Assembly (NCBI RefSeq): GCF_015158295.1
Contig: NZ_JACDXV010000002.1
Coordinates: forward strand, 186,001-250,000
Length of the DNA: 64,000 nucleotides
Source of the DNA: Devosia faecipullorum
GTDB taxonomy: Bacteria > Pseudomonadota > Alphaproteobacteria > Rhizobiales > Devosiaceae
Direction of reading: 5' to 3'
The notes under the pieces are model-generated. The model ran no database searches, was not told the origin of the DNA, and worked only from the letters and a program-made list of their open reading frames with translations. Positions 1 to 64,000 of this stretch are shown here, piece after piece. A program made the translations under genes and the position numbers. Every line of letters starts with the position of its first letter. Positions within the stretch are counted from its first letter, which is position 1.

Positions 1-1
1 C

Positions 2-31
2 GTGCTCAAATCCATGGATGGAACGCGATGA
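2..31 (+). CDS. 3' end of an upstream gene (partial)
   Basis: The second frame is open from the window edge and ends in TGA at 29-31, giving the tail VLKSMDGTR. The stop overlaps the tyrC start as ATGA, which is typical of translational coupling. Too little is visible to name the product. In related genomes tyrC often follows an aminotransferase gene of the hisC type, but that is inference. Confidence 0.3.
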   Translation: MLKSMDGTR

Positions 32-999
32 GCGTGCATTTTCGCAAACTGGCCCTGATCGGCATCGGGCTGATCGGCTCTTCCATCGCGCTGGCGGCAC
101 GGCGGCAGGGATTGGTCGACGTCATTTCCATCGCCACCAGACGCCAGGACACCCTGGACGAAGCCAGGCAATTGGAACTGGGCGATATTTACACGCTGGA
201 TGCCGCAGAGGCGGTACGGGGGGCCGACCTCGTCATCCTCTGCGCTCCGGTCGGTGCCTACGGCGCGTTGGCGGAAGCGATTGGACCCTCACTGGAGGCT
301 GGAGCCATCCTCTCCGATGTGGGGTCGGTCAAGGAATATGTACACAAGATCGTTGGGCCGCATGTGCCTGACGGGGTGCGCTTCATTCCCGGTCATCCCC
401 TGGCGGGTACCGAACATTCGGGGCCTTCGGCCGGCTTTGCCGACCTGTTCGCGGGCCGTTGGTGCGTGCTGACGCCGGCTCAGGACGTGCCGCAGGCCGA
501 TACCGACAGGCTCGTCGCCTTCTGGCAGGCCCTGGGCAGCAATGTCGAATGCATGGATGCGGCCCATCATGACATGGTCCTGGCCATTACCAGCCATGTG
601 CCGCATCTGATCGCCTACAATATCGTGGGAACGGTGGCCGATCTGGAAGCGGATACCAAGTCCGAGGTGATCAAGTTCTCGGCCTCAGGTTTCCGCGATT
701 TTACCCGTATCGCGGCGTCGGATCCGGTGATGTGGCGCGACGTGTTTCTGACCAATCGGGACGCGGTGCTGGAAATGCTCGGTCGTTTCAATGAGGACCT
801 GTCCCGTCTGCAGCGAGCGGTGCGGATGGGCGACGGCCCGGCGTTGGAGGCGCTGTTCACCCGCACAAGGGCCATCCGGCGGTCCATCATCAGTGCCGGC
901 CAGGAAACCGCGGCGCCCGATTTCGGTCGCCCGCACAAGGCCTCGCCCGCGCCGGACTTGTCGCCCCTGCGCGAACATGGCGGCGGCGACGACGCCTAG
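28..999 (+). CDS. tyrC: Prephenate/arogenate dehydrogenase
   Basis: This 323-residue cytoplasmic enzyme oxidatively decarboxylates prephenate or arogenate in tyrosine synthesis. A Rossmann fold opens the protein, with GIGLIG at residues 12-17, and is followed by SDVGSVK near 96-102 and the family motif GHPLAGTEHSGP near 122-133. The motif TSHVPHLIAYN in the C-terminal helical domain carries the histidine expected near the substrate hydroxyl. There is no fused chorismate mutase or ACT domain. The start overlaps the stop of a preceding gene by four bases, so it is probably the last or a middle gene of an operon. Whether prephenate or arogenate is preferred cannot be told from sequence. Confidence 0.93.
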   Translation: MSVHFRKLALIGIGLIGSSIALAARRQGLVDVISIATRRQDTLDEARQLELGDIYTLDAAEAVRGADLVILCAPVGAYGALAEAIGPSLEAGAILSDVGSVKEYVHKIVGPHVPDGVRFIPGHPLAGTEHSGPSAGFADLFAGRWCVLTPAQDVPQADTDRLVAFWQALGSNVECMDAAHHDMVLAITSHVPHLIAYNIVGTVADLEADTKSEVIKFSASGFRDFTRIAASDPVMWRDVFLTNRDAVLEMLGRFNEDLSRLQRAVRMGDGPALEALFTRTRAIRRSIISAGQETAAPDFGRPHKASPAPDLSPLREHGGGDDA

Positions 1000-1967
1000 A
1001 ACAGAGCCGGTATGGCGGTGATCGGCACGAGGCCGGAGGACATGCCGCCGCCGGCAAAATTGAGCTGGTTGCGGTGTCGGCCGTTTTCGGCGGGAGTACC
1101 GAGGACCAGGGTGCGCCATGGTTCTTCGATGAAGGGGCCGATGCGCTCGGCCAGTCCGAGTGAATCGATGCTGATCGATCCGGTGAGATAGCCGCTGGCG
1201 TCGAGCCTCAATTCACCATCGGCGCTGACATCGGAGGTACCATCGCTGGCTCTGAGGCCAACGAGGCGCAGGGTGCCGCCGGCCTGCTGCCAATCCGGCA
1301 GGAAGGGCACGAGGCCCCAATCGCGAATATCGTCTCTGAGGCCGGTCATTTCGGCTTCAAGCTCGGCATTGGCCGGCGCCAGCTCGATCCCGGGCGCGGC
1401 AATGCCGGCCGCGCGGGCGAAGATCGCCAGCGCCGCCCGGCCGGCTTCGGCATCGCGCCGCTCCGGAATATCGAGGACATGCGCCTCGATATGGGAGGCG
1501 CTGGCTATGAGATTGTTTCCGAACAGGGTGTCGGTCCAGGCCAGGTCGTCGCCAACCAGCGACAGCCTGGCGATGCGCCAGTTCTCGAGCCTGGCACTAG
1601 CCTCGATGCCGGTCCAGGAAATGTCCTGGCGCAGCCCGGTGAAGGCGTCAGAAATCCGTGCCGGGCCGAGGGCCGAGCCGAGGATATGATTGAGCCGATA
1701 GATCATGGCGCTGACCCGAATTGCGGGCAGTTCGATCAGGATGTCGCCTGAAAGGATTGCCGCATCGGCGCATTGGATATCGAAGCGAAAGGGAAAGCCG
1801 GCAATAGCAATGTCTTGGCAGGTCAATTGCGGCGCATTTTCGCCATCGGCCAGAGCCAGCATTTCAACTTGCTGTCGTACCTGCGCCGCCGCAAAATACC
1901 AGGCGCCGGTCCAGGCGAGAACGACGAGCAGCACGATCGTGCCCAAAATGATGATTCGCTTCTTCAT
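996..1967 (-). CDS. DUF2125 family membrane-anchored protein
   Basis: The 323-residue product begins with a basic stretch and a hydrophobic segment at about residues 5-27 that reads as an uncleaved signal anchor or signal peptide. The rest is a long beta-rich-looking periplasmic domain without catalytic motifs that I recognise. It matches the DUF2125 family, which is common in Rhizobiales and commonly sits beside tyrC. Function is unknown; the fold class suggests an envelope or lipid-related role, but that is inference. Its stop codon shares the four-base palindrome CTAG (996-999) with the convergent tyrC stop. Confidence 0.8.
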   Translation of the reverse strand: MKKRIIILGTIVLLVVLAWTGAWYFAAAQVRQQVEMLALADGENAPQLTCQDIAIAGFPFRFDIQCADAAILSGDILIELPAIRVSAMIYRLNHILGSALGPARISDAFTGLRQDISWTGIEASARLENWRIARLSLVGDDLAWTDTLFGNNLIASASHIEAHVLDIPERRDAEAGRAALAIFARAAGIAAPGIELAPANAELEAEMTGLRDDIRDWGLVPFLPDWQQAGGTLRLVGLRASDGTSDVSADGELRLDASGYLTGSISIDSLGLAERIGPFIEEPWRTLVLGTPAENGRHRNQLNFAGGGMSSGLVPITAIPALF

Positions 1968-2117
1968 ATTGCCTTCTTATCCTTGGACTTGTGTCGTCAG
2001 AAGCGGGTTTTCGTGCGACCACGATTTTGCGACTGATCTCGACGTGAGAAAACGAGACAGAGGCGATGGGCGGCCGGAGCGCAATGAGACAGATTGGACG
2101 ACGAATGAAGTTTGGTC

Positions 2118-2675
2118 ATGGCACCGTTCATGCAGGGTGAAGGCGACAGTTTTTGGGTCTTTGGCTATGGCTCGCTGATCTGGAATCCGGGTTTTTCCTT
2201 TGTCAGCGCGCAACTCGGCCTGCTCCGGGGCGCGCATCGCTCGCTGTCCATCGTCTCGCATCATTATCGCGGCACGCTCGAACAGCCGGGGCTGGTATTC
2301 GGGCTGGCGCGGGGCGGCTGCTGCCGGGGAATGGTGTTCGAAATCGAGACAGCGCGCTGGCCCGACGTCGCGGCCTATCTGTATGCGCGGGAAATGGTCA
2401 CTTCGGTCTATCGCGATGTGAGGCGCCCGGTGCAGCTGGCCGATGGGCGGCGCGTAGAAGCCCTTACCTACCTCATTGACGAGAAACATGAGCAATTTGC
2501 CGGTGTGTTGAGCCTCGAGGACCAGGTGGCCATGGTGCGTAAGGCGGTCGGCAGTGCGGGATCCAATGTAGATTACGTCCTCAACACCGCCCGCCATCTG
2601 GAGCAATTGGGTATTCGCGACCGGGCGCTGCTGGCTTTGGCCAGAGCGCTGGAGGCCGAGGATCAGGCGGCGTGA
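2118..2675 (+). CDS. ChaC-type gamma-glutamylcyclotransferase
   Basis: This 185-residue cytosolic protein belongs to the ChaC family, whose members cleave glutathione to 5-oxoproline and cysteinylglycine. The N-terminal signature FGYGSLIWNPGF is intact, and the fold continues through a short GLARGG segment to the conserved YL(I)D region that precedes the helical end. I chose ATG 2118; a TTG six bases upstream and an ATG at 2130 are alternatives. Its 3' end overlaps the convergent gene at 2663-3007 by 13 bases. It is one of three cyclotransferase-like genes in the window. Confidence 0.85.
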   Translation: MAPFMQGEGDSFWVFGYGSLIWNPGFSFVSAQLGLLRGAHRSLSIVSHHYRGTLEQPGLVFGLARGGCCRGMVFEIETARWPDVAAYLYAREMVTSVYRDVRRPVQLADGRRVEALTYLIDEKHEQFAGVLSLEDQVAMVRKAVGSAGSNVDYVLNTARHLEQLGIRDRALLALARALEAEDQAA

Positions 2676-3007
2676 ACCATGGCCTGGCGGGCCGGCATGC
2701 TCTCCTCGAGATCCCAGATGGTGGCGAGCCTGTCTGTGGGCGCGTCGAGCCGGAAGGCCTCGGTGGCGCAATCGAGCGCCAGACGAAAGCGGGCGCGGCT
2801 TGTGGGATCGTCAACCAGGTCACTGGCGGCGCCGACCCAGAGCACATGATTTCCCTTGGCGATGAGATAAAGATCGCTCTCATGCATGACGAAGGAGCTC
2901 AGATGTTCGCTGGCCAGCAGGTAATGGCGGCCCGAGCGGCCTTCCCAGTCCACTTTCGGCGGCACCGGCCCATGGGCGCTTCGTATGAGATCGCTAATCG
3001 CGGCCAT
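2663..3007 (-). CDS. Conserved hypothetical protein (114 aa)
   Basis: I do not recognise a named family. The 114-residue product is soluble, with no signal peptide or membrane segment, is mildly acidic and contains several Trp and His residues. A strong ribosome-binding site (GGGGGA) precedes the ATG. A plausible promoter lies just upstream (3037-3064), so the gene is probably transcribed alone. Codon use is like its neighbours, and the frame is long and free of stops between two clear genes, which supports it being real. Confidence 0.6.
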   Translation of the reverse strand: MAAISDLIRSAHGPVPPKVDWEGRSGRHYLLASEHLSSFVMHESDLYLIAKGNHVLWVGAASDLVDDPTSRARFRLALDCATEAFRLDAPTDRLATIWDLEESMPARQAMVHAA

Positions 3008-3036
3008 CGCTGTCCCCCTGCTTCAGAAGAAGAACA

Positions 3037-3064
3037 AAAATAGAACAAATTTGAGACAAGTCAA
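3037..3064 (-). promoter_or_regulatory. Putative sigma70-type promoter
   Basis: On the minus strand TTGACT (3064-3059) and TATTTT (3042-3037) are 16 bases apart in an AT-rich stretch. Transcription would start about 20-25 bases before the ATG at 3007. It would serve the 114-residue hypothetical gene. Confidence 0.4.
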
Positions 3065-3113
3065 GCAGACATTCATTGTCTAACTATATATATGGTTGTG
3101 TTCGTATTTTTGG

Positions 3114-3932
3114 TCAATATGTAGTGTTTTGGCGCTGGTGCAATTGCGCGATGCGCTGTTCCAGGCCCTGATCGACGGGCCGGTCCAGACCTTTTTCCAG
3201 CGCCTGACGAGCAAGATCGTCCGAAGCCGCCTCGATGGTTTGTCGCAGCGTTGCCAGAAAGACGTCCGGCGGCAAGCCGGGGGCGATGGCGGGGAGGAAG
3301 CGGGCTTTTGCCTTGCCCGGCCAGATGATGAGGCTGTTCCGGCCCCAATAGAATCCCGAATCGAGCGCAACCGGCACCACCGGCACGTTGAGTTCGCCAT
3401 AAAGGCGCACAATACCCTGCCGATAATCGGGCGGCGCCAGCGGCGCCTTGCGGGTTCCTTCGGGATAGATGACGATCCGGCATCCCCGTTCGGTGGCGGC
3501 GCGGGCCTGCGCGATCATTTCGGGAATGGCCTGGGCGCCTTTTTGCCGGTCGATTTCGATGCAGTCTAGGGAATGGGCGGCCCAGCCGAAAAACGGGATC
3601 CGCATCAACTCCTTCTTGGCGATGAAGGCCGGGCGGCCGACATGGGGAAAGGTGGCAAAGATGTCCCAATCGGATTGATGCTTGGAGGCGATGATGCAGC
3701 CGCCAGGCGGAATGTTCTCGGCTCCTGCGACATCGGTGTCCATGCCGGTCAGGAAGCGCAGAATTCGCACATTTGACCAGCACCAATAGCGGGCAATGGC
3801 AAAGCCGAATTGGGTTCTGCCGGCAATGATGCCGATTGTGCCGGCGATGATGGCCAGAATCGACGTCTGACCAATGAAAACGACATAGAAAATCGCCGTG
3901 CGGATCGCCTGGATGGCGGTCTTGAATGGCAT
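3114..3932 (-). CDS. plsC: 1-acyl-sn-glycerol-3-phosphate acyltransferase
   Basis: This 272-residue inner-membrane enzyme adds the second acyl chain to lysophosphatidic acid in phospholipid synthesis. A hydrophobic N-terminal segment (about residues 10-40) is followed by the acyltransferase catalytic box HQSDWD (the HX4D motif) and, further on, the glycerol-phosphate-binding box YPEGTR. The length fits PlsC. I chose ATG 3932 because GGGGAG lies five bases upstream; a frame extension to 3953 has no such site. It lies downstream of ftsX on the same strand and may be cotranscribed with ftsEX. Confidence 0.92.
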   Translation of the reverse strand: MPFKTAIQAIRTAIFYVVFIGQTSILAIIAGTIGIIAGRTQFGFAIARYWCWSNVRILRFLTGMDTDVAGAENIPPGGCIIASKHQSDWDIFATFPHVGRPAFIAKKELMRIPFFGWAAHSLDCIEIDRQKGAQAIPEMIAQARAATERGCRIVIYPEGTRKAPLAPPDYRQGIVRLYGELNVPVVPVALDSGFYWGRNSLIIWPGKAKARFLPAIAPGLPPDVFLATLRQTIEAASDDLARQALEKGLDRPVDQGLEQRIAQLHQRQNTTY

Positions 3933-4000
3933 GTACTCCCCCGGGCCTTGCATTCCTGGTCTGTTTTATCGGGGCGAGCCGCGCTTGGCGAGATATTCGG

Positions 4001-4930
4001 TCACGATGCTTCGCTGAGATAACGTCTAACGGTGACACGGGAGGTTATCGCGGTCAGCGCGGCAATCACCGGCACCACCAGAACGATGCCGATCATGCCG
4101 TCCCAGCCGAGCACGAACTGGCCAAACAGCACCCCGACCTGGGCCGTCGCCTCGCTGGGGAGAACCCGGCCGGCCGCGGCGCCGGTCAGCGCGAAGAACA
4201 ATATGGCCAACACTGTGCCCAAAAGGCCGCCCTGCAGGCCGATGGAAAGGAAACGCCCCTGGAATTCCCCGGCGATGAAGCGATTGGACGCGCCGATGAA
4301 ATGCAGGACATCGACGATTTCACGGTTCGAGGCCATGGCGCCCCGGGTGGCGAAGACGATGGCCAGCACGGTGGCGACGCCGATCAGGCCGAGAACCAGC
4401 AGGCCCGAGACCACCACGGTGCCGGCCATAATGTTGAGTTGCTGCCGCCAGGCGGCATGGGTATCGAGGCTGGCGCCTTTGACCGCCTGAAGATTGCGCT
4501 GCAATTGCTCGATATCGGCATCCACCGGATCAGCCAGTTGCACAACAACGAGGCGCGGCACGGCGATGGCAGACAGATCGAGCCCGGCGCCGAGCCAGGG
4601 TTCGAGCAGCGCCTGGCTTTCCTCGAGCGTCAGGGCGCGTGCGCCGGCGACGCCCGGCGTCGATTGGGCCAGCGAGACCGCGCTGCGCAGATTGCTCTCC
4701 ATCACCTCGCCCTCGACCGGGCGGATCTGGATGGTGAGTTCGCGCCCGACATCGGCGGACCAGGCGATGGCCGATTTCTGCACCAGCATCACCCCGCCCA
4801 ACGTTACGGCCGAGAGAAAGGCCATGATGGTGATCAGGAGCAGCAAGGTCCGACCGGCGACGCTTTTTTCCGGGACGATGGGTGCGGCGCCGCCACGACG
4901 GAAAAGCTGGGAAAGCCCAAATTTAGTCAT
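4001..4930 (-). CDS. ftsX: Cell division protein FtsX
   Basis: FtsX is the membrane subunit of the FtsEX complex, which couples ATP hydrolysis to activation of septal peptidoglycan hydrolases. The 309-residue protein has a cytoplasmic N-terminus, a first membrane helix near residues 27-49, a large periplasmic loop and three further helices in the C-terminal half, as expected for the FtsX/permease family. The start codon lies inside the end of ftsE (ATGACTAA overlap, eight bases), so the two are translationally coupled. A degenerate EnvC-type LytM protein, the usual type of FtsEX partner, is encoded at 37546-38940. Confidence 0.93.
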   Translation of the reverse strand: MTKFGLSQLFRRGGAAPIVPEKSVAGRTLLLLITIMAFLSAVTLGGVMLVQKSAIAWSADVGRELTIQIRPVEGEVMESNLRSAVSLAQSTPGVAGARALTLEESQALLEPWLGAGLDLSAIAVPRLVVVQLADPVDADIEQLQRNLQAVKGASLDTHAAWRQQLNIMAGTVVVSGLLVLGLIGVATVLAIVFATRGAMASNREIVDVLHFIGASNRFIAGEFQGRFLSIGLQGGLLGTVLAILFFALTGAAAGRVLPSEATAQVGVLFGQFVLGWDGMIGIVLVVPVIAALTAITSRVTVRRYLSEAS

Positions 4931-5645
4931 GGATCGACAATTCCCCCTTGTTGAGCACCATGCGGGGATAGGAGAAGCGGTCGAGCAGCGGCAATTCGTG
5001 GGTGGCCAGGATGATGGTCATGCCGAGTGTGCGGTTGAGTTCGGCGAAGAGATGGACCAGTCGGCTCGAGAGGTCGGGATCGACATTGCCGGTCGGCTCA
5101 TCCGCCAGCAGGATTTTGGGGCGGGCGATCACCGCCCTGGCAATGGCGGCGCGTTGCTTTTCGCCGCCCGACAACAGGGTGGGCGAGGCATGCATACGTT
5201 CGCCCAGCCCCACCCATTCGAGCAATTCGATGACATTGGGCCGGTATTCGCTTTCCGGTTGCCCCAGAACGCGCAGCGGCAGGGCGACGTTCTCGAACGT
5301 CGTCAGATGATCGAGCAGGCGGAATTCCTGGAATACGATGCCGATATGCCGGCGCATCTGCAACAGCCGGTCCTGATCGAGATTGCCTACGTCCTGGTCG
5401 AACATGGTGACGCGACCGCGGCTCGGTTTCAAGGAAAGCAGCAAGAGGCGCAGCAGGCTGGTCTTGCCTGAGCCGGACGGGCCGGTCAGGAAATGAAATG
5501 AACCCGGCTCAATGGCAAAGGTGAGATCCTTGAGGATTTCGGGGCCATTGCCATAGCGCAGGCCCACATCGGAAAACTCGATCAAAAAGCTCTGCTCCTC
5601 ATTGGTCCGGCAATGCTGCGAGGGCGAATCAGTCGCCGCCATCAT
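4923..5645 (-). CDS. ftsE: Cell division ATP-binding protein FtsE
   Basis: FtsE is the ABC-type ATPase partner of FtsX. The 240-residue protein has Walker A GPSGSGKT at residues 55-62, the signature LSGGEKQR near 158-165 and Walker B ending ADEPTGNVD near 181-189. An N-terminal extension of about 20 residues precedes the ABC core, so a later start is possible although no clear alternative ATG stands out; a second ATG immediately follows the first. It is divergent from the zinc-ribbon gene at 5787, and the 141-base gap probably holds both promoters. Confidence 0.94.
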   Translation of the reverse strand: MMAATDSPSQHCRTNEEQSFLIEFSDVGLRYGNGPEILKDLTFAIEPGSFHFLTGPSGSGKTSLLRLLLLSLKPSRGRVTMFDQDVGNLDQDRLLQMRRHIGIVFQEFRLLDHLTTFENVALPLRVLGQPESEYRPNVIELLEWVGLGERMHASPTLLSGGEKQRAAIARAVIARPKILLADEPTGNVDPDLSSRLVHLFAELNRTLGMTIILATHELPLLDRFSYPRMVLNKGELSIHD

Positions 5646-5726
5646 AGCAGCGCTACGACCTTCTACTTCATGGCCATGGCTTTGCGCCCGACAAAGCGGC
5701 GCAATTTTGATCCCCGGCCGGTTTGA

Positions 5727-5740
5727 GGAGTTTTAACTCC
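5727..5740. promoter_or_regulatory. Small palindrome in the ftsE / zinc-ribbon divergent gap
   Basis: GGAGTT and AACTCC flank a two-base centre midway between the divergent genes. It could be an operator or a weak hairpin; no regulator is identified. Confidence 0.2.
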
Positions 5741-5786
5741 CCGGCATTAGGGTCGGCGGCAAGCCCCCTCGAGATCAAACCGCCTG

Positions 5787-6611
5787 ATGATCATCATCTG
5801 TCCGCATTGCCAGACCAAGTATCAGGTGACCTTCGAGGCCATCGGCTCGGCCGGTCGCAAGGTGCAATGCGCCCATTGTCATCAGGCCTGGGATCAAAGA
5901 CCGGGTGCGCCGGCGCAGGACGCGTTGCCCGAACCGGACAGTTTGACCGCCGCCATGAGCGAGGATGCGCTGGATGAAGCCATGGCGAGCGAGGAAAGAA
6001 GCGCCGCCGCAAAACCCGTCCTGACCGCACGAGCACAGCCGGAGCGGGCGGCCTCGGTTCCCAATGCGGCCGAAATCAGGAAACGCCAGGCCGATTTCAC
6101 CAAAAGGCGCAGCGCGATGATTTCCCGTCTGCCGCTGGCGCGGTTGCGTCGTGCAGCGCGCATCGGCGGCGTGCTGATCCTTGCCGGCCTGATCGCCGGC
6201 GCCTATTTCGGGCGCGTAATGATCGTGGAGCGCTATCCCGACCTTGCCGGGGTCTATGCCGGGATCGGCCTGGGCGTGAATGTGGTCGGACTGGACTTTT
6301 CCAATCTGGAATCGCTCAAGGCGCTGTCGGGCGGCAATGACGTCTTGATGGTTTCGGCGCAGATCGTGGGCCTGACATCCAAGCCCGTGCGGGTGCCGCC
6401 TGTCGTGGTGAGCCTGCTCGATGAAGAGGGGCGCGCCGTTTATGAATGGAGCGTGGCCACGCGCGTGCGCGACCTGATGGCGGGGGAGCGCGCAACCTTC
6501 GATACGCGCCTGTCCTTGCCGCCCAGTGAGGCGGTGCGGGTGAAGCTGAGCTTTGCGAAGGGATCCGGCTCCCAGGCCGACCATGAGAAGGGCGCAGGAC
6601 GCCCGGATTGA
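5787..6611 (+). CDS. MJ0042-type zinc-ribbon membrane protein
   Basis: The 274-residue protein starts with an MJ0042-type zinc ribbon: CPHC at residues 5-8 and CAHC at 28-31 supply four metal-binding cysteines. A long polar linker follows, then one membrane helix at about 126-144 and a C-terminal domain of the DUF3426 type. This architecture (cytoplasmic zinc ribbon, single pass, beta-sandwich domain) is common in alpha- and betaproteobacteria, and its function is unknown. It lies between ftsE and cpdR, a frequent Rhizobiales arrangement. Confidence 0.82.
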   Translation: MIIICPHCQTKYQVTFEAIGSAGRKVQCAHCHQAWDQRPGAPAQDALPEPDSLTAAMSEDALDEAMASEERSAAAKPVLTARAQPERAASVPNAAEIRKRQADFTKRRSAMISRLPLARLRRAARIGGVLILAGLIAGAYFGRVMIVERYPDLAGVYAGIGLGVNVVGLDFSNLESLKALSGGNDVLMVSAQIVGLTSKPVRVPPVVVSLLDEEGRAVYEWSVATRVRDLMAGERATFDTRLSLPPSEAVRVKLSFAKGSGSQADHEKGAGRPD

Positions 6612-6685
6612 CCACCACCGGAGAATTATCGGCAATTCCCAAAAAATACCGATTCTTCCCCTGATTTTGTCCAGTTTCCGTGTTT

Positions 6686-6720
6686 GAAAGTGCCGTGCCA
6701 CTTTTCCCGGCAACGCTCAG
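6686..6720 (+). repeat. Dispersed intergenic repeat, copy 1
   Basis: GAAAGTG and CCACTTTT form a short stem, followed by CCGGCAACGCTCAG ending ten bases before the cpdR start. Related copies lie at 23924-23964 and 33106-33146. It resembles the short palindromic repeats often seen upstream of Rhizobiales genes. Confidence 0.5.
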
Positions 6721-6730
6721 GAGAGAGCCA

Positions 6731-7138
6731 ATGGCCCGCATCCTAGTCGCTGAAGATGATCCCTCTGTCCGTGCCTTCGTCGTCAGTGCCCTGACCATGA
6801 AGGGGCACGATGTCGTGGCCGAGGAGGATGGGGGACTGGCCGCCGAGACCGTGGATGTCGAGGACGGCCAGTTCGATCTGCTATTGTCGGACATCAAGAT
6901 GCCGGTGATGGATGGGATCGCGCTGGCGCTGCATGTGGGCGCGCGCTATCCCGAAATGACGATCCTGTTGATGACCGGCTTTGCGGACCAGCGCGAAAGG
7001 GCGCATGGCCTGGATGCCCTGATCTATGACGTCATCGCCAAGCCGTTCACCCTGGCCGATCTATTGGCCAAGGTGGACGATGCGCTCAATGGCCGGCCCG
7101 TCGAGGTCGTCTCGCTCGGTCGGCAGGCGCTGCAATAG
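6731..7138 (+). CDS. cpdR: Single-domain response regulator CpdR
   Basis: This 135-residue protein is a stand-alone receiver domain. In alphaproteobacteria CpdR is phosphorylated through the CckA-ChpT relay and, when unphosphorylated, acts as an adaptor that primes ClpXP for proteolysis of cell-cycle proteins. The acidic pair (E8/D9/D10), the phosphoacceptor D54 in SDIKMP, T82 and K104 are all present, and there is no output domain. I chose ATG 6731, preceded by a purine-rich GGAGAGAG; a longer frame from 6680 would run through the intergenic repeat. It converges on lysA with one base between the stops. Confidence 0.88.
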   Translation: MARILVAEDDPSVRAFVVSALTMKGHDVVAEEDGGLAAETVDVEDGQFDLLLSDIKMPVMDGIALALHVGARYPEMTILLMTGFADQRERAHGLDALIYDVIAKPFTLADLLAKVDDALNGRPVEVVSLGRQALQ

Positions 7139-7139
7139 C

Positions 7140-8399
7140 TCAGAGCCAGTTGGGCAGGCTGTCGAGCGCGAGCAGTTCCGCAATGGCTTTGCGCGGCCTG
7201 ATGACGTGCCAGCGGGCGCCATCGACCAGAATTTCGGGCACGAGCGGGCGCGAATTATAGGTCGATGCCATGACGGCGCCATAGGCCCCGGCGCTGATGA
7301 CGGCGAGAAGATCGCCTTCCTTGACGCCGGGAATAGTACGGCCGCGCGCCAGATAGTCGCCGGTTTCGCAGACCGGACCGACGATGTCGCCGGTGATCGG
7401 CGGCAGGTTGGACTGGTTGACCAGTTCGATGTCGTGATGGGCTTCATAGAGCGTGGGGCGAATGAGATCGTTCATCGCCGCATCGACGATGATGAAATTG
7501 GCCTCGCCTTCCTTCACATATTCGACCTTGGTGACGAGGATGCCGGCATTGCCCACGAGGAGGCGACCGGGCTCGATGACCAGCGAACAGCCCAATTGGC
7601 CGACCTTGTCGCGCACTACAGCGGCGTAGGCATCGGGATGAGGCGGGGCTTCCTGGTCATGGTTATAGGGAATGCCCAGGCCGCCGCCGACATCGACATG
7701 CTCGATATGGTGGCCATCGGCGCGCAGCGCTGTCACCAGTTCGGCCATGAGGCCAAAGGCATTGCCGAAGGGTTCGAGATCGGTAATCTGGCTGCCGATA
7801 TGCATGTCCACGCCCACCGCCTCGATATTGGGCAGTTCGGTGATCCGCCGATAGACCTCGCGGGCGCGCTTATAGGAAATGCCGAACTTGTTCTCGGACT
7901 TGCCAGTCGAGATCTTGGCATGGGTACGGGCATCGACATCGGGATTGATGCGCACCGAGACCCGCGCGGTCCGCCCCATGCTCGCGGCTACCATCGAGAG
8001 CCGTTCCAGCTCAGGCTCGCTTTCGATATTAAAGCATTTGATGCCGACTTCGAGGCCGCGGCGCATTTCGGCAATGGTTTTCGCGACGCCGGAAAAGACG
8101 ATCATGTCCGGCTTGATGCCGGCAGCCAGCGCCCGTTCCAATTCTCCCAGCGAGACCACATCGGCCCCGCACCCTTCTTTGGCCATCAGCGTCAGGACGG
8201 CCTGATTGGAATTGGCCTTCATGGCATAGGCGACAAGGGTCGGAATGCCCTCGAAAGCCTGTTTCACCACCCTGACATGGCGGCGCAGGGTGGCGCTGGA
8301 ATAGACATAGAAGGGCGTGCCGACATCGCGCGCTAGATCGTTGAGGTTGACGTCTTCGGCGAAAAGAACGCCGTCGCGCTGCTGAAAGTGATGGACCAT
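7140..8399 (-). CDS. lysA: Diaminopimelate decarboxylase
   Basis: LysA is a PLP enzyme that decarboxylates meso-diaminopimelate to lysine, the last step of the pathway. The 419-residue protein is a fold-type III barrel, with the PLP lysine in YAMKANSN near residue 60, the glycine-rich phosphate loop HVDVGGGLGI and the C-terminal CETGD motif that contributes the dimer-interface cysteine. The length fits the family. argH lies upstream on the same strand, a common Rhizobiales neighbourhood, here separated by a cyclotransferase gene and a repeat-bearing gap. Confidence 0.96.
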   Translation of the reverse strand: MVHHFQQRDGVLFAEDVNLNDLARDVGTPFYVYSSATLRRHVRVVKQAFEGIPTLVAYAMKANSNQAVLTLMAKEGCGADVVSLGELERALAAGIKPDMIVFSGVAKTIAEMRRGLEVGIKCFNIESEPELERLSMVAASMGRTARVSVRINPDVDARTHAKISTGKSENKFGISYKRAREVYRRITELPNIEAVGVDMHIGSQITDLEPFGNAFGLMAELVTALRADGHHIEHVDVGGGLGIPYNHDQEAPPHPDAYAAVVRDKVGQLGCSLVIEPGRLLVGNAGILVTKVEYVKEGEANFIIVDAAMNDLIRPTLYEAHHDIELVNQSNLPPITGDIVGPVCETGDYLARGRTIPGVKEGDLLAVISAGAYGAVMASTYNSRPLVPEILVDGARWHVIRPRKAIAELLALDSLPNWL

Positions 8400-8481
8400 G
8401 GTTTGGGTTCCTGCCTTGCCGCTCTCATTTGGAAACGGGTGCCCGAAGGGCGGGTGAGGGATAGTGTTCGATCTTTTCAGA

Positions 8482-8530
8482 ACCCCTCATCCGGCGCTGT
8501 GCGCCACCTTCTCCCGCGAGGAAGAAGGGG
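8482..8530. repeat. REP-like intergenic element
   Basis: This sits in the 178-base gap upstream of lysA. It contains GGCGC-TGT-GCGCC (8493-8505) followed by a CACCTTCTCCC ... AAGAAGG stretch. Sequences of this CCCTCATCCG / CACCTTCTCCC type are widespread dispersed repeats in Rhizobiales genomes. Confidence 0.45.
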
Positions 8531-8577
8531 GTCCGGTGGATGTCCTAGGCGAAGTGCGGTGAAAACGAAAGCCGGAC

Positions 8578-9297
8578 TTATCGATCGGCTTCGTAGGCGG
8601 CTTCGATCCGCTCCGCGACGAGGTGCTGAAGCCGCCAAAGATGGGGGTCGTGAATGCCCATCTGTTCGAGGTGTCCTACCGTGGCGAAGAGATATTCAGC
8701 CATCGAGCCGCGACTGCCCGATGCGCGGGCCAGAACATCGGCGATCTGCGTTTCGCTGAGGCCCGAAACATAGCGGCCCGAATTGCGGTCGATGCAGAAT
8801 GTCAGGGCCCTGATGCGATGATTCCCGCTTTGCACGCTGACCCAGCGGGGCGGAAAGGCCGAGGGCAGCCAGGCCATTTCGCGCTCGAAAAGCCTCACCA
8901 GATTGTCTTCGATGCGGTCTGGCGGCAGGCGATAGGCAACGCCCTTGCAGGCGCCGCCGCGGTCGAGCGCCAACATCAGGCCCGGATTTTCATCGCTGCC
9001 GCGCCAATTCTTGTTCCAGCCCAGGCAGAAAGCGCGGTGCCAGCCCCGGATCAGGCCGGTGCGCATCTCGACGAAATCGCAGGCCGGTTTCCAGATCAGC
9101 GAGCCATAGGCGAACAGCCAGATTTCGCCGGGGTCCTCGATCTGTTGCAGCAGACGCTCGATGGTGGCGCGGTGATCATCGAGGTCAGCCGCGTACATGC
9201 CCGCTGGTGGCGCAGGAATGTCTTCGCTGACCTGTGTGGGCTGGAGATAGGCGACATGGCGCTCGGTGAGACGCATCTGCCGCGGCTTGAGAGGCAT
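8578..9297 (-). CDS. ChaC-type gamma-glutamylcyclotransferase (second copy)
   Basis: The product is 239 residues from ATG 9297. It is another ChaC-family protein, with FAYGSLIWKPACDF as the substrate-loop signature and an N-terminal extension of about 60 residues that the copy at 2118-2675 lacks. Glutathione cleavage is the expected activity. The frame stays open upstream into argH, and an ATG at 9366 would give about 23 more residues with a 20-base argH overlap. Neither start has a good Shine-Dalgarno site, so the start is uncertain. Cotranscription with argH is likely. Confidence 0.82.
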   Translation of the reverse strand: MPLKPRQMRLTERHVAYLQPTQVSEDIPAPPAGMYAADLDDHRATIERLLQQIEDPGEIWLFAYGSLIWKPACDFVEMRTGLIRGWHRAFCLGWNKNWRGSDENPGLMLALDRGGACKGVAYRLPPDRIEDNLVRLFEREMAWLPSAFPPRWVSVQSGNHRIRALTFCIDRNSGRYVSGLSETQIADVLARASGSRGSMAEYLFATVGHLEQMGIHDPHLWRLQHLVAERIEAAYEADR

Positions 9298-9346
9298 GGG
9301 CGGGGTCCAAATCAGTTCGGGCCCCGACCATGCTAGATTTTCGCGT

Positions 9347-10798
9347 CTAGGATTCAAGCCCGCCATCGCCATGGGCAGGCGGCTTTTTCGTCGCGAGCGG
9401 GCGGGGCTGGTGATCCACGCCGGTAAGCGCGCTTTTCCAGCGGGCGGCCTGGGCCAGCACATTGGCCGGGGCGGTGCCGCCATAGGAGGCGCGCGCCGCC
9501 ACCGAGGCTTCAACCGTCAGCACTCTATGGATGCGGCTGTCGATGCGCTGGTCGACCGCCTTGAAATCCTCGATGGTGAGCCCTTCCAGCCCGCAATTCT
9601 TTGCTTCGGCCAAGGCGACGATCTGGCCGGTAATGTGATGGGCGTCGCGGAAGGGAATATCGAGTTCGCGTACCAGCCAGTCGGCAATGTCGGTGGCGGT
9701 GGAAAAGCCGGCAGAAGCCGAGGCGCGCATCTTTTCGCGGTTGGGCGCCATGTCGGCGACCATGCCGGTCATCGCCGCCAGCGACAGCGAGAGCGCGTCG
9801 AGCGCGTCAAAAGCGACTTCCTTGTCCTCCTGCATGTCCTTGGAATAGGCGAGTGGCAGGCCCTTCATTACTACGAGCAGGGAATTGAGCGCGCCCAGGA
9901 TGCGACCGATCTTGGCGCGAACCAGTTCGGCGGCGTCCGGATTGCGCTTTTGCGGCATGATCGAGGAGCCGGTCGTGAATTTGTCGCTGAGGCGGACAAA
10001 CCCGAATTGCGCGCTCGACCAGATGACCATTTCCTCGGCGAAGCGCGAAAGGTGCATGGCGCAGATGGAGGCGGCGGCCAGGGTTTCGAGGATGAAGTCG
10101 CGATCGGAAACGGCATCGAGCGAATTGGCGGTGGGCCGGTCGAAGCCGAGCGCGGCGGCGGTCATGTCGCGGTCGATCGGATAGGGCGTGCCGGCCAGGG
10201 CCGCCGAGCCCAGAGGGTTCTCGTTGAGGCGCTTGCGGGCGTCGAGCAGGCGGCCGGCGTCGCGCCCCAGCATTTCGACATAGGCGAGCAGGTGATGGCC
10301 GAAGGTCACCGGCTGGGCGTTCTGCAAATGGGTGAAGCCGGGCAGGATGGTTTCGGCCTCCTCCTCGGCGCGGGTGACCAGCGCCAATTGCAGCGTCTGG
10401 ATCTGGGTTACCAGATGGTCGATGCTGTCGCGGACATAGAGGCGGAAATCGGTGGCCACCTGATCATTGCGCGAGCGGGCGGTGTGCAGGCGACCGGCGG
10501 CGTCGCCGATCTTTTCGCGCAGCCGGCTTTCGACATTCATATGAATGTCCTCGAGCGCACGCGAGAATTTGAACGTACCGCCCTCGATTTCGGCGAGCAC
10601 CTCGTCTAGACCGGCCAGGATGGCGTCACGGTCGGCTCGCGTCAAAATGCCCGTGGCTTCGAGCATTGTCGCATGGGCCTTCGATCCGGCAATATCCTGG
10701 CGGAACAGGCGCTGGTCGAAACCGATCGAGGCGTTGATTTCTTCCATGATGGCGTCGGGGCCGGAAGCGAACCGGCCGCCCCACATCTTGTTGCTCAT
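9347..10798 (-). CDS. argH: Argininosuccinate lyase
   Basis: ArgH splits argininosuccinate into arginine and fumarate, the last step of arginine synthesis. The product is 483 residues from the canonical start [10 protein letters not shown]. The three family boxes are intact: ARSRNDQ, the [10 protein letters not shown] segment with its catalytic Thr-His pair, and [15 protein letters not shown] with the catalytic serine. A C-terminal tail of about 20 residues is rich in Pro and Lys. It is divergent from the tlpA-like gene 21 bases away. It is the housekeeping reference against which the divergent homologue at 48306-49805 can be compared. Confidence 0.96.
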
Positions 10799-10819
10799 CT
10801 CTAGCCTTTCGGAGAACCC

Positions 10820-11476
10820 ATGTCGGACACAATCGCCCCCCGCAACCGGTATAGCTGGCAGCTTCCTGTGGTCATCGGGGTGGCTGGTTTGGGCGTAGCT
10901 ATAGCGGCGTGGTTTTATCTGGGCAATGCCGCAGAGGCGAGCTCGTGCCCGGTACAGTCCATGCCGGCCCAGGTGATCGATGCCGCCGCCAAGGGCGAGC
11001 TTGCCGCGCTCAACGGCACGGGAGAAGGCCGCGGCTATGCCGACATGGCGTTCAAGGACGCGTCTGGCAAGGAGATGACCATAGCCGATTTCGCCGGCAA
11101 GGCATTGCTGGTCAATTTCTGGGCCAGCTGGTGCGTGCCCTGCCGAGAAGAAATGCCGGCGCTCGACGCCATTGCCACCCAGTATAATTCCGAGCGCTTC
11201 ATGGTGCTGCCGATCAATCTCGACATCGGTGCGGGCGGGCTGGAAAAAGCGCAGAGCTTTCTCAGTGACGGGCAGTTCCAGAACCTGCCGCTTTATGCCG
11301 ACAACAGCTTTGCCGCCTTCGAGCGCCTGAAGCGGGAGGCAGTGGCCGTGGGCCTGCCGGCGACGCTTCTGCTCGACCCCGAAGGGTGCGAATTGGCAGT
11401 ATTGCAGGGACCGGCTGAATGGCACAGCGATGACGGCAAGGCCGTGGTGGAAGCGCTGATTGGGCTCAGGGGTTAG
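10820..11476 (+). CDS. TlpA-like membrane-anchored thioredoxin
   Basis: The 218-residue protein has one N-terminal membrane helix (about residues 14-34) and a periplasmic thioredoxin-fold domain with the active site WCVPC (cysteines 105 and 108) and the cis-proline in [10 protein letters not shown] second cysteine pair (Cys43 and a C-terminal Cys in PEGCEL) may form a structural disulfide. TlpA proteins reduce periplasmic disulfides, often for cytochrome oxidase copper-site assembly; the exact client cannot be told. Divergence from argH is conserved in several Rhizobiales. Confidence 0.88.
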
Positions 11477-11682
11477 ATCAAAAGGTCTATTTCAGCGCCA
11501 TTGGCGGGATGAGCGAGGGCCGCTTCGGAAGCCTGATCGCTTTCCTCCTTGCCGGCCTGGGCGCTCGCTAATTGCAGGCGCAATTGCGCCACCTTGGCCA
11601 ATTGCGTGGTGAGGGACGCACCCTCATTGTGGGCGATGCGGTTGATCATGACCGCTGGACCGATGCCGATTGGATTGGTCAT
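11473..11682 (-). CDS. Small hypothetical protein (69 aa)
   Basis: This is the second gene of a two-gene minus-strand unit, 13 bases after the YjfB-like gene. The product has no signal peptide, is rich in Ala, Gln and Leu, and probably forms a helix (about residues 20-55). I know no named family. The stop overlaps the convergent tlpA-like stop by four bases. Pairing with a motility-type small protein suggests a related role, which is inference only. Confidence 0.5.
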
Positions 11683-11695
11683 CGCAGCATGTCCG

Positions 11696-11878
11696 TCAAG
11701 CCAGCTTGTCGATTTTGAGCCCTTGACCGGGCGGCGGCGCGCTGAGGGCGGTCTGCATGAGGGTTTCGAGCAGTTCGGTCTGCATCTCATGGGCCTTCTT
11801 GACGATGGCGACCTGCAGGGAATTGCTGGTCGCGGCGGTGCGCGCGGTCAGCATCTGCATGGAGAGATCGATATCCAA
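11696..11878 (-). CDS. YjfB-like putative motility protein (60 aa)
   Basis: This 60-residue protein starts MDIDLSMQM, has a central region of AT/QVAIVKKAHEMQ type and ends in a short hydrophobic helix and a Pro-rich tail. That layout fits the small YjfB family (named putative motility protein). No flagellar genes lie nearby, so the link to motility is by family only. The frame is short but has good start context and a partner gene directly downstream. Confidence 0.5.
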   Translation of the reverse strand: MDIDLSMQMLTARTAATSNSLQVAIVKKAHEMQTELLETLMQTALSAPPPGQGLKIDKLA

Positions 11879-11993
11879 AGCCCCGGCCTTTCCTGGCTCA
11901 ATGGCTTCAGTTTATGGCCGGGATGTAAACAAAACCTTCCCCGGACCGGCAAACTTTCGGCAAAAGCCCCGCACCGCGCGCGGTCGGTCTGGA

Positions 11994-12590
11994 TCAATCG
12001 GGCTTGTCGAGGTCGCCATAATTGCCCGGCACCCACAAGACATCCCTGGCGCCGTTGTCATTGGTGACGCGGCCCAGAACGAAGAACAGGTCCGAGAGCC
12101 GATTGAGATAGCGCAGGGTTTCGGGGCTGGTCTCGGGCTCGGCCTCGATCAGCGCCGATGCCAGCCGTTCGGCGCGGCGGGTGATGGTGCGGGCGATATG
12201 GAGGGCCGTGGAAAGGGGCGTGCCACCAGGCAGGATGAAGCTTCTCAGCGGGTCGAGCGCGGCATTGAAGCGATCGATCTGCTGTTCCAGCCAATCGGTC
12301 TGCACCGGCCTAATGCGCAGGCTCGGAAAGTCCGCATCAGGTGAATCGGCGCCGGGCGTGGCGAGGTCGGAGCCGACATCGAAGAGGTCGTTCTGGATGC
12401 GGGCGAGAACGGCGTCGATCTCGGGCAGGGCAGCGCTGGCCAGCCGAGCATTGCCGACAAAGGCATTGGCTTCCTCGATCGTGCCATAGGCTTCGATGCG
12501 CAGGTCGTGCTTGGAGCGGCGGGGGCCACGCACCAGGCCGGTCGTGCCCTTGTCGCCGGTCCTTGTATAGATCTTGTTGATCTTGACCAT
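11994..12590 (-). CDS. PduO-type cob(I)alamin adenosyltransferase
   Basis: The 198-residue enzyme transfers adenosyl from ATP to cob(I)alamin to give adenosylcobalamin. The PduO-type ATP loop TRTGDKGTTGL near the N-terminus and the helix-bundle residues RAERLASALIEAE and RYLNRLSDLFFVL are intact. I chose ATG 12590; the frame continues upstream into the next gene, but that is not coding in this frame. It follows the twin-helix gene by seven bases on the same strand, so they are likely cotranscribed. Use in B12 salvage and for methylmalonyl-CoA mutase is the usual role. Confidence 0.93.
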   Translation of the reverse strand: MVKINKIYTRTGDKGTTGLVRGPRRSKHDLRIEAYGTIEEANAFVGNARLASAALPEIDAVLARIQNDLFDVGSDLATPGADSPDADFPSLRIRPVQTDWLEQQIDRFNAALDPLRSFILPGGTPLSTALHIARTITRRAERLASALIEAEPETSPETLRYLNRLSDLFFVLGRVTNDNGARDVLWVPGNYGDLDKPD

Positions 12591-12597
12591 GTTTTCC

Positions 12598-12801
12598 TCA
12601 GCCGGGCCGGTTGCCGCCGAACAGGAACAGCGCGCCCAAAAGCAGGACGAGCGCCACGGCCTGGCCGATGACGCGCAGCCGCATAAGGCGCTGGCTGGTA
12701 TTGCCCGGCCCGCCCTTGAGCATGTTCCACAGCCCCATGCCAAGGACGATGACGACGAAGAGCAGGGCGAGGCCGATGCCGATATTGAGAAGCGTTTCCA
12801 T
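12598..12801 (-). CDS. Twin-transmembrane small protein (HIG1-type)
   Basis: The 67-residue product has two membrane helices (about residues 4-24 and 45-62) joined by a short basic loop with RLMRLRV. This matches the HIG1 / twin transmembrane helix small protein family, widespread in alphaproteobacteria and related to respiratory supercomplex factors of mitochondria. The bacterial role is not established. It is directly upstream of the adenosyltransferase gene. Confidence 0.75.
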   Translation of the reverse strand: METLLNIGIGLALLFVVIVLGMGLWNMLKGGPGNTSQRLMRLRVIGQAVALVLLLGALFLFGGNRPG

Positions 12802-12837
12802 GTCAGCCTTAACGGGTGAGCGATGCGGTCGGTTCAC

Positions 12838-12969
12838 TTAAATAGAATGGGTTTGGCCCGCCGCCAATGCGTCATAGATGGCACGAATGGGCGACAAGAG
12901 AAACACTTGCTTGCGTTCCTTCAGCCCGTTCATTGCCTCAATGAAAGCCGACAGCGCGCCTGACGTCAT
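12838..12969 (-). CDS. Possible tiny ORF downstream of gluQRS (43 aa)
   Basis: A 43-codon frame starts inside the end of gluQRS (32-base overlap) in another frame and fills most of the gap before the twin-helix gene. Its composition (LKERKQVFLLSP, AIYDAL) looks protein-like for such GC-rich DNA. The ribosome-binding site is poor and I know no family, so it may be chance. Confidence 0.2.
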   Translation of the reverse strand: MTSGALSAFIEAMNGLKERKQVFLLSPIRAIYDALAAGQTHSI

Positions 12970-13786
12970 CGGGCGTCCAACCCTCGGCGCGCAAGTCGCG
13001 TAAACTCGGCGATTTCCGGGATTTTGACAGCTTTTCTCCGGCATTATCCAACACCAGACGGTGGAAGTGGTAACAGACTGTTGACGTCGCGAGCAGCATC
13101 TGGAGCAGGACATGGATGTCGGTCGCCGCTTCGAGATCCTTGCCCCTGGTCACGTGGGTGATGCCCTGGGCGGCGTCATCGACGACGACGCTGAGATGGT
13201 AGGAGGTGGGAGTGTCCTTGCGCTGCAGAACCACGTCGCCCCAGCGCTCGGGACGGGCATAGCGGATCTGCGGCCGGTCGAGAATGCTGGGGCCGACAAG
13301 GGTGAAGGTGAGCAGGCCGGTGCGCGCCATGGCCGCCTGGCTGTCGAGGCGGAACTGGACCTTGTCGCCGCGTTCCAGCTTTTCGATGCGCTCGGCATTG
13401 GAGAGGTGGCGGCAGGTGCCGGCATAGAGCGGGGCGCCGTCGGGATCGGTCCCGATGGCTTTTTCGGCGATTTCGGTGCGGGTGCAGAAACAGGGATAGA
13501 GCAGGTCCATGTCCCGGAGGCGATTGGCCGCTTCGGCATAAAGCTCGAACCGCTCGGACTGGACCAGAACCGGTTCCGGCCAGGAAAGGCCAAGCCAAGC
13601 GAGGTCTTCGAAAATGGCGGCGGTAAATTCGGGTTTACAGCGCTCGCGGTCGATGTCCTCTATGCGTAGATAAGCCGTGCCGCCGAGTTTTTGCGCGGCG
13701 TCCCAGGTCAGCAGCGCCGAGAGTGCGTGCCCGAGATGGAGCAATCCGTTGGGGGAGGGGGCGAAGCGGAGGCGGGGCTGGGACAT
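12938..13786 (-). CDS. gluQ: Glutamyl-Q tRNA(Asp) synthetase
   Basis: This 282-residue truncated relative of glutamyl-tRNA synthetase charges glutamate onto queuosine at position 34 of tRNA(Asp). It keeps the class I motifs HLGHA (residues 17-21) and KLSKS near the C-terminus, and has the zinc-site cysteines CFC and YAGTC, but lacks an anticodon-binding domain, which is diagnostic. The C-terminus ends shortly after KLSKS at VGF, as usual. Its ATG overlaps the opposite-strand ATG of the DNA glycosylase within CATG at 13784-13787. Confidence 0.92.
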   Translation of the reverse strand: MSQPRLRFAPSPNGLLHLGHALSALLTWDAAQKLGGTAYLRIEDIDRERCKPEFTAAIFEDLAWLGLSWPEPVLVQSERFELYAEAANRLRDMDLLYPCFCTRTEIAEKAIGTDPDGAPLYAGTCRHLSNAERIEKLERGDKVQFRLDSQAAMARTGLLTFTLVGPSILDRPQIRYARPERWGDVVLQRKDTPTSYHLSVVVDDAAQGITHVTRGKDLEAATDIHVLLQMLLATSTVCYHFHRLVLDNAGEKLSKSRKSPSLRDLRAEGWTPDDVRRAVGFH

Positions 13787-14480
13787 GACCGATCTGGAGC
13801 TGGGTTTGAGCGCACATACCATTCTCGCGGGAGAAACGACACCAAGGATCGATACGCCGGAAGGCATTGCCTGGCATCTCGATGCGCTGACCGCCATGGT
13901 TCCGGCGCTGGTTCCGATGCGGGACATGGCGGGTGTAGTGCTGCCGCGGGTTAATCCCAGACATTTTGCCGGCATGGCCAAGGTGGTCTGCGGGCAGCAA
14001 TTGTCGGTGCAGAGCGCGGCGGCAATCTGGTCGCGCTTCGAAAGCCTGCCGGGCGCCCTGTTGCCGGAAAGCTATCTCGCGCTCAGCGAGGACCTCGTGC
14101 GTGGCACCGGGTTTTCGCGCAGCAAATTTTTGACCTTGCGGGCGGTGGCCGAAGCCGAGCTTGCCGGGGAACTGGACTTTGCCGAGGTCGATGGCATGCC
14201 CGCGGAAGCCGCCATTGCCCGGTTGGTGGCTTTGCGGGGAATCGGACCTTGGACGGCGGAGGTCTATCTGCTGTTCTGCGCCGGCCATCCTGATATTTTC
14301 CCCGCCGGCGATCTGGCCCTGCTCAAGGCGGCGCATCTGGGGCTCGGCCTTGACGCGCGGCCGAGCATCAAGGAGATGATCGGCCTAGCCCAGGAATGGT
14401 CGCCGCACCGCTCGGTGGCGGCATTGCTGTTCTGGCGCTATTTCGCCGCGCACAAGCAAAGAGAAGCGAGCCTATTATGA
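13785..14480 (+). CDS. DNA-3-methyladenine glycosylase II-type (AlkA family)
   Basis: The 231-residue base-excision repair enzyme removes alkylated purines. The helix-hairpin-helix ALRGIGPWTAEVY lies near residues 149-161, and the catalytic aspartate is D176 in AGDLAL, the usual HhH-GPD spacing. There are no iron-sulfur cysteines, which separates it from the Nth/MutY group. It starts head-to-head with gluQRS, sharing start-codon bases, and its stop overlaps the esterase start as ATGA, so the two plus-strand genes are coupled. Confidence 0.9.
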   Translation: MTDLELGLSAHTILAGETTPRIDTPEGIAWHLDALTAMVPALVPMRDMAGVVLPRVNPRHFAGMAKVVCGQQLSVQSAAAIWSRFESLPGALLPESYLALSEDLVRGTGFSRSKFLTLRAVAEAELAGELDFAEVDGMPAEAAIARLVALRGIGPWTAEVYLLFCAGHPDIFPAGDLALLKAAHLGLGLDARPSIKEMIGLAQEWSPHRSVAALLFWRYFAAHKQREASLL

Positions 14481-15136
14481 TTGCATTGTCCGGCCCCATG
14501 CTGGCCCCCGCAAATGGCGGCGATCCCGATTGCGCCGTGGTGCTGCTGCATGGCTATGGCAGTGACGGCAATGATCTCATCGCGCTGGCGCCGCATTGGC
14601 AGGACCAGCTTCCCGGGGCGCTGTTCGTCGCCCCCAATGCGCCCGAGGCCCTGGGCATGGGGGGATTTCAATGGTTCGCCATCGACTGGACGGGCGACCG
14701 GCTGGCCAGCCGGCAGACTGGCGTGACCCATGCCAGGCCGGTCCTGGTGGATTTCCTCAATGCGCTCTGGGGGCAGACCGGCATCGCTCCGGCGCGCACC
14801 ATCCTCGCCGGGTTCAGCCAGGGCGCGATGATGGCCCTGCATGTGGGCGCGTCGCTCCCAAGGGACCAGCAATTGGCGGGCGTGATCGGGTTTTCCGGGG
14901 CCTTCCTGCCGCCCGACAATTTTGGCGGACCGGAGCTGGCACAACCCCCTGTCTGCCTCGTCCATGGCGATATGGATGACGTGGTCGATCCCCGGCACAG
15001 CGCCGAGGCGGCTTCCGTGCTGCGCCAAGGCGGGTTCGCGGTGACCTATCACGTGAGCCGGGGCGTCGGGCACGGCATCGCGCCGGACGGGCTGGACTTC
15101 GCCACGGACTTCATTGCCGGTCTCACGCAAAAATAA
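14477..15136 (+). CDS. Phospholipase/carboxylesterase family alpha/beta hydrolase
   Basis: The 219-residue cytosolic hydrolase has the nucleophile elbow GFSQG (Ser114), a late acid in HGDMDD (about 165-168) and the catalytic histidine in GVGHGI (His199). HGYGSDGNDL near residue 25 supplies the oxyanion hole. This is the carboxylesterase/thioesterase family PF02230, with broad short-chain ester substrates; the true substrate is unknown. I chose ATG 14477, within the ATGA overlap with the glycosylase stop. Confidence 0.88.
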   Translation: MIALSGPMLAPANGGDPDCAVVLLHGYGSDGNDLIALAPHWQDQLPGALFVAPNAPEALGMGGFQWFAIDWTGDRLASRQTGVTHARPVLVDFLNALWGQTGIAPARTILAGFSQGAMMALHVGASLPRDQQLAGVIGFSGAFLPPDNFGGPELAQPPVCLVHGDMDDVVDPRHSAEAASVLRQGGFAVTYHVSRGVGHGIAPDGLDFATDFIAGLTQK

Positions 15137-15225
15137 GCTCTTTTCGCCCGCTTCACACGCTCGACACAAAGGGCTTATTATAAAGGGGCTATGGACTTAC
15201 GCGATTCCCGTATCGGGAGACTCAA

Positions 15226-15783
15226 GTGACCATCCATGTGTCGCCTGAGACCTGTCCCGCTTTGGTGTTGAACGCCGATTTTCGGCCGCTCAGCTATTAC
15301 CCGCTGTCATTATGGTCGTGGCAGGATGCCATCAAGGCCGTATGCCTCGAGCGGGTCAATGTGGTCTCGGAATATGAGACGGTAATCCATTCTCCCAGCT
15401 TCGAGATGCGGCTGCCCAGCGTGGTCTCGCTCAAGGATTATGTGAAGCCGGCGCGCCATCCCGCCTTTACCCGCTTCAACGTCTTCCTGCGCGACCGCTT
15501 CCAGTGCCAATATTGCGGCAGCACCCATGATCTGACCTTCGACCACGTCATTCCCCGCTCGATGGGCGGCACGACGACCTGGCAGAATATCGTGGCCGCC
15601 TGCGCGCCATGCAATCTGCGTAAGGCCAATCGATTGCCCAGCGAAATCAGGATGTTCCCCCGGCAGGCGCCTTATGCGCCCAGCGTCTATGACCTGCACA
15701 ATAATGGCCGGGCCTTCCCGCCCAACCATCTGCACCAGAGCTGGCTCGATTATCTCTATTGGGACATCGAGCTGGAGCCTTAG
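15226..15783 (+). CDS. HNH endonuclease family protein
   Basis: The 185-residue protein carries a zinc-stabilised HNH nuclease fold: CQYCG, the catalytic DHVIPRSMGG and CAPCNLRK. The N-terminal region (LNADFRPLSYYPL) and C-terminal tail are typical of a conserved alphaproteobacterial HNH protein of unknown biological role, usually chromosomal and not part of a mobile intron. I chose GTG 15226 because GGGAGA lies seven bases upstream and an in-frame stop closes off earlier ATGs. It stands alone before a convergent gap. Confidence 0.85.
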   Translation: MTIHVSPETCPALVLNADFRPLSYYPLSLWSWQDAIKAVCLERVNVVSEYETVIHSPSFEMRLPSVVSLKDYVKPARHPAFTRFNVFLRDRFQCQYCGSTHDLTFDHVIPRSMGGTTTWQNIVAACAPCNLRKANRLPSEIRMFPRQAPYAPSVYDLHNNGRAFPPNHLHQSWLDYLYWDIELEP

Positions 15784-15888
15784 GTTTTTGCGGATATAGC
15801 GAGGCCGGCGAGTTCGGCCCTTCAGGGATGAGGGTGGGCTGGCGCACGGGCAAGGTGCCCATTGCCGGCCCACGCCGCCATGAGATGG

Positions 15889-15911
15889 ATTGCCGGGGCA
15901 CGCCCGGCAAT
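15889..15911. repeat. Palindromic dispersed repeat
   Basis: ATTGCCGGG (15889-15897) and CCCGGCAAT (15903-15911) flank a five-base loop in the convergent gap between the HNH and AHSA1 genes. Repeats of this GCCGGGCAATGAC type are frequent in alphaproteobacterial intergenic DNA. It could also act as a terminator stem, but no T-run follows. Confidence 0.5.
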
Positions 15912-15955
15912 GACGGGATGGCAGGACGGGTCCAAGCGCCGTGTTTTTTTCGCGT

Positions 15956-16378
15956 TCAGAGTCCGGCGACGACCGTATCCAGCTTGCCCAGAAAACCCTT
16001 CCAGCCGGCATGGGCGCCGCCATAGGCCTGTTTCTGGTCGGGGCGGAAGCCGGATTGTTCGACGCGCAGATGGGTGCCGGTGGCCGTGGGGGTCAGGGTG
16101 AAGGTGACGGTGCTGGCCAGCGCATAGGCCGGATCGTCATTGGCAAAGTTCCAGCTATAGGACAGGTTCTGCTCCGGCGCGATGGCGAGCACTTCGCCAT
16201 CGATTACGCCGCCCCATTCGCCGCGCAACTGGAATTTGTGGCCCAGGGAGAGCGCGAAATCGTTCTGCATCAGCCATTCGGCGATGAGATGGGGCTGGGT
16301 GAGGGCGCGCCAGAGTTTTTCGGGCGCATGGGCGAAATCGCGTTCGATGGTGACTTTGCGGAGGTTTTCGTCGGTCAT
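15956..16378 (-). CDS. AHSA1/SRPBCC family protein
   Basis: The 140-residue product is a START-like SRPBCC protein of the AHSA1 type: VTIERDFAHAPEKLWRALTQPHLIAEWL at the start and HLRVEQSGFRP followed by a GW motif at the end. Such proteins bind hydrophobic ligands in a deep cavity, and the ligand here is unknown. It is the last gene of an operon led by an ArsR regulator, an arrangement often seen for this family. Its start overlaps the preceding DUF1801 stop by four bases. Confidence 0.85.
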   Translation of the reverse strand: MTDENLRKVTIERDFAHAPEKLWRALTQPHLIAEWLMQNDFALSLGHKFQLRGEWGGVIDGEVLAIAPEQNLSYSWNFANDDPAYALASTVTFTLTPTATGTHLRVEQSGFRPDQKQAYGGAHAGWKGFLGKLDTVVAGL

Positions 16379-16773
16379 TTGGCTTTCCCTGTTTCATTGA
16401 GCGCGATGGCGGCGCGGATCAGCGCGACAAAGGCTTTGGCGTCGAATGTCTCGCCTTCGCGAAAATCGATGGCCCGACGGGCATTGCCTTCGAGGCTGGA
16501 ATTGAAGAGCCCTTTGGGGTCCGCCAGAGCGGCGCCCTTGGGAAAGGTGGTCTTTATCGCCGCCTTATAGGCTTCGCCGGTGCAGATGATGCCGTTGAGT
16601 GACCAGACCGGCTGGTTCCACTTGAATTCCTCGACGATCCCCGGATCGGCCGAGAGGATGAGCGAGCGGATATGGGCCAGTGTCTCGCCGCGCCAGGAGC
16701 CGAGTTCGGCGATGCGCTGGTCGATCATGGCGGGCGCCTGGGACTGGTCGAGATGGGCGGTGGCCTTGGGCAT
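16375..16773 (-). CDS. DUF1801 family protein
   Basis: The 132-residue soluble product fits DUF1801 (YdhG-like): an early RIAELGSWRGETLAHIR helix, the EFKWNQPVWS core and KTTFPKGAAL. The fold is related to a frataxin-like or YdhG domain of unknown function. It lies between a second DUF1801 gene (nine bases upstream) and the AHSA1 gene (four-base overlap), so the three are almost certainly cotranscribed. Confidence 0.82.
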   Translation of the reverse strand: MPKATAHLDQSQAPAMIDQRIAELGSWRGETLAHIRSLILSADPGIVEEFKWNQPVWSLNGIICTGEAYKAAIKTTFPKGAALADPKGLFNSSLEGNARRAIDFREGETFDAKAFVALIRAAIALNETGKAK

Positions 16774-16782
16774 TCGGCTTCC

Positions 16783-17193
16783 TCACATTTTCTCGCCGGG
16801 CAACAGGCTGGCTTGCCTGACCCAATCGGCGAGACGGGTTTCGAACTCATCGCCCTCGCAGATATTGAGATGGCGTATGGCGGGATATTTGGACTTCCCC
16901 TCCGGCGCAGGGACCAGCGAGGCACCGGCAAAGAAGGTGATTTTGACATATTTGTCGAAGCAATGGACGTTGAGAAACCAGACGTCCTTCTCCATGCCGT
17001 AAAAGGGCGAGTTCCATTTCACCGCCTTTTCGACGCCGGGAATCTCGCGGGAAATGACGGCGTCGATCGTCTCGCCGATCCCGCGCTTCCAGCCGGGCAT
17101 GGCGGCGATATAGGCGTCGATGGGGCCCTGGCCATAGCCCTTGGCGATCTGCGGATTGCCGCCCGAGAGCAAGGTGACGAATTTGTCGGTCAC
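16783..17193 (-). CDS. DUF1801 family protein (second)
   Basis: The 136-residue product starts at GTG 17193 with MTDKFVTLL and contains the DUF1801-type KWNSPFYG and VKITFFAGASL segments. It is only distantly similar to its neighbour at 16375-16773, so this is not a fresh duplication. The start overlaps the ArsR stop as GTGA, indicating translational coupling. Function is unknown. Confidence 0.8.
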   Translation of the reverse strand: MTDKFVTLLSGGNPQIAKGYGQGPIDAYIAAMPGWKRGIGETIDAVISREIPGVEKAVKWNSPFYGMEKDVWFLNVHCFDKYVKITFFAGASLVPAPEGKSKYPAIRHLNICEGDEFETRLADWVRQASLLPGEKM

Positions 17194-17513
17194 TGATCCA
17201 TCCTCGTCAGCAAATGCTCGAGCGCGTCCATGCGCTTCTCCCAGAAGGCACTCATTTCGGCGCTCCAGTTCGTGAGCGGGGCGAGCGCGGCGGGAATGGC
17301 GCGGTAATGGGTCTGGCGGCCAGCGGGACGATCGGCAACGAGGCCCGCCTGTTTCAACACCCCCAGATGTTTGGAGACCACCGGCTGGGACACGCCCGCC
17401 CCGGCGGTGAGGGCAGCGACGGTGCGCTCGCCGTCCCGGCACAGGCGCTCGAAAATGGCGCGGCGCGTCGGGTCGGCCAGGGCGCGGAACAGGGGATCGG
17501 CTTGGGGCTGCAT
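17190..17513 (-). CDS. ArsR family transcriptional regulator
   Basis: The 107-residue winged-helix regulator begins with the ArsR motif LADPTRRAIFERL and has the recognition helix VSQPVVSKHLGVL. No metal-site cysteines are visible at the usual alpha3 position, so it probably senses something other than a thiophilic metal. It heads the DUF1801-DUF1801-AHSA1 operon and likely regulates it. AT-rich near-palindromic DNA lies just upstream, with repeats of TATGGATT/ATAGCC at about 17527-17570. Confidence 0.88.
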   Translation of the reverse strand: MQPQADPLFRALADPTRRAIFERLCRDGERTVAALTAGAGVSQPVVSKHLGVLKQAGLVADRPAGRQTHYRAIPAALAPLTNWSAEMSAFWEKRMDALEHLLTRMDQ

Positions 17514-17574
17514 GGGACTTGATCCATAGCTGTTGAGCTATGGATTGATTTATAGCCATGGGGCTATGAATGAG

Positions 17575-18153
17575 TCAAGCGCGGCGCTGCGACAGGGCGA
17601 GGTGCTGGAGGAGGATGATGGTCTTGGCGTCGATGATCTGCCCGCTGCCGATCATTGCGAGGGCCTCGGCAAGGGGCAGTTCGACCAGCTCGATCTCCTC
17701 GCCCTCCTCGGCGACGCCGCCGCCGGAATGGCGCAATGTGGACTGGTCGTAATGGCCGACAAAGAGGCTGACCTTTTCGCTGAGGGAACCGGGACTGGCA
17801 TAGCAATCGCAGACATGGGCGATGTTCCGGGGGGCGTGGCCGGTTTCCTCCAAAGCCTCGCGGGCGGCGGCGCTGGCCGGATCATCCCCATCCAACAGGC
17901 CGGCGCAGGCTTCGAGCAGGTCGGGGTCGTCGCCATTGAGCTGGGCCGGCAGGCGGAACTGGCGCACCAGCAGGACGGTCCGGCGCGTGGGATCAAAGAG
18001 CAGGATCGCGGCGGCATTGCCGTGATCGTAAATCTCGCGCTCGAGACGCTGGACCCGGCCGTCACGACGCCGATAATCGAGCGTGACATTGGTGAGCGTG
18101 CCCCAATTGCGCGCCAGGATCCGGGTGTCGATAATGGTGATGCGTTCGGTCAT
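17575..18153 (-). CDS. nudK: NudK-type nudix hydrolase (GDP-mannose pyrophosphatase)
   Basis: The 192-residue protein matches E. coli NudK across its length: an ITIIDTRILARNWGTL start, EIYDHGNAAAILL, RQFRLPAQLNG and the nudix helix REALEETGH. The nudix box has the shortened first part (GLLDGD) also seen in NudK. NudK hydrolyses GDP-mannose and related sugar nucleotides; ADP-ribose is an alternative substrate. It appears to be a single-gene unit, and downstream (lower coordinates) it nearly abuts the ArsR promoter. Confidence 0.85.
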   Translation of the reverse strand: MTERITIIDTRILARNWGTLTNVTLDYRRRDGRVQRLEREIYDHGNAAAILLFDPTRRTVLLVRQFRLPAQLNGDDPDLLEACAGLLDGDDPASAAAREALEETGHAPRNIAHVCDCYASPGSLSEKVSLFVGHYDQSTLRHSGGGVAEEGEEIELVELPLAEALAMIGSGQIIDAKTIILLQHLALSQRRA

Positions 18154-18555
18154 GGCGGCCTCCAGGTCCGGCCAGGAACCGGCTGGCCGGAGAGCGGGTT
18201 TGGGCTTCTCGAAGTGCTCTTAGCGCGCTCGGGGGCCATGGGATAGGTCGGACGCCGATCCGGCGTCCCGTTTCCGGTGCAATCGCGCAAGATCCGTTCG
18301 GCCCGAACAGATGGCGTGGCATGGGAAGGCCAGCTTCCGATGCGCCCCGAGGCGGCAAGCCGGGTGAGGAATGAGGAAATCCCACTCGCCCTCCGAACAG
18401 GCTGTGCGCCAAGCGAACAAAGTGCGGCTTGCGCCGAAAGTTGCATGTTCTTGCCTCTTAGGGGCTTTGATTTCGTAAGGATTGGGCGCTAGAAACTCGA
18501 ACCATTCCAAACTGGACGGGTATTTTGCCCTGTCCGCCGCCCCCTGGATTGCCCC
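18154..18555. other. 402-base gap between nudK and sdhC
   Basis: The gap must hold the nudK and sdh promoters. An AT-richer patch near 18440-18520 (around TTGCATGTTCTTGCC and GATTTCG) is the best place for the sdh promoter, but I cannot define boxes. Open frames in this stretch have poor composition. I see no RNA gene. Confidence 0.3.
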
Positions 18556-18942
18556 ATGTCAGTCAGAGCCCGACCCACTTCCCCGCATTTGCAGATCTAC
18601 CGCTGGACCATCACCATGGCCATGTCGATCATCCACCGCGCCACCGGCATCGCCAATTATGCCGGCATGGCGCTGTTCGTGATCTGGCTAGTGGCCGCCG
18701 CGATGGGTCAGGAGACCCTCAATGCGGTCAATTTCGTCTATGGCTCCTGGTTCGGGCAATTGGTGCTGTTCGGCTTCACCTGGAGCCTGGTGCATCACAT
18801 GCTGGGCGGCCTGCGGCACTGGGTCTGGGATTTCACGGTGATGATGGAGCCGGGGCAGCGCGAGGCGCTGGCCTGGGCGACGATCATCGCATCGGTGATC
18901 ATCACCTTGCTGATCTGGACAATTTTCGTGTGGGTGGCCTGA
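18556..18942 (+). CDS. sdhC: Succinate dehydrogenase cytochrome b556 subunit
   Basis: SdhC is one of two membrane anchors of complex II; it binds haem b and part of the quinone site. The 128-residue protein has three membrane helices and the signatures SPHLQIYRW and SIIHRATG, with the haem-ligand histidine in SLVHHMLGGLRH. It is the first gene of sdhCDA-x-B. The start context is clear, and an upstream ATG in another frame is not coding. Confidence 0.94.
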   Translation: MSVRARPTSPHLQIYRWTITMAMSIIHRATGIANYAGMALFVIWLVAAAMGQETLNAVNFVYGSWFGQLVLFGFTWSLVHHMLGGLRHWVWDFTVMMEPGQREALAWATIIASVIITLLIWTIFVWVA

Positions 18943-18943
18943 G

Positions 18944-19327
18944 ATGAACGCGACCAAGAATCCTATCGCCGATCCGCGCGCCCGCTATGGCAATGGCCCG
19001 GCCTCGACGCGCCATTTCATCACCCAGCGCCTCAGCGGGCTGATCAATATCGCCTTTCTGGGCCTGTTGCTGTTTCTGGTGGTCCGGCTCGGCGGCCAGG
19101 ATCGCGCCGACCTCGTCGGGGTGATCGGCAGTTTTTGGATCGGGTTGCCGCTCATGGTGCTCATCGCCATCGTGGCCATCCATATGCGCAATGGCATGCG
19201 CGACGTGCTGGAGGACTATGTCGGTGGCCGGATGTATCGGCTGACCATGGGGCTCAACAGCTTCTTCTGTCTTTGCGTCGCACTGGCCGGCATCGCCGCC
19301 GTCGGCAAAATCGTCTTCTGGGGTTAA
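18944..19327 (+). CDS. sdhD: Succinate dehydrogenase hydrophobic membrane anchor subunit
   Basis: SdhD pairs with SdhC to anchor complex II. The 127-residue protein has an [10 protein letters not shown] segment that leads into the first of three membrane helices and an [16 protein letters not shown] segment that carries the second haem-ligand histidine. It begins one base after the sdhC stop. Confidence 0.93.
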
Positions 19328-19332
19328 GCGCC

Positions 19333-21144
19333 ATGGCCAATTACGAACTGATCGACCACGAATTCGACGTGGTAGTGGTGGGCGCCGGCGGCGCGGGTCT
19401 GCGCGCGACCCTGGGCATGGCCGAGCAGGGCTTCAACACCGCCTGCATCACCAAGGTCTTTCCCACCCGCTCCCATACGGTGGCGGCGCAGGGCGGCATT
19501 GCCGCTTCCCTGCAGAATATGGGTCCCGACAGCTGGCAATGGCACATGTACGACACCGTCAAGGGGTCGGACTGGCTGGGCGACAACGACGCCATGGAAT
19601 ATCTGGCGCGCGAGGCCCCTGCGGCCATCTATGAGCTGGAGCATTACGGCGTGCCGTTCTCCCGCACCCAGGACGGCAAGATCTATCAGCGGCCCTTTGG
19701 CGGTCACATGACCGAGTTCGGCGATGGCCCGCCGGTGCAGCGCACCTGCGCCGCCGCCGACCGCACCGGCCACGCCATCCTGCACACGCTCTATGGCCAG
19801 TCGGTCAAGAACGATGCGCAATTCTTCATCGAATATTTCGCCCTCGACCTGATCATGGGCGAGAATGGCGAGTGCCAGGGCGTTATCGCCTGGAAGCTCG
19901 ACGATGGTACGCTGCACCGTTTCCGCGCCAAGCTGGTGGTGCTGGCGACCGGCGGCTATGGCCGGTCCTATTTCTCGGCCACTTCGGCCCATACCTGTAC
20001 CGGCGACGGCAATGGCATGGTGGCGCGGGCCGGATTGCCGCTCCAGGACATGGAATTCGTGCAATTCCATCCGACCGGCATTTATGGCGCCGGCGTGCTG
20101 ATCACCGAGGGCGCGCGCGGCGAGGGCGGGTACCTGACCAATTCGGAAGGCGAGCGCTTCATGGAGCGCTATGCCCCCAATGCCAAGGACCTCGCCAGCC
20201 GCGACGTGGTCAGCCGCTGCATGACGCTGGAAATCCGCGAGGGGCGGGGCGTCGGTCCCAAGAAGGACCATATCTATCTGCACCTCGATCATCTCGATCC
20301 CAAAGTGCTGCATGAGCGCCTGCCGGGCATTACCGAAAGCGCCAAAATCTTCGCCGGTGTCGATTTGACCCGCGAGCCGATCCCGGTCCTGCCGACGGTG
20401 CACTACAATATGGGCGGCATTCCCGCCAATTATCACGGCGAAGTGCTGAACCCGACCGCCGACGATCCCAACCGCATCGTGCCCGGCCTGATGGCCGTGG
20501 GCGAAGCGGCCTGTGCCTCGGTGCATGGCGCCAACCGCCTGGGCTCGAACTCGCTGACCGACCTCGTGGTCTTCGGTCGCGCTGCGGCGCTGCGGGCCGG
20601 CAAGGTCGTCGACAAGAGCACGCCGGTGCCGGGCATCAACAAGGCGCAGGACGACAAGATCCTGGCGCGCTTCGATCGCCTCCGCAACGCCAATGGCAGC
20701 CAGCCGACTGCAAGATTGCGCGACGAGATGCAACACACCATGCAGGCCGATGCTGCCGTGTTCCGCACCGATGCCTCGCTCAAGCAGGGCGTCAAGGCGA
20801 TGAGCGAGATCTATGCGCGTCTGCCGGACGTCAAGGTTTCGGACCGCTCGCTGATCTGGAATTCGGATCTGGTGGAAACGCTCGAACTGGAAAACCTCAT
20901 GACCTCGGCCATCGCCACGGTGGTGAGCGCCGAGGCGCGGCACGAAAGCCGGGGCGCCCATGCGCATGAGGATTATCCCAATCGCGACGACGTGGAATGG
21001 CGCAAGCACACGCTGGCCCATGTGAACGTGGAAACCGGCGCGGTCACGCTCGGCTATAGGCCGGTGATCACCGAGCCGCTGACGCCGCAGGATCAGGGCG
21101 GCATCGATCTCAACAAGATCGCACCCAAGGCGAGGGTCTATTGA
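19333..21144 (+). CDS. sdhA: Succinate dehydrogenase flavoprotein subunit
   Basis: SdhA oxidises succinate to fumarate and passes electrons to FAD. The 603-residue protein has the FAD Rossmann motif VVGAGGAG near residues 15-22, the FAD-attachment histidine in [10 protein letters not shown], the substrate-binding stretch [10 protein letters not shown] and the C-terminal HE(S)RGAH motif. I chose ATG 19333; frames open further upstream run through sdhD. The stop overlaps the ATG of a small secreted-protein gene by one base. Confidence 0.97.
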
Positions 21145-21428
21145 TGAACAGGATCATTCTCTCACTGGCCCTGATGCTGGCCGCGGCGTCCGCCATGGCG
21201 GCGCCGAGTTCGGCGCAGAAGGACGAATTCTATTCGGTCTGCGTGGGTATTTCGCAAAATGCCGAACTCTGCCGCTGCAAGGCGGATGCGGCGATGACGC
21301 TGATCGATGAGCGCTTCATGGGTGTGGTGATCGCCTCGATGAAGGGCGGTTCGCCCGCAGCGGCCGATTATCAGGCCTACAATGCCTATGTCGCCAGATC
21401 GAACCAGATCTGCAAGCCGAATTACTAG
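21144..21428 (+). CDS. Small secreted four-cysteine protein within the sdh operon
   Basis: The 94-residue product has a clear signal peptide ([19 protein letters not shown], cut near residue 19-20), leaving a mature protein of about 75 residues with four cysteines spaced as VCVG, LCRC and ICKP. Two disulfides are likely. The start overlaps the sdhA stop (TGATG), so it is coupled to sdhA. I do not recognise a family. Its place between sdhA and sdhB is unusual and suggests, without proving, a link with envelope redox or complex II maturation. Confidence 0.72.
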   Translation: MNRIILSLALMLAAASAMAAPSSAQKDEFYSVCVGISQNAELCRCKADAAMTLIDERFMGVVIASMKGGSPAAADYQAYNAYVARSNQICKPNY

Positions 21429-21451
21429 GCGGCCCCAAGACCTCAAGATGG

Positions 21452-21471
21452 ATCCCGGCCTGCGCCGGGAT
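21452..21471. repeat. Palindromic dispersed repeat
   Basis: ATCCCGGC (21452-21459) and GCCGGGAT (21464-21471) flank a four-base loop in the gap before sdhB. This GATCCCGGC..GCCGGGATGAC type is a common dispersed element in alphaproteobacteria. It may stabilise the upstream part of the sdh mRNA. Confidence 0.5.
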
Positions 21472-21532
21472 GACATCGGAGATGTGAAGACCTTTCGGAC
21501 GACCCCAAGCGTCCCGCTAGAAGGAATGAAAA

Positions 21533-22318
21533 ATGGCCGAACTGACGCTTCGCAAGGCCGACCAGCCGCAAAAGGGCAAGACCTGGCCCAAGCCGTCCGG
21601 GGCGACGCGCCTCCGCGAATTCCATATCTATCGCTATGATCCCGACAGCGCCGACAATCCGCGCATCGACACCTATTTTGTCGATCTCGACCATTGCGGG
21701 CCGATGATCCTGGATGCGCTGCTCTATATCAAGAACAATACCGATCCGACGCTGACCCTGCGCCGCTCCTGCCGCGAGGGCATTTGCGGCTCGTGCTCGA
21801 TGAATATCAATGGGCTCAATACCCTCGCCTGCACCAAGGGCATGGACGATTCATCGGGCCCCATCAAGATCTATCCGCTGCCGCATATGCCGGTGGTCAA
21901 GGATCTGGTGCCCGACCTCACCAATTTCTACGCCCAGCACCGCGCCATCGAGCCCTGGCTCAAGACCACGTCGCCGACGCCGGAAAAGGAATGGACGCAA
22001 TCGGTGGAGAACCGGGCCAAGCTGGACGGGCTCTATGAGTGCATCCTGTGCGCCTGCTGCTCGACCTCCTGCCCGTCCTATTGGTGGAATGGCGAGAAAT
22101 ATCTCGGCCCGGCGGCGCTGTTGCAGGCCTATCGCTGGCTGATCGACAGCCGCGACGAGACCACCAATGAACGCCTCGACAATCTCGAAGACCCGTTCAA
22201 GCTCTATCGCTGCCACACGATCATGAATTGCTCGCAGGCCTGCCCCAAGGGGCTGAACCCGGCCAAGGCCATCGCGCAGATCAAGAAGATGATGGTGGAG
22301 CGCAAGGTCGCGGCCTGA
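21533..22318 (+). CDS. sdhB: Succinate dehydrogenase iron-sulfur subunit
   Basis: SdhB carries the three iron-sulfur clusters that link FAD to ubiquinone. The 261-residue protein has the [2Fe-2S] ligands in [22 protein letters not shown]-like order near residues 80-100, and the [4Fe-4S] and [3Fe-4S] sites in [12 protein letters not shown] and [14 protein letters not shown]. It is separated from sdhA by a small secreted-protein gene and a palindromic repeat, which is atypical spacing for this operon. Confidence 0.97.
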
Positions 22319-22376
22319 GCCGAATTAGGCCGTCAAGGCCGCTCCTCTGCGGAGCGGTCTGGGGATGCTGAAGACA

Positions 22377-22407
22377 AAAAACGGCGGGTTCGAGCCCGCC
22401 GTTTTCG
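22377..22407. terminator. Bidirectional terminator between sdhB and the repeat-protein gene
   Basis: ACGGCGGG (22381-22388) and CCCGCCGT (22395-22402) form an eight-base stem, with A-run and T-run on both sides, so it can end transcription from either direction. A second hairpin, CCGCTCC..GGAGCGG, lies at 22339-22357. Confidence 0.85.
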
Positions 22408-22429
22408 TATTTCAATGCCCTTTATGGGC

Positions 22430-23725
22430 TCAGCTTTCCCCGTCGCGCAGCGTGATCGTGCCGGCTTCGAAGGCGGCACTGCAATCGTCAGCGTCGGCCT
22501 GCCGGTCGCTTTCGAGCAGCGTATAATCGGCGCCCGGCCCTTCAAAGCGCGGGTCGTCGCATTGATTGTCGCGGGCATAGGGCGAGGAATTGTCGCCAAA
22601 ATCGATGTCCGAGCCGTCATAAGGCGCGCCCAGGACATAATCGGGCTGATAGACCGGGCGGATCGAAACGTCCCCCTCTTCCTCGAGCGCGCGGCAATCG
22701 CTGGCGTCGGCGGCAATGTCTTCGCGGTCGAGCTTCTTTGCCATGCCGGGACCGGTAAAGCGCATATCGTCGCATTGCCCGTCATTGGACCAGCGGGAGC
22801 TGTCATCGCCGTAGTTGAAGCCGCCTGCCACGCCGTTCAGCGTGCGCAATGTTATGGTTCCGGCGATGAAGGCAGAGCGGCAATCGCTGGCGTCGCCCAG
22901 GCGATTGGCGTCATAGGGGTCGGAATAGGCGCCGGGTCCGACGAAATCGGGGTCATCGCATTGACCGTCATGGGGCCATTCACCGCTATCGTCGCCGAAA
23001 TCGATGCGATTGGCGAGAATTGCCATGCTGGCCAGGGCGGCGGAGGCATTGGCGGGAACGTCGTCATCGGCCAATATGATGGAACCGTCCTCGAAGGCAT
23101 TGCGGCAATCGCTGGCGTCGCGCAGGCGATTGTCGTCGCTGAGGCTGCCTGCCATGCCGGTACCGACAAAGCGGGGGTCGTCGCATTCCTGGTCGTTCGC
23201 CCATTCGGAGCTGTCATCGCCGAAATCAAGCCCGGCGCTCTGCTCGCCATCCGTTGCCAGCGTGATCGCGCCATCCTCGAAGGCGGCGCGGCAATCGCTG
23301 GCATCGCGGGCGATATCGATGTCTTCCAGCTCGATGGCCATGCCCGACCCGGCGAAACGGGGGTCGTCGCATTCGCCATCATTGGCCCATTCACCGCTGT
23401 CGTCGCCGAAATCGATCTCCGTGGCTTCCGGCTCACGGCCCGCTTCAGGCGCGGCGGCGGATGTCGCGGCGAGCGCAATGCGGCCAGCTTCGAAAGCGGC
23501 GCGGCAATCGCTGGCGTCCCGGCCAAGATCGATGTCTTCCAGCTCGACCGCCATGCCTGCGCCCTCAAAGCGGGGGTCGTCGCATTCCCCGTCATTGGCC
23601 CATTCGGAGCTGTCGTCGCCGAAGTCGATTTCGGCATTGGCCTGGGCCAGGGCGGGAACGGAAAGGCCGGACAGCAAAGCCAAAGCCAGGACTGCGCCGC
23701 CCAGACGCCTGTTCTTGATGTGCAT
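22430..23725 (-). CDS. Secreted protein of six acidic two-cysteine repeats
   Basis: The 431-residue product has a signal peptide (cut near residue 28, after PALAQA) and then six copies of a roughly 53-residue unit at about residues 33-85, 104-156, 166-218, 241-293, 303-355 and 373-426. Each unit has the form DFGDDSSEWANDGECDDPRF, a Gly-rich turn, then RDASDCR and an acidic end. Each unit has one Cys in GECDD and one in SDCR, so one disulfide per unit is likely. The many Asp and Asn residues suggest calcium or another cation. This repeat type occurs in other alphaproteobacterial secreted proteins; function is unknown. Confidence 0.8.
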   Translation of the reverse strand: MHIKNRRLGGAVLALALLSGLSVPALAQANAEIDFGDDSSEWANDGECDDPRFEGAGMAVELEDIDLGRDASDCRAAFEAGRIALAATSAAAPEAGREPEATEIDFGDDSGEWANDGECDDPRFAGSGMAIELEDIDIARDASDCRAAFEDGAITLATDGEQSAGLDFGDDSSEWANDQECDDPRFVGTGMAGSLSDDNRLRDASDCRNAFEDGSIILADDDVPANASAALASMAILANRIDFGDDSGEWPHDGQCDDPDFVGPGAYSDPYDANRLGDASDCRSAFIAGTITLRTLNGVAGGFNYGDDSSRWSNDGQCDDMRFTGPGMAKKLDREDIAADASDCRALEEEGDVSIRPVYQPDYVLGAPYDGSDIDFGDNSSPYARDNQCDDPRFEGPGADYTLLESDRQADADDCSAAFEAGTITLRDGES

Positions 23726-23923
23726 GGATCATCCCTCCTGATTGACGCGAGCATGCCCGTTCCCGAGGCGACTACCAAGTCCCGTTCGGCGCCGCTATCG
23801 GTTTCCGGCATTGCCGGTACGGCCCATTAATGGCGGCAAGGAGGCATGCCTGCCTGTTCTGCCATGCCTACCGGTTTGGCTCCAGATGTTTCGTGATCCA
23901 GCTCCTTGCTTCGTCGCGATTGC

Positions 23924-23964
23924 GAACCGCAAAGCGGTTTCCACTTTTGCCGGAAAGGCTTTAG
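23924..23964 (+). repeat. Dispersed intergenic repeat, copy 2
   Basis: AACCGC-AAA-GCGGTT (23925-23939) is followed by CCACTTTTGCCGGAAAGGCTTTAG. It overlaps the EamA stop codon. It is related to 6686-6720 and 33106-33146. Confidence 0.55.
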
Positions 23965-24908
23965 CCGGCGCTGGCCCGGCCCCGGCTCTCGATCCGTGCA
24001 AAGAGCCAGGACCCGAAGAGGACGAGGGTGGTGCCGATGGCGTGGAAGAGGGTGAAGTCCTCGCCCAGAATGAGCACCGCCAGCACGATGGTGATGATGG
24101 GGCCGAACGAGGCGGTGGCGGAGGTGGCGCGCGCCCCGATCCGGGTGATGCCGGCATTGAGCAGGAAGGAGGGCAGGACGGTGCCGAAAATGCCCAGCAT
24201 CAGGCCGAGGAACCAGATATAGGGGGTGAATTGGGCATAGGTGGCGGGACCATCGACCACAAGGCTCTGGCAGATCGCCAGGAAAGCGGCGGTGGACATG
24301 CCGATACAGGTGAACAGGCCCGAACCGATGATCAGCATCTGGACGCGGGCGAGATGCTGGTAAAAGGCAAAAGTCAGCGCCGAGCCGAGGACCAGGATTG
24401 TGCCGAGCAGCAAGCCGTCGGGCTGCACCGCCAGGTTCCAGGCGAAGATGACCATCAGCCCGCCATAGCTGATGAGCATGGGCGCCAGCAATTTCCAGTT
24501 CATCCTGTCGCCGAAGAACCAGACGCCGAACAGCAGCACGAAAAATGGATAGGTGAACAGGACCAGCCGCTCATATTGCGCGGAGACGAAGGCGAGGCCG
24601 GCGAAATCGAGATAGCTGGAAATGTAATAGCCCAATATGCCCACCGCCATGGAGGCGAGGACGCGGCGTGGCGTCAGCAAGGACCGCAGCGCCGGATTGC
24701 GGCGCAACAGGCTCACCAGAATGATGAGATAGACCGGCAGCGCCACCAGCATGCGCAGCGCCAGGGTCGCCTCGGTCGAGACGCCCTGGGCAAAGGCGAG
24801 CTTGATGAAAATGCCCTTGGTGGAGAAAAGGGCCGCCCCGCCAATGGCGAAGCCATAGCCGACCATGTCGATGGCGGGCGGATGGGACTGGATGTTCGGG
24901 GCGGTCAT
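23961..24908 (-). CDS. EamA/DMT family transporter
   Basis: The 315-residue inner-membrane protein has about ten hydrophobic helices arranged as two EamA (drug/metabolite transporter) halves, as in amino-acid and metabolite exporters. The second half ends with the EamA-typical LGEDFTLFHAIGTTLVLFG. I chose ATG 24908; the frame is open further upstream but the extra residues look non-coding. The substrate is not predictable. It is on the same strand as xerC upstream and the repeat-protein gene downstream but probably separate from both. Confidence 0.85.
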   Translation of the reverse strand: MTAPNIQSHPPAIDMVGYGFAIGGAALFSTKGIFIKLAFAQGVSTEATLALRMLVALPVYLIILVSLLRRNPALRSLLTPRRVLASMAVGILGYYISSYLDFAGLAFVSAQYERLVLFTYPFFVLLFGVWFFGDRMNWKLLAPMLISYGGLMVIFAWNLAVQPDGLLLGTILVLGSALTFAFYQHLARVQMLIIGSGLFTCIGMSTAAFLAICQSLVVDGPATYAQFTPYIWFLGLMLGIFGTVLPSFLLNAGITRIGARATSATASFGPIITIVLAVLILGEDFTLFHAIGTTLVLFGSWLFARIESRGRASAG

Positions 24909-24991
24909 GGCTGTCTTCTGTTTCGCGCCAGCAATAAAGGCTCCGGCCATGGGCTCAAAGGCCAAAGCGGGCAAATGCGTCCAGCGGCAAA

Positions 24992-25921
24992 TTATCCGCG
25001 CGGATGAGCCTTGGCATAGCTGTCGAGGAGGCGCTCGGTATCGACGGCGGTATAGATCTGGGTGGTGGAGAGGCTGGCATGGCCGAGCAATTCCTGGATG
25101 GAGCGCAGATCGCCGCCCTTGCCCAAAAGATGGGTGGCGAAGGAATGGCGCAGGGCATGGGGCGTGGCGGAGGGCGGCAGGCCAAGGGCCGAACGCAGCG
25201 CCTCCATGCGCTTCTGGATGAGGCGCGGCGACAATACGCCGCCGCGCAGGCCGCGAAACAGCGGCTCCTCGGGCCAGAGCTTGAAGGGAACGAGGCCGAG
25301 ATAGGTGTCGATGGCCTGGCGCACCGGGGCGATGAGCGGCACGATACGCACCCTGCCGCCCTTGCCGGTGACGCGCAAAATATCGGCTTCTAGATCGGTA
25401 CGGGTGACGGCAAGGGCTTCAGAAATGCGCAGGCCGGCGCCATAGCAGAGGGAGAGGACCGCCATGTCGCGGGCGGCGATCCAGGGCCGTTCTTCCATGG
25501 CGTCTGTGGCCACTATGGCGTCTTTGGCCTCGGATATGGTCAGCGCCTTGGGCAGGGCGCGCGGAATTTTGGGGGTGCGGATGACATTGAGCGCCTCGCT
25601 GGTCAGCGTGCCCTCGCGCTCGAGAAAGCCGAAAAAACTCTTGAGCGCCGACAATATCCGGGCCAGCGAGCGCGAGCCCAGGCTTTCGCTGCGCCGCTGC
25701 GCCATGAAGGCGCGAATATCGGCGCCGCGCAATTCCCGCAAGGATTGCAGCCCGACCGTGCCGCCCATATGGCCGGCAAGAAAGCTCATGAACTGGCCGA
25801 GGTCGCGGCCATAGGCTTCGAGCGTCTTGGGGGCGAGGCGTTTCACCGCGCCCAGATCGCGCAGCCAGGCGGAAATGCGTTCGCGCACGAAGTCGTCGGT
25901 GGCAAAGGCGCTGTCGGTCAT
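24992..25921 (-). CDS. xerC: Tyrosine recombinase XerC
   Basis: XerC resolves chromosome dimers at dif together with XerD. The 309-residue protein has an N-terminal SAM-like core-binding domain and a C-terminal catalytic domain. The active-site residues are visible: Arg in AGLRISE, Lys in TGKGGR, the HALRHS box, His in LGHASLSTTQ and the nucleophile Tyr in IYTAVD. The tail LDSYAKAHPRG is XerC-like and not XerD-like. It is divergent from priA with 129 bases between, a chromosomal arrangement that argues against a phage integrase. Confidence 0.92.
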   Translation of the reverse strand: MTDSAFATDDFVRERISAWLRDLGAVKRLAPKTLEAYGRDLGQFMSFLAGHMGGTVGLQSLRELRGADIRAFMAQRRSESLGSRSLARILSALKSFFGFLEREGTLTSEALNVIRTPKIPRALPKALTISEAKDAIVATDAMEERPWIAARDMAVLSLCYGAGLRISEALAVTRTDLEADILRVTGKGGRVRIVPLIAPVRQAIDTYLGLVPFKLWPEEPLFRGLRGGVLSPRLIQKRMEALRSALGLPPSATPHALRHSFATHLLGKGGDLRSIQELLGHASLSTTQIYTAVDTERLLDSYAKAHPRG

Positions 25922-26050
25922 GAGGCCAGTCTGATCCTTGCGGGTAAAGCCGCTGTTAAGCGGCGCGCCTTGCGCACAGTTTCGCGCGTGGGAGTAGCCG
26001 AATCGCGGCGCTTTCCTATCTAAAGGCAAAAGAGAACGGAACGCGCACAA

Positions 26051-28219
26051 ATGTTCGACGCCGGTGACATCGTGGCAGTGATGGTGGGGGTGGCCGTGGA
26101 CGGCCCCTATTCCTATCGCGTGCCCGAGGGCATGGCGGTCGAGCGCGGCTCGATCGTCGCGGTGCCGCTGGGGCCGCGGCTGGTTCTGGGGGTGGTCTGG
26201 GGCGCGCCCAGGGATAACATCGCCCATAACAGGCTGCGCGATCTGTCCCTGGCCTATGACGTGCCGGCTTTGTCGGAAGAATTGCTCAAACTGGTGGAAT
26301 GGGTGGCGCGCTATACTTTGGCGGCGCCGGGCCAGGTATTGCGCGGCGTCTTGCGTTCGCCCGAGGCGCTGGACGCCCCCAAGCCGGTCATCGCCTATCG
26401 ACGCACAGGGCATGAGCCGGAAAAGCTTACCTCGGCGCGGCTGCGGGTGCTCGACTGCCTGATGGACGACATGGCCTGGCCGAGGCCGGCGCTGATCGGG
26501 GCGGCGGGCGTCTCGGTCTCGGTGATCGAGGGGCTGGAGCGGGCCGGGGCGGTGGAAAAGCTGCAGACCCCGCCCCCGCCCGTCGTGTTGCCGCCCGATC
26601 CCGATGACCGGCCGGCGCAGCTCAATGCGGAGCAGCAGCAGGCGCTGGACCGCATCCTGGCGCTGGATGTCGGTGCTTTCGGCGTCGCCCTGCTCGATGG
26701 CGTCACCGGGGGCGGCAAGACCGAAGTGTTCTTCGAAGCGGTGGCCGATACGCTGCGGGCCGGGCGGCAGGCGCTGATCCTCTTGCCCGAAATCGCCCTC
26801 ACCAACACGTTCATCGACCGCTTCACCAAAAGATTTGGGGCGCGGCCGGCCGAATGGCATTCCGACATGACCCCTGCCCAACGGGCCAAGGTGTGGCGCG
26901 GGGTGCTGGACGGCTCGGTGCGGGCCTTGGTGGGCGCGCGCTCGGCCCTTTTCCTGCCCTTTCGCGAACTGGGCCTGCTCGTGCTCGATGAGGAGCATGA
27001 CGGGGCCTATAAGCAGTCGGAGGGTTTCACCTATCACGCTCGTGACATGGCCATCGTGCGCGCCAATCTCGCCGGGGCGCGGGTGATCCTCTCGTCGGCC
27101 ACACCCTCGGTCGAATCGCGCAACAACGCCAATAGCGGACGCTATGCGCATGTGCGGCTCGAAAGCCGCTTCGCGGCGGCGGCGCTGCCGGATGTGACCG
27201 CCATCGACATGCGCGTGGATGGGCCTGAAAAGGGCGAATGGATCGCTCCGGCGCTGGCGCGCGAAGTGTTTGCGGCGCTGGACCGGGGCGAGCAGGCCCT
27301 GCTGTTCCTCAATCGTCGGGGCTATGCGCCGCTGACGCTCTGCCGCGCCTGCGGGCACCAATATCAATGCCCCGATTGCTCGGCCTGGATGGTGGAGCAT
27401 CGCTTTCGTGGCGTGCTCATGTGCCATCATTGCGGGCATGAAATGCGCACGCCTTCAATATGCCGCGAATGCGGGGAAGCCGACAGCCTGGTCGCGGTGG
27501 GGCCGGGAATCGAGCGGGTGGCCGAGGAGGCGGCGATCCGTTTTCCCGAGGCGCGGCGGGTGCTGCTTTCCACCGATATGGGCAGTCATGGCCAATTGCG
27601 CGAACGCTTCGCCGAAATCGAACGCGGCGAATATGACCTCATCATCGGCACGCAATTGGTCTCCAAAGGCCATCATTTCGAAAAACTGTCGGTGGTGGGC
27701 GTGCTCGACGCCGATCTGGGCCTCGCCCATGGCGATCCGCGTGCTGCCGAAAAGACCTTCCAGATCCTGACCCAGGTGGCGGGGCGGGCGGGGCGGGCCA
27801 GTCGGCACGGCAAGGCGTTCCTCCAGACCTATCATCCTGACCATCCGGTGCTGAAGGCCATGGTCAGCGGCGACCGCGAGGCGTTCTACGCACAGGAATT
27901 GCTGGCGCGCGAAGCCGGGGGCATGCCGCCATTCGGGCGGCTGGCGGCGCTGATCGTCTCGGCTGACAGCCAGCAGGCGGCCATGACCTATTCGCGGCAC
28001 CTGCTCTCGGTGGCGCCGATGGCGGAGGGCGTGCGGCTCTATGGACCCGCCGATGCGCCGGTGGCGATGATCCGGGGGCGGCACCGGGTGCGGCTCCTGG
28101 CGCAATCGGGCAAGGATTTCGATCTCTCGGGTTATGTGCGGTTCTGGCTGGGCGGCGCGGAAAAGCCCAAGGGCGATCTCAAGGTGCAGATCGATATCGA
28201 TCCGATGAGTTTCATGTAG
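26051..28219 (+). CDS. priA: Primosomal protein N' (replication restart helicase PriA)
   Basis: PriA restarts stalled forks by loading the replisome. The 722-residue protein has an N-terminal 3'-DNA-binding domain, the Walker A loop GVTGGGKTE near residue 218, the Walker B box LDEEHD, and the zinc-binding cysteine pairs CRACG, CPDC, CHHCG and CRECG near residues 437-475. A C-terminal helicase lobe includes VAGRAGR. The length fits the family. Its divergent partner is xerC. Confidence 0.96.
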   Translation: MFDAGDIVAVMVGVAVDGPYSYRVPEGMAVERGSIVAVPLGPRLVLGVVWGAPRDNIAHNRLRDLSLAYDVPALSEELLKLVEWVARYTLAAPGQVLRGVLRSPEALDAPKPVIAYRRTGHEPEKLTSARLRVLDCLMDDMAWPRPALIGAAGVSVSVIEGLERAGAVEKLQTPPPPVVLPPDPDDRPAQLNAEQQQALDRILALDVGAFGVALLDGVTGGGKTEVFFEAVADTLRAGRQALILLPEIALTNTFIDRFTKRFGARPAEWHSDMTPAQRAKVWRGVLDGSVRALVGARSALFLPFRELGLLVLDEEHDGAYKQSEGFTYHARDMAIVRANLAGARVILSSATPSVESRNNANSGRYAHVRLESRFAAAALPDVTAIDMRVDGPEKGEWIAPALAREVFAALDRGEQALLFLNRRGYAPLTLCRACGHQYQCPDCSAWMVEHRFRGVLMCHHCGHEMRTPSICRECGEADSLVAVGPGIERVAEEAAIRFPEARRVLLSTDMGSHGQLRERFAEIERGEYDLIIGTQLVSKGHHFEKLSVVGVLDADLGLAHGDPRAAEKTFQILTQVAGRAGRASRHGKAFLQTYHPDHPVLKAMVSGDREAFYAQELLAREAGGMPPFGRLAALIVSADSQQAAMTYSRHLLSVAPMAEGVRLYGPADAPVAMIRGRHRVRLLAQSGKDFDLSGYVRFWLGGAEKPKGDLKVQIDIDPMSFM

Positions 28220-28552
28220 CAGGGGGCGGCGCAGGCGGAATCCATGGCTTGAATGATCCTAAATGGATGGGCCGGTTCATGCCATTCGCGCGTCGCGCTC
28301 ATGGCCTCCCCGCCTTAAATCATGCCACCGGCATGAATTGCCCCGCATGGGTGGCGGGGAGTGCGACAAATTCGCCGCATTTGAATCACGTTGCCAAGCC
28401 TTGCAAGCCCGACTTTGCATGTGTTAGAGACGCCCGACTTTTGAGGGGTCCGGCTCGAACCCCGTTTCCGAGCACGTCCAAGCGTTACAAACCCGCCCAG
28501 GCTTTGGCGACAAAGCCAGAGAGGGCCGGACAATACAAAGGGTGAAGCGGCA
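28220..28552. other. 333-base gap upstream of the atp operon
   Basis: This holds the atp promoter. TTGCAA (28401-28406) and TTAGAG (28424-28429), 17 bases apart, are a possible promoter about 125 bases before atpH. No terminator hairpin after priA and no RNA gene are evident to me. Confidence 0.35.
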
Positions 28553-29113
28553 TTGGCAGCGCAGAATTCAGTGCTTACCCAGATCGCACGGCCATATGCG
28601 TCGGCGCTGTTCGACCTCGCCAAGAGCGAGAACCAGCTGGCCCAGGTGGAAACCGGCCTGTCTGACATTTCGCGGCTGATCGGGGAAAGCGAGGATTTCT
28701 CGCGCTATCTCCGCTCCCCCGTCATTCCCGGCGACGTCAAGGCTTCGGCGCTCGATGCCCTTCTGGGCAAGGCCAAGGTCAATCCGCTGGTCGGCAATTT
28801 CCTGCGCATCGTGGCGCGCAACGGGCGCCTCTTCGCGCTCGACCAGATCATTGTCAGCTTCCGTGCGCTGGCCGCCGCCGCCCGCGGCGAGACCAATGCC
28901 GATGTGACCTCGGCGGCCCCGCTGACCGATGCACAGGCCAAGGCCCTGGCCGAGACGCTCAAGCAGAAGCTGGGCAAGACCGTCACGCTCAATCAATTCG
29001 TCGATCCCTCGCTGATCGGTGGCCTTCAGGTGAAGGTCGGCAGCCAGATGATCGATTCTTCGCTCAAGACAAAACTCGCCGCGATGAAAATCGCCATGAA
29101 AGAGGTCGGATAA
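28553..29113 (+). CDS. atpH: F1F0 ATP synthase subunit delta
   Basis: The delta subunit links the F1 head to the peripheral stalk. The 186-residue product has the family start RPYASALFDLA and the C-terminal LIGGLQVKVGSQMIDSSLK. The start is TTG at 28553: no in-frame ATG or GTG lies close upstream, and the family N-terminus is complete from here. This is the first gene of atpHAGDC; as usual in Rhizobiales the F0 genes are elsewhere. Its stop abuts the atpA ATG without a gap. Confidence 0.94.
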   Translation: MAAQNSVLTQIARPYASALFDLAKSENQLAQVETGLSDISRLIGESEDFSRYLRSPVIPGDVKASALDALLGKAKVNPLVGNFLRIVARNGRLFALDQIIVSFRALAAAARGETNADVTSAAPLTDAQAKALAETLKQKLGKTVTLNQFVDPSLIGGLQVKVGSQMIDSSLKTKLAAMKIAMKEVG

Positions 29114-30646
<1,533 letters not shown>

Positions 30647-30668
30647 AGCCTGAAGGAGACGACAGGCC

Positions 30669-31553
30669 ATGCCGTCGCTAAAGGATCTTAAGAACCGGAT
30701 CGACTCGGTCAAATCGACCCAGAAGATCACCAAGGCCATGCAGATGGTGGCGGCGGCAAAGCTGCGCCGTGCCCAGGAAGCAGCCGAAGCGGCCCGCCCC
30801 TATGCCGAGCGCATGGGCAAGGTGCTGGCTGCGCTTGGCGCCGTCTATGAAGGACAGGAAAATGCTCCGGTCCTTCTGGGCGGCACCGGCAAGGACCAGG
30901 TGCATCTGCTGGTGGTTGCCACCGGCGAGCGCGGCCTGGCCGGCGGTTTCAATTCCTCCATCGCCCGTCTCGCCCGCGATCACGCCACCAAGCTGATCCG
31001 CGAAGGCAAGACCGTCAAGATTTTGACCGTGGGCCGCAAGGGCCACGACATCCTGCGCCGGCAATATCCGGAGCTGATCATCGACACCTTCAATTTCCGC
31101 GAGGTCAAGCAGGTCGGCTTCACCCAGGCCAGCCAGGTCGCGGACAAGGTGCTGTCGCTGTTCGCCGCCGGTGAATTCGACGTCGCCACCCTGTTCTTCG
31201 CCAAGTTCGGCAGCGTGATCAGCCAGGTGCCCACGGCCCAGCAGATCATTCCGGCCAAGCTGGAAAAGAGCGAGGGCGAAGGTCAGGCCAGCGCCGCCGC
31301 GCCCTATGAGTACGAGCCGAGCGAAGAAGCCATCGTCGAAGATCTGCTGCCGCGCAATATCAGCGTGCAGATCCTCAGGGCCCTGCTCGAAAACTCCGCC
31401 TCGTTCTATGGCGCCCAGATGTCGGCAATGGACAATGCGACGCGCAATGCGGGCGAAATGATCAACAAGCTGCAGCTGAGCTTCAACCGCCAGCGCCAGG
31501 CCCAGATCACCAAAGAACTCATCGAAATCATCTCGGGCGCCGAGGCGCTCTAA
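30669..31553 (+). CDS. atpG: F1F0 ATP synthase subunit gamma
   Basis: Gamma is the central rotating shaft of F1. The 294-residue protein has the N-terminal coiled-coil helix [20 protein letters not shown] and its C-terminal partner [15 protein letters not shown] ... [15 protein letters not shown], which pair inside the alpha/beta ring. The length is usual for alphaproteobacteria. A ribosome-binding site (GAAGGAG) precedes the ATG. Confidence 0.97.
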
Positions 31554-33014
<1,461 letters not shown>

Positions 33015-33056
33015 TTTTGGACCGGGCCGCTGCGGCGGCCCGCCCTCTCGCTATGG

Positions 33057-33083
33057 GGCCCGAATGACAATTCGGGCCTTTTT
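33057..33083 (+). terminator. Terminator-like hairpin between atpD and atpC
   Basis: GGCCCGAAT (33057-33065) and ATTCGGGCC (33070-33078) form a nine-base stem with a GACA loop, followed by TTTTT. It has all parts of an intrinsic terminator and lies 43 bases after the atpD stop inside the operon. Confidence 0.75.
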
Positions 33084-33105
33084 GGAATATGCAAGCCGCG
33101 CGGCC

Positions 33106-33146
33106 GAACCGCGAAAGTGACGCCACTTTCGCCGGCCACGCTCTAG
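33106..33146 (+). repeat. Dispersed intergenic repeat, copy 3
   Basis: GAACCGCGAAAGTG and CGCCACTTTCGCCGG are followed by CCACGCTCTAG, ending 11 bases before the atpC start. Matches copies at 6686-6720 and 23924-23964. Confidence 0.55.
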
Positions 33147-33157
33147 AGGACCAAACA

Positions 33158-33580
33158 ATGGCTGAAGGCCTCAGAATAGAGATCGTGTCGCCCGAGCGGC
33201 TGGTGCTGTCGGAAGTGGTGCAGTCGGTGACCGTGCCGGGCAGCGAAGGCTATTTCACCGTGATGAACGACCATGCGCCGTTCATGACCACGATGCGGCC
33301 GGGCTTCATCACCGTGTCCAAGGACAATGGCAGCGACGTCTATTTCGTCAAGGGCGGCTTTGCCGACGTCTCGCCGGAAGGCCTGACGATCCTGGCCGAG
33401 CAATCGGTGCCCTTCGCCGAATTCGACCATGCCGACCTGCAGGCGCAGATCAAGGCGGCGGAAGAGGAACTGAACCGGGCCGGTTCGCCCGAGGACAAGT
33501 CCTATGCGCAGGAGGTCGTTTCCGGCCTGCTCAACCTCGCCATCGAAGCCCAGCATATCGGCGGCGCCCATATCCATTGA
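33158..33580 (+). CDS. atpC: F1F0 ATP synthase subunit epsilon
   Basis: Epsilon couples and regulates F1. The 140-residue protein has the N-terminal beta-sandwich (RIEIVSPERLVLSE, VPGSEGYFTVMNDHAPFMTTMRPG in two parts) and a C-terminal helical pair from about residue 88. I chose ATG 33158, preceded by AGAGGA; the frame runs upstream into the repeat but those residues are not family-like. The 143-base separation from atpD, with a hairpin in it, is unusual. Confidence 0.95.
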   Translation: MAEGLRIEIVSPERLVLSEVVQSVTVPGSEGYFTVMNDHAPFMTTMRPGFITVSKDNGSDVYFVKGGFADVSPEGLTILAEQSVPFAEFDHADLQAQIKAAEEELNRAGSPEDKSYAQEVVSGLLNLAIEAQHIGGAHIH

Positions 33581-33610
33581 CGGGAGCCATCCCGCACGTG
33601 AAGCGATCAA

Positions 33611-33638
33611 AGCCGCTCCCTTTGGGGGCGGCTTTTTT
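33611..33638 (+). terminator. Terminator after atpC
   Basis: AGCCGCTCCC and GGGGGCGGCT form a ten-pair stem with one wobble and a TTT loop, followed by six T residues. It ends the atp operon. Confidence 0.85.
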
Positions 33639-33673
33639 GTTGGCAAAGCGGCATATCCGACCCGGGATTGGCG

Positions 33674-34360
33674 TCAGGCGAGAGCTGCGCCGACCAGAGC
33701 GCGGGCATGCAGATCGGTGGTGTCGTAGCAGGGCAGGGGGCTGATGCCATCATCGATCAGCATGCCGATTTCGGTACAGCCCAGAATGATGGCCTGAGCG
33801 CCGCGGGCGGCCAGGCGTTCGATGGCGGCAATATAGATACGGCGGGAATCGTCGCGCACGATGCCCTTGCACAATTGTTCGTAGATGATGCCATTGAGAT
33901 TGGTGCGGTCGACTTCGGGGACCAGCACGTCAAGGCCCCGCACCGCGAGGCGGTCCTTGTAGAAATCCATTTCCATGGTGAAACGGGTGCCCAGAAGCCC
34001 GATCGTGTCATAGCCATCGGCGAGCAGTGCATCGGCGGTCGGGTCGGCAATGTGGATGAAGGGCACGTCGAGCCCCTTGGTGACGCTATCGGCGACCACA
34101 TGCATGGTATTGGTGGCGAGGCCGAGAATTTGCGCGCCGACCTGCTGCAGACCGAGAGCGGCAGCGTTGAGTTCGGCGCCAGCCCGGTCCCATTCGCCCG
34201 CCGCCTGCATGGCGGCGATGGGGGCAAAATCGAGAGAATGCACGATCAGCGGCGCGGAATGGAGGCCACCGCGCCGGGCCGAGGTCTCCTCATTGATGAT
34301 GCGGTAATAATGGGCGGTGGATTGCCAGCTCATGCCGCCGATAAGGCCTATGGTCTGCAT
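33674..34360 (-). CDS. Aspartate/glutamate racemase family protein (YgeA-like)
   Basis: The 228-residue product belongs to the Asp/Glu racemase superfamily. MQTIGLIGGMSW opens the first domain; the position usually holding the first catalytic cysteine reads TNTMH, while the second cysteine is kept in ILGCTEIG. A Thr in place of the first Cys is also found in E. coli YgeA, which racemises amino acids broadly, so this is likely an amino-acid racemase and not a strict aspartate racemase. I chose ATG 34360 because AGGG lies five bases upstream; ATG 34375 would overlap rppH. It is the last gene of the long minus-strand run. Confidence 0.8.
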   Translation of the reverse strand: MQTIGLIGGMSWQSTAHYYRIINEETSARRGGLHSAPLIVHSLDFAPIAAMQAAGEWDRAGAELNAAALGLQQVGAQILGLATNTMHVVADSVTKGLDVPFIHIADPTADALLADGYDTIGLLGTRFTMEMDFYKDRLAVRGLDVLVPEVDRTNLNGIIYEQLCKGIVRDDSRRIYIAAIERLAARGAQAIILGCTEIGMLIDDGISPLPCYDTTDLHARALVGAALA

Positions 34361-34367
34361 CGCATCC

Positions 34368-34910
34368 CTAGACATGGGTGAAGCGCCGGGGGATGTCGGC
34401 AAAGGCGGCGACGACCTTTTCATAGGCCGGACGCTTGAAGGGCACGATCAGCGCCGGGGTATGGCTCAACCTTTCCCAGCGCCAGGCATCGAATTCGGCC
34501 CCGAAGCGACCACCGGCCGGGGCGAGGACGTTGATTTCCGGTTCCGCGCCGGTAAAGGCAAAGGCAAACCAGCGCTGTCGCTGCCCGCGATATTTGCCCT
34601 TGAGGGCGATGCCGAGGGCGTCGTCGGGCAGGTCGTAGTAAATCCATTCGGGCGCTTCAGCCAGAAGGCTCACCGAGGTGATATTGGTCTCTTCATGCAA
34701 TTCGCGCAGCGCAGCGCGCAGCGGATCCTCGCCCTTGTCGATGCCGCCCTGTGGCATTTGCCAGGGCGCCTGCAATTCGGATGCATTTTCCCAGTTCACG
34801 CCGGACTTGCGGCGGCCGACAAAGACCTGTCCTGTCGCATTGAACAGGGCAATGCCGACGCAATCGCGATAGGGCATGGCTTCGCGCTCGGGCGCTTTGG
34901 TCATGGTCAA
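34368..34910 (-). CDS. rppH: RNA pyrophosphohydrolase
   Basis: RppH removes pyrophosphate from the 5' end of mRNA and so starts decay. The 180-residue protein has the N-terminal YRDCVGIALFN and the nudix box GGIDKGEDPLRAALRELHEET, with all metal-binding glutamates present. WQMPQGGID before the box and the following Tyr/Trp-rich strand are RppH-typical. It starts four bases after the deacetylase-like gene stop, in the same run. Confidence 0.93.
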   Translation of the reverse strand: MTMTKAPEREAMPYRDCVGIALFNATGQVFVGRRKSGVNWENASELQAPWQMPQGGIDKGEDPLRAALRELHEETNITSVSLLAEAPEWIYYDLPDDALGIALKGKYRGQRQRWFAFAFTGAEPEINVLAPAGGRFGAEFDAWRWERLSHTPALIVPFKRPAYEKVVAAFADIPRRFTHV

Positions 34911-34914
34911 AACT

Positions 34915-36048
34915 CTATTTCATCAGGGCGCTGGCGGGCACCAGGGCGATGCCCTTGGCGTCTAGCTCAAGGGCCCAATCCGATATGGCCTGCACCGATA
35001 TGGGCAGGGCACTGACAATACCGATGGCGCTGCCCGAAGCCAGTGCCCTCTCTTCAAGGCTGGCAAGCGCTGCAAGAATGTCTGAACGGGCGGGATTGGC
35101 GTCCACCATCAGGCTGGCGCGGGCAAAGGGCACATTATTGGTGCCGGCCAATTGTGCGGCGACCGAGCGGTTGGAACTGCCATCGTCGACATAGCCGAGG
35201 CCACGGGCACCGAATTCCTCCAGCACCGGCGCCATGTCCGCCGCCGAGGCGGTGAAGCGCGCGCCCATATTGTTGATCACCCCGAAATAGCCGCCGAAAC
35301 GGGCCATCAGCCAGAACAGCTTTTCGAGATTTGCGCGGGGCGCTTCGCCGGTGAGGATGGTATGCGGACCCGGGTCGTTCTGCGGATAGTCGAAGGGCTC
35401 CATGGGGATTTCGAGCATGACTTCATGGCCGGCGGCGCGGGCGGCGGCGACGGAATTGCCCAGCGAGCGACCATAGGGGGCGAAAGCCAGAGTCGCATCC
35501 TTGGGCAGGGCGTCGATGGCATCGAGCGAGCCCTGTTCATTGATCCCGAGCCCGGTGACGATGATGGCGATGCGCGGGCCGCTATCGGCACCGGACGGCG
35601 CGGCGCGGCGATAGGCCATGAACGGGGTGAGGCCGGCATTGGACATGCGCGGGATCGGCCCATTGGCGGTCTCCTCGCTCAAATCCGGCAGGGCGCCGAA
35701 ATGGGCTGAATTCTGCGCCGAAAAGCCGCCAGCGGCGGGTGGCGGCGCGATGGAAGAGACGGGACTGGTTCCGGCGGGGAATTGTTCGGAGTCGGCGGTA
35801 ATCGTCGCCGGGCGGCTGGCGACGTCATTGGCGACGACATTGCCGTCGCGCGTCGAGGTGATGGCGGCATCGAGGCTGGGCCGCCCGCCTTCGGGGGCGT
35901 CCACCAAAACGATGCGCAGCACCGCCCCGCCGATGATGAGCGCAATGACGGCAAAGAGCAGCCGCGCCAGGGGGAAGTGAAACGGCCCCGATCTGTCTCT
36001 GATCCGTCGCTTGCGGCCGGTCAGAGGCGTGGAAAGGTCATTGGGCAT
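34915..36048 (-). CDS. Divergent polysaccharide deacetylase family protein
   Basis: The 377-residue protein has a basic N-terminus, one membrane helix at about residues 27-47, a low-complexity linker and then a divergent polysaccharide deacetylase domain (DUF610/YibQ type) from about residue 150: IAIIVTGLGINEQGS, EVMLEIPMEPFDYP, NNMGARFTASAADM, YVDDGSSN. The canonical metal-site motifs of true deacetylases are partly changed, so activity is doubtful. It is often next to ctpA and envC in alphaproteobacteria, suggesting a peptidoglycan-related job. Confidence 0.87.
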   Translation of the reverse strand: MPNDLSTPLTGRKRRIRDRSGPFHFPLARLLFAVIALIIGGAVLRIVLVDAPEGGRPSLDAAITSTRDGNVVANDVASRPATITADSEQFPAGTSPVSSIAPPPAAGGFSAQNSAHFGALPDLSEETANGPIPRMSNAGLTPFMAYRRAAPSGADSGPRIAIIVTGLGINEQGSLDAIDALPKDATLAFAPYGRSLGNSVAAARAAGHEVMLEIPMEPFDYPQNDPGPHTILTGEAPRANLEKLFWLMARFGGYFGVINNMGARFTASAADMAPVLEEFGARGLGYVDDGSSNRSVAAQLAGTNNVPFARASLMVDANPARSDILAALASLEERALASGSAIGIVSALPISVQAISDWALELDAKGIALVPASALMK

Positions 36049-36137
36049 AGAGGTCGTGCTCGTGCCTGTCTGGGCGTTTTGCCGAGGGCCTTTTCGGGTC
36101 CACGGCGCTGCGTGTCTTGGGCTTGTGAAGCCCCGAT

Positions 36138-37538
36138 CTAGTCCGCCTTGGGCGGAAAGGCGGGATTGGTCTCCTCGCCATTGAGCAGGCGGATGGCATA
36201 TTGCAATTGCGCATCCTCTTCCTTGTCCACCGGCACGTAGACCGATGAGCCAACGGTGGATTCCTCCTGCCCTTCAATAGTGATGTGACCGTCGAGGCCT
36301 GCTTCGCCGATGATCTCGTCGCGGCCCTGGAATTCCTCGGGGACGACCTGCTTGATCTCGATGTCGGGGGTGATTCCCAAAGCCTGAATCGAGCGGTTGT
36401 CAGGGGTGTAATAGCGCGCCGTAGTCAGGCGCATGGCCCCGTCCGGCCCCAGTGAAATGATCGACTGGACCGAGCCCTTGCCGAACGATCTCGTGCCCAC
36501 CAGCGTCGCCCGCTTGTGGTCCTGCAAGGCGCCGGCGACGATTTCGGAAGCCGAGGCCGAGCCGCCATTGATCAGCACGATCATGGGAATATCGGCCAGC
36601 TTTTCGTCCAGCTCGTCGGGCATGGCGTCGTAGCGGGCGTTTTCGCTCTCGGTGCGGCCACGGGTCAAAACGACCGCGCCGCGATTGAGGAAAGCATCGG
36701 CGACATAGACCGATTGGTCCACGAGGCCTCCCGGATTGTTGCGCAGGTCAAGAATGATACCCTTGGGCGGCACGTCTTCGCGCTGGGCATAGATGGCGTC
36801 GATGGCCTGTTCGATGCCGACGAAAGCCTGCTCGGAGAAGCGGGAGAGGCGCAGAACGGCGATGTCGCCTTCCATGGACCAGCGGGCGGCGCGCATCGAG
36901 ATAATGCCACGGGTCAGTTCGAATTCGAGCGGATCGGCCACGCCTTCGCGGATGATGGTGATGGTGACCTTGGTACCAACCGGGCCGCGCATCCTGTCCA
37001 CGGCTTCGTCCTGGGTCATGCCCTGGACCTGAGCGCCATCGATCTCGACGATCAGGTCATTGGCCAGGATGCCGGCACGGGCGGCAGGGGTGTCATCGAT
37101 GGGCGAGACCACCTTGATGACCTGGTCTTCCATGATGATCTCGACGCCCAGGCCACCGAACTGGCCCGAAATGTCCTCGCGCGTCTCGTTGTAATCGGTG
37201 GGCGGCAGATAGCCCGAATGGGGGTCGAGCGAGGTCAGCATGCCCTGGATGGCGGCGCGGATCAGTTCCTTTTCATCGGGCGGATCGACATATTCGGCGC
37301 GGATGCGGTCGAAGATTTCCCCGAACAGGTTGAGATCGGAATAAATCTCAAGCGGATCGCGAGGCGCGGCGGCCTTCTCGGCTGCCGTCGGTTCCGCCGG
37401 CTCTTCGGCGGGGGCCGGGGGCAATTCCTGCGGCGCTTCCTCGATGGGCGCGGAGGGCTGGTCCTGGGCGATCAGCACGGAGGCCGGCACCAGCAGGGCC
37501 GCGAGGATGGCGGCGGCGCCAAGTGTGGGGAAACGCAT
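36138..37538 (-). CDS. ctpA: S41 family C-terminal processing peptidase
   Basis: The 466-residue periplasmic serine protease cuts C-terminal tails of envelope proteins. It has a signal peptide (to about residue 25), an acidic Pro/Glu linker, a PDZ domain (GGLGVEI near residue 130) and the catalytic S41 core with Ser in GGSASASEIV and Lys in GTRSFGKGSVQ. I chose ATG 37538. It is seven bases downstream of the envC stop, so they are cotranscribed; in other bacteria such proteases control peptidoglycan hydrolases. Confidence 0.94.
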   Translation of the reverse strand: MRFPTLGAAAILAALLVPASVLIAQDQPSAPIEEAPQELPPAPAEEPAEPTAAEKAAAPRDPLEIYSDLNLFGEIFDRIRAEYVDPPDEKELIRAAIQGMLTSLDPHSGYLPPTDYNETREDISGQFGGLGVEIIMEDQVIKVVSPIDDTPAARAGILANDLIVEIDGAQVQGMTQDEAVDRMRGPVGTKVTITIIREGVADPLEFELTRGIISMRAARWSMEGDIAVLRLSRFSEQAFVGIEQAIDAIYAQREDVPPKGIILDLRNNPGGLVDQSVYVADAFLNRGAVVLTRGRTESENARYDAMPDELDEKLADIPMIVLINGGSASASEIVAGALQDHKRATLVGTRSFGKGSVQSIISLGPDGAMRLTTARYYTPDNRSIQALGITPDIEIKQVVPEEFQGRDEIIGEAGLDGHITIEGQEESTVGSSVYVPVDKEEDAQLQYAIRLLNGEETNPAFPPKAD

Positions 37539-37545
37539 GGATGGA

Positions 37546-38940
37546 TTATCCCGTCTGTTCGTTGTCTGCCCACCACCCGGCCGGGTCGAAGGGCTCGTTG
37601 TTCCGTCGAAATTCAATATAAAGCGTTGGCTGGGCGTTACCAGCGCTGGTGGTCACGGTCCGTCCAATTGTGCGTGATCCCATCTGGCCCAGCGGCTCGC
37701 CCATCTGCACGAACTGGCCGATCTCGGCGCTGATGGTGTCCAGCCCCGCCAGCAGCGCCGTATAGCCATTGCCGGCATTGAGAATGACGATCTGGCCATA
37801 ATTGAGGTAAGGCCCCTTATAGAGCACCCAGCCATCGGCGGGGGCCAGAACCTGGGCCTCGATGGGGGTGAGGAGCGACTGGCCCTGGGCGATGCCGCCC
37901 TTGCCGTCATTGGCGCCGAAACCCATGGCCATCGCGCCATTGGCGGGCCGGGCGAGATAGCCGCGGGTCAGCGCGAAAGGCACGGCCGGCTGGGTGCGGG
38001 CGGCATTGGCGAAGGCCAAGTGAATGGCTTCGGGCGAGAGCTGGGGCAGGTCGGCGTCTATATCGGCCGGGGCGGCGGTGGCGCCGGCAGCGGCTCGCTC
38101 GGATAGGGCGCCGATCAGTTCGCGCAATGTGCTGGCGCGCTCGGCCAGCTCCACGGCTTCGGCCTCCTCCGCCGCCAGTTCGGCGCTCATCCGCGTGACG
38201 CCCTGCTTGCGGGCGGCGATCAGCGTGGCGATGCGAAGTTGTTCTTCTTCAAGGACTTCATGATTGGCCTTGAGCGTTGCTTCCTCGGCGAGAGCGGCAG
38301 TTTTGATCTCGGTCAGGGCCGCAAGATCGGCGGCGACCTGGTCGGCGCGTTCGCGCAATTGCGGGACAATTGCGGCGATCAGCATGGCGCCGCGGGCCGA
38401 GCCCAAAGCGTCGTCGGGATCGACGATCAGCGCCGGGGGCGGATTGAGCGAGATGCGCTGCAAGGCCGCGAGAACATTGGCGATTTCGGCATCGGCGCCA
38501 TCGAGACGGCCGCGGATGGCAAATTCGCGGACGATGAGGTCGGACAAGCGTTCCTCGACATCGGCCACTTCGATTTCGGCCAGGGTGACGCGCTGGGCGG
38601 CGGCAATCAGGGCGGCGTTCTGCTGGGCGGTGTCGCCTTCCATGGCGGCGATTTCGGACTTGAGCGCCTCGATGCGGTCGCGGCTGAGGGTGAGGGAGGC
38701 CTCGACCTGATCGAGGTCGGCGGCACTTGCCTGGGCGGTTTCGGCGCCGGGCTCAGCGGCAATTTCTTCTATCTGTTCAGCCTCTTGGGGGGTATCGAGC
38801 GAGAGGCCGGGCCGCAAGTCGGTCTCGACCATGGCGGGGGGCGCGGCTTCGTCCTGGGCAAGGCTCGACGGGCCGGCGAGCCCCCAGGCCAGGAGGCAGG
38901 CCAGCATAATTCTGGTCACGCTTGCCGACGGCAAGGGCAT
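37546..38940 (-). CDS. envC: EnvC-like murein hydrolase activator (degenerate LytM)
   Basis: The 464-residue protein has a signal peptide, a long coiled coil from about residue 60 to 290, and a C-terminal M23/LytM domain. The zinc ligands of active LytM enzymes are missing: the first His position lies in GFGANDG and the final HxH reads TLYIEF. A catalytically dead LytM domain is what EnvC has; it activates amidases under FtsEX control. I chose ATG 38940. Upstream of ctpA and downstream of rlmH. Confidence 0.9.
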   Translation of the reverse strand: MPLPSASVTRIMLACLLAWGLAGPSSLAQDEAAPPAMVETDLRPGLSLDTPQEAEQIEEIAAEPGAETAQASAADLDQVEASLTLSRDRIEALKSEIAAMEGDTAQQNAALIAAAQRVTLAEIEVADVEERLSDLIVREFAIRGRLDGADAEIANVLAALQRISLNPPPALIVDPDDALGSARGAMLIAAIVPQLRERADQVAADLAALTEIKTAALAEEATLKANHEVLEEEQLRIATLIAARKQGVTRMSAELAAEEAEAVELAERASTLRELIGALSERAAAGATAAPADIDADLPQLSPEAIHLAFANAARTQPAVPFALTRGYLARPANGAMAMGFGANDGKGGIAQGQSLLTPIEAQVLAPADGWVLYKGPYLNYGQIVILNAGNGYTALLAGLDTISAEIGQFVQMGEPLGQMGSRTIGRTVTTSAGNAQPTLYIEFRRNNEPFDPAGWWADNEQTG

Positions 38941-39121
38941 GGTCTCTCCCCGAATCAGTGGCTGCACATTAGCAAACCGGCGGCAAAGAGCCGGTTAACA
39001 TTGCTTAACCATAGCCCGTCCCCGATTGGCGAAAATGTGTCCGCGATCAGCGGCCGATTGCCGTCTCAATCGCATTGGTGAGCGCATTGCCAACATCTGG
39101 CGCGCGGATGTGCGAAAACGC

Positions 39122-39604
39122 CTATTCGCCGCGATGATAGGGGTGGCCGGAGAGGATGGTGGTCGCCCGGTAGAGCTGTTCGGCGAGCATGATGCGAACC
39201 AATTGGTGCGGCCAGACCATGGGCGAAAAGCTGACCACCAGATCGGCCTGGCCGACCAGTTCGGGGTCGATGCCATCGGCGCCGCCGATGACGAAACCGA
39301 CCGAGGAACGCCCCTCGTCGCGCCAGCGGCCGAGCTGGGTGGCGAAAGCCTCGGAGGACAGGGACCGACCTCTTTCGTCGAGAGCAACGACGATGCCCTC
39401 GGACAGGGCGGCGCGAATGGCTTTGGCTTCCTCGGCCTTGCGGGAAGCAGCGGAACCGGCGCGGCTTTCGGACAGTTCGGAAACCTGAAAGCCGGTGAGG
39501 GCCAGCGGCTTGCCCGCGCCGGCGGCACGTTCGAGATAACGGGCCACAAGCTCGCGCTCGGGCCCGTTCTTCATCCGGCCGACAGCCGCAAGGGCAATGC
39601 GCAT
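39122..39604 (-). CDS. rlmH: 23S rRNA pseudouridine(1915)-N3 methyltransferase
   Basis: RlmH methylates pseudouridine 1915 in helix 69 of 23S rRNA. The 160-residue SPOUT-fold protein has the SAM knot FVIGGADGIDPEL and the C-terminal PHQLVRIMLAEQLYRA ... YHRGE typical of RlmH. I chose ATG 39604; the frame is open upstream through rsfS but is not coding there. It is 13 bases after rsfS, so cotranscribed. Confidence 0.95.
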   Translation of the reverse strand: MRIALAAVGRMKNGPERELVARYLERAAGAGKPLALTGFQVSELSESRAGSAASRKAEEAKAIRAALSEGIVVALDERGRSLSSEAFATQLGRWRDEGRSSVGFVIGGADGIDPELVGQADLVVSFSPMVWPHQLVRIMLAEQLYRATTILSGHPYHRGE

Positions 39605-39617
39605 GGGCGCTGCCGCG

Positions 39618-40013
39618 TCAGTGCTGGTCAGCCGAGAAGTCGGCCTGCCACATCTTTTCGATATTGTAGAATTCGCGCACTTCGGGCCGGAAGATATGGA
39701 CGATGACGTCGCCGGCATCGACCAGAACCCAATCGGCATGCGGCAGCCCTTCGACGCGCGGCTTGCCATAGCCGTTGTCGCGCAGCGCCGTGATGAGCTG
39801 GTCGGCGACGGCGGCGACATGGCGATGCGAGCGGCCGGAGGTGACCACCATGTGATCGGCCAGCGAGGACTTGCCGGCAATATCCACCGACACGGTTTCC
39901 TCGGCCTTGGCATCATCGAGAACATCGAGAATGAGGTCGATCAGCGGCTTCTGGGCGGCGCCGGAGGCGGCGGGGGAAGCGGAGAGAGAGTTTTCGGGCA
40001 GCGCGGCCATCAT
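39618..40013 (-). CDS. rsfS: Ribosomal silencing factor
   Basis: RsfS binds L14 and blocks subunit joining under poor nutrition. The 131-residue protein shows the family stretch AEETVSVDIAGKSSLADHMV, the CXX-free GDVIVHIFRPEVREFYNIEKMW end, and the usual Rhizobiales N-terminal extension. Start choice among ATGs at 40031, 40013 and 40010 is uncertain. It is the usual neighbour of rlmH and nadD. Confidence 0.93.
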   Translation of the reverse strand: MMAALPENSLSASPAASGAAQKPLIDLILDVLDDAKAEETVSVDIAGKSSLADHMVVTSGRSHRHVAAVADQLITALRDNGYGKPRVEGLPHADWVLVDAGDVIVHIFRPEVREFYNIEKMWQADFSADQH

Positions 40014-40198
40014 AAATAGCCTTCCGCCCATGCGCGTGCATGGGTCATGCGTAGGTCAAGCATCCTTGGTTGTTGATCGGAATGTTGCGGCGTCGTGAAA
40101 ACGGCAAGCCGTCTGTTCCTGTTCCGGTGACAATGATCACACTTGCAGCCAATATGCGCTTTCGGGGGGGATTTCGCAAGATCGGCGCGGGAAAAGGC

Positions 40199-40831
40199 TT
40201 AATTCCTCGCCGCTCCCGCCCTGATGGCGGTGGAGGAGAGCGCCGATTGGCGGCCCTGGAGAAAAATCCAGGCGGGCGGGCGGGCGGCAGCGAGGAGCGG
40301 GCCGGCGCTCTCGTCGAGCCGGGCGTGACCGAGCACGGATGCGGCGCGCGAGGCCAGGGCGCGGCGGCCGGCGCCGGGGCGGACATAGACGGCGATGGGC
40401 ACTTTGGCGGCAATGTCGCGCCAGCGTTCCCAGCGATGGAAATCGGCGAGGCTGTCGGCGCCCATGATCCAGACAAAGCGCCGTCCTGGCAGGGTGGAAG
40501 TAAGGAAGTCGACGGTCTGCCAGGTATAGGCAAAGCCCCTGGCGGCCTCGAAGCCGGTGACGCGGATGCGCGGATCCCTGATGGCGTTCCGCGCGGCGCG
40601 AACCCGGGTTTCGAGCGGCGGCAGGCCGGCATTGTCCTTGAGCGGATTGCCTGGGGTGACCAGAACCCAGAGCGCGTCGAGCGCCAGACGCCGCAGGGTT
40701 TCCTCCATGACGAGGATATGACCCGCATGGAGAGGATTGAAGGAGCCGCCAAACAGCCCGATGCGCATGCCTGTCGCCGAGGGCGGGATTTCGGTGATGC
40801 CGGGGATGCGGAGCGGCGGGCGCAGGGTCAT
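40199..40831 (-). CDS. nadD: Nicotinate-nucleotide adenylyltransferase
   Basis: NadD adenylates nicotinate mononucleotide to NaAD in NAD synthesis. The 210-residue protein has the nucleotidyltransferase motifs GLFGGSFNPLHAGH (the T/HxGH box) near residues 25-38 and the late SSTAIRAG (ISSTxIR). A 21-residue N-terminal lead precedes the core, as in many alphaproteobacterial NadDs; ATG at residue 22 is an alternative. The start lies in a three-copy 14-base tandem repeat. Confidence 0.94.
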   Translation of the reverse strand: MTLRPPLRIPGITEIPPSATGMRIGLFGGSFNPLHAGHILVMEETLRRLALDALWVLVTPGNPLKDNAGLPPLETRVRAARNAIRDPRIRVTGFEAARGFAYTWQTVDFLTSTLPGRRFVWIMGADSLADFHRWERWRDIAAKVPIAVYVRPGAGRRALASRAASVLGHARLDESAGPLLAAARPPAWIFLQGRQSALSSTAIRAGAARN

Positions 40832-40868
40832 GGGTGCAAAGTCATGGGTGCAGGGTCATGGGTGCGGA
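40827..40868. repeat. Three-copy 14-base tandem repeat at the nadD start
   Basis: GTCATGGGTGCA-type units begin at 40827, 40841 and 40855. On the minus strand each gives an ATG in a different frame; only the one ending at 40831 is in the nadD frame. Copy-number change would alter the nadD leader. Confidence 0.6.
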
Positions 40869-40930
40869 GCCGCTTCCCCTCTCCCTCAAGGGGAGAAGGC
40901 CATCACAGGAGCGCCTGCGTTTGATCGTGC

Positions 40931-42214
40931 TCAAGGCCGCAATTGTCCGTTGCCGCGAACGCGGTATTTGAAGCTGGTCAATTGCTCGACGCCGACCGGG
41001 CCGCGGGCATGCATCTTGCCGGTGGCGATGCCGATTTCGCCGCCGAAGCCGAATTCGCCGCCATCGGCGAATTGGGTGGAGGCATTGTGGACCAGAATGG
41101 CGGAATCGATCTGGTTGAAGAATTTTTCGACCGCCGCCGCATCCTCGGCGATGATGGCCTCGGTATGGTGGCTCGAATAATGCTCGATATGGGCGATGGC
41201 CGCTTCGAGACTATCGACGATTTTGACCGAGATGATGGCGTCCTCGTATTCGGTCTGCCAGTCTTGCTCGGTCGCGGGCTTGGCAGCGGGGATCATGGCG
41301 AGGACATTGGCGTCGCCGCGAATTTCGCAGCCCTTGGCGACCAGCGCCTCGATGACGGGCTTCAAGTGGGTCGCCACCACATCCTTATGGACGAGCAGGG
41401 TTTCGGCGGCCCCGCAAATGCCGGTGCGGCGCATCTTGGCATTGAGGGTGATGGCGACGGCTTTGTCGAGATCGGCGCTTTTGTCGATATAGACATGGAC
41501 CAGCCCTTCGAGATGGGCAAAGACCGGCACCCGGGCCTCGGACTGGACGCGGGCGACCAGCGATTTGCCGCCGCGCGGCACGATGACGTCGATATTGCCA
41601 TCAAGGCCCTTGAGCATTTCGCCGACGGCGGCGCGATCGGTAATGGGGACGAGCTGGACGCATTCGACCGGCAGGCCGGCCAGATGCAGCCCATCGAGCA
41701 GGCAGTCGACGATGGCGCGGGAGGAATGGACCGAATCCGAGCCGCCGCGCAGGATCACCGCATTGCCCGATTTGATGCAGAGCGCGCCGGCATCGGCGGT
41801 GACATTGGGCCGGCTCTCGAAGATGACGCCGATGACGCCGAGCGGGGTGCGGACGCGCTCGATATGAAGGCCATTGGGGCGGTCCCATTCGGCGATCACG
41901 GTGCCGACAGGATCGGGCAGTTCGGCAATGGTGGTGACCGCTTCGATAATGGCATCGATGCGCGCGTTAGTGAGCAGCAGCCGGTCGAGGAACGCGCCGG
42001 AAATGCCTTTCTCGCGCGCCGCCGCCATGTCGAGTTCATTGGCGGCGAGGATTTTCTTGCGATGGGCATTGATGGCCCCGGCGGCGGTGAGCAGAGCGGT
42101 GCGCTTCTGCTCGGACGTGGCGTTCCTGAGGGCGCTGGCGCCGATACGGGCCTGCCGGCCCAGTTGGGCCATCAGGGTGGAGAGATCTTCAGTGCCGGGT
42201 TCGATTGCGCTCAT
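40931..42214 (-). CDS. proA: Glutamate-5-semialdehyde dehydrogenase
   Basis: ProA reduces glutamyl phosphate to glutamate semialdehyde in proline synthesis. The 427-residue aldehyde dehydrogenase-fold enzyme has the catalytic cysteine in [12 protein letters not shown] near residue 280, the [12 protein letters not shown] segment and the late [13 protein letters not shown]. Its ATG overlaps the proB stop by four bases, coupling the two partner enzymes. Confidence 0.97.
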
Positions 42215-43353
42215 GAGTGAAGTTCCTCCTTGGCGCCGATCAGCACCAGATTGTCGCGGTGGACCAGTTCGGACCGGCTGCCGGCGCCGAGCAGGGCAAT
42301 GATGGTGTCGCGGTGCTTGCCGATGACCTGACGGGCATCGGCGCTGTCGAGGCCGGAAAGGCCCCGGGCGATCTCGCGGCCATCGGGCCCGGCAATGGCG
42401 ATGGTGTCGCCGCGCTCGAAATCGCCATTGATCCGGGTGACGCCGACCGGCAGCAGCGAGCGGCCCTGATTGAGGGCGCGGACGGCGCCGGCATCGATCT
42501 GGACCGAGCCGGACACCTGCAATGTGCCCATGATCCAGCGCTTTCGCGACTGGGCGCGGCTGGCGACCGGCTGGAACAGGGTGTGCAGCCCGCCCTCCGC
42601 CAGGCTGCGCAGCGGATGGGGCTCGGTGCCCTTGGCGATGATCATGGCAGTGCCGGCCTGGGTGGCGATCTTGCCGGCCTCGACCTTGGTGGTCATGCCG
42701 CCGCGCGAGAGATGGCTGGCGGCGCCGCCAGCCATGGCCTCGATGGCGGGCGTGATGGTTTCGACCAGCGGAATGTGGCTGGCGGACGGATCGCGGGCAG
42801 GCGGGGCGGTATAGAGCCCGTCGATGTCGGAGAGCAGGACCAGCAGGTCGGCCTCGATCATGGTGGCGACACGGGCCGAAAGCCGGTCATTGTCGCCATA
42901 GCGGATCTCGGCGGTGGCGACGCTGTCATTCTCGTTGATGATGGGAATGGCGCCGAGACCGAGCAGGGTCTGGATCGTGGTGCGGGCATTGAGATAATAG
43001 CGCCGCTCCTCGGTGATGTTGGGAGTGATGAGAATCTGGCCGGTGACGATGCCGTGCTGGCCCAGCGCCTCGGCCCAGGCCTGGGAGAGGGCGATCTGGC
43101 CGGCGCTGGCGGCGGCCTGGCTCTGCTCGAGCGTCAGCGTGGTGGCCGAGAGGCCCAGAAGACCCCGGCCCAGCGCAATAGCCCCGGAGGAGACGACGAC
43201 GATGTCGCGGCCTTCGGCCTTGAGCGCGGCAATGTCGGTGGCAAGGCCCGCCAGCCAGGCGGCGCGCAGCTTGCCGGCTCTATCGACCAGGAGGGCCGAG
43301 CCGATCTTGATGGTGATGCGGTGATAGGGGGCGAGGGGCTGGTTGGCACTCAT
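42211..43353 (-). CDS. proB: Glutamate 5-kinase
   Basis: ProB phosphorylates glutamate, the first and feedback-regulated step of proline synthesis. The 380-residue protein has an N-terminal amino-acid kinase domain ([45 protein letters not shown] in parts) and a C-terminal PUA domain from about residue 285. I chose ATG 43353; an upstream frame extension runs into an intergenic repeat. The gene lies just after that repeat and upstream of proA. Confidence 0.96.
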
Positions 43354-43373
43354 CTGGCGACAAACTCGATCCA

Positions 43374-43497
43374 CTCCCTCCCCCTTGAGGGGAGGGTTGG
43401 GGTGGGGGTGCTGTGACAATAGCTGGAATCAATGGTCTGGAGCGTGCCGACGGGCCGACACCCCCACCCTCTGTCCCTCCCCTCAAGGGGGAGGGAG
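43374..43497. repeat. Inverted repeat element upstream of proB
   Basis: A CTCCCTCCCCCTTGAGGGGAGGG arm followed by TTGGGGTGGGGGTG (43374-43410) is repeated in inverted orientation at 43459-43497, with about 48 bases between. Each arm also contains the palindrome CCCCTTGAGGGG or CCCTCAAGGG. This class of C-rich repeat is widespread in Rhizobiales. A shorter related piece lies at 40872-40898. Confidence 0.65.
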
Positions 43498-43519
43498 GCG
43501 AAAGAGCCCAAGCATCCCA

Positions 43520-44563
43520 TCAAGGCGTCCATTTCGTTTCGGTCTTTTTCTGCTCGGCTGCCGCCGCTTCGGCCTTTTCGGCGTCGAGGAAATGCAGCAC
43601 GTCCCAGAGCACCTGATCGACGCCCTTTCCGGTGGCGGCCGAAATGGTGCGCACCTCGGCCTTCGAGGCTTTTTTCAATGCCTTGACCTTGGCCGCCAGG
43701 TCTTCGGGAGACAGCGTGTCGACCTTGTTGAGGACGACGATTTCCGGCTTGTCGGCGAGAATGTCGGCATAGGCGGCCAATTCGTAGCGCACCGCCTTAT
43801 AGACATGGGCCACGTCCTCGGCGGTGCCGTCGATGAGATGGATGAGGATATTGCAGCGCTCGATATGGCCCAAGAACCGGTCGCCGATGCCAATGCCCTC
43901 GCTGGCCCCTTCGATAAGGCCGGGAATATCGGCGAGGACGAATTCGCGTTCCCCGATCCGCACCACGCCCAGATTGGGATGGAGCGTGGTGAAGGGGTAG
44001 TCGGCGATCTTGGGCTTGGCGGCGGAAACGGCGGCCAGAAAGGTGGATTTGCCGGCATTGGGCTGACCGACGAGACCCGCATCGGCGATGAGCTTCAAAC
44101 GCAGCCAGATGCCCTTTTCGACGCCCTCCTGGCCGGGATTGGCGCGGCGGGGAGCCTGGTTGGACGAGGTCTTGAAATAGGCATTGCCGAAGCCGCCATT
44201 GCCGCCCTTGAGCAGCACGACGCGCTGGCCGATCTCGGTGAAATCGGCGATCAGGGTTTCCTGGTCTTCCTCGAAAATCTGCGTGCCCTTGGGGACGCGC
44301 AGCACGATATCCTCGCCATCGGCGCCGGTGCGGTTCTTGCCCATACCGTGCACGCCGGTACCGGCGCGGAAATGCTGCTGATAGCGGAAATCGATCAGCG
44401 TATTCAGCCCGTCGGCGCAGACGGCCACGACATCGCCGCCCCGGCCGCCATTGCCGCCATCGGGGCCGCCGAATTCGATGAATTTTTCACGATGGAAACT
44501 GACGGCGCCACCGCCGCCGGAGCCGGACTTGATATAGACCTTGGCCTGGTCGAGAAATTTCAT
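43520..44563 (-). CDS. obgE: GTPase Obg
   Basis: ObgE is an essential ribosome-assembly and stress GTPase. The 347-residue protein has the glycine-rich Obg fold ([29 protein letters not shown]) followed by a G domain with [17 protein letters not shown] and NKVD. There is no OCT domain, as usual outside Firmicutes. I chose ATG 44563; its first codons overlap the acetyltransferase stop by four bases. It lies downstream of rplU-rpmA, the conserved order. Confidence 0.96.
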
Positions 44564-45102
44564 GGTTTTCGAGCCTTCCAGGCGGATTGAGACAATTGGG
44601 TGTCGATATGCTCCACCTCGGCGTTGCGCGCAAGGCAGAGCAGGCAAGAGCGGCCGGTCTCGGTGAAGCCCAGCTTGTGCTGGATGGCCAGAGAGGCGGC
44701 GTTGAAGTGAAAGACCCCCGAGCGGAGGATGGGGGCGGAACTGCGGGCAAAGAACCAGTCGATCGCCGCTTCAGCCGCCTCGCTCATGAAGCCGCGCCCC
44801 CAGAAGGGCTGGCCCAGCCAATAGCCGATCACCGGACCATCGGGGCCAGGGTGAAAGCCGACCTGGCCGATATAGGCGCCGTCCCAGTCGATGGCGAAAT
44901 TGACCTCCTCGGGCGGCAGGCCGGGCGTTCTGCTGCGCAGCCAGGCCTGGGCGTCTTCGAAGCGATAGGGAAAGGGCACGCGCGCCAGATTGCCGGCAAC
45001 GGCGAAATCGTTGAGGTAATGGGCGATGGCCGGCGCGTCTTCCCGGTGCGGCATGCGCAGCGTCAATCTCGGGGTGCGCAGGCGATCCTTGATGGGGCTC
45101 AT
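44560..45102 (-). CDS. GNAT family N-acetyltransferase (RimJ/RimL type)
   Basis: The 180-residue acetyltransferase begins with TPRLTLRMP, the RimJ/RimL-type opening, and has the acetyl-CoA loop region [17 protein letters not shown] and [18 protein letters not shown]. These enzymes often acetylate protein or small-molecule amines; the substrate is unknown. It lies between rpmA and obgE in many Rhizobiales and overlaps obgE by four bases. Confidence 0.9.
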
Positions 45103-45123
45103 GGCTCAAAACATCCGAAATGC

Positions 45124-45155
45124 GAAAAGGGGAACCGGGCGGACCCGGTTCCCCT
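45124..45155 (-). terminator. Terminator after rpmA
   Basis: On the minus strand AGGGGAACCGGG and CCCGGTTCCCCT form a 12-base stem with a four-base loop, followed by TTTT. It ends rplU-rpmA before the acetyltransferase gene. Confidence 0.85.
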
Positions 45156-45225
45156 CTGCTTTGTCTCGTCTTGATCCAAACAGCCGGGGAACAGGGTCTC
45201 CGGCGCGCTGGTCAGGCCTGCCGGG

Positions 45226-45492
45226 TTATTCGGCAGCCTCTGCCGGGATGACAGACACGTGTACTTTGGAATTGGCGCGGGTGCGGAACGCCACATTGCC
45301 GTCGATCAGGGCATAGATGGTGTGGTCCTTGCCCAGGCCGACGCCGGTGCCCACGGCCCATTTGGTGCCGCGCTGGCGGATGATGATATTGCCGGCGACG
45401 ACGGTTTCGCCACCGAACTTCTTCACGCCAAGACGACGGCCAGCGGTATCACGACCGTTGCGGGACGAGCCGCCTGCTTTCTTATGTGCCAT
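45226..45492 (-). CDS. rpmA: 50S ribosomal protein L27
   Basis: L27 lies near the peptidyl-transferase centre. The 88-residue protein begins [15 protein letters not shown], so it has the unprocessed N-terminus that reaches the active site, and continues with GVKKFGG and the conserved [10 protein letters not shown]. It follows rplU by 12 bases and ends before a terminator. Confidence 0.98.
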
Positions 45493-45504
45493 TGTCCTGT
45501 CTCC

Positions 45505-46026
45505 TTATTCGTTGTCGGCCTTGTCGGCTTTCTTAGCCGGGGCCTTCTTTGCCGGCTTTTCAGCGGCAGTGTCGTCCTTGGCGGCGGCCTTCTTGGGCGC
45601 TGCCTTCTTGGCCGGCGCGTCAGCGGCGGCTTCGGCCTTGACCGACTTCTTGGCCGGGGCCTTTTCGGCAACGGCTTCGCTGTTGACGGCCTTGGCGGCG
45701 GCCTGGATCGTCGGCTTGGCGCCGCCGGTCAGGATCTCGGTGATCCGCACCGTGGTCAGCAGCTGACGGTGACCATTGCGGCGACGCGAATTGTGGCGGC
45801 GACGCTTCTTGAAGACGATGACGGTCTTCTGCTTTCTGGTTTCGACCAGCTCGGCCGCAACCAGGGCGCCTTCCACCAGCGGAGCGCCGATGGTGTCGCC
45901 AACCATGAGAACCTGGTCGAAGGTGACGATGTCACCGGCCTCGGCCTCGAGCTTTTCGATCTTGATGACGTCGTTGGCAGCAACCTTGTACTGCTTCCCG
46001 CCCGTCTTGATAACGGCGAAAGTCAT
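45505..46026 (-). CDS. rplU: 50S ribosomal protein L21
   Basis: The 173-residue protein has a normal L21 domain ([15 protein letters not shown] to about residue 103, with the [16 protein letters not shown] rRNA-binding stretch in two parts) and a roughly 70-residue tail rich in Ala, Lys and Pro. Tails of this kind are frequent in alphaproteobacterial L21 and are not a frameshift. I chose ATG 46026. It leads the rplU-rpmA operon. Confidence 0.97.
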
Positions 46027-46280
46027 AGTCTTTGCCGAGCGGCTTATCGCCCGGTCCCTTTTTGTCGCGCTCTGTGGCGCCGCGGATTTCGTGCCGTTTC
46101 CGCGGGCTTTTCGAAATGATGGACCGCAAAGAGCGATCGGCAGCCTCGAGCAGCGTGTGCAAACAAAACCAGCGCTCCGGACGAGCCGGGGCGCTAGACA
46201 GGCGGGCTTATCGGGCGAAAAGCCCCCGGAGTCAAGGTCTTCCCCAGCGAAAGCCCCGCGCCGACCGCTGCCGAGCGGGG

Positions 46281-47039
46281 TCAGCGGCCATTGGGATACC
46301 AATCGCGCAGGCGCAGTTCCAGCCCCGGGGCGATGCCGGCCTCAAGCGGGGCGAGATCGCTGTCGCCATAATGATAGGGATAGACGATGGCCGGCCGGAA
46401 GCTGTTGATCGCGACCAGAGCCTCGTCGGGCGTCATCGTATAGGGCAGGTTCATCGGCAGGAAGGCCAATGCGATGTCGCGCAGGGCCAGCATGTCCTCG
46501 GTGGGTTCGGTGTCGCCGGCAATATAGATGCCGGCGCCGCCCAGGGTCAGCACATAGCCATTGCCGATGCCCGCCGGGTGATAGCGCCTGCGCTCCTCGG
46601 TGATATTGTGGGCGGGAATGGCGCGGATCGGCAGGCCGAGAATGTGTCCGGCCTCACCATTGGCAAGCGCGATGGTCCGCGCCTTGAGCGTTTCGGGCAA
46701 TTTTTCGAAGACGTCACGATTGGTCACCAGCGGCGCGTCGCCGGCAATGGCCTCAAGGGTCGGCAGATCGAAATGATCGCCATGGCCATGGGTGATGAGA
46801 ATGGCGCTGGCGGGAGGCAGGCCCGCATAAAGGCCGGCGCCACCCACCGGGTCGACATAGATCGCCTTGCCGTCCCATTCGAGCACGAGGCTGGCATGCT
46901 CGACCGGATGGACGAGGAGATCGCCTCCCGGGGTGGAAACTTTATCGGCCATCGCGTTTTCCTGGGCAAGAACAGAGGCGGAGCGGCCGGCAAAGGCCAG
47001 GCCCATCATGCCCGCCATAATGGTGCGACGCGTTACCAT
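46281..47039 (-). CDS. Tat-exported MBL-fold metal-dependent hydrolase
   Basis: The 252-residue product starts [11 protein letters not shown], a twin-arginine signal peptide cut near residue 26 (SVLAQ). The mature part is a metallo-beta-lactamase-fold hydrolase of the UPF0173-like group: THGHGDHFD metal box, GDTEPT and a late YPYHYGDSD. The substrate is unknown. Periplasmic location is implied by the signal. It is on the same strand as rplU but upstream of it, probably a separate unit. Confidence 0.85.
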
Positions 47040-47126
47040 GGTCAAATCTCCGGCTGCGGATGGGGCAATCAAGGTTTAAAGCCGCCAGACGGCGACAAGG
47101 ATCAAGGCGCACGCAATTGTGACAGT

Positions 47127-47576
47127 TCAATCCGAAGGCGACGGCCCGGCAGCGTGCGCGGCGCGGGCCAGGGCCAGTTCCGCGGCGAGGATTTCCGGCT
47201 TGTGATGGGCGCGCCAGAAAGAGAGCGTCCAGAGCGGAGCCTCTTCGGGGATCGAGGCCGTCGGCCAATAGACAAAAGCCTGGCAGAGGCCTGCTGCCGT
47301 CATCACGGGGCGGCTCTCGCGGCGATATTCGTCGCCCTCGAAGGCGTCGAGCGCCGCCAGGTCGGACGGGCCCAGCCCCGCGATCAGGCATCCGGGCGCA
47401 TTGGCGTCGGGGCGGGGCAGGAGGGCGGGATAGACCCGGCCGGGATGATAGACAATGGCGTGGTCGGCGAGGTGCGCCGGCACCTGATCGGCCTCGCGGA
47501 CAATTTTGCCCAGAACCGCGGCCAAAATGTCGGCATCCTGCAAAGTGCCATAGGCAAAGAGCGGCTGGGGGATCAT
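47127..47576 (-). CDS. Gamma-glutamylcyclotransferase-like (AIG2/GGACT) protein
   Basis: The 149-residue protein has the GGCT/AIG2 fold: FAYGTLQDADI at the start, ending with YWP and a short C-terminal helix. It differs from the two ChaC-type genes in the window in sequence and length, and resembles GGACT/YtfP-type proteins, some of which act on gamma-glutamylamines. Activity is not assured. I chose ATG 47576, preceded by a weak AG-rich site. Confidence 0.82.
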   Translation of the reverse strand: MIPQPLFAYGTLQDADILAAVLGKIVREADQVPAHLADHAIVYHPGRVYPALLPRPDANAPGCLIAGLGPSDLAALDAFEGDEYRRESRPVMTAAGLCQAFVYWPTASIPEEAPLWTLSFWRAHHKPEILAAELALARAAHAAGPSPSD

Positions 47577-47684
47577 GGTTTCCTCATCTGGAGGGCAGAA
47601 GGGATATTGCAGGCCGGTCCCTGCTATGCCATAAGCCGCCCCGTATCGACCAGCCGCGCCCCCCAAAGGCGCTTTCGATCTCGC

Positions 47685-47774
47685 GGAGAGATGGCAGAGC
47701 GGTTGAATGCACCGCACTCGAAATGCGGCATAGGGGCAACTCTATCGGGGGTTCGAATCCCTCTCTCTCCGCCA
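47685..47774 (+). tRNA. tRNA-Ser (anticodon CGA)
   Basis: The acceptor stem GGAGAGA pairs with TCTCTCC and the CCA end is encoded (47772-47774). The anticodon stem CCGCA/TGCGG surrounds loop CTCGAAA, giving anticodon CGA (47719-47721), which reads UCG. A long variable arm (the GCATAGGGGCAACTCTATC region) and the TTCGAATC T-loop fit a class II serine tRNA of 90 bases. Confidence 0.97.
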
Positions 47775-48197
47775 TTCATATCCCATTGATTTCATTGAAT
47801 ATTTGCCGTTTCTGGCGGGAATGATGCCCGGCAATTTACCCGATGCGGTCGCTCGCCCCTCAAGGCGCGTTCCGGGCTGGCGATTTCGGATCAAAATCCC
47901 GCATTCCCTTGAGCCATGTTTCGACACCGTGCCGATTAGGCTCAACCTTTGTCCCTTGCCAAAGCGTCCGGCATTTCGCCCGGCGCGTTTACTGGCCGGT
48001 CATGCCGGGCAATTAACCGAGAAACCGAAGGCTGCTGGTAAGCTTGCGTTGAGGGTCGCCCTGGCTTGAGCGGTCGGCATCATCGCTGATTGTCGTTATG
48101 GATGGCGGGAATGGGTGTCGAGACGGGTGGAGTGTCAACGGACGCTGGACAGTCCAGTGCCTGGTAAGGCATCCCGTCTTGGGCGCGATTGTCGAAC

Positions 48198-48226
48198 TTG
48201 ACGCTCGTTTTGGTTATGTATAGACT
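48198..48226 (+). promoter_or_regulatory. Promoter of the lyase/ABC operon
   Basis: TTGACG (48198-48203) and TAGACT (48221-48226) are 17 bases apart; TATAGA at 48219 is an alternative -10. The -10 region lies inside the operator-like motif at 48216-48230, the layout expected for a repressed promoter. Confidence 0.45.
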
Positions 48227-48230
48227 TAAT
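48216..48230 (+). promoter_or_regulatory. HutC-like operator, lyase operon
   Basis: ATGTATAGACTTAAT matches the hutF/hutI promoter site (minus strand, 59039-59025) at 13 of its first 14 bases and resembles the TGTATA(G/T)ACA type of HutC operators. It overlaps the predicted -10. Confidence 0.55.
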
Positions 48231-48305
48231 GACCACGAAGGCTGCGCCTGGGCATTGGCAGCAGGGACTAGGTCGCTCGTCGACGGATTAAGGGAGAAGT
48301 CAATA

Positions 48306-49805
48306 ATGTCGGATGTCGTGAGGCAGGTAGGGGCCCGGCTAACCGGCCAAGTGGATCCGCTTTTGCAGAAGCGTTTTTATCCCGGGCCGATCAGCAATCT
48401 GCGTCGCAGCTATACGGCATTCCATTCTTTTGACAAAGCGCACACGATCGCATTGCTCGAAGCCGACCTCATCACGCCCGAAATTGCCCGTGCGATCCTG
48501 GCAGGTCTGCGCCGCATGGAAGGCGAGGGCATCGAAGTCATTCGCGACCGTATGGGGGGTGGACGCCATTCCGGCGAAGCCTTTCTCACCGAGACTATCG
48601 GTGCCGAATATGCTGGCTGGATCAATGTTGGCCGCTCATCCGGCGATCTGGATGCAATGTCCTGGCGCTTCAACCTCCGCCGCCGGCTGCCGGCATTGCT
48701 GATGCGCCTGAATGATCTGCGTGGTGGCCTGCTTGATGTCGCGGGGCAGCACACAACGACGATCATGCCGTGCTACAGCATCGGGCAGCACGCACAATGC
48801 ACCTCGTTCGGCCACATGCTTCTGTCGTGGGAGGCCATGTTTGCCCGCGATGCTCAGCGTGCCATGGCCCTGCATGGGGAGACCGGAGGGAGCCCGACGG
48901 GCTCCGGCATCATGACCGGCTCGCCCTTCCCCATATCCCGCCAACGCACCGCGGAACTGCTTGGTTTTGACACGGTTCAGATCAATACGCGCGATGCGGT
49001 GGTCAATCTCGATACGCTCATGCATGCGCATAGTGTCATTGCGATCTGCATATCCAACGCTCTCAGCGTCGCCAATGATCTCTATCTGTGGACGATGACA
49101 GAGTTCAAGTATCTTGAGCTGCATGACAGCTATTGCAGCACCAGCAGCATCATGCCGCAGAAGAAGAATTCCTGGGCCCTGGCATGGATACGAGGCCAGG
49201 CTTCTCTGGCAATCGGGCGTCTTTCCGGGGTTTTCACCCTGCTCAAGATGGAATCCGATGGCCTGGAAGACACGCTCATGGCGCCGTGGCAGCTCTATGA
49301 GGCCATGGATGAAGTCGAAGACATGCTGGCAATGCTGCATGGCATGGTCACCACGATGACCGTCAATGTCGAGCGCCTGGCCTCGCTGGCCGGCCATGGC
49401 TGGACGCAGGCTGCCGATATTGCCGCGATGATCATGGTCAAGGGACATATCCCGTGGCGCGACGCTCACCAGATCGTTGCCCATCTCGTCCGTGAATTCG
49501 TCGACGCCGGCAAGTCTCCCGAGGATCTTCTGCCAGCAGATATCGACCGGCTGGCCGAGCAGCTCATCGGACGCCCCGTGTCCGTGACCAAAGAGGATAT
49601 CGGCAATTCCATCGATCCGCTGCAATCGCTCTACAATCGCGGCCACGTCACCGGTTCGCCGGCACCGGCGCAGGTTGCGGCGCAAATTGACGCCGCGCGC
49701 AGCCGCATAGCGGAGGATCATGATCGCGGCGAAGCCAATGAGGCGGCGCTGGCGGAAGCAGCAAAACGGCTGGAAGAGGCTGTTGACGCCATAATCGGGG
49801 CTTGA
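48306..49805 (+). CDS. Divergent argininosuccinate lyase-family (fumarate lyase superfamily) protein
   Basis: The 499-residue protein is collinear with ArgH but not a second ArgH. It keeps the catalytic serine box SSIMPQKKN (residues 280-288), but the box lacks the Pro and late Glu of ArgH (the Glu position reads A293). The ArgH Thr-His pair (GFTHLQ) is CYSIGQ here, and the ARSRND box is GRSSGD. I chose ATG 48306 because AGGGAGAAG lies upstream and the family start fits. Family members release fumarate from N-substituted aspartates; here the changed active site points to a different or altered reaction. It is the first gene of an ABC-transporter operon, eight bases before the permease. Confidence 0.85.
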   Translation: MSDVVRQVGARLTGQVDPLLQKRFYPGPISNLRRSYTAFHSFDKAHTIALLEADLITPEIARAILAGLRRMEGEGIEVIRDRMGGGRHSGEAFLTETIGAEYAGWINVGRSSGDLDAMSWRFNLRRRLPALLMRLNDLRGGLLDVAGQHTTTIMPCYSIGQHAQCTSFGHMLLSWEAMFARDAQRAMALHGETGGSPTGSGIMTGSPFPISRQRTAELLGFDTVQINTRDAVVNLDTLMHAHSVIAICISNALSVANDLYLWTMTEFKYLELHDSYCSTSSIMPQKKNSWALAWIRGQASLAIGRLSGVFTLLKMESDGLEDTLMAPWQLYEAMDEVEDMLAMLHGMVTTMTVNVERLASLAGHGWTQAADIAAMIMVKGHIPWRDAHQIVAHLVREFVDAGKSPEDLLPADIDRLAEQLIGRPVSVTKEDIGNSIDPLQSLYNRGHVTGSPAPAQVAAQIDAARSRIAEDHDRGEANEAALAEAAKRLEEAVDAIIGA

Positions 49806-49812
49806 GGCGGAA

Positions 49813-50796
49813 ATGCCCGATATCAATCCTTTCGTCGCCTTTATCGGCCGGCGCGTGATGTTCGCCATCCCGACGATCATCGCCCTTGTCACCGCAGTCT
49901 TTGTTCTGGTGCACAGCGCGCCCGGCGATCCGCTGAGTTTCATCACCGGCGATGCCGACATGGGCACCGAGCAACTTGCCGAGCTGCGCCGCGAATACGG
50001 CCTCGACCAGCCGCTCATCCAGCAATATGCCATCTATGTCAGCAAGATATTCCAGGGCGATTTCGGATCGTCCTATCGCTATCGGGAGCCTGTTCTCGAC
50101 CTGATCATTGGCCGTACGCCCGCCACGCTGATGCTGATGGTGCCGGCAATGGTCCTGTTCATCGGTCTTGGCATTCTGCTCGGCGTCATGGCGGCCCGAT
50201 TTCCCAATTCGCCCGGTGATCTGGGACTGACCGGGCTGGCCCTGTTCGGCTGGTCGGTGCCGGTGTTCTGGCTCGGCCAATTGCTGGTGATCGTATTTGC
50301 GCTCAAGCTTGGCTGGCTGCCCTCGCAAGGCATGTACAATCTGAGGGCGCCAGCCGAAGGCTTCGGGCGAATTCTGGATATCGGCTGGCATCTCATCCTG
50401 CCCGGACTGGCGCTTGGCATGCGCTTTATTGCGCTCGCCACACGCATGACCCGGGCCAGCATGATGCAGGTCATGCGGCTCGACTATATGACGACGGCCC
50501 GCGCCAAGGGCCTGAAAGAGCCGGTGGTGCTCTATCGGCATGCCCTGCCCAATGCCCTGCTGCCCGTCATCACCATTATCGGCATGAACATTGGCACCAT
50601 GCTTACCGGCTCCGTGCTTATCGAGGTCGTATTCGCCTGGCCGGGCATGGGGCGCCTGCTCTACGACGGCGTGCTGGCCCGGGACTATCCATTGATCACC
50701 GGCATTATCCTGGTGACGTCGATCATGGTGATCCTGATCAATCTGCTCACCGACATCCTTTACGCGATCATCGATCCGCGTATCCGCTACACGTGA
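49813..50796 (+). CDS. Peptide-type ABC transporter permease (DppB-like)
   Basis: The 327-residue inner-membrane protein has six helices and the binding-protein-dependent permease fold. SAPGDPLSFI near residue 37 and the EAA loop region ARAKGLKEPVVLYRHALPNALLPV are typical of the DppB/OppB family. It is seven bases after the lyase gene and 12 before the second permease. With its partner it forms the pore; the substrate is not fixed by sequence. Confidence 0.92.
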   Translation: MPDINPFVAFIGRRVMFAIPTIIALVTAVFVLVHSAPGDPLSFITGDADMGTEQLAELRREYGLDQPLIQQYAIYVSKIFQGDFGSSYRYREPVLDLIIGRTPATLMLMVPAMVLFIGLGILLGVMAARFPNSPGDLGLTGLALFGWSVPVFWLGQLLVIVFALKLGWLPSQGMYNLRAPAEGFGRILDIGWHLILPGLALGMRFIALATRMTRASMMQVMRLDYMTTARAKGLKEPVVLYRHALPNALLPVITIIGMNIGTMLTGSVLIEVVFAWPGMGRLLYDGVLARDYPLITGIILVTSIMVILINLLTDILYAIIDPRIRYT

Positions 50797-50808
50797 GAGG
50801 ACCAGGAC

Positions 50809-51642
50809 ATGATTGCTCAAAACTGGCTCCGCCTCCTGCGCAGCCGCTCCGGCATGGTGGGTTTCGTACTCGTCCTCATGGCGACGCTGATCGGCATCTT
50901 CGGCCCAATGCTGACCGGATCGCCTACGCAAATTGGTGCTGAGGCCTTCTGCTCACCCGGCGCAAGTTGTCTGCTCGGAACCGATGATCTGGGCCGTGAC
51001 ATGTTCGTGCGCATGGCCCATGGCGCAAGGGTTTCCCTGCTTGTCGGCTTTGCGGCTGCAGCTTTCGCATCCGTATTGGGCATTGTCATCGGCTCGATAT
51101 CAGGCTTTGTCGGCGGCAAGGTCGATGAATTGTTCATGCGCATTGCCGAAGCCTTCCAGGTCGTGCCGCAATTCTTCCTGGCCATCCTGATCGTGGCTCT
51201 GTTCGGTCCGTCGCTGACCAAGATTGTCCTTGTCATCGGTATTCTGAGCTGGGCCGATACGGCGCGCATCGTGCGGGCCGAATTTCTCAAGCTGCGCGGG
51301 CAGGACTATGTCGTTGCGGCGCAGCTTGCCGGTGCTTCGCGCGCGGCGCTGATCTTTTCGGAGATTCTGCCCAATGCGCTGCCGCCGGTGATCGTCACGG
51401 CTTCGCTGCAGATCGCCAGCGCGATCCTCACCGAGGCAAGCCTCAGTTTCCTGGGCCTTGGCGACCCCGACCAGGTGAGCTGGGGGCAATTGCTGTTTGC
51501 CGCGCAGCCCTTTCTCAACCAGGCCTGGTGGATGGCCATTTTCCCCGGCATCGCCATCTTGGTGACCACACTGGGCTTCAACTTGTTAGGCGACGGACTG
51601 AACGATGTGCTCGATCCGCGCCAGAAAGGCAGCACGCGATGA
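50809..51642 (+). CDS. Peptide-type ABC transporter permease (DppC-like)
   Basis: The 277-residue protein is the second permease, with an N-terminal OppC_N-type first helix, LLGTDDLGRDMFVRMAHGAR near residue 60 and an EAA loop QDYVVAAQLAGASRAALIF. Six helices are visible. Its stop overlaps the ATPase start as ATGA, so the three transporter genes form one coupled unit. Confidence 0.92.
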   Translation: MIAQNWLRLLRSRSGMVGFVLVLMATLIGIFGPMLTGSPTQIGAEAFCSPGASCLLGTDDLGRDMFVRMAHGARVSLLVGFAAAAFASVLGIVIGSISGFVGGKVDELFMRIAEAFQVVPQFFLAILIVALFGPSLTKIVLVIGILSWADTARIVRAEFLKLRGQDYVVAAQLAGASRAALIFSEILPNALPPVIVTASLQIASAILTEASLSFLGLGDPDQVSWGQLLFAAQPFLNQAWWMAIFPGIAILVTTLGFNLLGDGLNDVLDPRQKGSTR

Positions 51643-53648
51643 CACTGCTTCAGGTCGAGGGGCTGGCGGTTGATTTCCCGATCGGCGATGGGCGCAAGGT
51701 TCGCGCCGTCGAAGGCGTCGATCTTCGCGTGGATGCCGGCGAGATTGTCTGCATTGTCGGCGAGTCTGGCTGCGGAAAGTCCGTCACCGTCCGGTCGCTG
51801 TTCAACCTGTTGCCGCCCCCGGGGCGGCGCAGCGAAGGGCGCGTCATTTTCGATGGCACCGACATTGACACGCTTTCCGCCGAGCAACAGCGCGAGCTGT
51901 GCGGTACGTCGGTAGGCTATGTCTTCCAGGATCCGATGACCTATCTGAACCCGCTGCTGACGGTGGGTGCGCAGATCTGCGAGGCCTTTGCCGGCCATGT
52001 CAGGTTCAACCGCGATCCTGTGGCGATGCAGCGGATATTGGAATTGCTGGGCGAACTCGGCATTGGCGATCCCAAGCGCGTCGTCCAGTCCTATCCGCAT
52101 CAGCTGTCCGGTGGCATGCGCCAGCGCATTCTGATCGCCATGGCCATTGCCCGCCGGCCAAAACTGCTCATTCTGGACGAGCCCACCACGGCTTTGGATG
52201 TCACCATCCAGGCGCAGATTGTCGACCTGATCCGCGTCATCCAGAAGCATACTCAATGCGGCATGATTTTCGTGACGCACGATTTCGGCCTCGTGGCCGA
52301 ACTCGCAGACCGGGTCTATGTCATGTATGCCGGCCAACTGGTCGAGCAGAATAATGTCGAAGCCATCTTCAACGCCCCGCAGCATCCCTACACGAAGGGG
52401 TTGATCGAATGCGTGATCCCCGTTGGGGAATCCGCTGGGCTTCGCACCATTCCCGGTGAAGTTCCCAATCTCCGCATGCCGCCGCCCGGCTGCCGCTTTG
52501 CCGTGCGCTGCCCGCGCAAGACGGCCGAATGCGAGGCGGAAACACCGCCGCTCGAAACCAAAGCGCAAGGCCAGATCCGCTGCTTCCATTCGGGAGGCGA
52601 CGGCGCCAGCCCGGCGGTGGATGTCGGTACCTTGCCGCGGCGCGATGATCGCTTTTCCGGCATCCGCGCGGAGGACGGCGACAGCGAGGCCGGCAGTGTC
52701 ACGGTCGAGGCCGCCACGAAATACTTCCCCGCGCGGGGTGGATCGTTCGGTAGCAAGGCGATGGTTCATGCCCTCAACACGGTTTCCGTGACGCTCGAGC
52801 CAGGCGAGATATTTGCCCTGGTGGGGGAAAGCGGCAGTGGCAAGTCAACGCTGGGTCGGCTGGTCGCGGGGCTCGAAATGGTCAGTGGCGGACGGATCGT
52901 CATTGGCAATCAGAATCCGGCAAAACGCCTTGCCAGCGGTAGCAAGCCGCTTGCGCAAATGGTGTTCCAGGACCCCTATTCGTCGCTCAATCCACGCAAG
53001 ACCATCCGCCATACGCTGGCTCAGCCGCTGCTCAACTACAAGATTTGCCGCCGTGACGAGGTGGAGGCGCGGTCAATCGCCCTGCTCGAGCTTATTGGCC
53101 TCACGCCTGCCCGGGAATTTCTGGACCGCCATCCGCATGAATTGTCGGGCGGACAACGCCAGCGTGTCGTCATGGCCCGCGCTCTGGCAGCCGAGCCCAG
53201 GGTCCTGGTGGCCGATGAGCCGGTTTCGTCACTGGATATGTCAACCCGCGCCCAGATTCTCGGCCTGCTGCAGGAATTGCGCAGGAAGATGGGGCTGACC
53301 ATCTTGCTGATCACGCACGATCTTGCCGTGGTCAGCACGGTGGCCGACAGAATGGGCGTAATGTATCTCGGGCGCCTGTTTGAGATTGCTCCCGCCAAGC
53401 TCGGTGTCGCCGCGCCATTGCAGCCCTATACGCAAATGCTCGTCTCCTCGGTCCCGCTGCCGGATCCACAAAAGGCGCGTACGCGCGAGCGGCTGCTGAT
53501 GAACGGCGAACCGCCCTCGCCACTCAACCTGCCCTCCGGATGTTATCTACACGCACGCTGCCCCAAGGCGCTGCCGACCTGTAAGGTCGAGGCGCCGGAA
53601 TGGCGGGAAATGCAGCCTGGTCACCATGTCGCCTGTCACCTCTACTGA
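51639..53648 (+). CDS. Fused double ABC ATPase (DppD-DppF type)
   Basis: The 669-residue protein joins two peptide-type ABC ATPases. Half one has Walker A GESGCGKS (residues 41-48), LSGGMRQR and [11 protein letters not shown], then an oligopeptide C-terminal domain. Half two has GESGSGKS (about 396-403), LSGGQRQR and [10 protein letters not shown] with its own C-terminal domain. Such fusions are common in Rhizobiales peptide or opine importers. It powers the two preceding permeases. I chose ATG 51639; longer frames are not family-like. Confidence 0.93.
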
Positions 53649-55014
53649 TTCCGAAATGTCGGACACCATTTCGGCGCGTATCGCCGCCTTTGCCGTCGCC
53701 GCCGCGTCTGATCCGGTGCCGCCCGAGGTGGCCGAGCGCGCCAGGCACTGTGTGATCGACCACCTGCATGCCGCGCTACAGGGCACGAACAGCCAGACCG
53801 CGGCCATATTGAACGGCTATGATGGCGCTGCGGGGGCGGAGGCGCTGGCCTTGCGACTTGGCGCATTGTCGACCGTCTACGAGATCGACGACGTCCATCG
53901 CGATACGTCCATGCATCCTGGCTCGACGGTCGTTGCCGCAGCGCTCGCTGCTGCCCTGGATTCCAAGGCCGACGATGCCCGGCTGCTTGCCGCCGTCGCC
54001 GCGGGCTACGAAGTCGCTATCCGCCTGAGCGTGGCGGCGGGCGAACGGCACTATCACTACCATCAGTCCACGGCCACCTGCGGAACCATAGCTGCGGCCG
54101 TCGCCGCCAGCATCGTCTACGGCCTTGATGCCGAACAGACGAAAAACGCCATCGGCCTCTCGGCGACCATGGCCAGCGGATTGTGGGAAGATATCAACAA
54201 TGCGGCGATCATGGTCAAACATCTGCATTCCGGCTTTGCGGCCGAGCGCGGCGTCCGTGCCGCGCGGCTGGCGGCCTTGGGCATGAACGCTGCGAGCAGG
54301 GCGATTGAGGGGCCGAAGGGGTTTTTGGCGGCATTGGCGCGCCAGGATGCCGCCTATCCCCTCGAGAGCACGCTGGACGAAGCCGCCTTGCGGAAAATTC
54401 TTACCGAGGGCCTCGGCGAGCGCTGGTCGATCCTGCGCAACATCTACAAGCGCTATCCTTTCTGTCTTGGCTGTTTCGAGCCTCTTGAGGGGATGCGGCA
54501 TGTTCTTTCCACTTCAGGGCGGGCCATTGCCGATATCGAAGGGGTGACGATCGAGATCTACCCTCCGACCGCACAACTGGTCGGCAATCGTGCGCCCACC
54601 AATCAGCTCCAGGCAAAATTCAGCGCCGTCTTTGCCATTGCCTTGCTGCTCGCCGGGCGCGATCCGGAGAATGTTCTGTTGCCGGTCGAGTGGCTGAGCG
54701 CGCCGGACGTGGTCGCCTGGTATCCAAAGATCCAATGCCTGGGCAATGGCTCGCTTCGTCCTCGCAGCGCCCTTGTCAATGTGACATGGAAAGACGGCAC
54801 GACCACATTGGGCAATGAACCGCTGCGCTCCCTTGACGAGAACGAAGTGCTTGAGCGCTTTGCAGGACTGGTTCGCCGGACGCTGGGCGACGAGGCTGCA
54901 GGGCTGGAAGCGCGCCTCGCAAGGCTGGGGACGCAGCCGTCCAGTGCCGATCTGACGAGGATGGTCGTGTCGGCCCTCACATCGAAGGCGGTCGAAACCG
55001 CCAATCCTTCATAA
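53626..55014 (+). CDS. MmgE/PrpD family protein
   Basis: The 462-residue protein belongs to the MmgE/PrpD fold, which includes 2-methylcitrate dehydratase, cis-aconitate decarboxylase and iminodisuccinate epimerase. HPGSTVVAAALA and KHLHSGFAAERGVRAARLA are family motifs. The residues that separate these activities cannot be assigned by eye. I took ATG 53626, which overlaps the ATPase end by 23 bases; ATG 53656 is an alternative. It is the last gene before a terminator. An epimerase or dehydratase acting with the lyase is plausible inference. Confidence 0.87.
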   Translation: MSPVTSTDSEMSDTISARIAAFAVAAASDPVPPEVAERARHCVIDHLHAALQGTNSQTAAILNGYDGAAGAEALALRLGALSTVYEIDDVHRDTSMHPGSTVVAAALAAALDSKADDARLLAAVAAGYEVAIRLSVAAGERHYHYHQSTATCGTIAAAVAASIVYGLDAEQTKNAIGLSATMASGLWEDINNAAIMVKHLHSGFAAERGVRAARLAALGMNAASRAIEGPKGFLAALARQDAAYPLESTLDEAALRKILTEGLGERWSILRNIYKRYPFCLGCFEPLEGMRHVLSTSGRAIADIEGVTIEIYPPTAQLVGNRAPTNQLQAKFSAVFAIALLLAGRDPENVLLPVEWLSAPDVVAWYPKIQCLGNGSLRPRSALVNVTWKDGTTTLGNEPLRSLDENEVLERFAGLVRRTLGDEAAGLEARLARLGTQPSSADLTRMVVSALTSKAVETANPS

Positions 55015-55066
55015 AGCTGATCATATCGCGCCCACGGCCGCAGTGGGCCGTCGGGGAAAAGAAGCA

Positions 55067-55106
55067 ACAAAAAAGGCGGCGACATGTCCTGTCGCCGCCT
55101 TTTTCA
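55067..55106. terminator. Bidirectional terminator between the MmgE/PrpD and binding-protein genes
   Basis: AAAAAGGCGGCGACA and TGTCGCCGCCTTTTT (to 55104) form a long stem around TGTCC, with A-run and T-run ends. It serves both convergent units. Confidence 0.9.
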
Positions 55107-55119
55107 GGACAAGCAGGCC

Positions 55120-56727
55120 TTACTGCTCCTTGCCATCCTCGGTCCAGGCATCCCAGAAGCTGTAATAGGAATAGGCGCTCCACTCGTGCAGGCCGTGGAA
55201 CTTGCTGTTCCAGACGCCAACGATGCCAACTTCCTCGAGCCAGATTGCAGGAAGTTCGTCTACCAGAATTTTCTGGGCCTCCTGATAGGCGGCGACGCGA
55301 CCATCAAGCGTGAACGCACTCTGCCCTTCAGCGAACAGCTGATCGACGGTTTCATTCCGGTAGCCGGACGCATTGGTGAAGTTCACGGGCCGGATATTGG
55401 TCGAGACATAGAGGCGCGAGACGTCGATTGCCGGGTCGGCGCCGGTCGAGAAGATGTGGATCTGCGTATCGAAATCGCGCTTGATATAGACGTGGTCAAG
55501 CATGACGTTGCGCTCGAGCAGTTCCAGCTCGAGGTTGACCCCGACCTGGGCAAATTGCTCCTTGAGGATCTCCGCCGCCTTGCGATGGAACTCGACTGCA
55601 CCATCGGCGATGACGCGGATGCTGAAGCGGGTTCCATCGGCCTTTACCGGGTAGCCGGCTTCGTCAAGCAGCGCAGCTGCCTTTTCCAGATCATGCGCAT
55701 AGGCTTCGACATCTGCCTCATAGGCCCAGCTTGTCGAGGCGATCGGTCCGGTCGCCGGTTTGCCCACGGAATAGTCAGCGCGCTCGGCGATGAGATTCTT
55801 GTCCATGGCATAGGCAAGAGCCTTGCGCACGCGCACGTCGCTCAGGATCGGATTCTCCACGTTGATGGAAAGCATGCCGATCGATGCAAGCGATTCAAAA
55901 CCTTCCGTCGTCGTGGTCAGGTTCGGGGTCTCCTTCAGGCGCGGCACGGCAGAGGACGGAACCGACTGATAGGACAGATAGTCGATATCGCCCGATTCCA
56001 GCGCGAGAACCCGACTTGCCGCATCGGGAATGGTCTGGAAGACCAGCCGATCCAGATAAGGCTTGCCGGCAATGAAGAAGTCTTCGTTGCGGGCCAGGGC
56101 GACGTGCGACCCCTTTTCCCATTCCACGAACTTGAACGGACCGGTGCCCACTGGCTTGGCATTGTAGGGATTGTTCTTGATATCCGTGCCGGCATAGAGG
56201 TGCTTGGGCAGGATGAAGAAGTCATATCCGAGTGCGTTCATCAACGGACCGAAGGATGTCTTGAGCGTGATGACCACAGTGTTGGCATCAGGCGCCTCGA
56301 CCGTGTCGATCACACCCTGATAGGTCGCGCCACGGCTGTGGAGCGGCAGGATGACTTCCTCGATGGTGAACTTGACGTCGTCGGAGGTAAATGGCTGACC
56401 ATCGTGCCATTTGACGCCCTGGCGAAGATGGAATGTATAGGTCAGGCCATCTTCGGATATGTCCCAGCTTTCCGCGAGATCGGGCACCGGCTGGAATGTC
56501 TTGTCGAGCCGGATCAGCATGCTGAACACATTGCTCGAAATGGTCTTTTCCACCAGATTGGCGCTGATGGAGGCGTTGAGAACGCCCGGGTCGGCACCGA
56601 TGCCAACAATCATGCCGCCACCGATACGCGGTTTGGCGTCCTCTGCATGAGTGGCAGCTGCACCGAGCATAAACAGTGCAGACAAAAGAGGGACGATCGC
56701 TTTCCCCCTCAGTATTCTTCTTAGCAT
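55120..56727 (-). CDS. Peptide-type ABC transporter solute-binding protein
   Basis: The 535-residue periplasmic SBP_bac_5 protein has a signal peptide (MLRRILRGK to THAED, cut near residue 28) and the class C binding-protein fold: an early LVEKTISSNVFSMLIRLD and the later SDDVKFTIEEV. It probably feeds the permeases at 49813-51642, although it is convergent with that operon and apart from it. I chose ATG 56727, with AGGGGA upstream. A HutC-like site lies about 80 bases before the start. The ligand is unknown; the family binds peptides, opines, nickel chelates and other amino-acid conjugates. Confidence 0.92.
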   Translation of the reverse strand: MLRRILRGKAIVPLLSALFMLGAAATHAEDAKPRIGGGMIVGIGADPGVLNASISANLVEKTISSNVFSMLIRLDKTFQPVPDLAESWDISEDGLTYTFHLRQGVKWHDGQPFTSDDVKFTIEEVILPLHSRGATYQGVIDTVEAPDANTVVITLKTSFGPLMNALGYDFFILPKHLYAGTDIKNNPYNAKPVGTGPFKFVEWEKGSHVALARNEDFFIAGKPYLDRLVFQTIPDAASRVLALESGDIDYLSYQSVPSSAVPRLKETPNLTTTTEGFESLASIGMLSINVENPILSDVRVRKALAYAMDKNLIAERADYSVGKPATGPIASTSWAYEADVEAYAHDLEKAAALLDEAGYPVKADGTRFSIRVIADGAVEFHRKAAEILKEQFAQVGVNLELELLERNVMLDHVYIKRDFDTQIHIFSTGADPAIDVSRLYVSTNIRPVNFTNASGYRNETVDQLFAEGQSAFTLDGRVAAYQEAQKILVDELPAIWLEEVGIVGVWNSKFHGLHEWSAYSYYSFWDAWTEDGKEQ

Positions 56728-56802
56728 GGATCGGTCCCCTTTACCGATTAAAGTTGTGGCGGAGATGGTCTCTCCGTCGGCCAAACCGTATCGAATTTGG
56801 TG

Positions 56803-56817
56803 AATATGTCTATATAT
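56803..56817 (-). promoter_or_regulatory. HutC-like operator upstream of the binding-protein gene
   Basis: On the minus strand ATATATAGACATATT matches ATGTATAGACTTAAT at 12 of 15 positions. It lies about 80 bases before the ATG at 56727 and just after the GntR gene stop. Confidence 0.4.
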
Positions 56818-56841
56818 ATTCGTCGGGCGATCTGGCTGATG

Positions 56842-57543
56842 TCAGGATGCCGGTTCGAATCGGGCTATCAGCGTATGGCTATCCCCGGGATAGACAAGTC
56901 GGACAAAAGTAATAGGACCGGCACGGTTCCAGGTGCGGCGCTGCACCATCAGGCAGGGCGTGCCCTTGGGCAGTTCGAGCAGGCGCGCGATTTCGGCCGA
57001 AGCGGGGAGGGCCTGAATGCGATTTTCTGCGGCGCTCCAGGGCACTTGTGCAATAAGCCAGCCGCCAGGAGCGTTGACGGCAAAGTCGGCGGTCTCGGCC
57101 TCAGGCACGACGCCGACATTGATCCGCCGTTCTTCCACGCAGAACGGTTTGGCACCGGCATGGTGCACGGCCAGAAGTTCCAGCACCAGCGTATCTGCTT
57201 CCAGTTCCATCACGGCGCGGTCCTGAGCGTCGGACGGGCGGAGTTTGCGGCTCACCAAGGTGTAGGCATAGGGGACACCGAGGGACTTCACCTCGGTCTC
57301 GATGTCGTGCAGTTCCAAAGCGGCCGATTGGGCCCGGGGCATCGTCACGAAGCTCCCGGCACGGCGATGGCGCTCTATCAGCCCGGCTTTGGCCAGTTGG
57401 GTCATGACTTTGTTCACGGTCATGCGGGAACAGCCATAATGTTTGGCCAGATCAACCTCGAATGGCAGGCGGTGCCCGGGCGGCCACTCGCCTGACACGA
57501 TGCGGCTTTCGATCTCGCCCAGTATCGTTTGATGGAGTGTCAT
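56842..57543 (-). CDS. hutC: GntR family regulator, HutC type
   Basis: The 233-residue protein has an N-terminal winged-helix domain (about residues 1-70, with PPGHRLPFEVDLAKHYGCSRMTVNKVM in two parts) and a UTRA effector domain from about residue 90. HutC proteins repress hut genes and are released by urocanate. Next to hutF and facing hutI-HGU, this assignment is strong; binding of urocanate is by family. I infer that it also controls the transporter/lyase units through the shared motif. It is 98 bases after hutF on the same strand. Confidence 0.88.
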   Translation of the reverse strand: MTLHQTILGEIESRIVSGEWPPGHRLPFEVDLAKHYGCSRMTVNKVMTQLAKAGLIERHRRAGSFVTMPRAQSAALELHDIETEVKSLGVPYAYTLVSRKLRPSDAQDRAVMELEADTLVLELLAVHHAGAKPFCVEERRINVGVVPEAETADFAVNAPGGWLIAQVPWSAAENRIQALPASAEIARLLELPKGTPCLMVQRRTWNRAGPITFVRLVYPGDSHTLIARFEPAS

Positions 57544-57641
57544 TCCGCTGAGGCCCCCCTCTTGCCGCCCATCCTGTTCCAGGATCGATGCAGCTTCGCT
57601 CTCACTGTCAGTCTGTTCAGGCTAACAGATGTTTACAAGGC

Positions 57642-58985
57642 TTACGCCGTCAGTTCTTTCATTGCTGCAATGAAGCGGGCCGTGATTGCGTCTCTTTTCT
57701 TGTGCCGCCCGCCTTCTACCTGTTTTGTGCCGCCCACCCAGACACTATCAACGCCGATGCCGCGCGAAAAAATGAAGTGATCCAGCACCTTGTCGGTCGG
57801 GACATATTCGGCTGCCGCCAGATCCAGCGACAGCAGGTCGGCGGGTCGGCCGGCCTCGATGCCGGCATGGACGCCCAGGGCCGAGGCCCCGCCATGCAAC
57901 GCTTCCACGAAGAGGCTCATTCCGGTCGAGTGACCCGGATCGGCAATGACATTGCGCGCGCGCCGGAACAGACGCTGGGAATATTCCAGCATGCGCAATT
58001 CCTCCGGCAGCGAGATCAGGACATTGCTGTCAGAACCTATGCCGAATCGACCGCCTGAAGCCCTGAAGGTGGCCGCCGAAAACACGCCGTCGCCAAGATT
58101 GGCTTCGGTGATCGGGCAAAGCCCCGCGATCGCCCCGCTTCGTGCGAGCCGTTCAAATTCATCATCTGTCATATGCGTGGCGTGGATCAGGCACCAGCGG
58201 CGATCCACCGGCATCGCGTCCAGCAGCCATTCTACCGGGCGCCGCCCCGACCAGGCCAAGCAGTCCTCCACTTCCCTGACCTGCTCGGCAACGTGAATAT
58301 GCACCGGCCCGCCATGGGCCAGCGGAATCACGGCCTGCAATTGCTCGGAGGTCGCTGCGCGCAGGCTATGTGGCGCAATGCCGAGAACGGCGTGTGGCAG
58401 GGCCGAAACGATGGATCGCGAGCGGTCCATCAGGCGCGCAAAGCCCTCCAGATCGTGGATGAAACGACGCTGGCCGTCGGCCGGCGCCGCGCCACCGAAA
58501 CCGGAATGGGCGTAGAAGACGGGCAGCAGGGTCAGGGCAATGCCGGTGGATGCGCTCGCCGCCGCGATGCGCCCCGCCATTTCGGCGGGATCGCCATAGG
58601 CGGTCCCATCCCTGTCGTGGTGCAGATAGTGGAACTCGCCGACGCGGCCAAAGCCGGTTTCCAGCATTTCCATATAGAGTTGTGCGGCGATCGCTTCGAC
58701 ATGGTCGGGCGTCATCGACAGCGCGATGCGATACATTTCGGTGCGCCAACTCCAGAAACTGTCCTGCCCGGGCCCCCGGGTCTCGGCGAGACCCGCCATG
58801 GCGCGCTGAAAAGCATGGCTATGCAGGTTGGGCATTGCCGGGGTGACGAAGCGATGACGTTCGTCCCGGTCATAGGGCCGCACGCCGACCTCGACGCTTT
58901 CGATGCCCGCCTCGGAGAACTGGATGCGAACGTCCTGCGCCAATCCGGCCGGCAGGAGCGCGCTTTGGGCATGGATGGCTGGCAT
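57642..58985 (-). CDS. hutF: Formimidoylglutamate deiminase
   Basis: HutF converts N-formimino-L-glutamate to N-formyl-L-glutamate and ammonia, the first step of the two-step hut branch. The 447-residue amidohydrolase has the metal box NLHSHAFQRAMAG near residue 53, HIHVAEQ, and the SDSNVLISL segment with the late metal Asp. It is divergent from hutI with the operator-like site in between, and it is followed by hutC. Its presence with hutG shows that this organism does not use formiminoglutamase. Confidence 0.94.
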   Translation of the reverse strand: MPAIHAQSALLPAGLAQDVRIQFSEAGIESVEVGVRPYDRDERHRFVTPAMPNLHSHAFQRAMAGLAETRGPGQDSFWSWRTEMYRIALSMTPDHVEAIAAQLYMEMLETGFGRVGEFHYLHHDRDGTAYGDPAEMAGRIAAASASTGIALTLLPVFYAHSGFGGAAPADGQRRFIHDLEGFARLMDRSRSIVSALPHAVLGIAPHSLRAATSEQLQAVIPLAHGGPVHIHVAEQVREVEDCLAWSGRRPVEWLLDAMPVDRRWCLIHATHMTDDEFERLARSGAIAGLCPITEANLGDGVFSAATFRASGGRFGIGSDSNVLISLPEELRMLEYSQRLFRRARNVIADPGHSTGMSLFVEALHGGASALGVHAGIEAGRPADLLSLDLAAAEYVPTDKVLDHFIFSRGIGVDSVWVGGTKQVEGGRHKKRDAITARFIAAMKELTA

Positions 58986-59024
58986 GGGGCACCTTCGAAA
59001 TAGTTTGGGCTTGCGTCACTTGCC

Positions 59025-59039
59025 TTTAAGTATATACAT
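59025..59039 (-). promoter_or_regulatory. HutC-like operator in the hutF/hutI divergent promoter
   Basis: On the minus strand ATGTATATACTTAAA; the first 14 bases differ at one position from the lyase-operon site at 48216-48229. On the plus strand TTGCGT (59011) and TATACA (59033), 16 apart, would form the hutI promoter, overlapped by the site. Confidence 0.6.
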
Positions 59040-59080
59040 ATGATGAGTGTTCGGCAATGTGGCTGGCGGGGAGGGGATGT

Positions 59081-60328
59081 TTGACTAGCGGTGATCGTGT
59101 TTGGACCAATGCGCGGCTGGCGACGCTCAACCCGGCCCGGCAGGGGCTCGGTATTGTGGAAAATGGTGCTATCGCGGTGCGCGACGGCCGGATCGTCCAT
59201 ATCGGCTCCATGAACGACCTTCCCATTGCCGAGCTTGCAGGCGCGGAGACGATCGATTGCGAAGGGCGATGGATCACCCCGGGGCTTGTCGACTGCCACA
59301 CCCATATCGTTCACGCCGGACACCGGGCGCGGGAATTCGAGATGAGGCTGGCCGGGGCTTCGTATGAAGAGGTGGCGCAGGCTGGAGGCGGCATCGTGTC
59401 TTCCGTGACAAGTACGCGCGCCGCCGATGAGGCTCAACTTGTTCGTGAGAGCCTGGTGCGCCTCGACGCCTTGCTGGCCGAAGGCGTCACAACGGTCGAG
59501 ATCAAGTCCGGTTATGGCCTGACGGTGGCCGACGAGATGAAAATGCTGCGCGCCGCCCGTCGATTGGGTGAAGTGCGGGATGTCGCCGTGACCACCACAT
59601 ATCTGGGCGCCCACGCGATACCTGCCGAGTATAAGGGCCGCAATGACGCCTTCCTGAATGACGTCATCCTTCCGGGCCTTGACGCCTGTCACGCCCAAGG
59701 GCTGGTCGACGCGGTCGATGGTTTTTGCGAAGGCATTGCCTTTTCACCCGATGAAATACGATCGGTGTTCGATGCCGCTTCGGCAAAGGGGCTCAAGATG
59801 AAGCTCCATGCCGATCAATTGTCGAACCTGCATGGCGCCGCCCTGGCCGCGAGCTATGGAGCTCTTTCGGCGGATCACCTCGAATATGCCGATGAAGACG
59901 GCGCGCGAGCCATGGCCGGCGCCGGCACCGTCGCGGTCCTATTGCCGGGTGCCTTTTATTTCATTCGGGAGACGAAGAGGCCACCTGTCGATCTGTTCCG
60001 CCAGCATGGCGTGCCCATGGCCCTGGCCACTGACTGCAATCCGGGCACCTCGCCGCTGACATCGCTGCTGCTGACCATGAATATGGGCGCAACATTGTTT
60101 GGCCTGACGGTGGAAGAATGTCTGGCCGGCACGACCCGCGAAGCAGCCCGTGCGCTGGGCCGCCTGGCCGATATCGGCACGCTTGAGGTCGGAAAAGCTG
60201 CCGATTTCGCCATCTGGGACATCTCCGAACCTGCGGAACTGGTCTACCGCATCGGTTTCAATCCGCTTGCCGCCCGCATTCGTGGCGGCCGCGACGCGCA
60301 CCAGCCTTCCGTGAGGATACATCCATGA
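59081..60328 (+). CDS. hutI: Imidazolonepropionase
   Basis: HutI hydrolyses imidazolone propionate to formiminoglutamate. The 415-residue amidohydrolase has the metal box [12 protein letters not shown] near residue 69 and a late DCNPG segment with the catalytic Asp. I chose TTG 59081, because GAGGGG lies four bases upstream and [16 protein letters not shown] is the usual family start; an ATG at 59057 has no such site. Its stop overlaps the hutH ATG as ATGA. Confidence 0.93.
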
Positions 60329-61878
60329 CGATCACGCTTCGGCCGGGCTCGGTGCCGCTTGATGATCTTGCCGCAATCTACTGGACGAGTGAGAATGCCG
60401 TTCTCGATCGCGCCTTCGATGGCGGTATCGAAAAGGCTGCGGCCCGGATCGCCGCCATAGCCAATGGCAACGAGCCGGTCTATGGCGTCAATACCGGCTT
60501 CGGCAAGCTCGCTTCGATCAGGATCGATGCGGCCGACGTCGCCACTCTGCAGCGCAATTTGATCCTCTCCCATTGCTGTGGCGTCGGGGAGGCTCTGCCG
60601 CAGGCCATCGTGCGGCTCATCATGGCATTGAAGCTGATATCGCTGGGGCGCGGTGCGTCAGGCGTACGGCTGGACGTTGTTCGCCTGATTGAGGGCATGC
60701 TGGCCAAGAATGTCATCCCGGTCATTCCCGAAAAGGGATCCGTTGGTGCATCGGGCGATCTGGCGCCCCTGGCCCATATGGCTGCGGTGATGATGGGAGA
60801 GGGCGAGGCCTTCTATCAAGGCGAGCGGCTGGCTGGTGGCGTGGCTCTGGCACAGGCCGGCCTGTCGCCCCTGGTGCTCGCCGCCAAGGAAGGCCTTGCC
60901 CTGATCAATGGCACCCAGACGTCGACGGCATTGGCGCTGGCCGGCCTGTTCCGCGCGCATAGGGCCGCGCAGGCGGCCCTGATCACCGGCGCGCTGTCCA
61001 CCGATGCGGCCATGGGGTCGTCGGCGCCCTTCGTGGCCGACATTCATAATCTGCGAGGCCATATCGGCCAGATCGACGCAGCTGCGGCCTTGCGCATGCT
61101 ATTGGCGGGTTCGGCCATTCGCGAGAGCCATCGGCATGGCGACGAGCGCGTCCAGGATCCCTATTGTATCCGCTGCCAGCCGCAGGTCGACGGCGCCTGT
61201 CTCGATCTGCTGCGCCAGGTGGCGCGCACGCTGGAAGTCGAAGCGAATGCCGTGACGGACAACCCCTTGGTGCTGCCGGATGGCAGCGTCGTTTCCGGAG
61301 GCAATTTCCATGCGGAACCGGTGGCATTCGCCGCCGACCAGATCGCGCTGGCCATATGCGAGATCGGCGCGATCGCCCAACGCCGCATCGCCCTTCTCGT
61401 CGATCCGGCGCTTTCATATGGGCTGCCGCCTTTCCTCGCCAAAAATGCCGGCCTCAATTCCGGACTGATGATTGCGGAAGTCACTTCGGCGGCGCTGATG
61501 AGCGAAAACAAGCAGATGTCTCATCCGGCCTCGGTCGATTCCACGCCAACCTCCGCCAACCAGGAAGATCATGTGTCGATGGCCTGTCACGGCGCCCGCC
61601 GCCTGTTGCCGATGACGGAAAATCTGTTTGCCATTATCGGCATCGAAGCCCTTGCCGGCTCGCAGGGCGTGGAATTGCGTGGACCATTGGCCACCAGCCC
61701 CGAGCTGCAAAAGGCGATAGACTGTGTTCGGGCCGCTGTTCCGCCGCTCGACAATGACCGCTATATGGCGGGCGACCTTGCCGCAGCCACCCAATTGATC
61801 GCCGGCGGCGCGCTCGTCCGGAGCGTTTCGCCGGACATCCTGCCGTCACTTGGAGGCAGCGATGAGCGCCGTATTTGA
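60325..61878 (+). CDS. hutH: Histidine ammonia-lyase
   Basis: HutH deaminates histidine to urocanate. The 517-residue enzyme forms its MIO cofactor from Ala-Ser-Gly at residues 142-144 (GASGDLAPL), has the catalytic tyrosine in YGVNTGFG (Tyr53), and the late conserved QEDHVSM. The length fits. It is coupled to hutI by ATGA overlap and overlaps hutG by 17 bases. Confidence 0.96.
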
Positions 61879-62671
61879 GGTCAGGCAAGGATCCTCGCCC
61901 GTCATCCTGGCCTTTCCGCATACGGGAACTGACATGCCGGCGGATATACGAGCCCGGCTCAATGACAATGGCAGCCTGCTTGCCGACACCGATTGGCATA
62001 TCCATCACCTTTATGAAGGGCTTTTGCCGCAGGCAACCACGGTGCGGGCCACATTTCACCGCTATGTCATCGACGCCAATCGTGATCCGTCCGGCGCCAG
62101 CCTTTATCCCGGCCAGAATACGACGGGGCTGGTTCCCGTCAGCGATTTTGACGGCAATGCCATCTGGAAAGAAGGGTGTGAGCCGGACGAGGCGGATATT
62201 GCGGCCCGGCTGGAGACCTTTCATCGCCCCTATCACCGGGCTTTGTCAGCAGAGCTTGAGCGGGTGCGGCGCCTGCATGGCGTGGCCGTGCTTTACGATT
62301 GCCACTCGATCCGCTCCTTGATCCCGTTTCTGTTCGAGGGCCGCCTGCCGGATTTCAATATCGGAACCGACAACGGGGCCAGCTGTGATCCGGCGATGGA
62401 AAAAGCGGTGACCGACATCGCGGCGGCGGCAGGCGCAGATGGTTATAGTTCGGTACTCAATGGCCGGTTCCGCGGCGGCTGGACGACGCGCCATTACGGC
62501 AAGCCCGAGACGGCAACGCACGCCATCCAGATGGAATTGTCGCAGTCCAGCCATCTTGCGGCTGAAGCCTTGCCCTTTGCCTATGACCCGGCAAAGGCGG
62601 CGCGCCTGCGTTCCCACCTGAAACAAATCCTCGAGCGCGTCGAAGCCATCGCGCTCGGCATGAAACGCTGA
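61862..62671 (+). CDS. hutG: N-formylglutamate amidohydrolase
   Basis: This HutG hydrolyses N-formylglutamate to glutamate and formate and works after HutF. The 269-residue protein has the family metal-site motifs [18 protein letters not shown] and a YDCHSIRS segment. I chose ATG 61862, with GGAGG six bases upstream. It overlaps the hutH end by 17 bases and is followed by hutU after 11 bases. Confidence 0.93.
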
Positions 62672-62682
62672 AGAGATACGAC

Positions 62683-64000
62683 ATGAACGATCGACGCCAC
62701 AACGAACGGGAAATCCACGCGCCGCGCGGGAGCGAACTGAGCGCGCAAAGCTGGATGACCGAAGCGCCGTTGCGCATGCTGATGAACAATCTTGATCCGG
62801 ACGTGGCGGAGCGCCCCAATGATCTGGTCGTCTATGGTGGTATCGGTCGCGCCGCCCGCACCTGGAAGGATTTTGACGCCATCGTCGCCACGCTCAAGAG
62901 ATTGAGCGAGGAAGAGACGCTGCTGGTTCAGTCCGGCAAGCCCGTCGGCGTGTTCCGCACCCACAAGGACGCGCCGCGCGTCCTCATCGCCAATTCCAAT
63001 CTCGTGCCGCACTGGGCCAATTGGGATCATTTCAACGAATTGGACAAGAACGGTCTGGCCATGTACGGCCAGATGACGGCTGGATCCTGGATCTATATCG
63101 GTGCACAGGGCATCGTGCAGGGCACCTATGAAACCTTCGTCGAGGCTGGTCGCCAGCATTATGGCGGCGACCTCAGCGGAAAGTGGATACTGACCGCCGG
63201 GCTCGGTGGCATGGGCGGCGCCCAACCTTTGGCCGCGGTGATGGCGGGCGCCTGTTGCCTTGCCGTCGAATGCGACGAAAGCCGAGCCGATTTCCGTCTG
63301 CGCACCCGCTATGTGGACGAGAAGACGCGCAGCCTCGATGAGGCCCTGGCCAAGATAGAAGAGTGGACCAAGGCTGGTAAGGCAAAGTCCATCGCGCTGA
63401 TCGGCAATGCTGCCGAAATTTTTCCCGAACTGGTCCGGCGGGGGGCGAGGCCCGATATCGTCACCGACCAGACCTCTGCCCATGATCCCGTGCATGGCTA
63501 TCTGCCGCTCGGCTGGACGTTGAGCGAGTGGCGTGACCGGCAGGAGAGCGATCCCAAGGCGGTCGCCAAGGCGGCCCGAGCCTCAATGAAGGTTCAGGTA
63601 AAGGCTATGGTCGACTTCTGGGAGATGGGTATCCCGACCGTGGACTATGGCAACAACATCCGTCAGATGGCGCTTGAGGAAGGACTGGAAAATGCCTTTG
63701 CTTTTCCAGGTTTCGTGCCTGCATATATTCGACCGCTGTTTTGCCGGGGCGTTGGTCCCTTCCGCTGGGTGGCCCTTTCGGGTGACCCGCAGGACATCGC
63801 CAGGACCGATGCGAAGGTCAAGGAACTGCTTCCGGACAACAAGCACCTGCACAATTGGCTCGACATGGCGCGTGAGCGCATTGAGTTCCAGGGCCTGCCG
63901 GCGCGCATTTGCTGGGTTGGCCTGGGCGACCGCCACCGGCTTGGCCTGGCGTTCAACGAAATGGTGAGGACTGGTGAGCTCAAGGCGCCGATCGTCATCG
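62683..64000 (+). CDS. hutU: Urocanate hydratase (3' end outside window)
   Basis: HutU hydrates urocanate to imidazolone propionate using NAD as an electrophile. About 439 of the expected 555 or so residues are visible. The family core is present: [19 protein letters not shown], the NAD-binding [11 protein letters not shown] and the late [15 protein letters not shown]. The reading frame is open to position 64000, so the gene continues past the edge. It is the last visible gene of hutI-hutH-hutG-hutU; hutF and hutC lie on the other strand of the divergent promoter. Confidence 0.96.

Follow-up and report, generated by a model that had tools for sequence, protein, structure and literature searches.

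Is a protein that resembles argininosuccinate lyase (ArgH or ASL), with much of the active site of that enzyme replaced, still an enzyme of arginine synthesis, or does it serve another reaction? The question is raised by an open reading frame encoding 499 amino acids at 48306..49805 (+) in the 64,000-nucleotide stretch of Devosia faecipullorum DNA analyzed in this study (hereafter, the window). The frame starts with the ATG at 48306, directly preceded by the purine-rich GGGAGAAGTCAATAATG, contains no internal stop codons, and closes with the stop codon at 49803-49805. It is also in frame from a TTG at 48189, yet conservation begins at the ATG.

Naming and active site of the lyase

The lyase contained the Pfam domains Lyase_1 and ASL_C2 and scored 271.3 bits against the NCBIfam model for ArgH (TIGR00838), just below the cut-off of 279.5. 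An earlier reading of this DNA from its letters (the sequence-only reading) had warned that automatic naming as argininosuccinate lyase would be wrong. The risk of misnaming is real, because the 84% identical ortholog in genome G966 (288.8 bits), a sister-clade protein of Variovorax (318.0 bits), and the EDDS-lyase homolog L106 (347.1 bits) passed the cut-off, although the window protein itself remained just under it. The Bosea ortholog (234.0 bits) and the lyase of a more distant module in genome G335 (273.4 bits) also scored below the threshold. In public records, the Variovorax and Bradyrhizobium relatives are named argininosuccinate lyase and the Thioclava relative is named lyase family protein. 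The ArgH naming model admits lyases that, by their residues, are clearly not arginine enzymes. Additionally, an ArgH of the typical kind is encoded in the window at 9350-10798 on the minus strand (610 bits against TIGR00838), and arginine synthesis is therefore independent of the lyase gene.

For the comparison of active sites, we used 14 positions chosen by the annotation of the ASL active site, of which the His, the Glu, and Lys323 are described in passages of PMC2779060. All 14 were retained in 30 of 30 ArgH rows, consisting of 29 rows from the class and the ArgH of the window; these were the best 30 of 47 matches to the ArgH model listed from 58 genomes of the class, and hence represent typical ArgH. 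Only three of the 14 (the first Ser of the serine box, the Lys, and the Asn) were kept by the lyase. In the alignment to the ArgH of the window, we saw the changes that the sequence-only reading had described: the catalytic Thr-His pair is Ser158-Ile159 within CYSIGQHAQC, ARSRND has become GRSSGD with loss of the Asn (Gly113), and the Pro and Glu after the serine box are lost (QKRNPDAAE to QKKNSWALA), with the serine box SSIMPQKKN and its Lys intact. In the segment SSIMPQKKNSWALA, Ser replaces the Pro, Trp290 the Asp, and Ala293 the Glu of ArgH. Two further changes went beyond that reading. The Arg of ARSRND is likewise gone (Ser112), and other residues stand in place of the ArgH loop YSKDMQEDK, in which the Tyr, both Lys at its second and last-conserved places, and the Gln do not vary among the ArgH rows; the residue-by-residue mapping is uncertain where this loop is gapped in the alignment.

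Four orthologs, including the window protein, had Ser158, Ile or Leu at 159, Trp290, and Ala or Ser at 293 in common. With 30 of 30 ArgH keeping the 14 positions and four of four orthologs sharing the replacements, the residue changes are not due to chance. The suggestion that serine chemistry may remain while the rest of the site is rebuilt is consistent with these residues: the protein retains the serine box together with Lys286 and Asn288 but has lost the His, the Glu, Arg112, and Asn113.

The closest solved protein in both sequence and fold was the EDDS lyase of Chelativorans sp. BNC1 (6g3d-6g3i, 6rx8), with about 30% identity in an alignment running to its C-terminus (residue 496). In a phmmer search against solved structures, its entries came first (E = 1.3e-51 and 5.8e-51), followed by ArgH. 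Our first AlphaFold model was poor (mean pLDDT 59) and informative for the fold family only. The second model, built with four sequences (pLDDT 76.5), also matched EDDS lyase best (Z 34.4-35.0 over 476-478 residues, rmsd 3.7-3.8). Next came ASL and delta crystallins, with Z reaching 33.2 over about 427 residues, and then other members of the superfamily, with Z of 26.9 or less. EDDS lyase leads ASL by only a small margin in these model-based matches, and a common fold does not show a common function. Among other regions, the pLDDT fell below 50 at 83-88, 158-162, and 314-325, which are active-site stretches; therefore, we claim no geometry for the site.

The numbering of the two proteins coincides from 112 to 293. 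Ser280, Ser281, Lys286, and Asn288 have the same letters and numbers in EDDS lyase and in all four orthologs. The residues near the substrate of EDDS lyase, as given in passages of PMC12363623, are R112, N113, Q159, N288, D290, and Y320. Only N288 of these six is kept in the lyase; R112 is replaced by Ser, N113 by Gly, Q159 by Ile, and D290 by Trp, and Y320 falls in the deleted or gapped loop. EDDS lyase itself has Gln instead of His at 159, indicating that loss of the His alone does not exclude C-N lyase activity.

Relatives, phylogeny, and selection

Three orthologs of the lyase were identified, in G966 (84% identity), G361 (69%), and Bosea sp. BK604 (64%). In a tree of 37 rows, the window protein and these orthologs formed a clade (100/100), and nine further lyases (100/99) were its sister, the 13 proteins together also being supported (100/99). 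This clade stood apart both from ArgH (seven rows, 100/100) and from EDDS lyase, where 6g3d paired with the homolog L099 (100/100), as the phylogeny proposed in the sequence-only reading was meant to reveal. The XcbC-type enzymes formed another clade (three rows, 100/100). In a tree of 51 rows, which included 29 ArgH from the class and that of the window and whose bootstrap was rough and unsettled, a clade around the window protein was again recovered (nine rows, 98/96). There, XcbC and L027b, both on long branches, were sister to the nine-row clade (11 rows in all, 90/94), a position that differs from that in the 37-row tree. The smaller tree was obtained by dropping L004 and 24 of the 29 ArgH rows of the class and adding 11 new rows, and both trees were rooted at their midpoints.

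Position 112 was Ser and position 113 either Gly or Ala in all 13 rows of the enlarged clade, so the loss of the Arg and Asn marks the larger clade. Marks of the small clade are Ser158, Ile or Leu at 159, Cys165, and the change of Pro to Ser. Thr-His was present in eight of nine sister lyases and Thr-Gln in the other, and none of the three orthologs had Thr-His at this place, all of them showing Ser-Ile or Ser-Leu. Loss of Asp290 and Glu293 is a less clear-cut marker, as the Asp was lost in two and the Glu in three of the nine sisters.

The window gene is under purifying selection in codon comparisons with two of its orthologs. By the NG86 method, the pairs among the genes of the window, Bosea, and G361 (three of the four orthologs) gave dN/dS values of 0.314/1.43, 0.235/1.618, and 0.278/1.257, corresponding to ratios of 0.145-0.22, with dS (1.26-1.62) close to saturation. 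In the alignment of the same three proteins, S158, G160-C165, S280-W290, and ESDGLEDT (316-323) were invariant. The possibility of an isolated decayed copy whose close relatives keep Thr-His, named in the sequence-only reading as a refuting outcome, was rejected on the basis of the same residues in three orthologs and the low dN/dS among the window, Bosea, and G361 genes.

The lyase appears to be rare. At least one other genome (G361) among 385 of the class sample carried an ortholog, and at least two of 199 (Bosea and G966) in the family of the Bosea genome did. No other ortholog was found in 136 genomes of the own family, in which G071 had only a relative of 34% identity, or among the candidates scored in 398 genomes of the phylum sample. 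The class, phylum, and Bosea-family counts are lower bounds, with at most four, three, and seven candidates per genome scored, respectively. In a pattern scan of the collection of named genomes, Bosea was the sole carrier of an ortholog, and no relatives of the lyase were found among viral contigs. Among the literature matches listed, represented mostly by title and the opening of the abstract, no work on the four-member clade was found.

Transporter, MmgE/PrpD, and HutC neighborhood

The lyase gene is the first gene of an operon in which a dipeptide-type ABC transporter and an MmgE/PrpD-family enzyme are encoded in the same direction. It is followed by DppB-like (49813..50796, +; PF00528, PF19300) and DppC-like (50809..51642, +; PF00528, PF12911) permease genes, with orthologs near the lyase in Bosea, G361, and G966, and by a gene for a fused DppD-DppF-type ATPase (51639..53648, +) containing two ABC_tran and two oligo_HPY stretches. 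The MmgE/PrpD enzyme (53626..55014, +; PF03972, PF19305; hereafter PrpD) is a proposed epimerase partner of the lyase. Facing the operon on the minus strand are genes for a family-5 periplasmic substrate-binding protein, the repressor HutC, and HutF. The binding protein (PF00496), proposed to serve the same transporter, is placed at 55120..56784 (-) when its frame is taken from the first TTG, and its real start is probably further in.

This gene set is conserved. The lyase, DppB, DppC, and PrpD genes occurred together in four of four ortholog loci, and HutC and the binding protein were also present in all three loci whose contig reaches far enough; the G361 contig stops at the PrpD gene and has neither beside it. 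G966 had all seven module genes (lyase, 84% identity; DppB, 90%; DppC, 91%; DppD/F, 87%; PrpD, 73%; binding protein, 85%; HutC, 79%). The Bosea genes follow one another as lyase, DppB, DppC, PrpD, HutC, and binding protein (70%), and the fused ATPase, which has orthologs in G966 and G361, is absent at that place. A more distant module in G335 combined a binding protein, PrpD, permeases, and ATPases with a lyase bearing GRSSGD. Among 23 lyase contexts, PrpD was found near the lyase in four of four orthologs, two of nine sister-clade loci, and one of ten others; the profile was built from these same seven PrpD proteins, and the seven matches are thus given by construction. No strong match was detected in the other 16 contexts (a weak match of 23 bits at L026 was not counted). 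The lack of a detected PrpD near seven of the nine sister-clade lyases speaks against a C-N lyase reading. No PrpD was detected in the 20 kb surrounding the EDDS-lyase homolog of G991.

The nearest solved relatives of PrpD were Bacillus IRG1 and iminodisuccinate (IDS) epimerase (2hp3, E = 5.8e-19; 7bra, E = 1.5e-27). The bases proposed for IDS epimerase in passages of PMC7347537 are H99 and Y145, and their equivalents in PrpD, H97 and Y143, were kept in all four modules. The positions corresponding to D91 and R100 (bsIRG1 numbering) were E86 and S95 in the window protein, with Glu and Ser in four of four modules. These residues fit an epimerase with an altered pocket. The changes at D91 and R100 are also an observation against the C-N lyase reading. 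The equivalent of H151 was ambiguous in the alignment (Gln in the window and G966, His in Bosea and G361), and at the K200 position the Lys of KHLH matched by eye the Lys of KPLH. A Phe in place of a catalytic His (YPFCLGCF) had been considered and was dropped, since the Bacillus enzyme does not share H277 of the human protein according to passages of PMC7347537. The combination of enzymes has a precedent by type: an epimerase and a C-N lyase together degrade iminodisuccinate, according to the title of Cokesa 2004 as cited in PMC7347537, and this pair of Agrobacterium tumefaciens BY6 consists of the same two enzyme types (MmgE/PrpD and C-N lyase), to which we liken the window pair at that level.

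HutC (56842..57543, -) scored 280.8 bits against TIGR02018 (cut-off 220) and was the only protein of its genome over this cut-off; its module orthologs in Bosea and G966 also exceeded it. The neighboring hut operon encodes HutF, a formimidoylglutamate deiminase (57642..58985, -; NF006683, 723 bits, cut-off 654), imidazolonepropionase HutI (59057..60328, +; TIGR01224, 447 bits, cut-off 298), histidine ammonia-lyase HutH (60325..61878, +; TIGR01225, 721 bits, cut-off 539), N-formylglutamate deformylase HutG (61850..62671, +; TIGR02017, 384 bits, cut-off 279), and HutU, which runs from about 62707 beyond the window end (match at G000:C2:248707-250002).

HutC-type operator-like sites accompany these genes. 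Their pattern came from the genus, where four of 41 genomes, including our own, had HutC over the cut-off: the 12-mer ATGTATAGACAT occurred three times in the hut region of G080 and G034, whose HutC are 54-55% identical to that of the window, and was not found in the hut region of G052 (HutC 32%). In the window, the site ATGTATAGACTT (48216..48227, +) lies 78 bases 5' of the lyase start codon with one mismatch to this 12-mer, and ATATATAGACAT (56806..56817, -) lies before the binding-protein gene, also with one mismatch. A third site between hutF and hutI (59028..59039) differs from the 12-mer at two positions whichever strand is read, and at one position from the published HutC consensus TGTA-N2-TACA. 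With up to two mismatches, the 12-mer gave five matches at four places in the window, namely these three and an off-target place at 17548, and 0.81 were expected. The Bosea module gave four matches at three places (one before the lyase and two, at 15992 and 16012, before the binding-protein gene; 0.14 expected), and that of G966 gave four at two places (before the lyase and before the binding-protein gene, at 1541; 0.41 expected). In both modules, the site before the lyase has a position similar to that in the window. None was found in the G361 stretch; operator-like sites before the operon are thus present in three of four modules.

The operator assignment is based on the 12-mer of the genus relatives and on position. 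The low expectation of our first operator pattern is partly circular, as that pattern was written after the site had been viewed, and the shuffles in the cross-locus comparison of sites preserve base content only. The published consensus was not enriched in the window (one match, 1.98 expected), and this lack of enrichment of the Pseudomonas consensus argues against its simple transfer. It was not clearly enriched in the G966 locus either (three matches, 1.15 expected; at least three in 24 of 200 shuffles), and Bosea had one exact site, against an expectation of 0.51 when one mismatch is allowed.

Candidate reactions

The lyase probably degrades a compound rather than makes arginine. We propose, with moderate confidence, that it is a C-N lyase of the fumarase/ASL superfamily for an imported N-substituted aspartate, with an epimerase partner and under HutC control, and not ArgH. 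Taken together, the retained serine loop, the kinship with EDDS lyase, the importer, and the epimerase-like partner suggest that an N-substituted aspartate is the substrate from which fumarate is eliminated. In this proposal, the transporter and its binding protein would import an N-substituted aspartate resembling an aminopolycarboxylate, and PrpD would invert the wrong stereoisomer in the manner described for the pair of iminodisuccinate epimerase and lyase. Ser280 would then take the beta-proton of the substrate, Lys286 and Asn288 would stabilize the aci-carboxylate, and the lyase would expel the amine and release fumarate. HutC would repress both the operon and the binding-protein gene. 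Our data show the residues, the clade, the conserved gene set, the operator-like sites, and the purifying selection, from which we infer the class of substrate, the reaction, what each residue does, the part played by PrpD, and the binding of HutC. Since only N288 of the six EDDS-lyase residues is kept, the lyase may bind the fumarate half in another way, or that half may be something other than a succinate. EDDS lyase is under engineering as a biocatalyst, as described in passages of PMC12363623, and the clade offers a differently built pocket next to that work. The clade is also a natural experiment in which the His/Glu and Arg/Asn pairs are gone and the serine loop is frozen, allowing a test of which parts the chemistry needs.

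Foremost among the rivals is a lyase whose leaving group is not an amine, because XcbC-type enzymes share the loss of His and Glu and the aromatic residue at 290. XcbC, an enzyme of coenzyme M biosynthesis (NF052535) in the same superfamily, releases phosphate and not an amine. A doubtful but serious reading is that the window lyase likewise expels a group such as phosphate, with a sulfonate or other acid bound where ASL binds a carboxylate; the general-acid side could be gone because such a leaving group needs no proton. The lyase of Nocardioides JS614, called XcbC-type from an adjoining phosphosulfolactate synthase, and the two rows grouped with it (100/100) resemble the clade of the window protein in having an aromatic residue (Tyr or Trp) at 290, Ala or Ser at 293, and a shorter loop at 320, and in lacking the His at 159. 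The NF052535 model covers positions 4-493 of 495 with 241.9 bits, but this is far under its cut-off of 575, and true ArgH scored 229.9 on the same model. The sister position of XcbC in the 51-row tree favors this rival; in the larger paralog sample of the 37-row tree, however, XcbC falls in a separate clade, and it retains Arg112. In the neighborhood covered by the window, the genes seen serve uptake and the hut pathway rather than coenzyme M synthesis. As an observation against the C-N lyase reading, the joint loss of His and Glu is also found in these XcbC-type enzymes.

HutC suggests a more specific version of the substrate, which is possibly histidine-linked. In Pseudomonas, HutC responds to urocanate, as stated in passages of PMC12977541. 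It is conceivable, if unlikely, that a histidine-linked dicarboxylate is imported, its stereochemistry is set by PrpD, and the lyase cleaves it to give fumarate along with histidine, or else an imidazole amine, for entry into the hut pathway. If this were true, one possible substrate would be histidine with a succinyl group attached to one of its nitrogens, and the module would represent a new branch of histidine acquisition that urocanate de-represses through HutC. The ring would be accommodated by the pocket around Ile159 and Trp290, which replace polar residues, and a leaving group with its own proton would be in keeping with the missing His and Glu. The histidine link via HutC is suggestive, and the operator-like sites of the module are common to the hut promoters of two genus relatives. 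The presence of HutH over the cut-off in all four carrier genomes is weak support, as it was also found in G934 and G894, which have sister-clade lyases only; G335, with the more distant module, had no HutH match. In the window, one HutC gene stands between the module and the hut genes, but in the Bosea and G966 modules HutC occurs with no hut enzyme genes found beside it (a 37.5-kb stretch of the G966 contig had no match to the HutF, HutI, HutH, or HutG of the window), and the module may just have recruited HutC. The hut operon of Bosea contains another HutC over the cut-off, with 39% identity to the window HutC compared with 50-51% for the module HutC, and none of the 12-mer sites were found in that operon. 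Among the HutC regulons of 113 genomes, the members named in passages of PMC5343134 are hut enzymes with HutD, histidine biosynthesis, and transporters, with no such lyase or PrpD among them. The tie to HutC is a concrete lead to the natural substrate.

It is improbable that the protein is a paralog with weak or no catalytic activity that persists in a regulatory or structural role. Such a role would account for the retention of three of 14 ArgH active-site positions, and both lost residues matter in ASL: a PDB entry is titled as the inactive mutant H162N of delta-2 crystallin, and E294L had about 10% activity according to PMC2779060. However, the clade shows no variation at Ser280, Lys286, or Asn288, the replacements S158, I/L159, C165, and W290 are conserved across 64-84% identity, and the lyase gene heads a conserved operon of catabolic type. 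We consider it very improbable that the enzyme works in the synthetic direction and adds an amine to fumarate to form a chelator or signal. In vitro, a wide range of amines can be added to fumarate by EDDS lyase, as reported in passages of PMC12363623, but the module has importer-type genes (binding protein and dipeptide-type permeases) and its regulator is of a catabolic type.

A divergent argininosuccinate lyase is scarcely credible, since against the Lyase_1 and ASL_C2 matches, the near-threshold TIGR00838 score, and the passing 84% ortholog stand the loss of 11 of 14 positions with the arginine-side loop replaced, the placement outside the ArgH clade (the fold, second best by structure at Z of about 33, and the serine loop being common to both), the normal ArgH in the same window, and the identification of the operon genes as a transporter and PrpD. 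Two more relatives of the lyase are encoded elsewhere in the same genome, at C4 and C1.

Residues common to the XcbC-type lyases and the window-lyase clade

The ArgH-like lyase of the window (48306-49805) and its three orthologs resemble lyases of the type of XcbC, the lyase of bacterial coenzyme M biosynthesis (loci L028, L094, and L095), at several active-site positions (EDDS-lyase numbering). Both groups have an aromatic residue at position 290 and Ala or Ser at position 293, lack His at position 159, and carry a short loop at position 320. These common features may reflect convergence or kinship.

ArgH naming model and other ArgH-like lyases

Several proteins outside the ArgH clade exceeded the cut-off of TIGR00838, the NCBIfam equivalog model for ArgH, namely those of the EDDS-lyase homolog locus (L106, 9476-10957), the G966 module locus (L100, 8537-10033), and the Variovorax locus carrying a sister-clade lyase (L015, 8968-10473). 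The EDDS-lyase homolog scored 347.1 bits against a cut-off of 279.5.

A further ArgH paralog, also over the ArgH cut-off (300.8 bits), was found on contig C4 of the D. faecipullorum genome (L003; L047, 9554-11059), and the alignment indicated that it retains the Thr-His pair and ARSRND, with an altered arginine-side loop. Additionally, genome G505 harbored an adjacent pair of differing ArgH-like lyases (L027, 7663-10643), adjoining a dipeptide-type transporter set, and a superfamily lyase was annotated as two overlapping pieces in the plasmid record of Rhizobium sp. RCAM05350 (L019, 8929-10507).

Module loci in G966 and Bosea

The 45-kb contig C6 of G966 (L100, L107) carried the module together with ORFs of great length (1583 and 1263 aa), and is possibly a mobile element. 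The locus of Bosea sp. BK604 had no fused DppD/F ATPase between DppC and PrpD (L005, 20449-21495); in the 21 kb read there, a single ATPase ORF matched the fused ATPase of the window, with only 42% identity.

The hut operon

The hut genes F, C, I, H, G, and U form an operon that occupies 57642-62671 of the window and onward and is uncommon in the genus, HutC exceeding its cut-off in four of the 41 genus genomes searched. A second HutU was identified in the same genome (C2:270252-271853).
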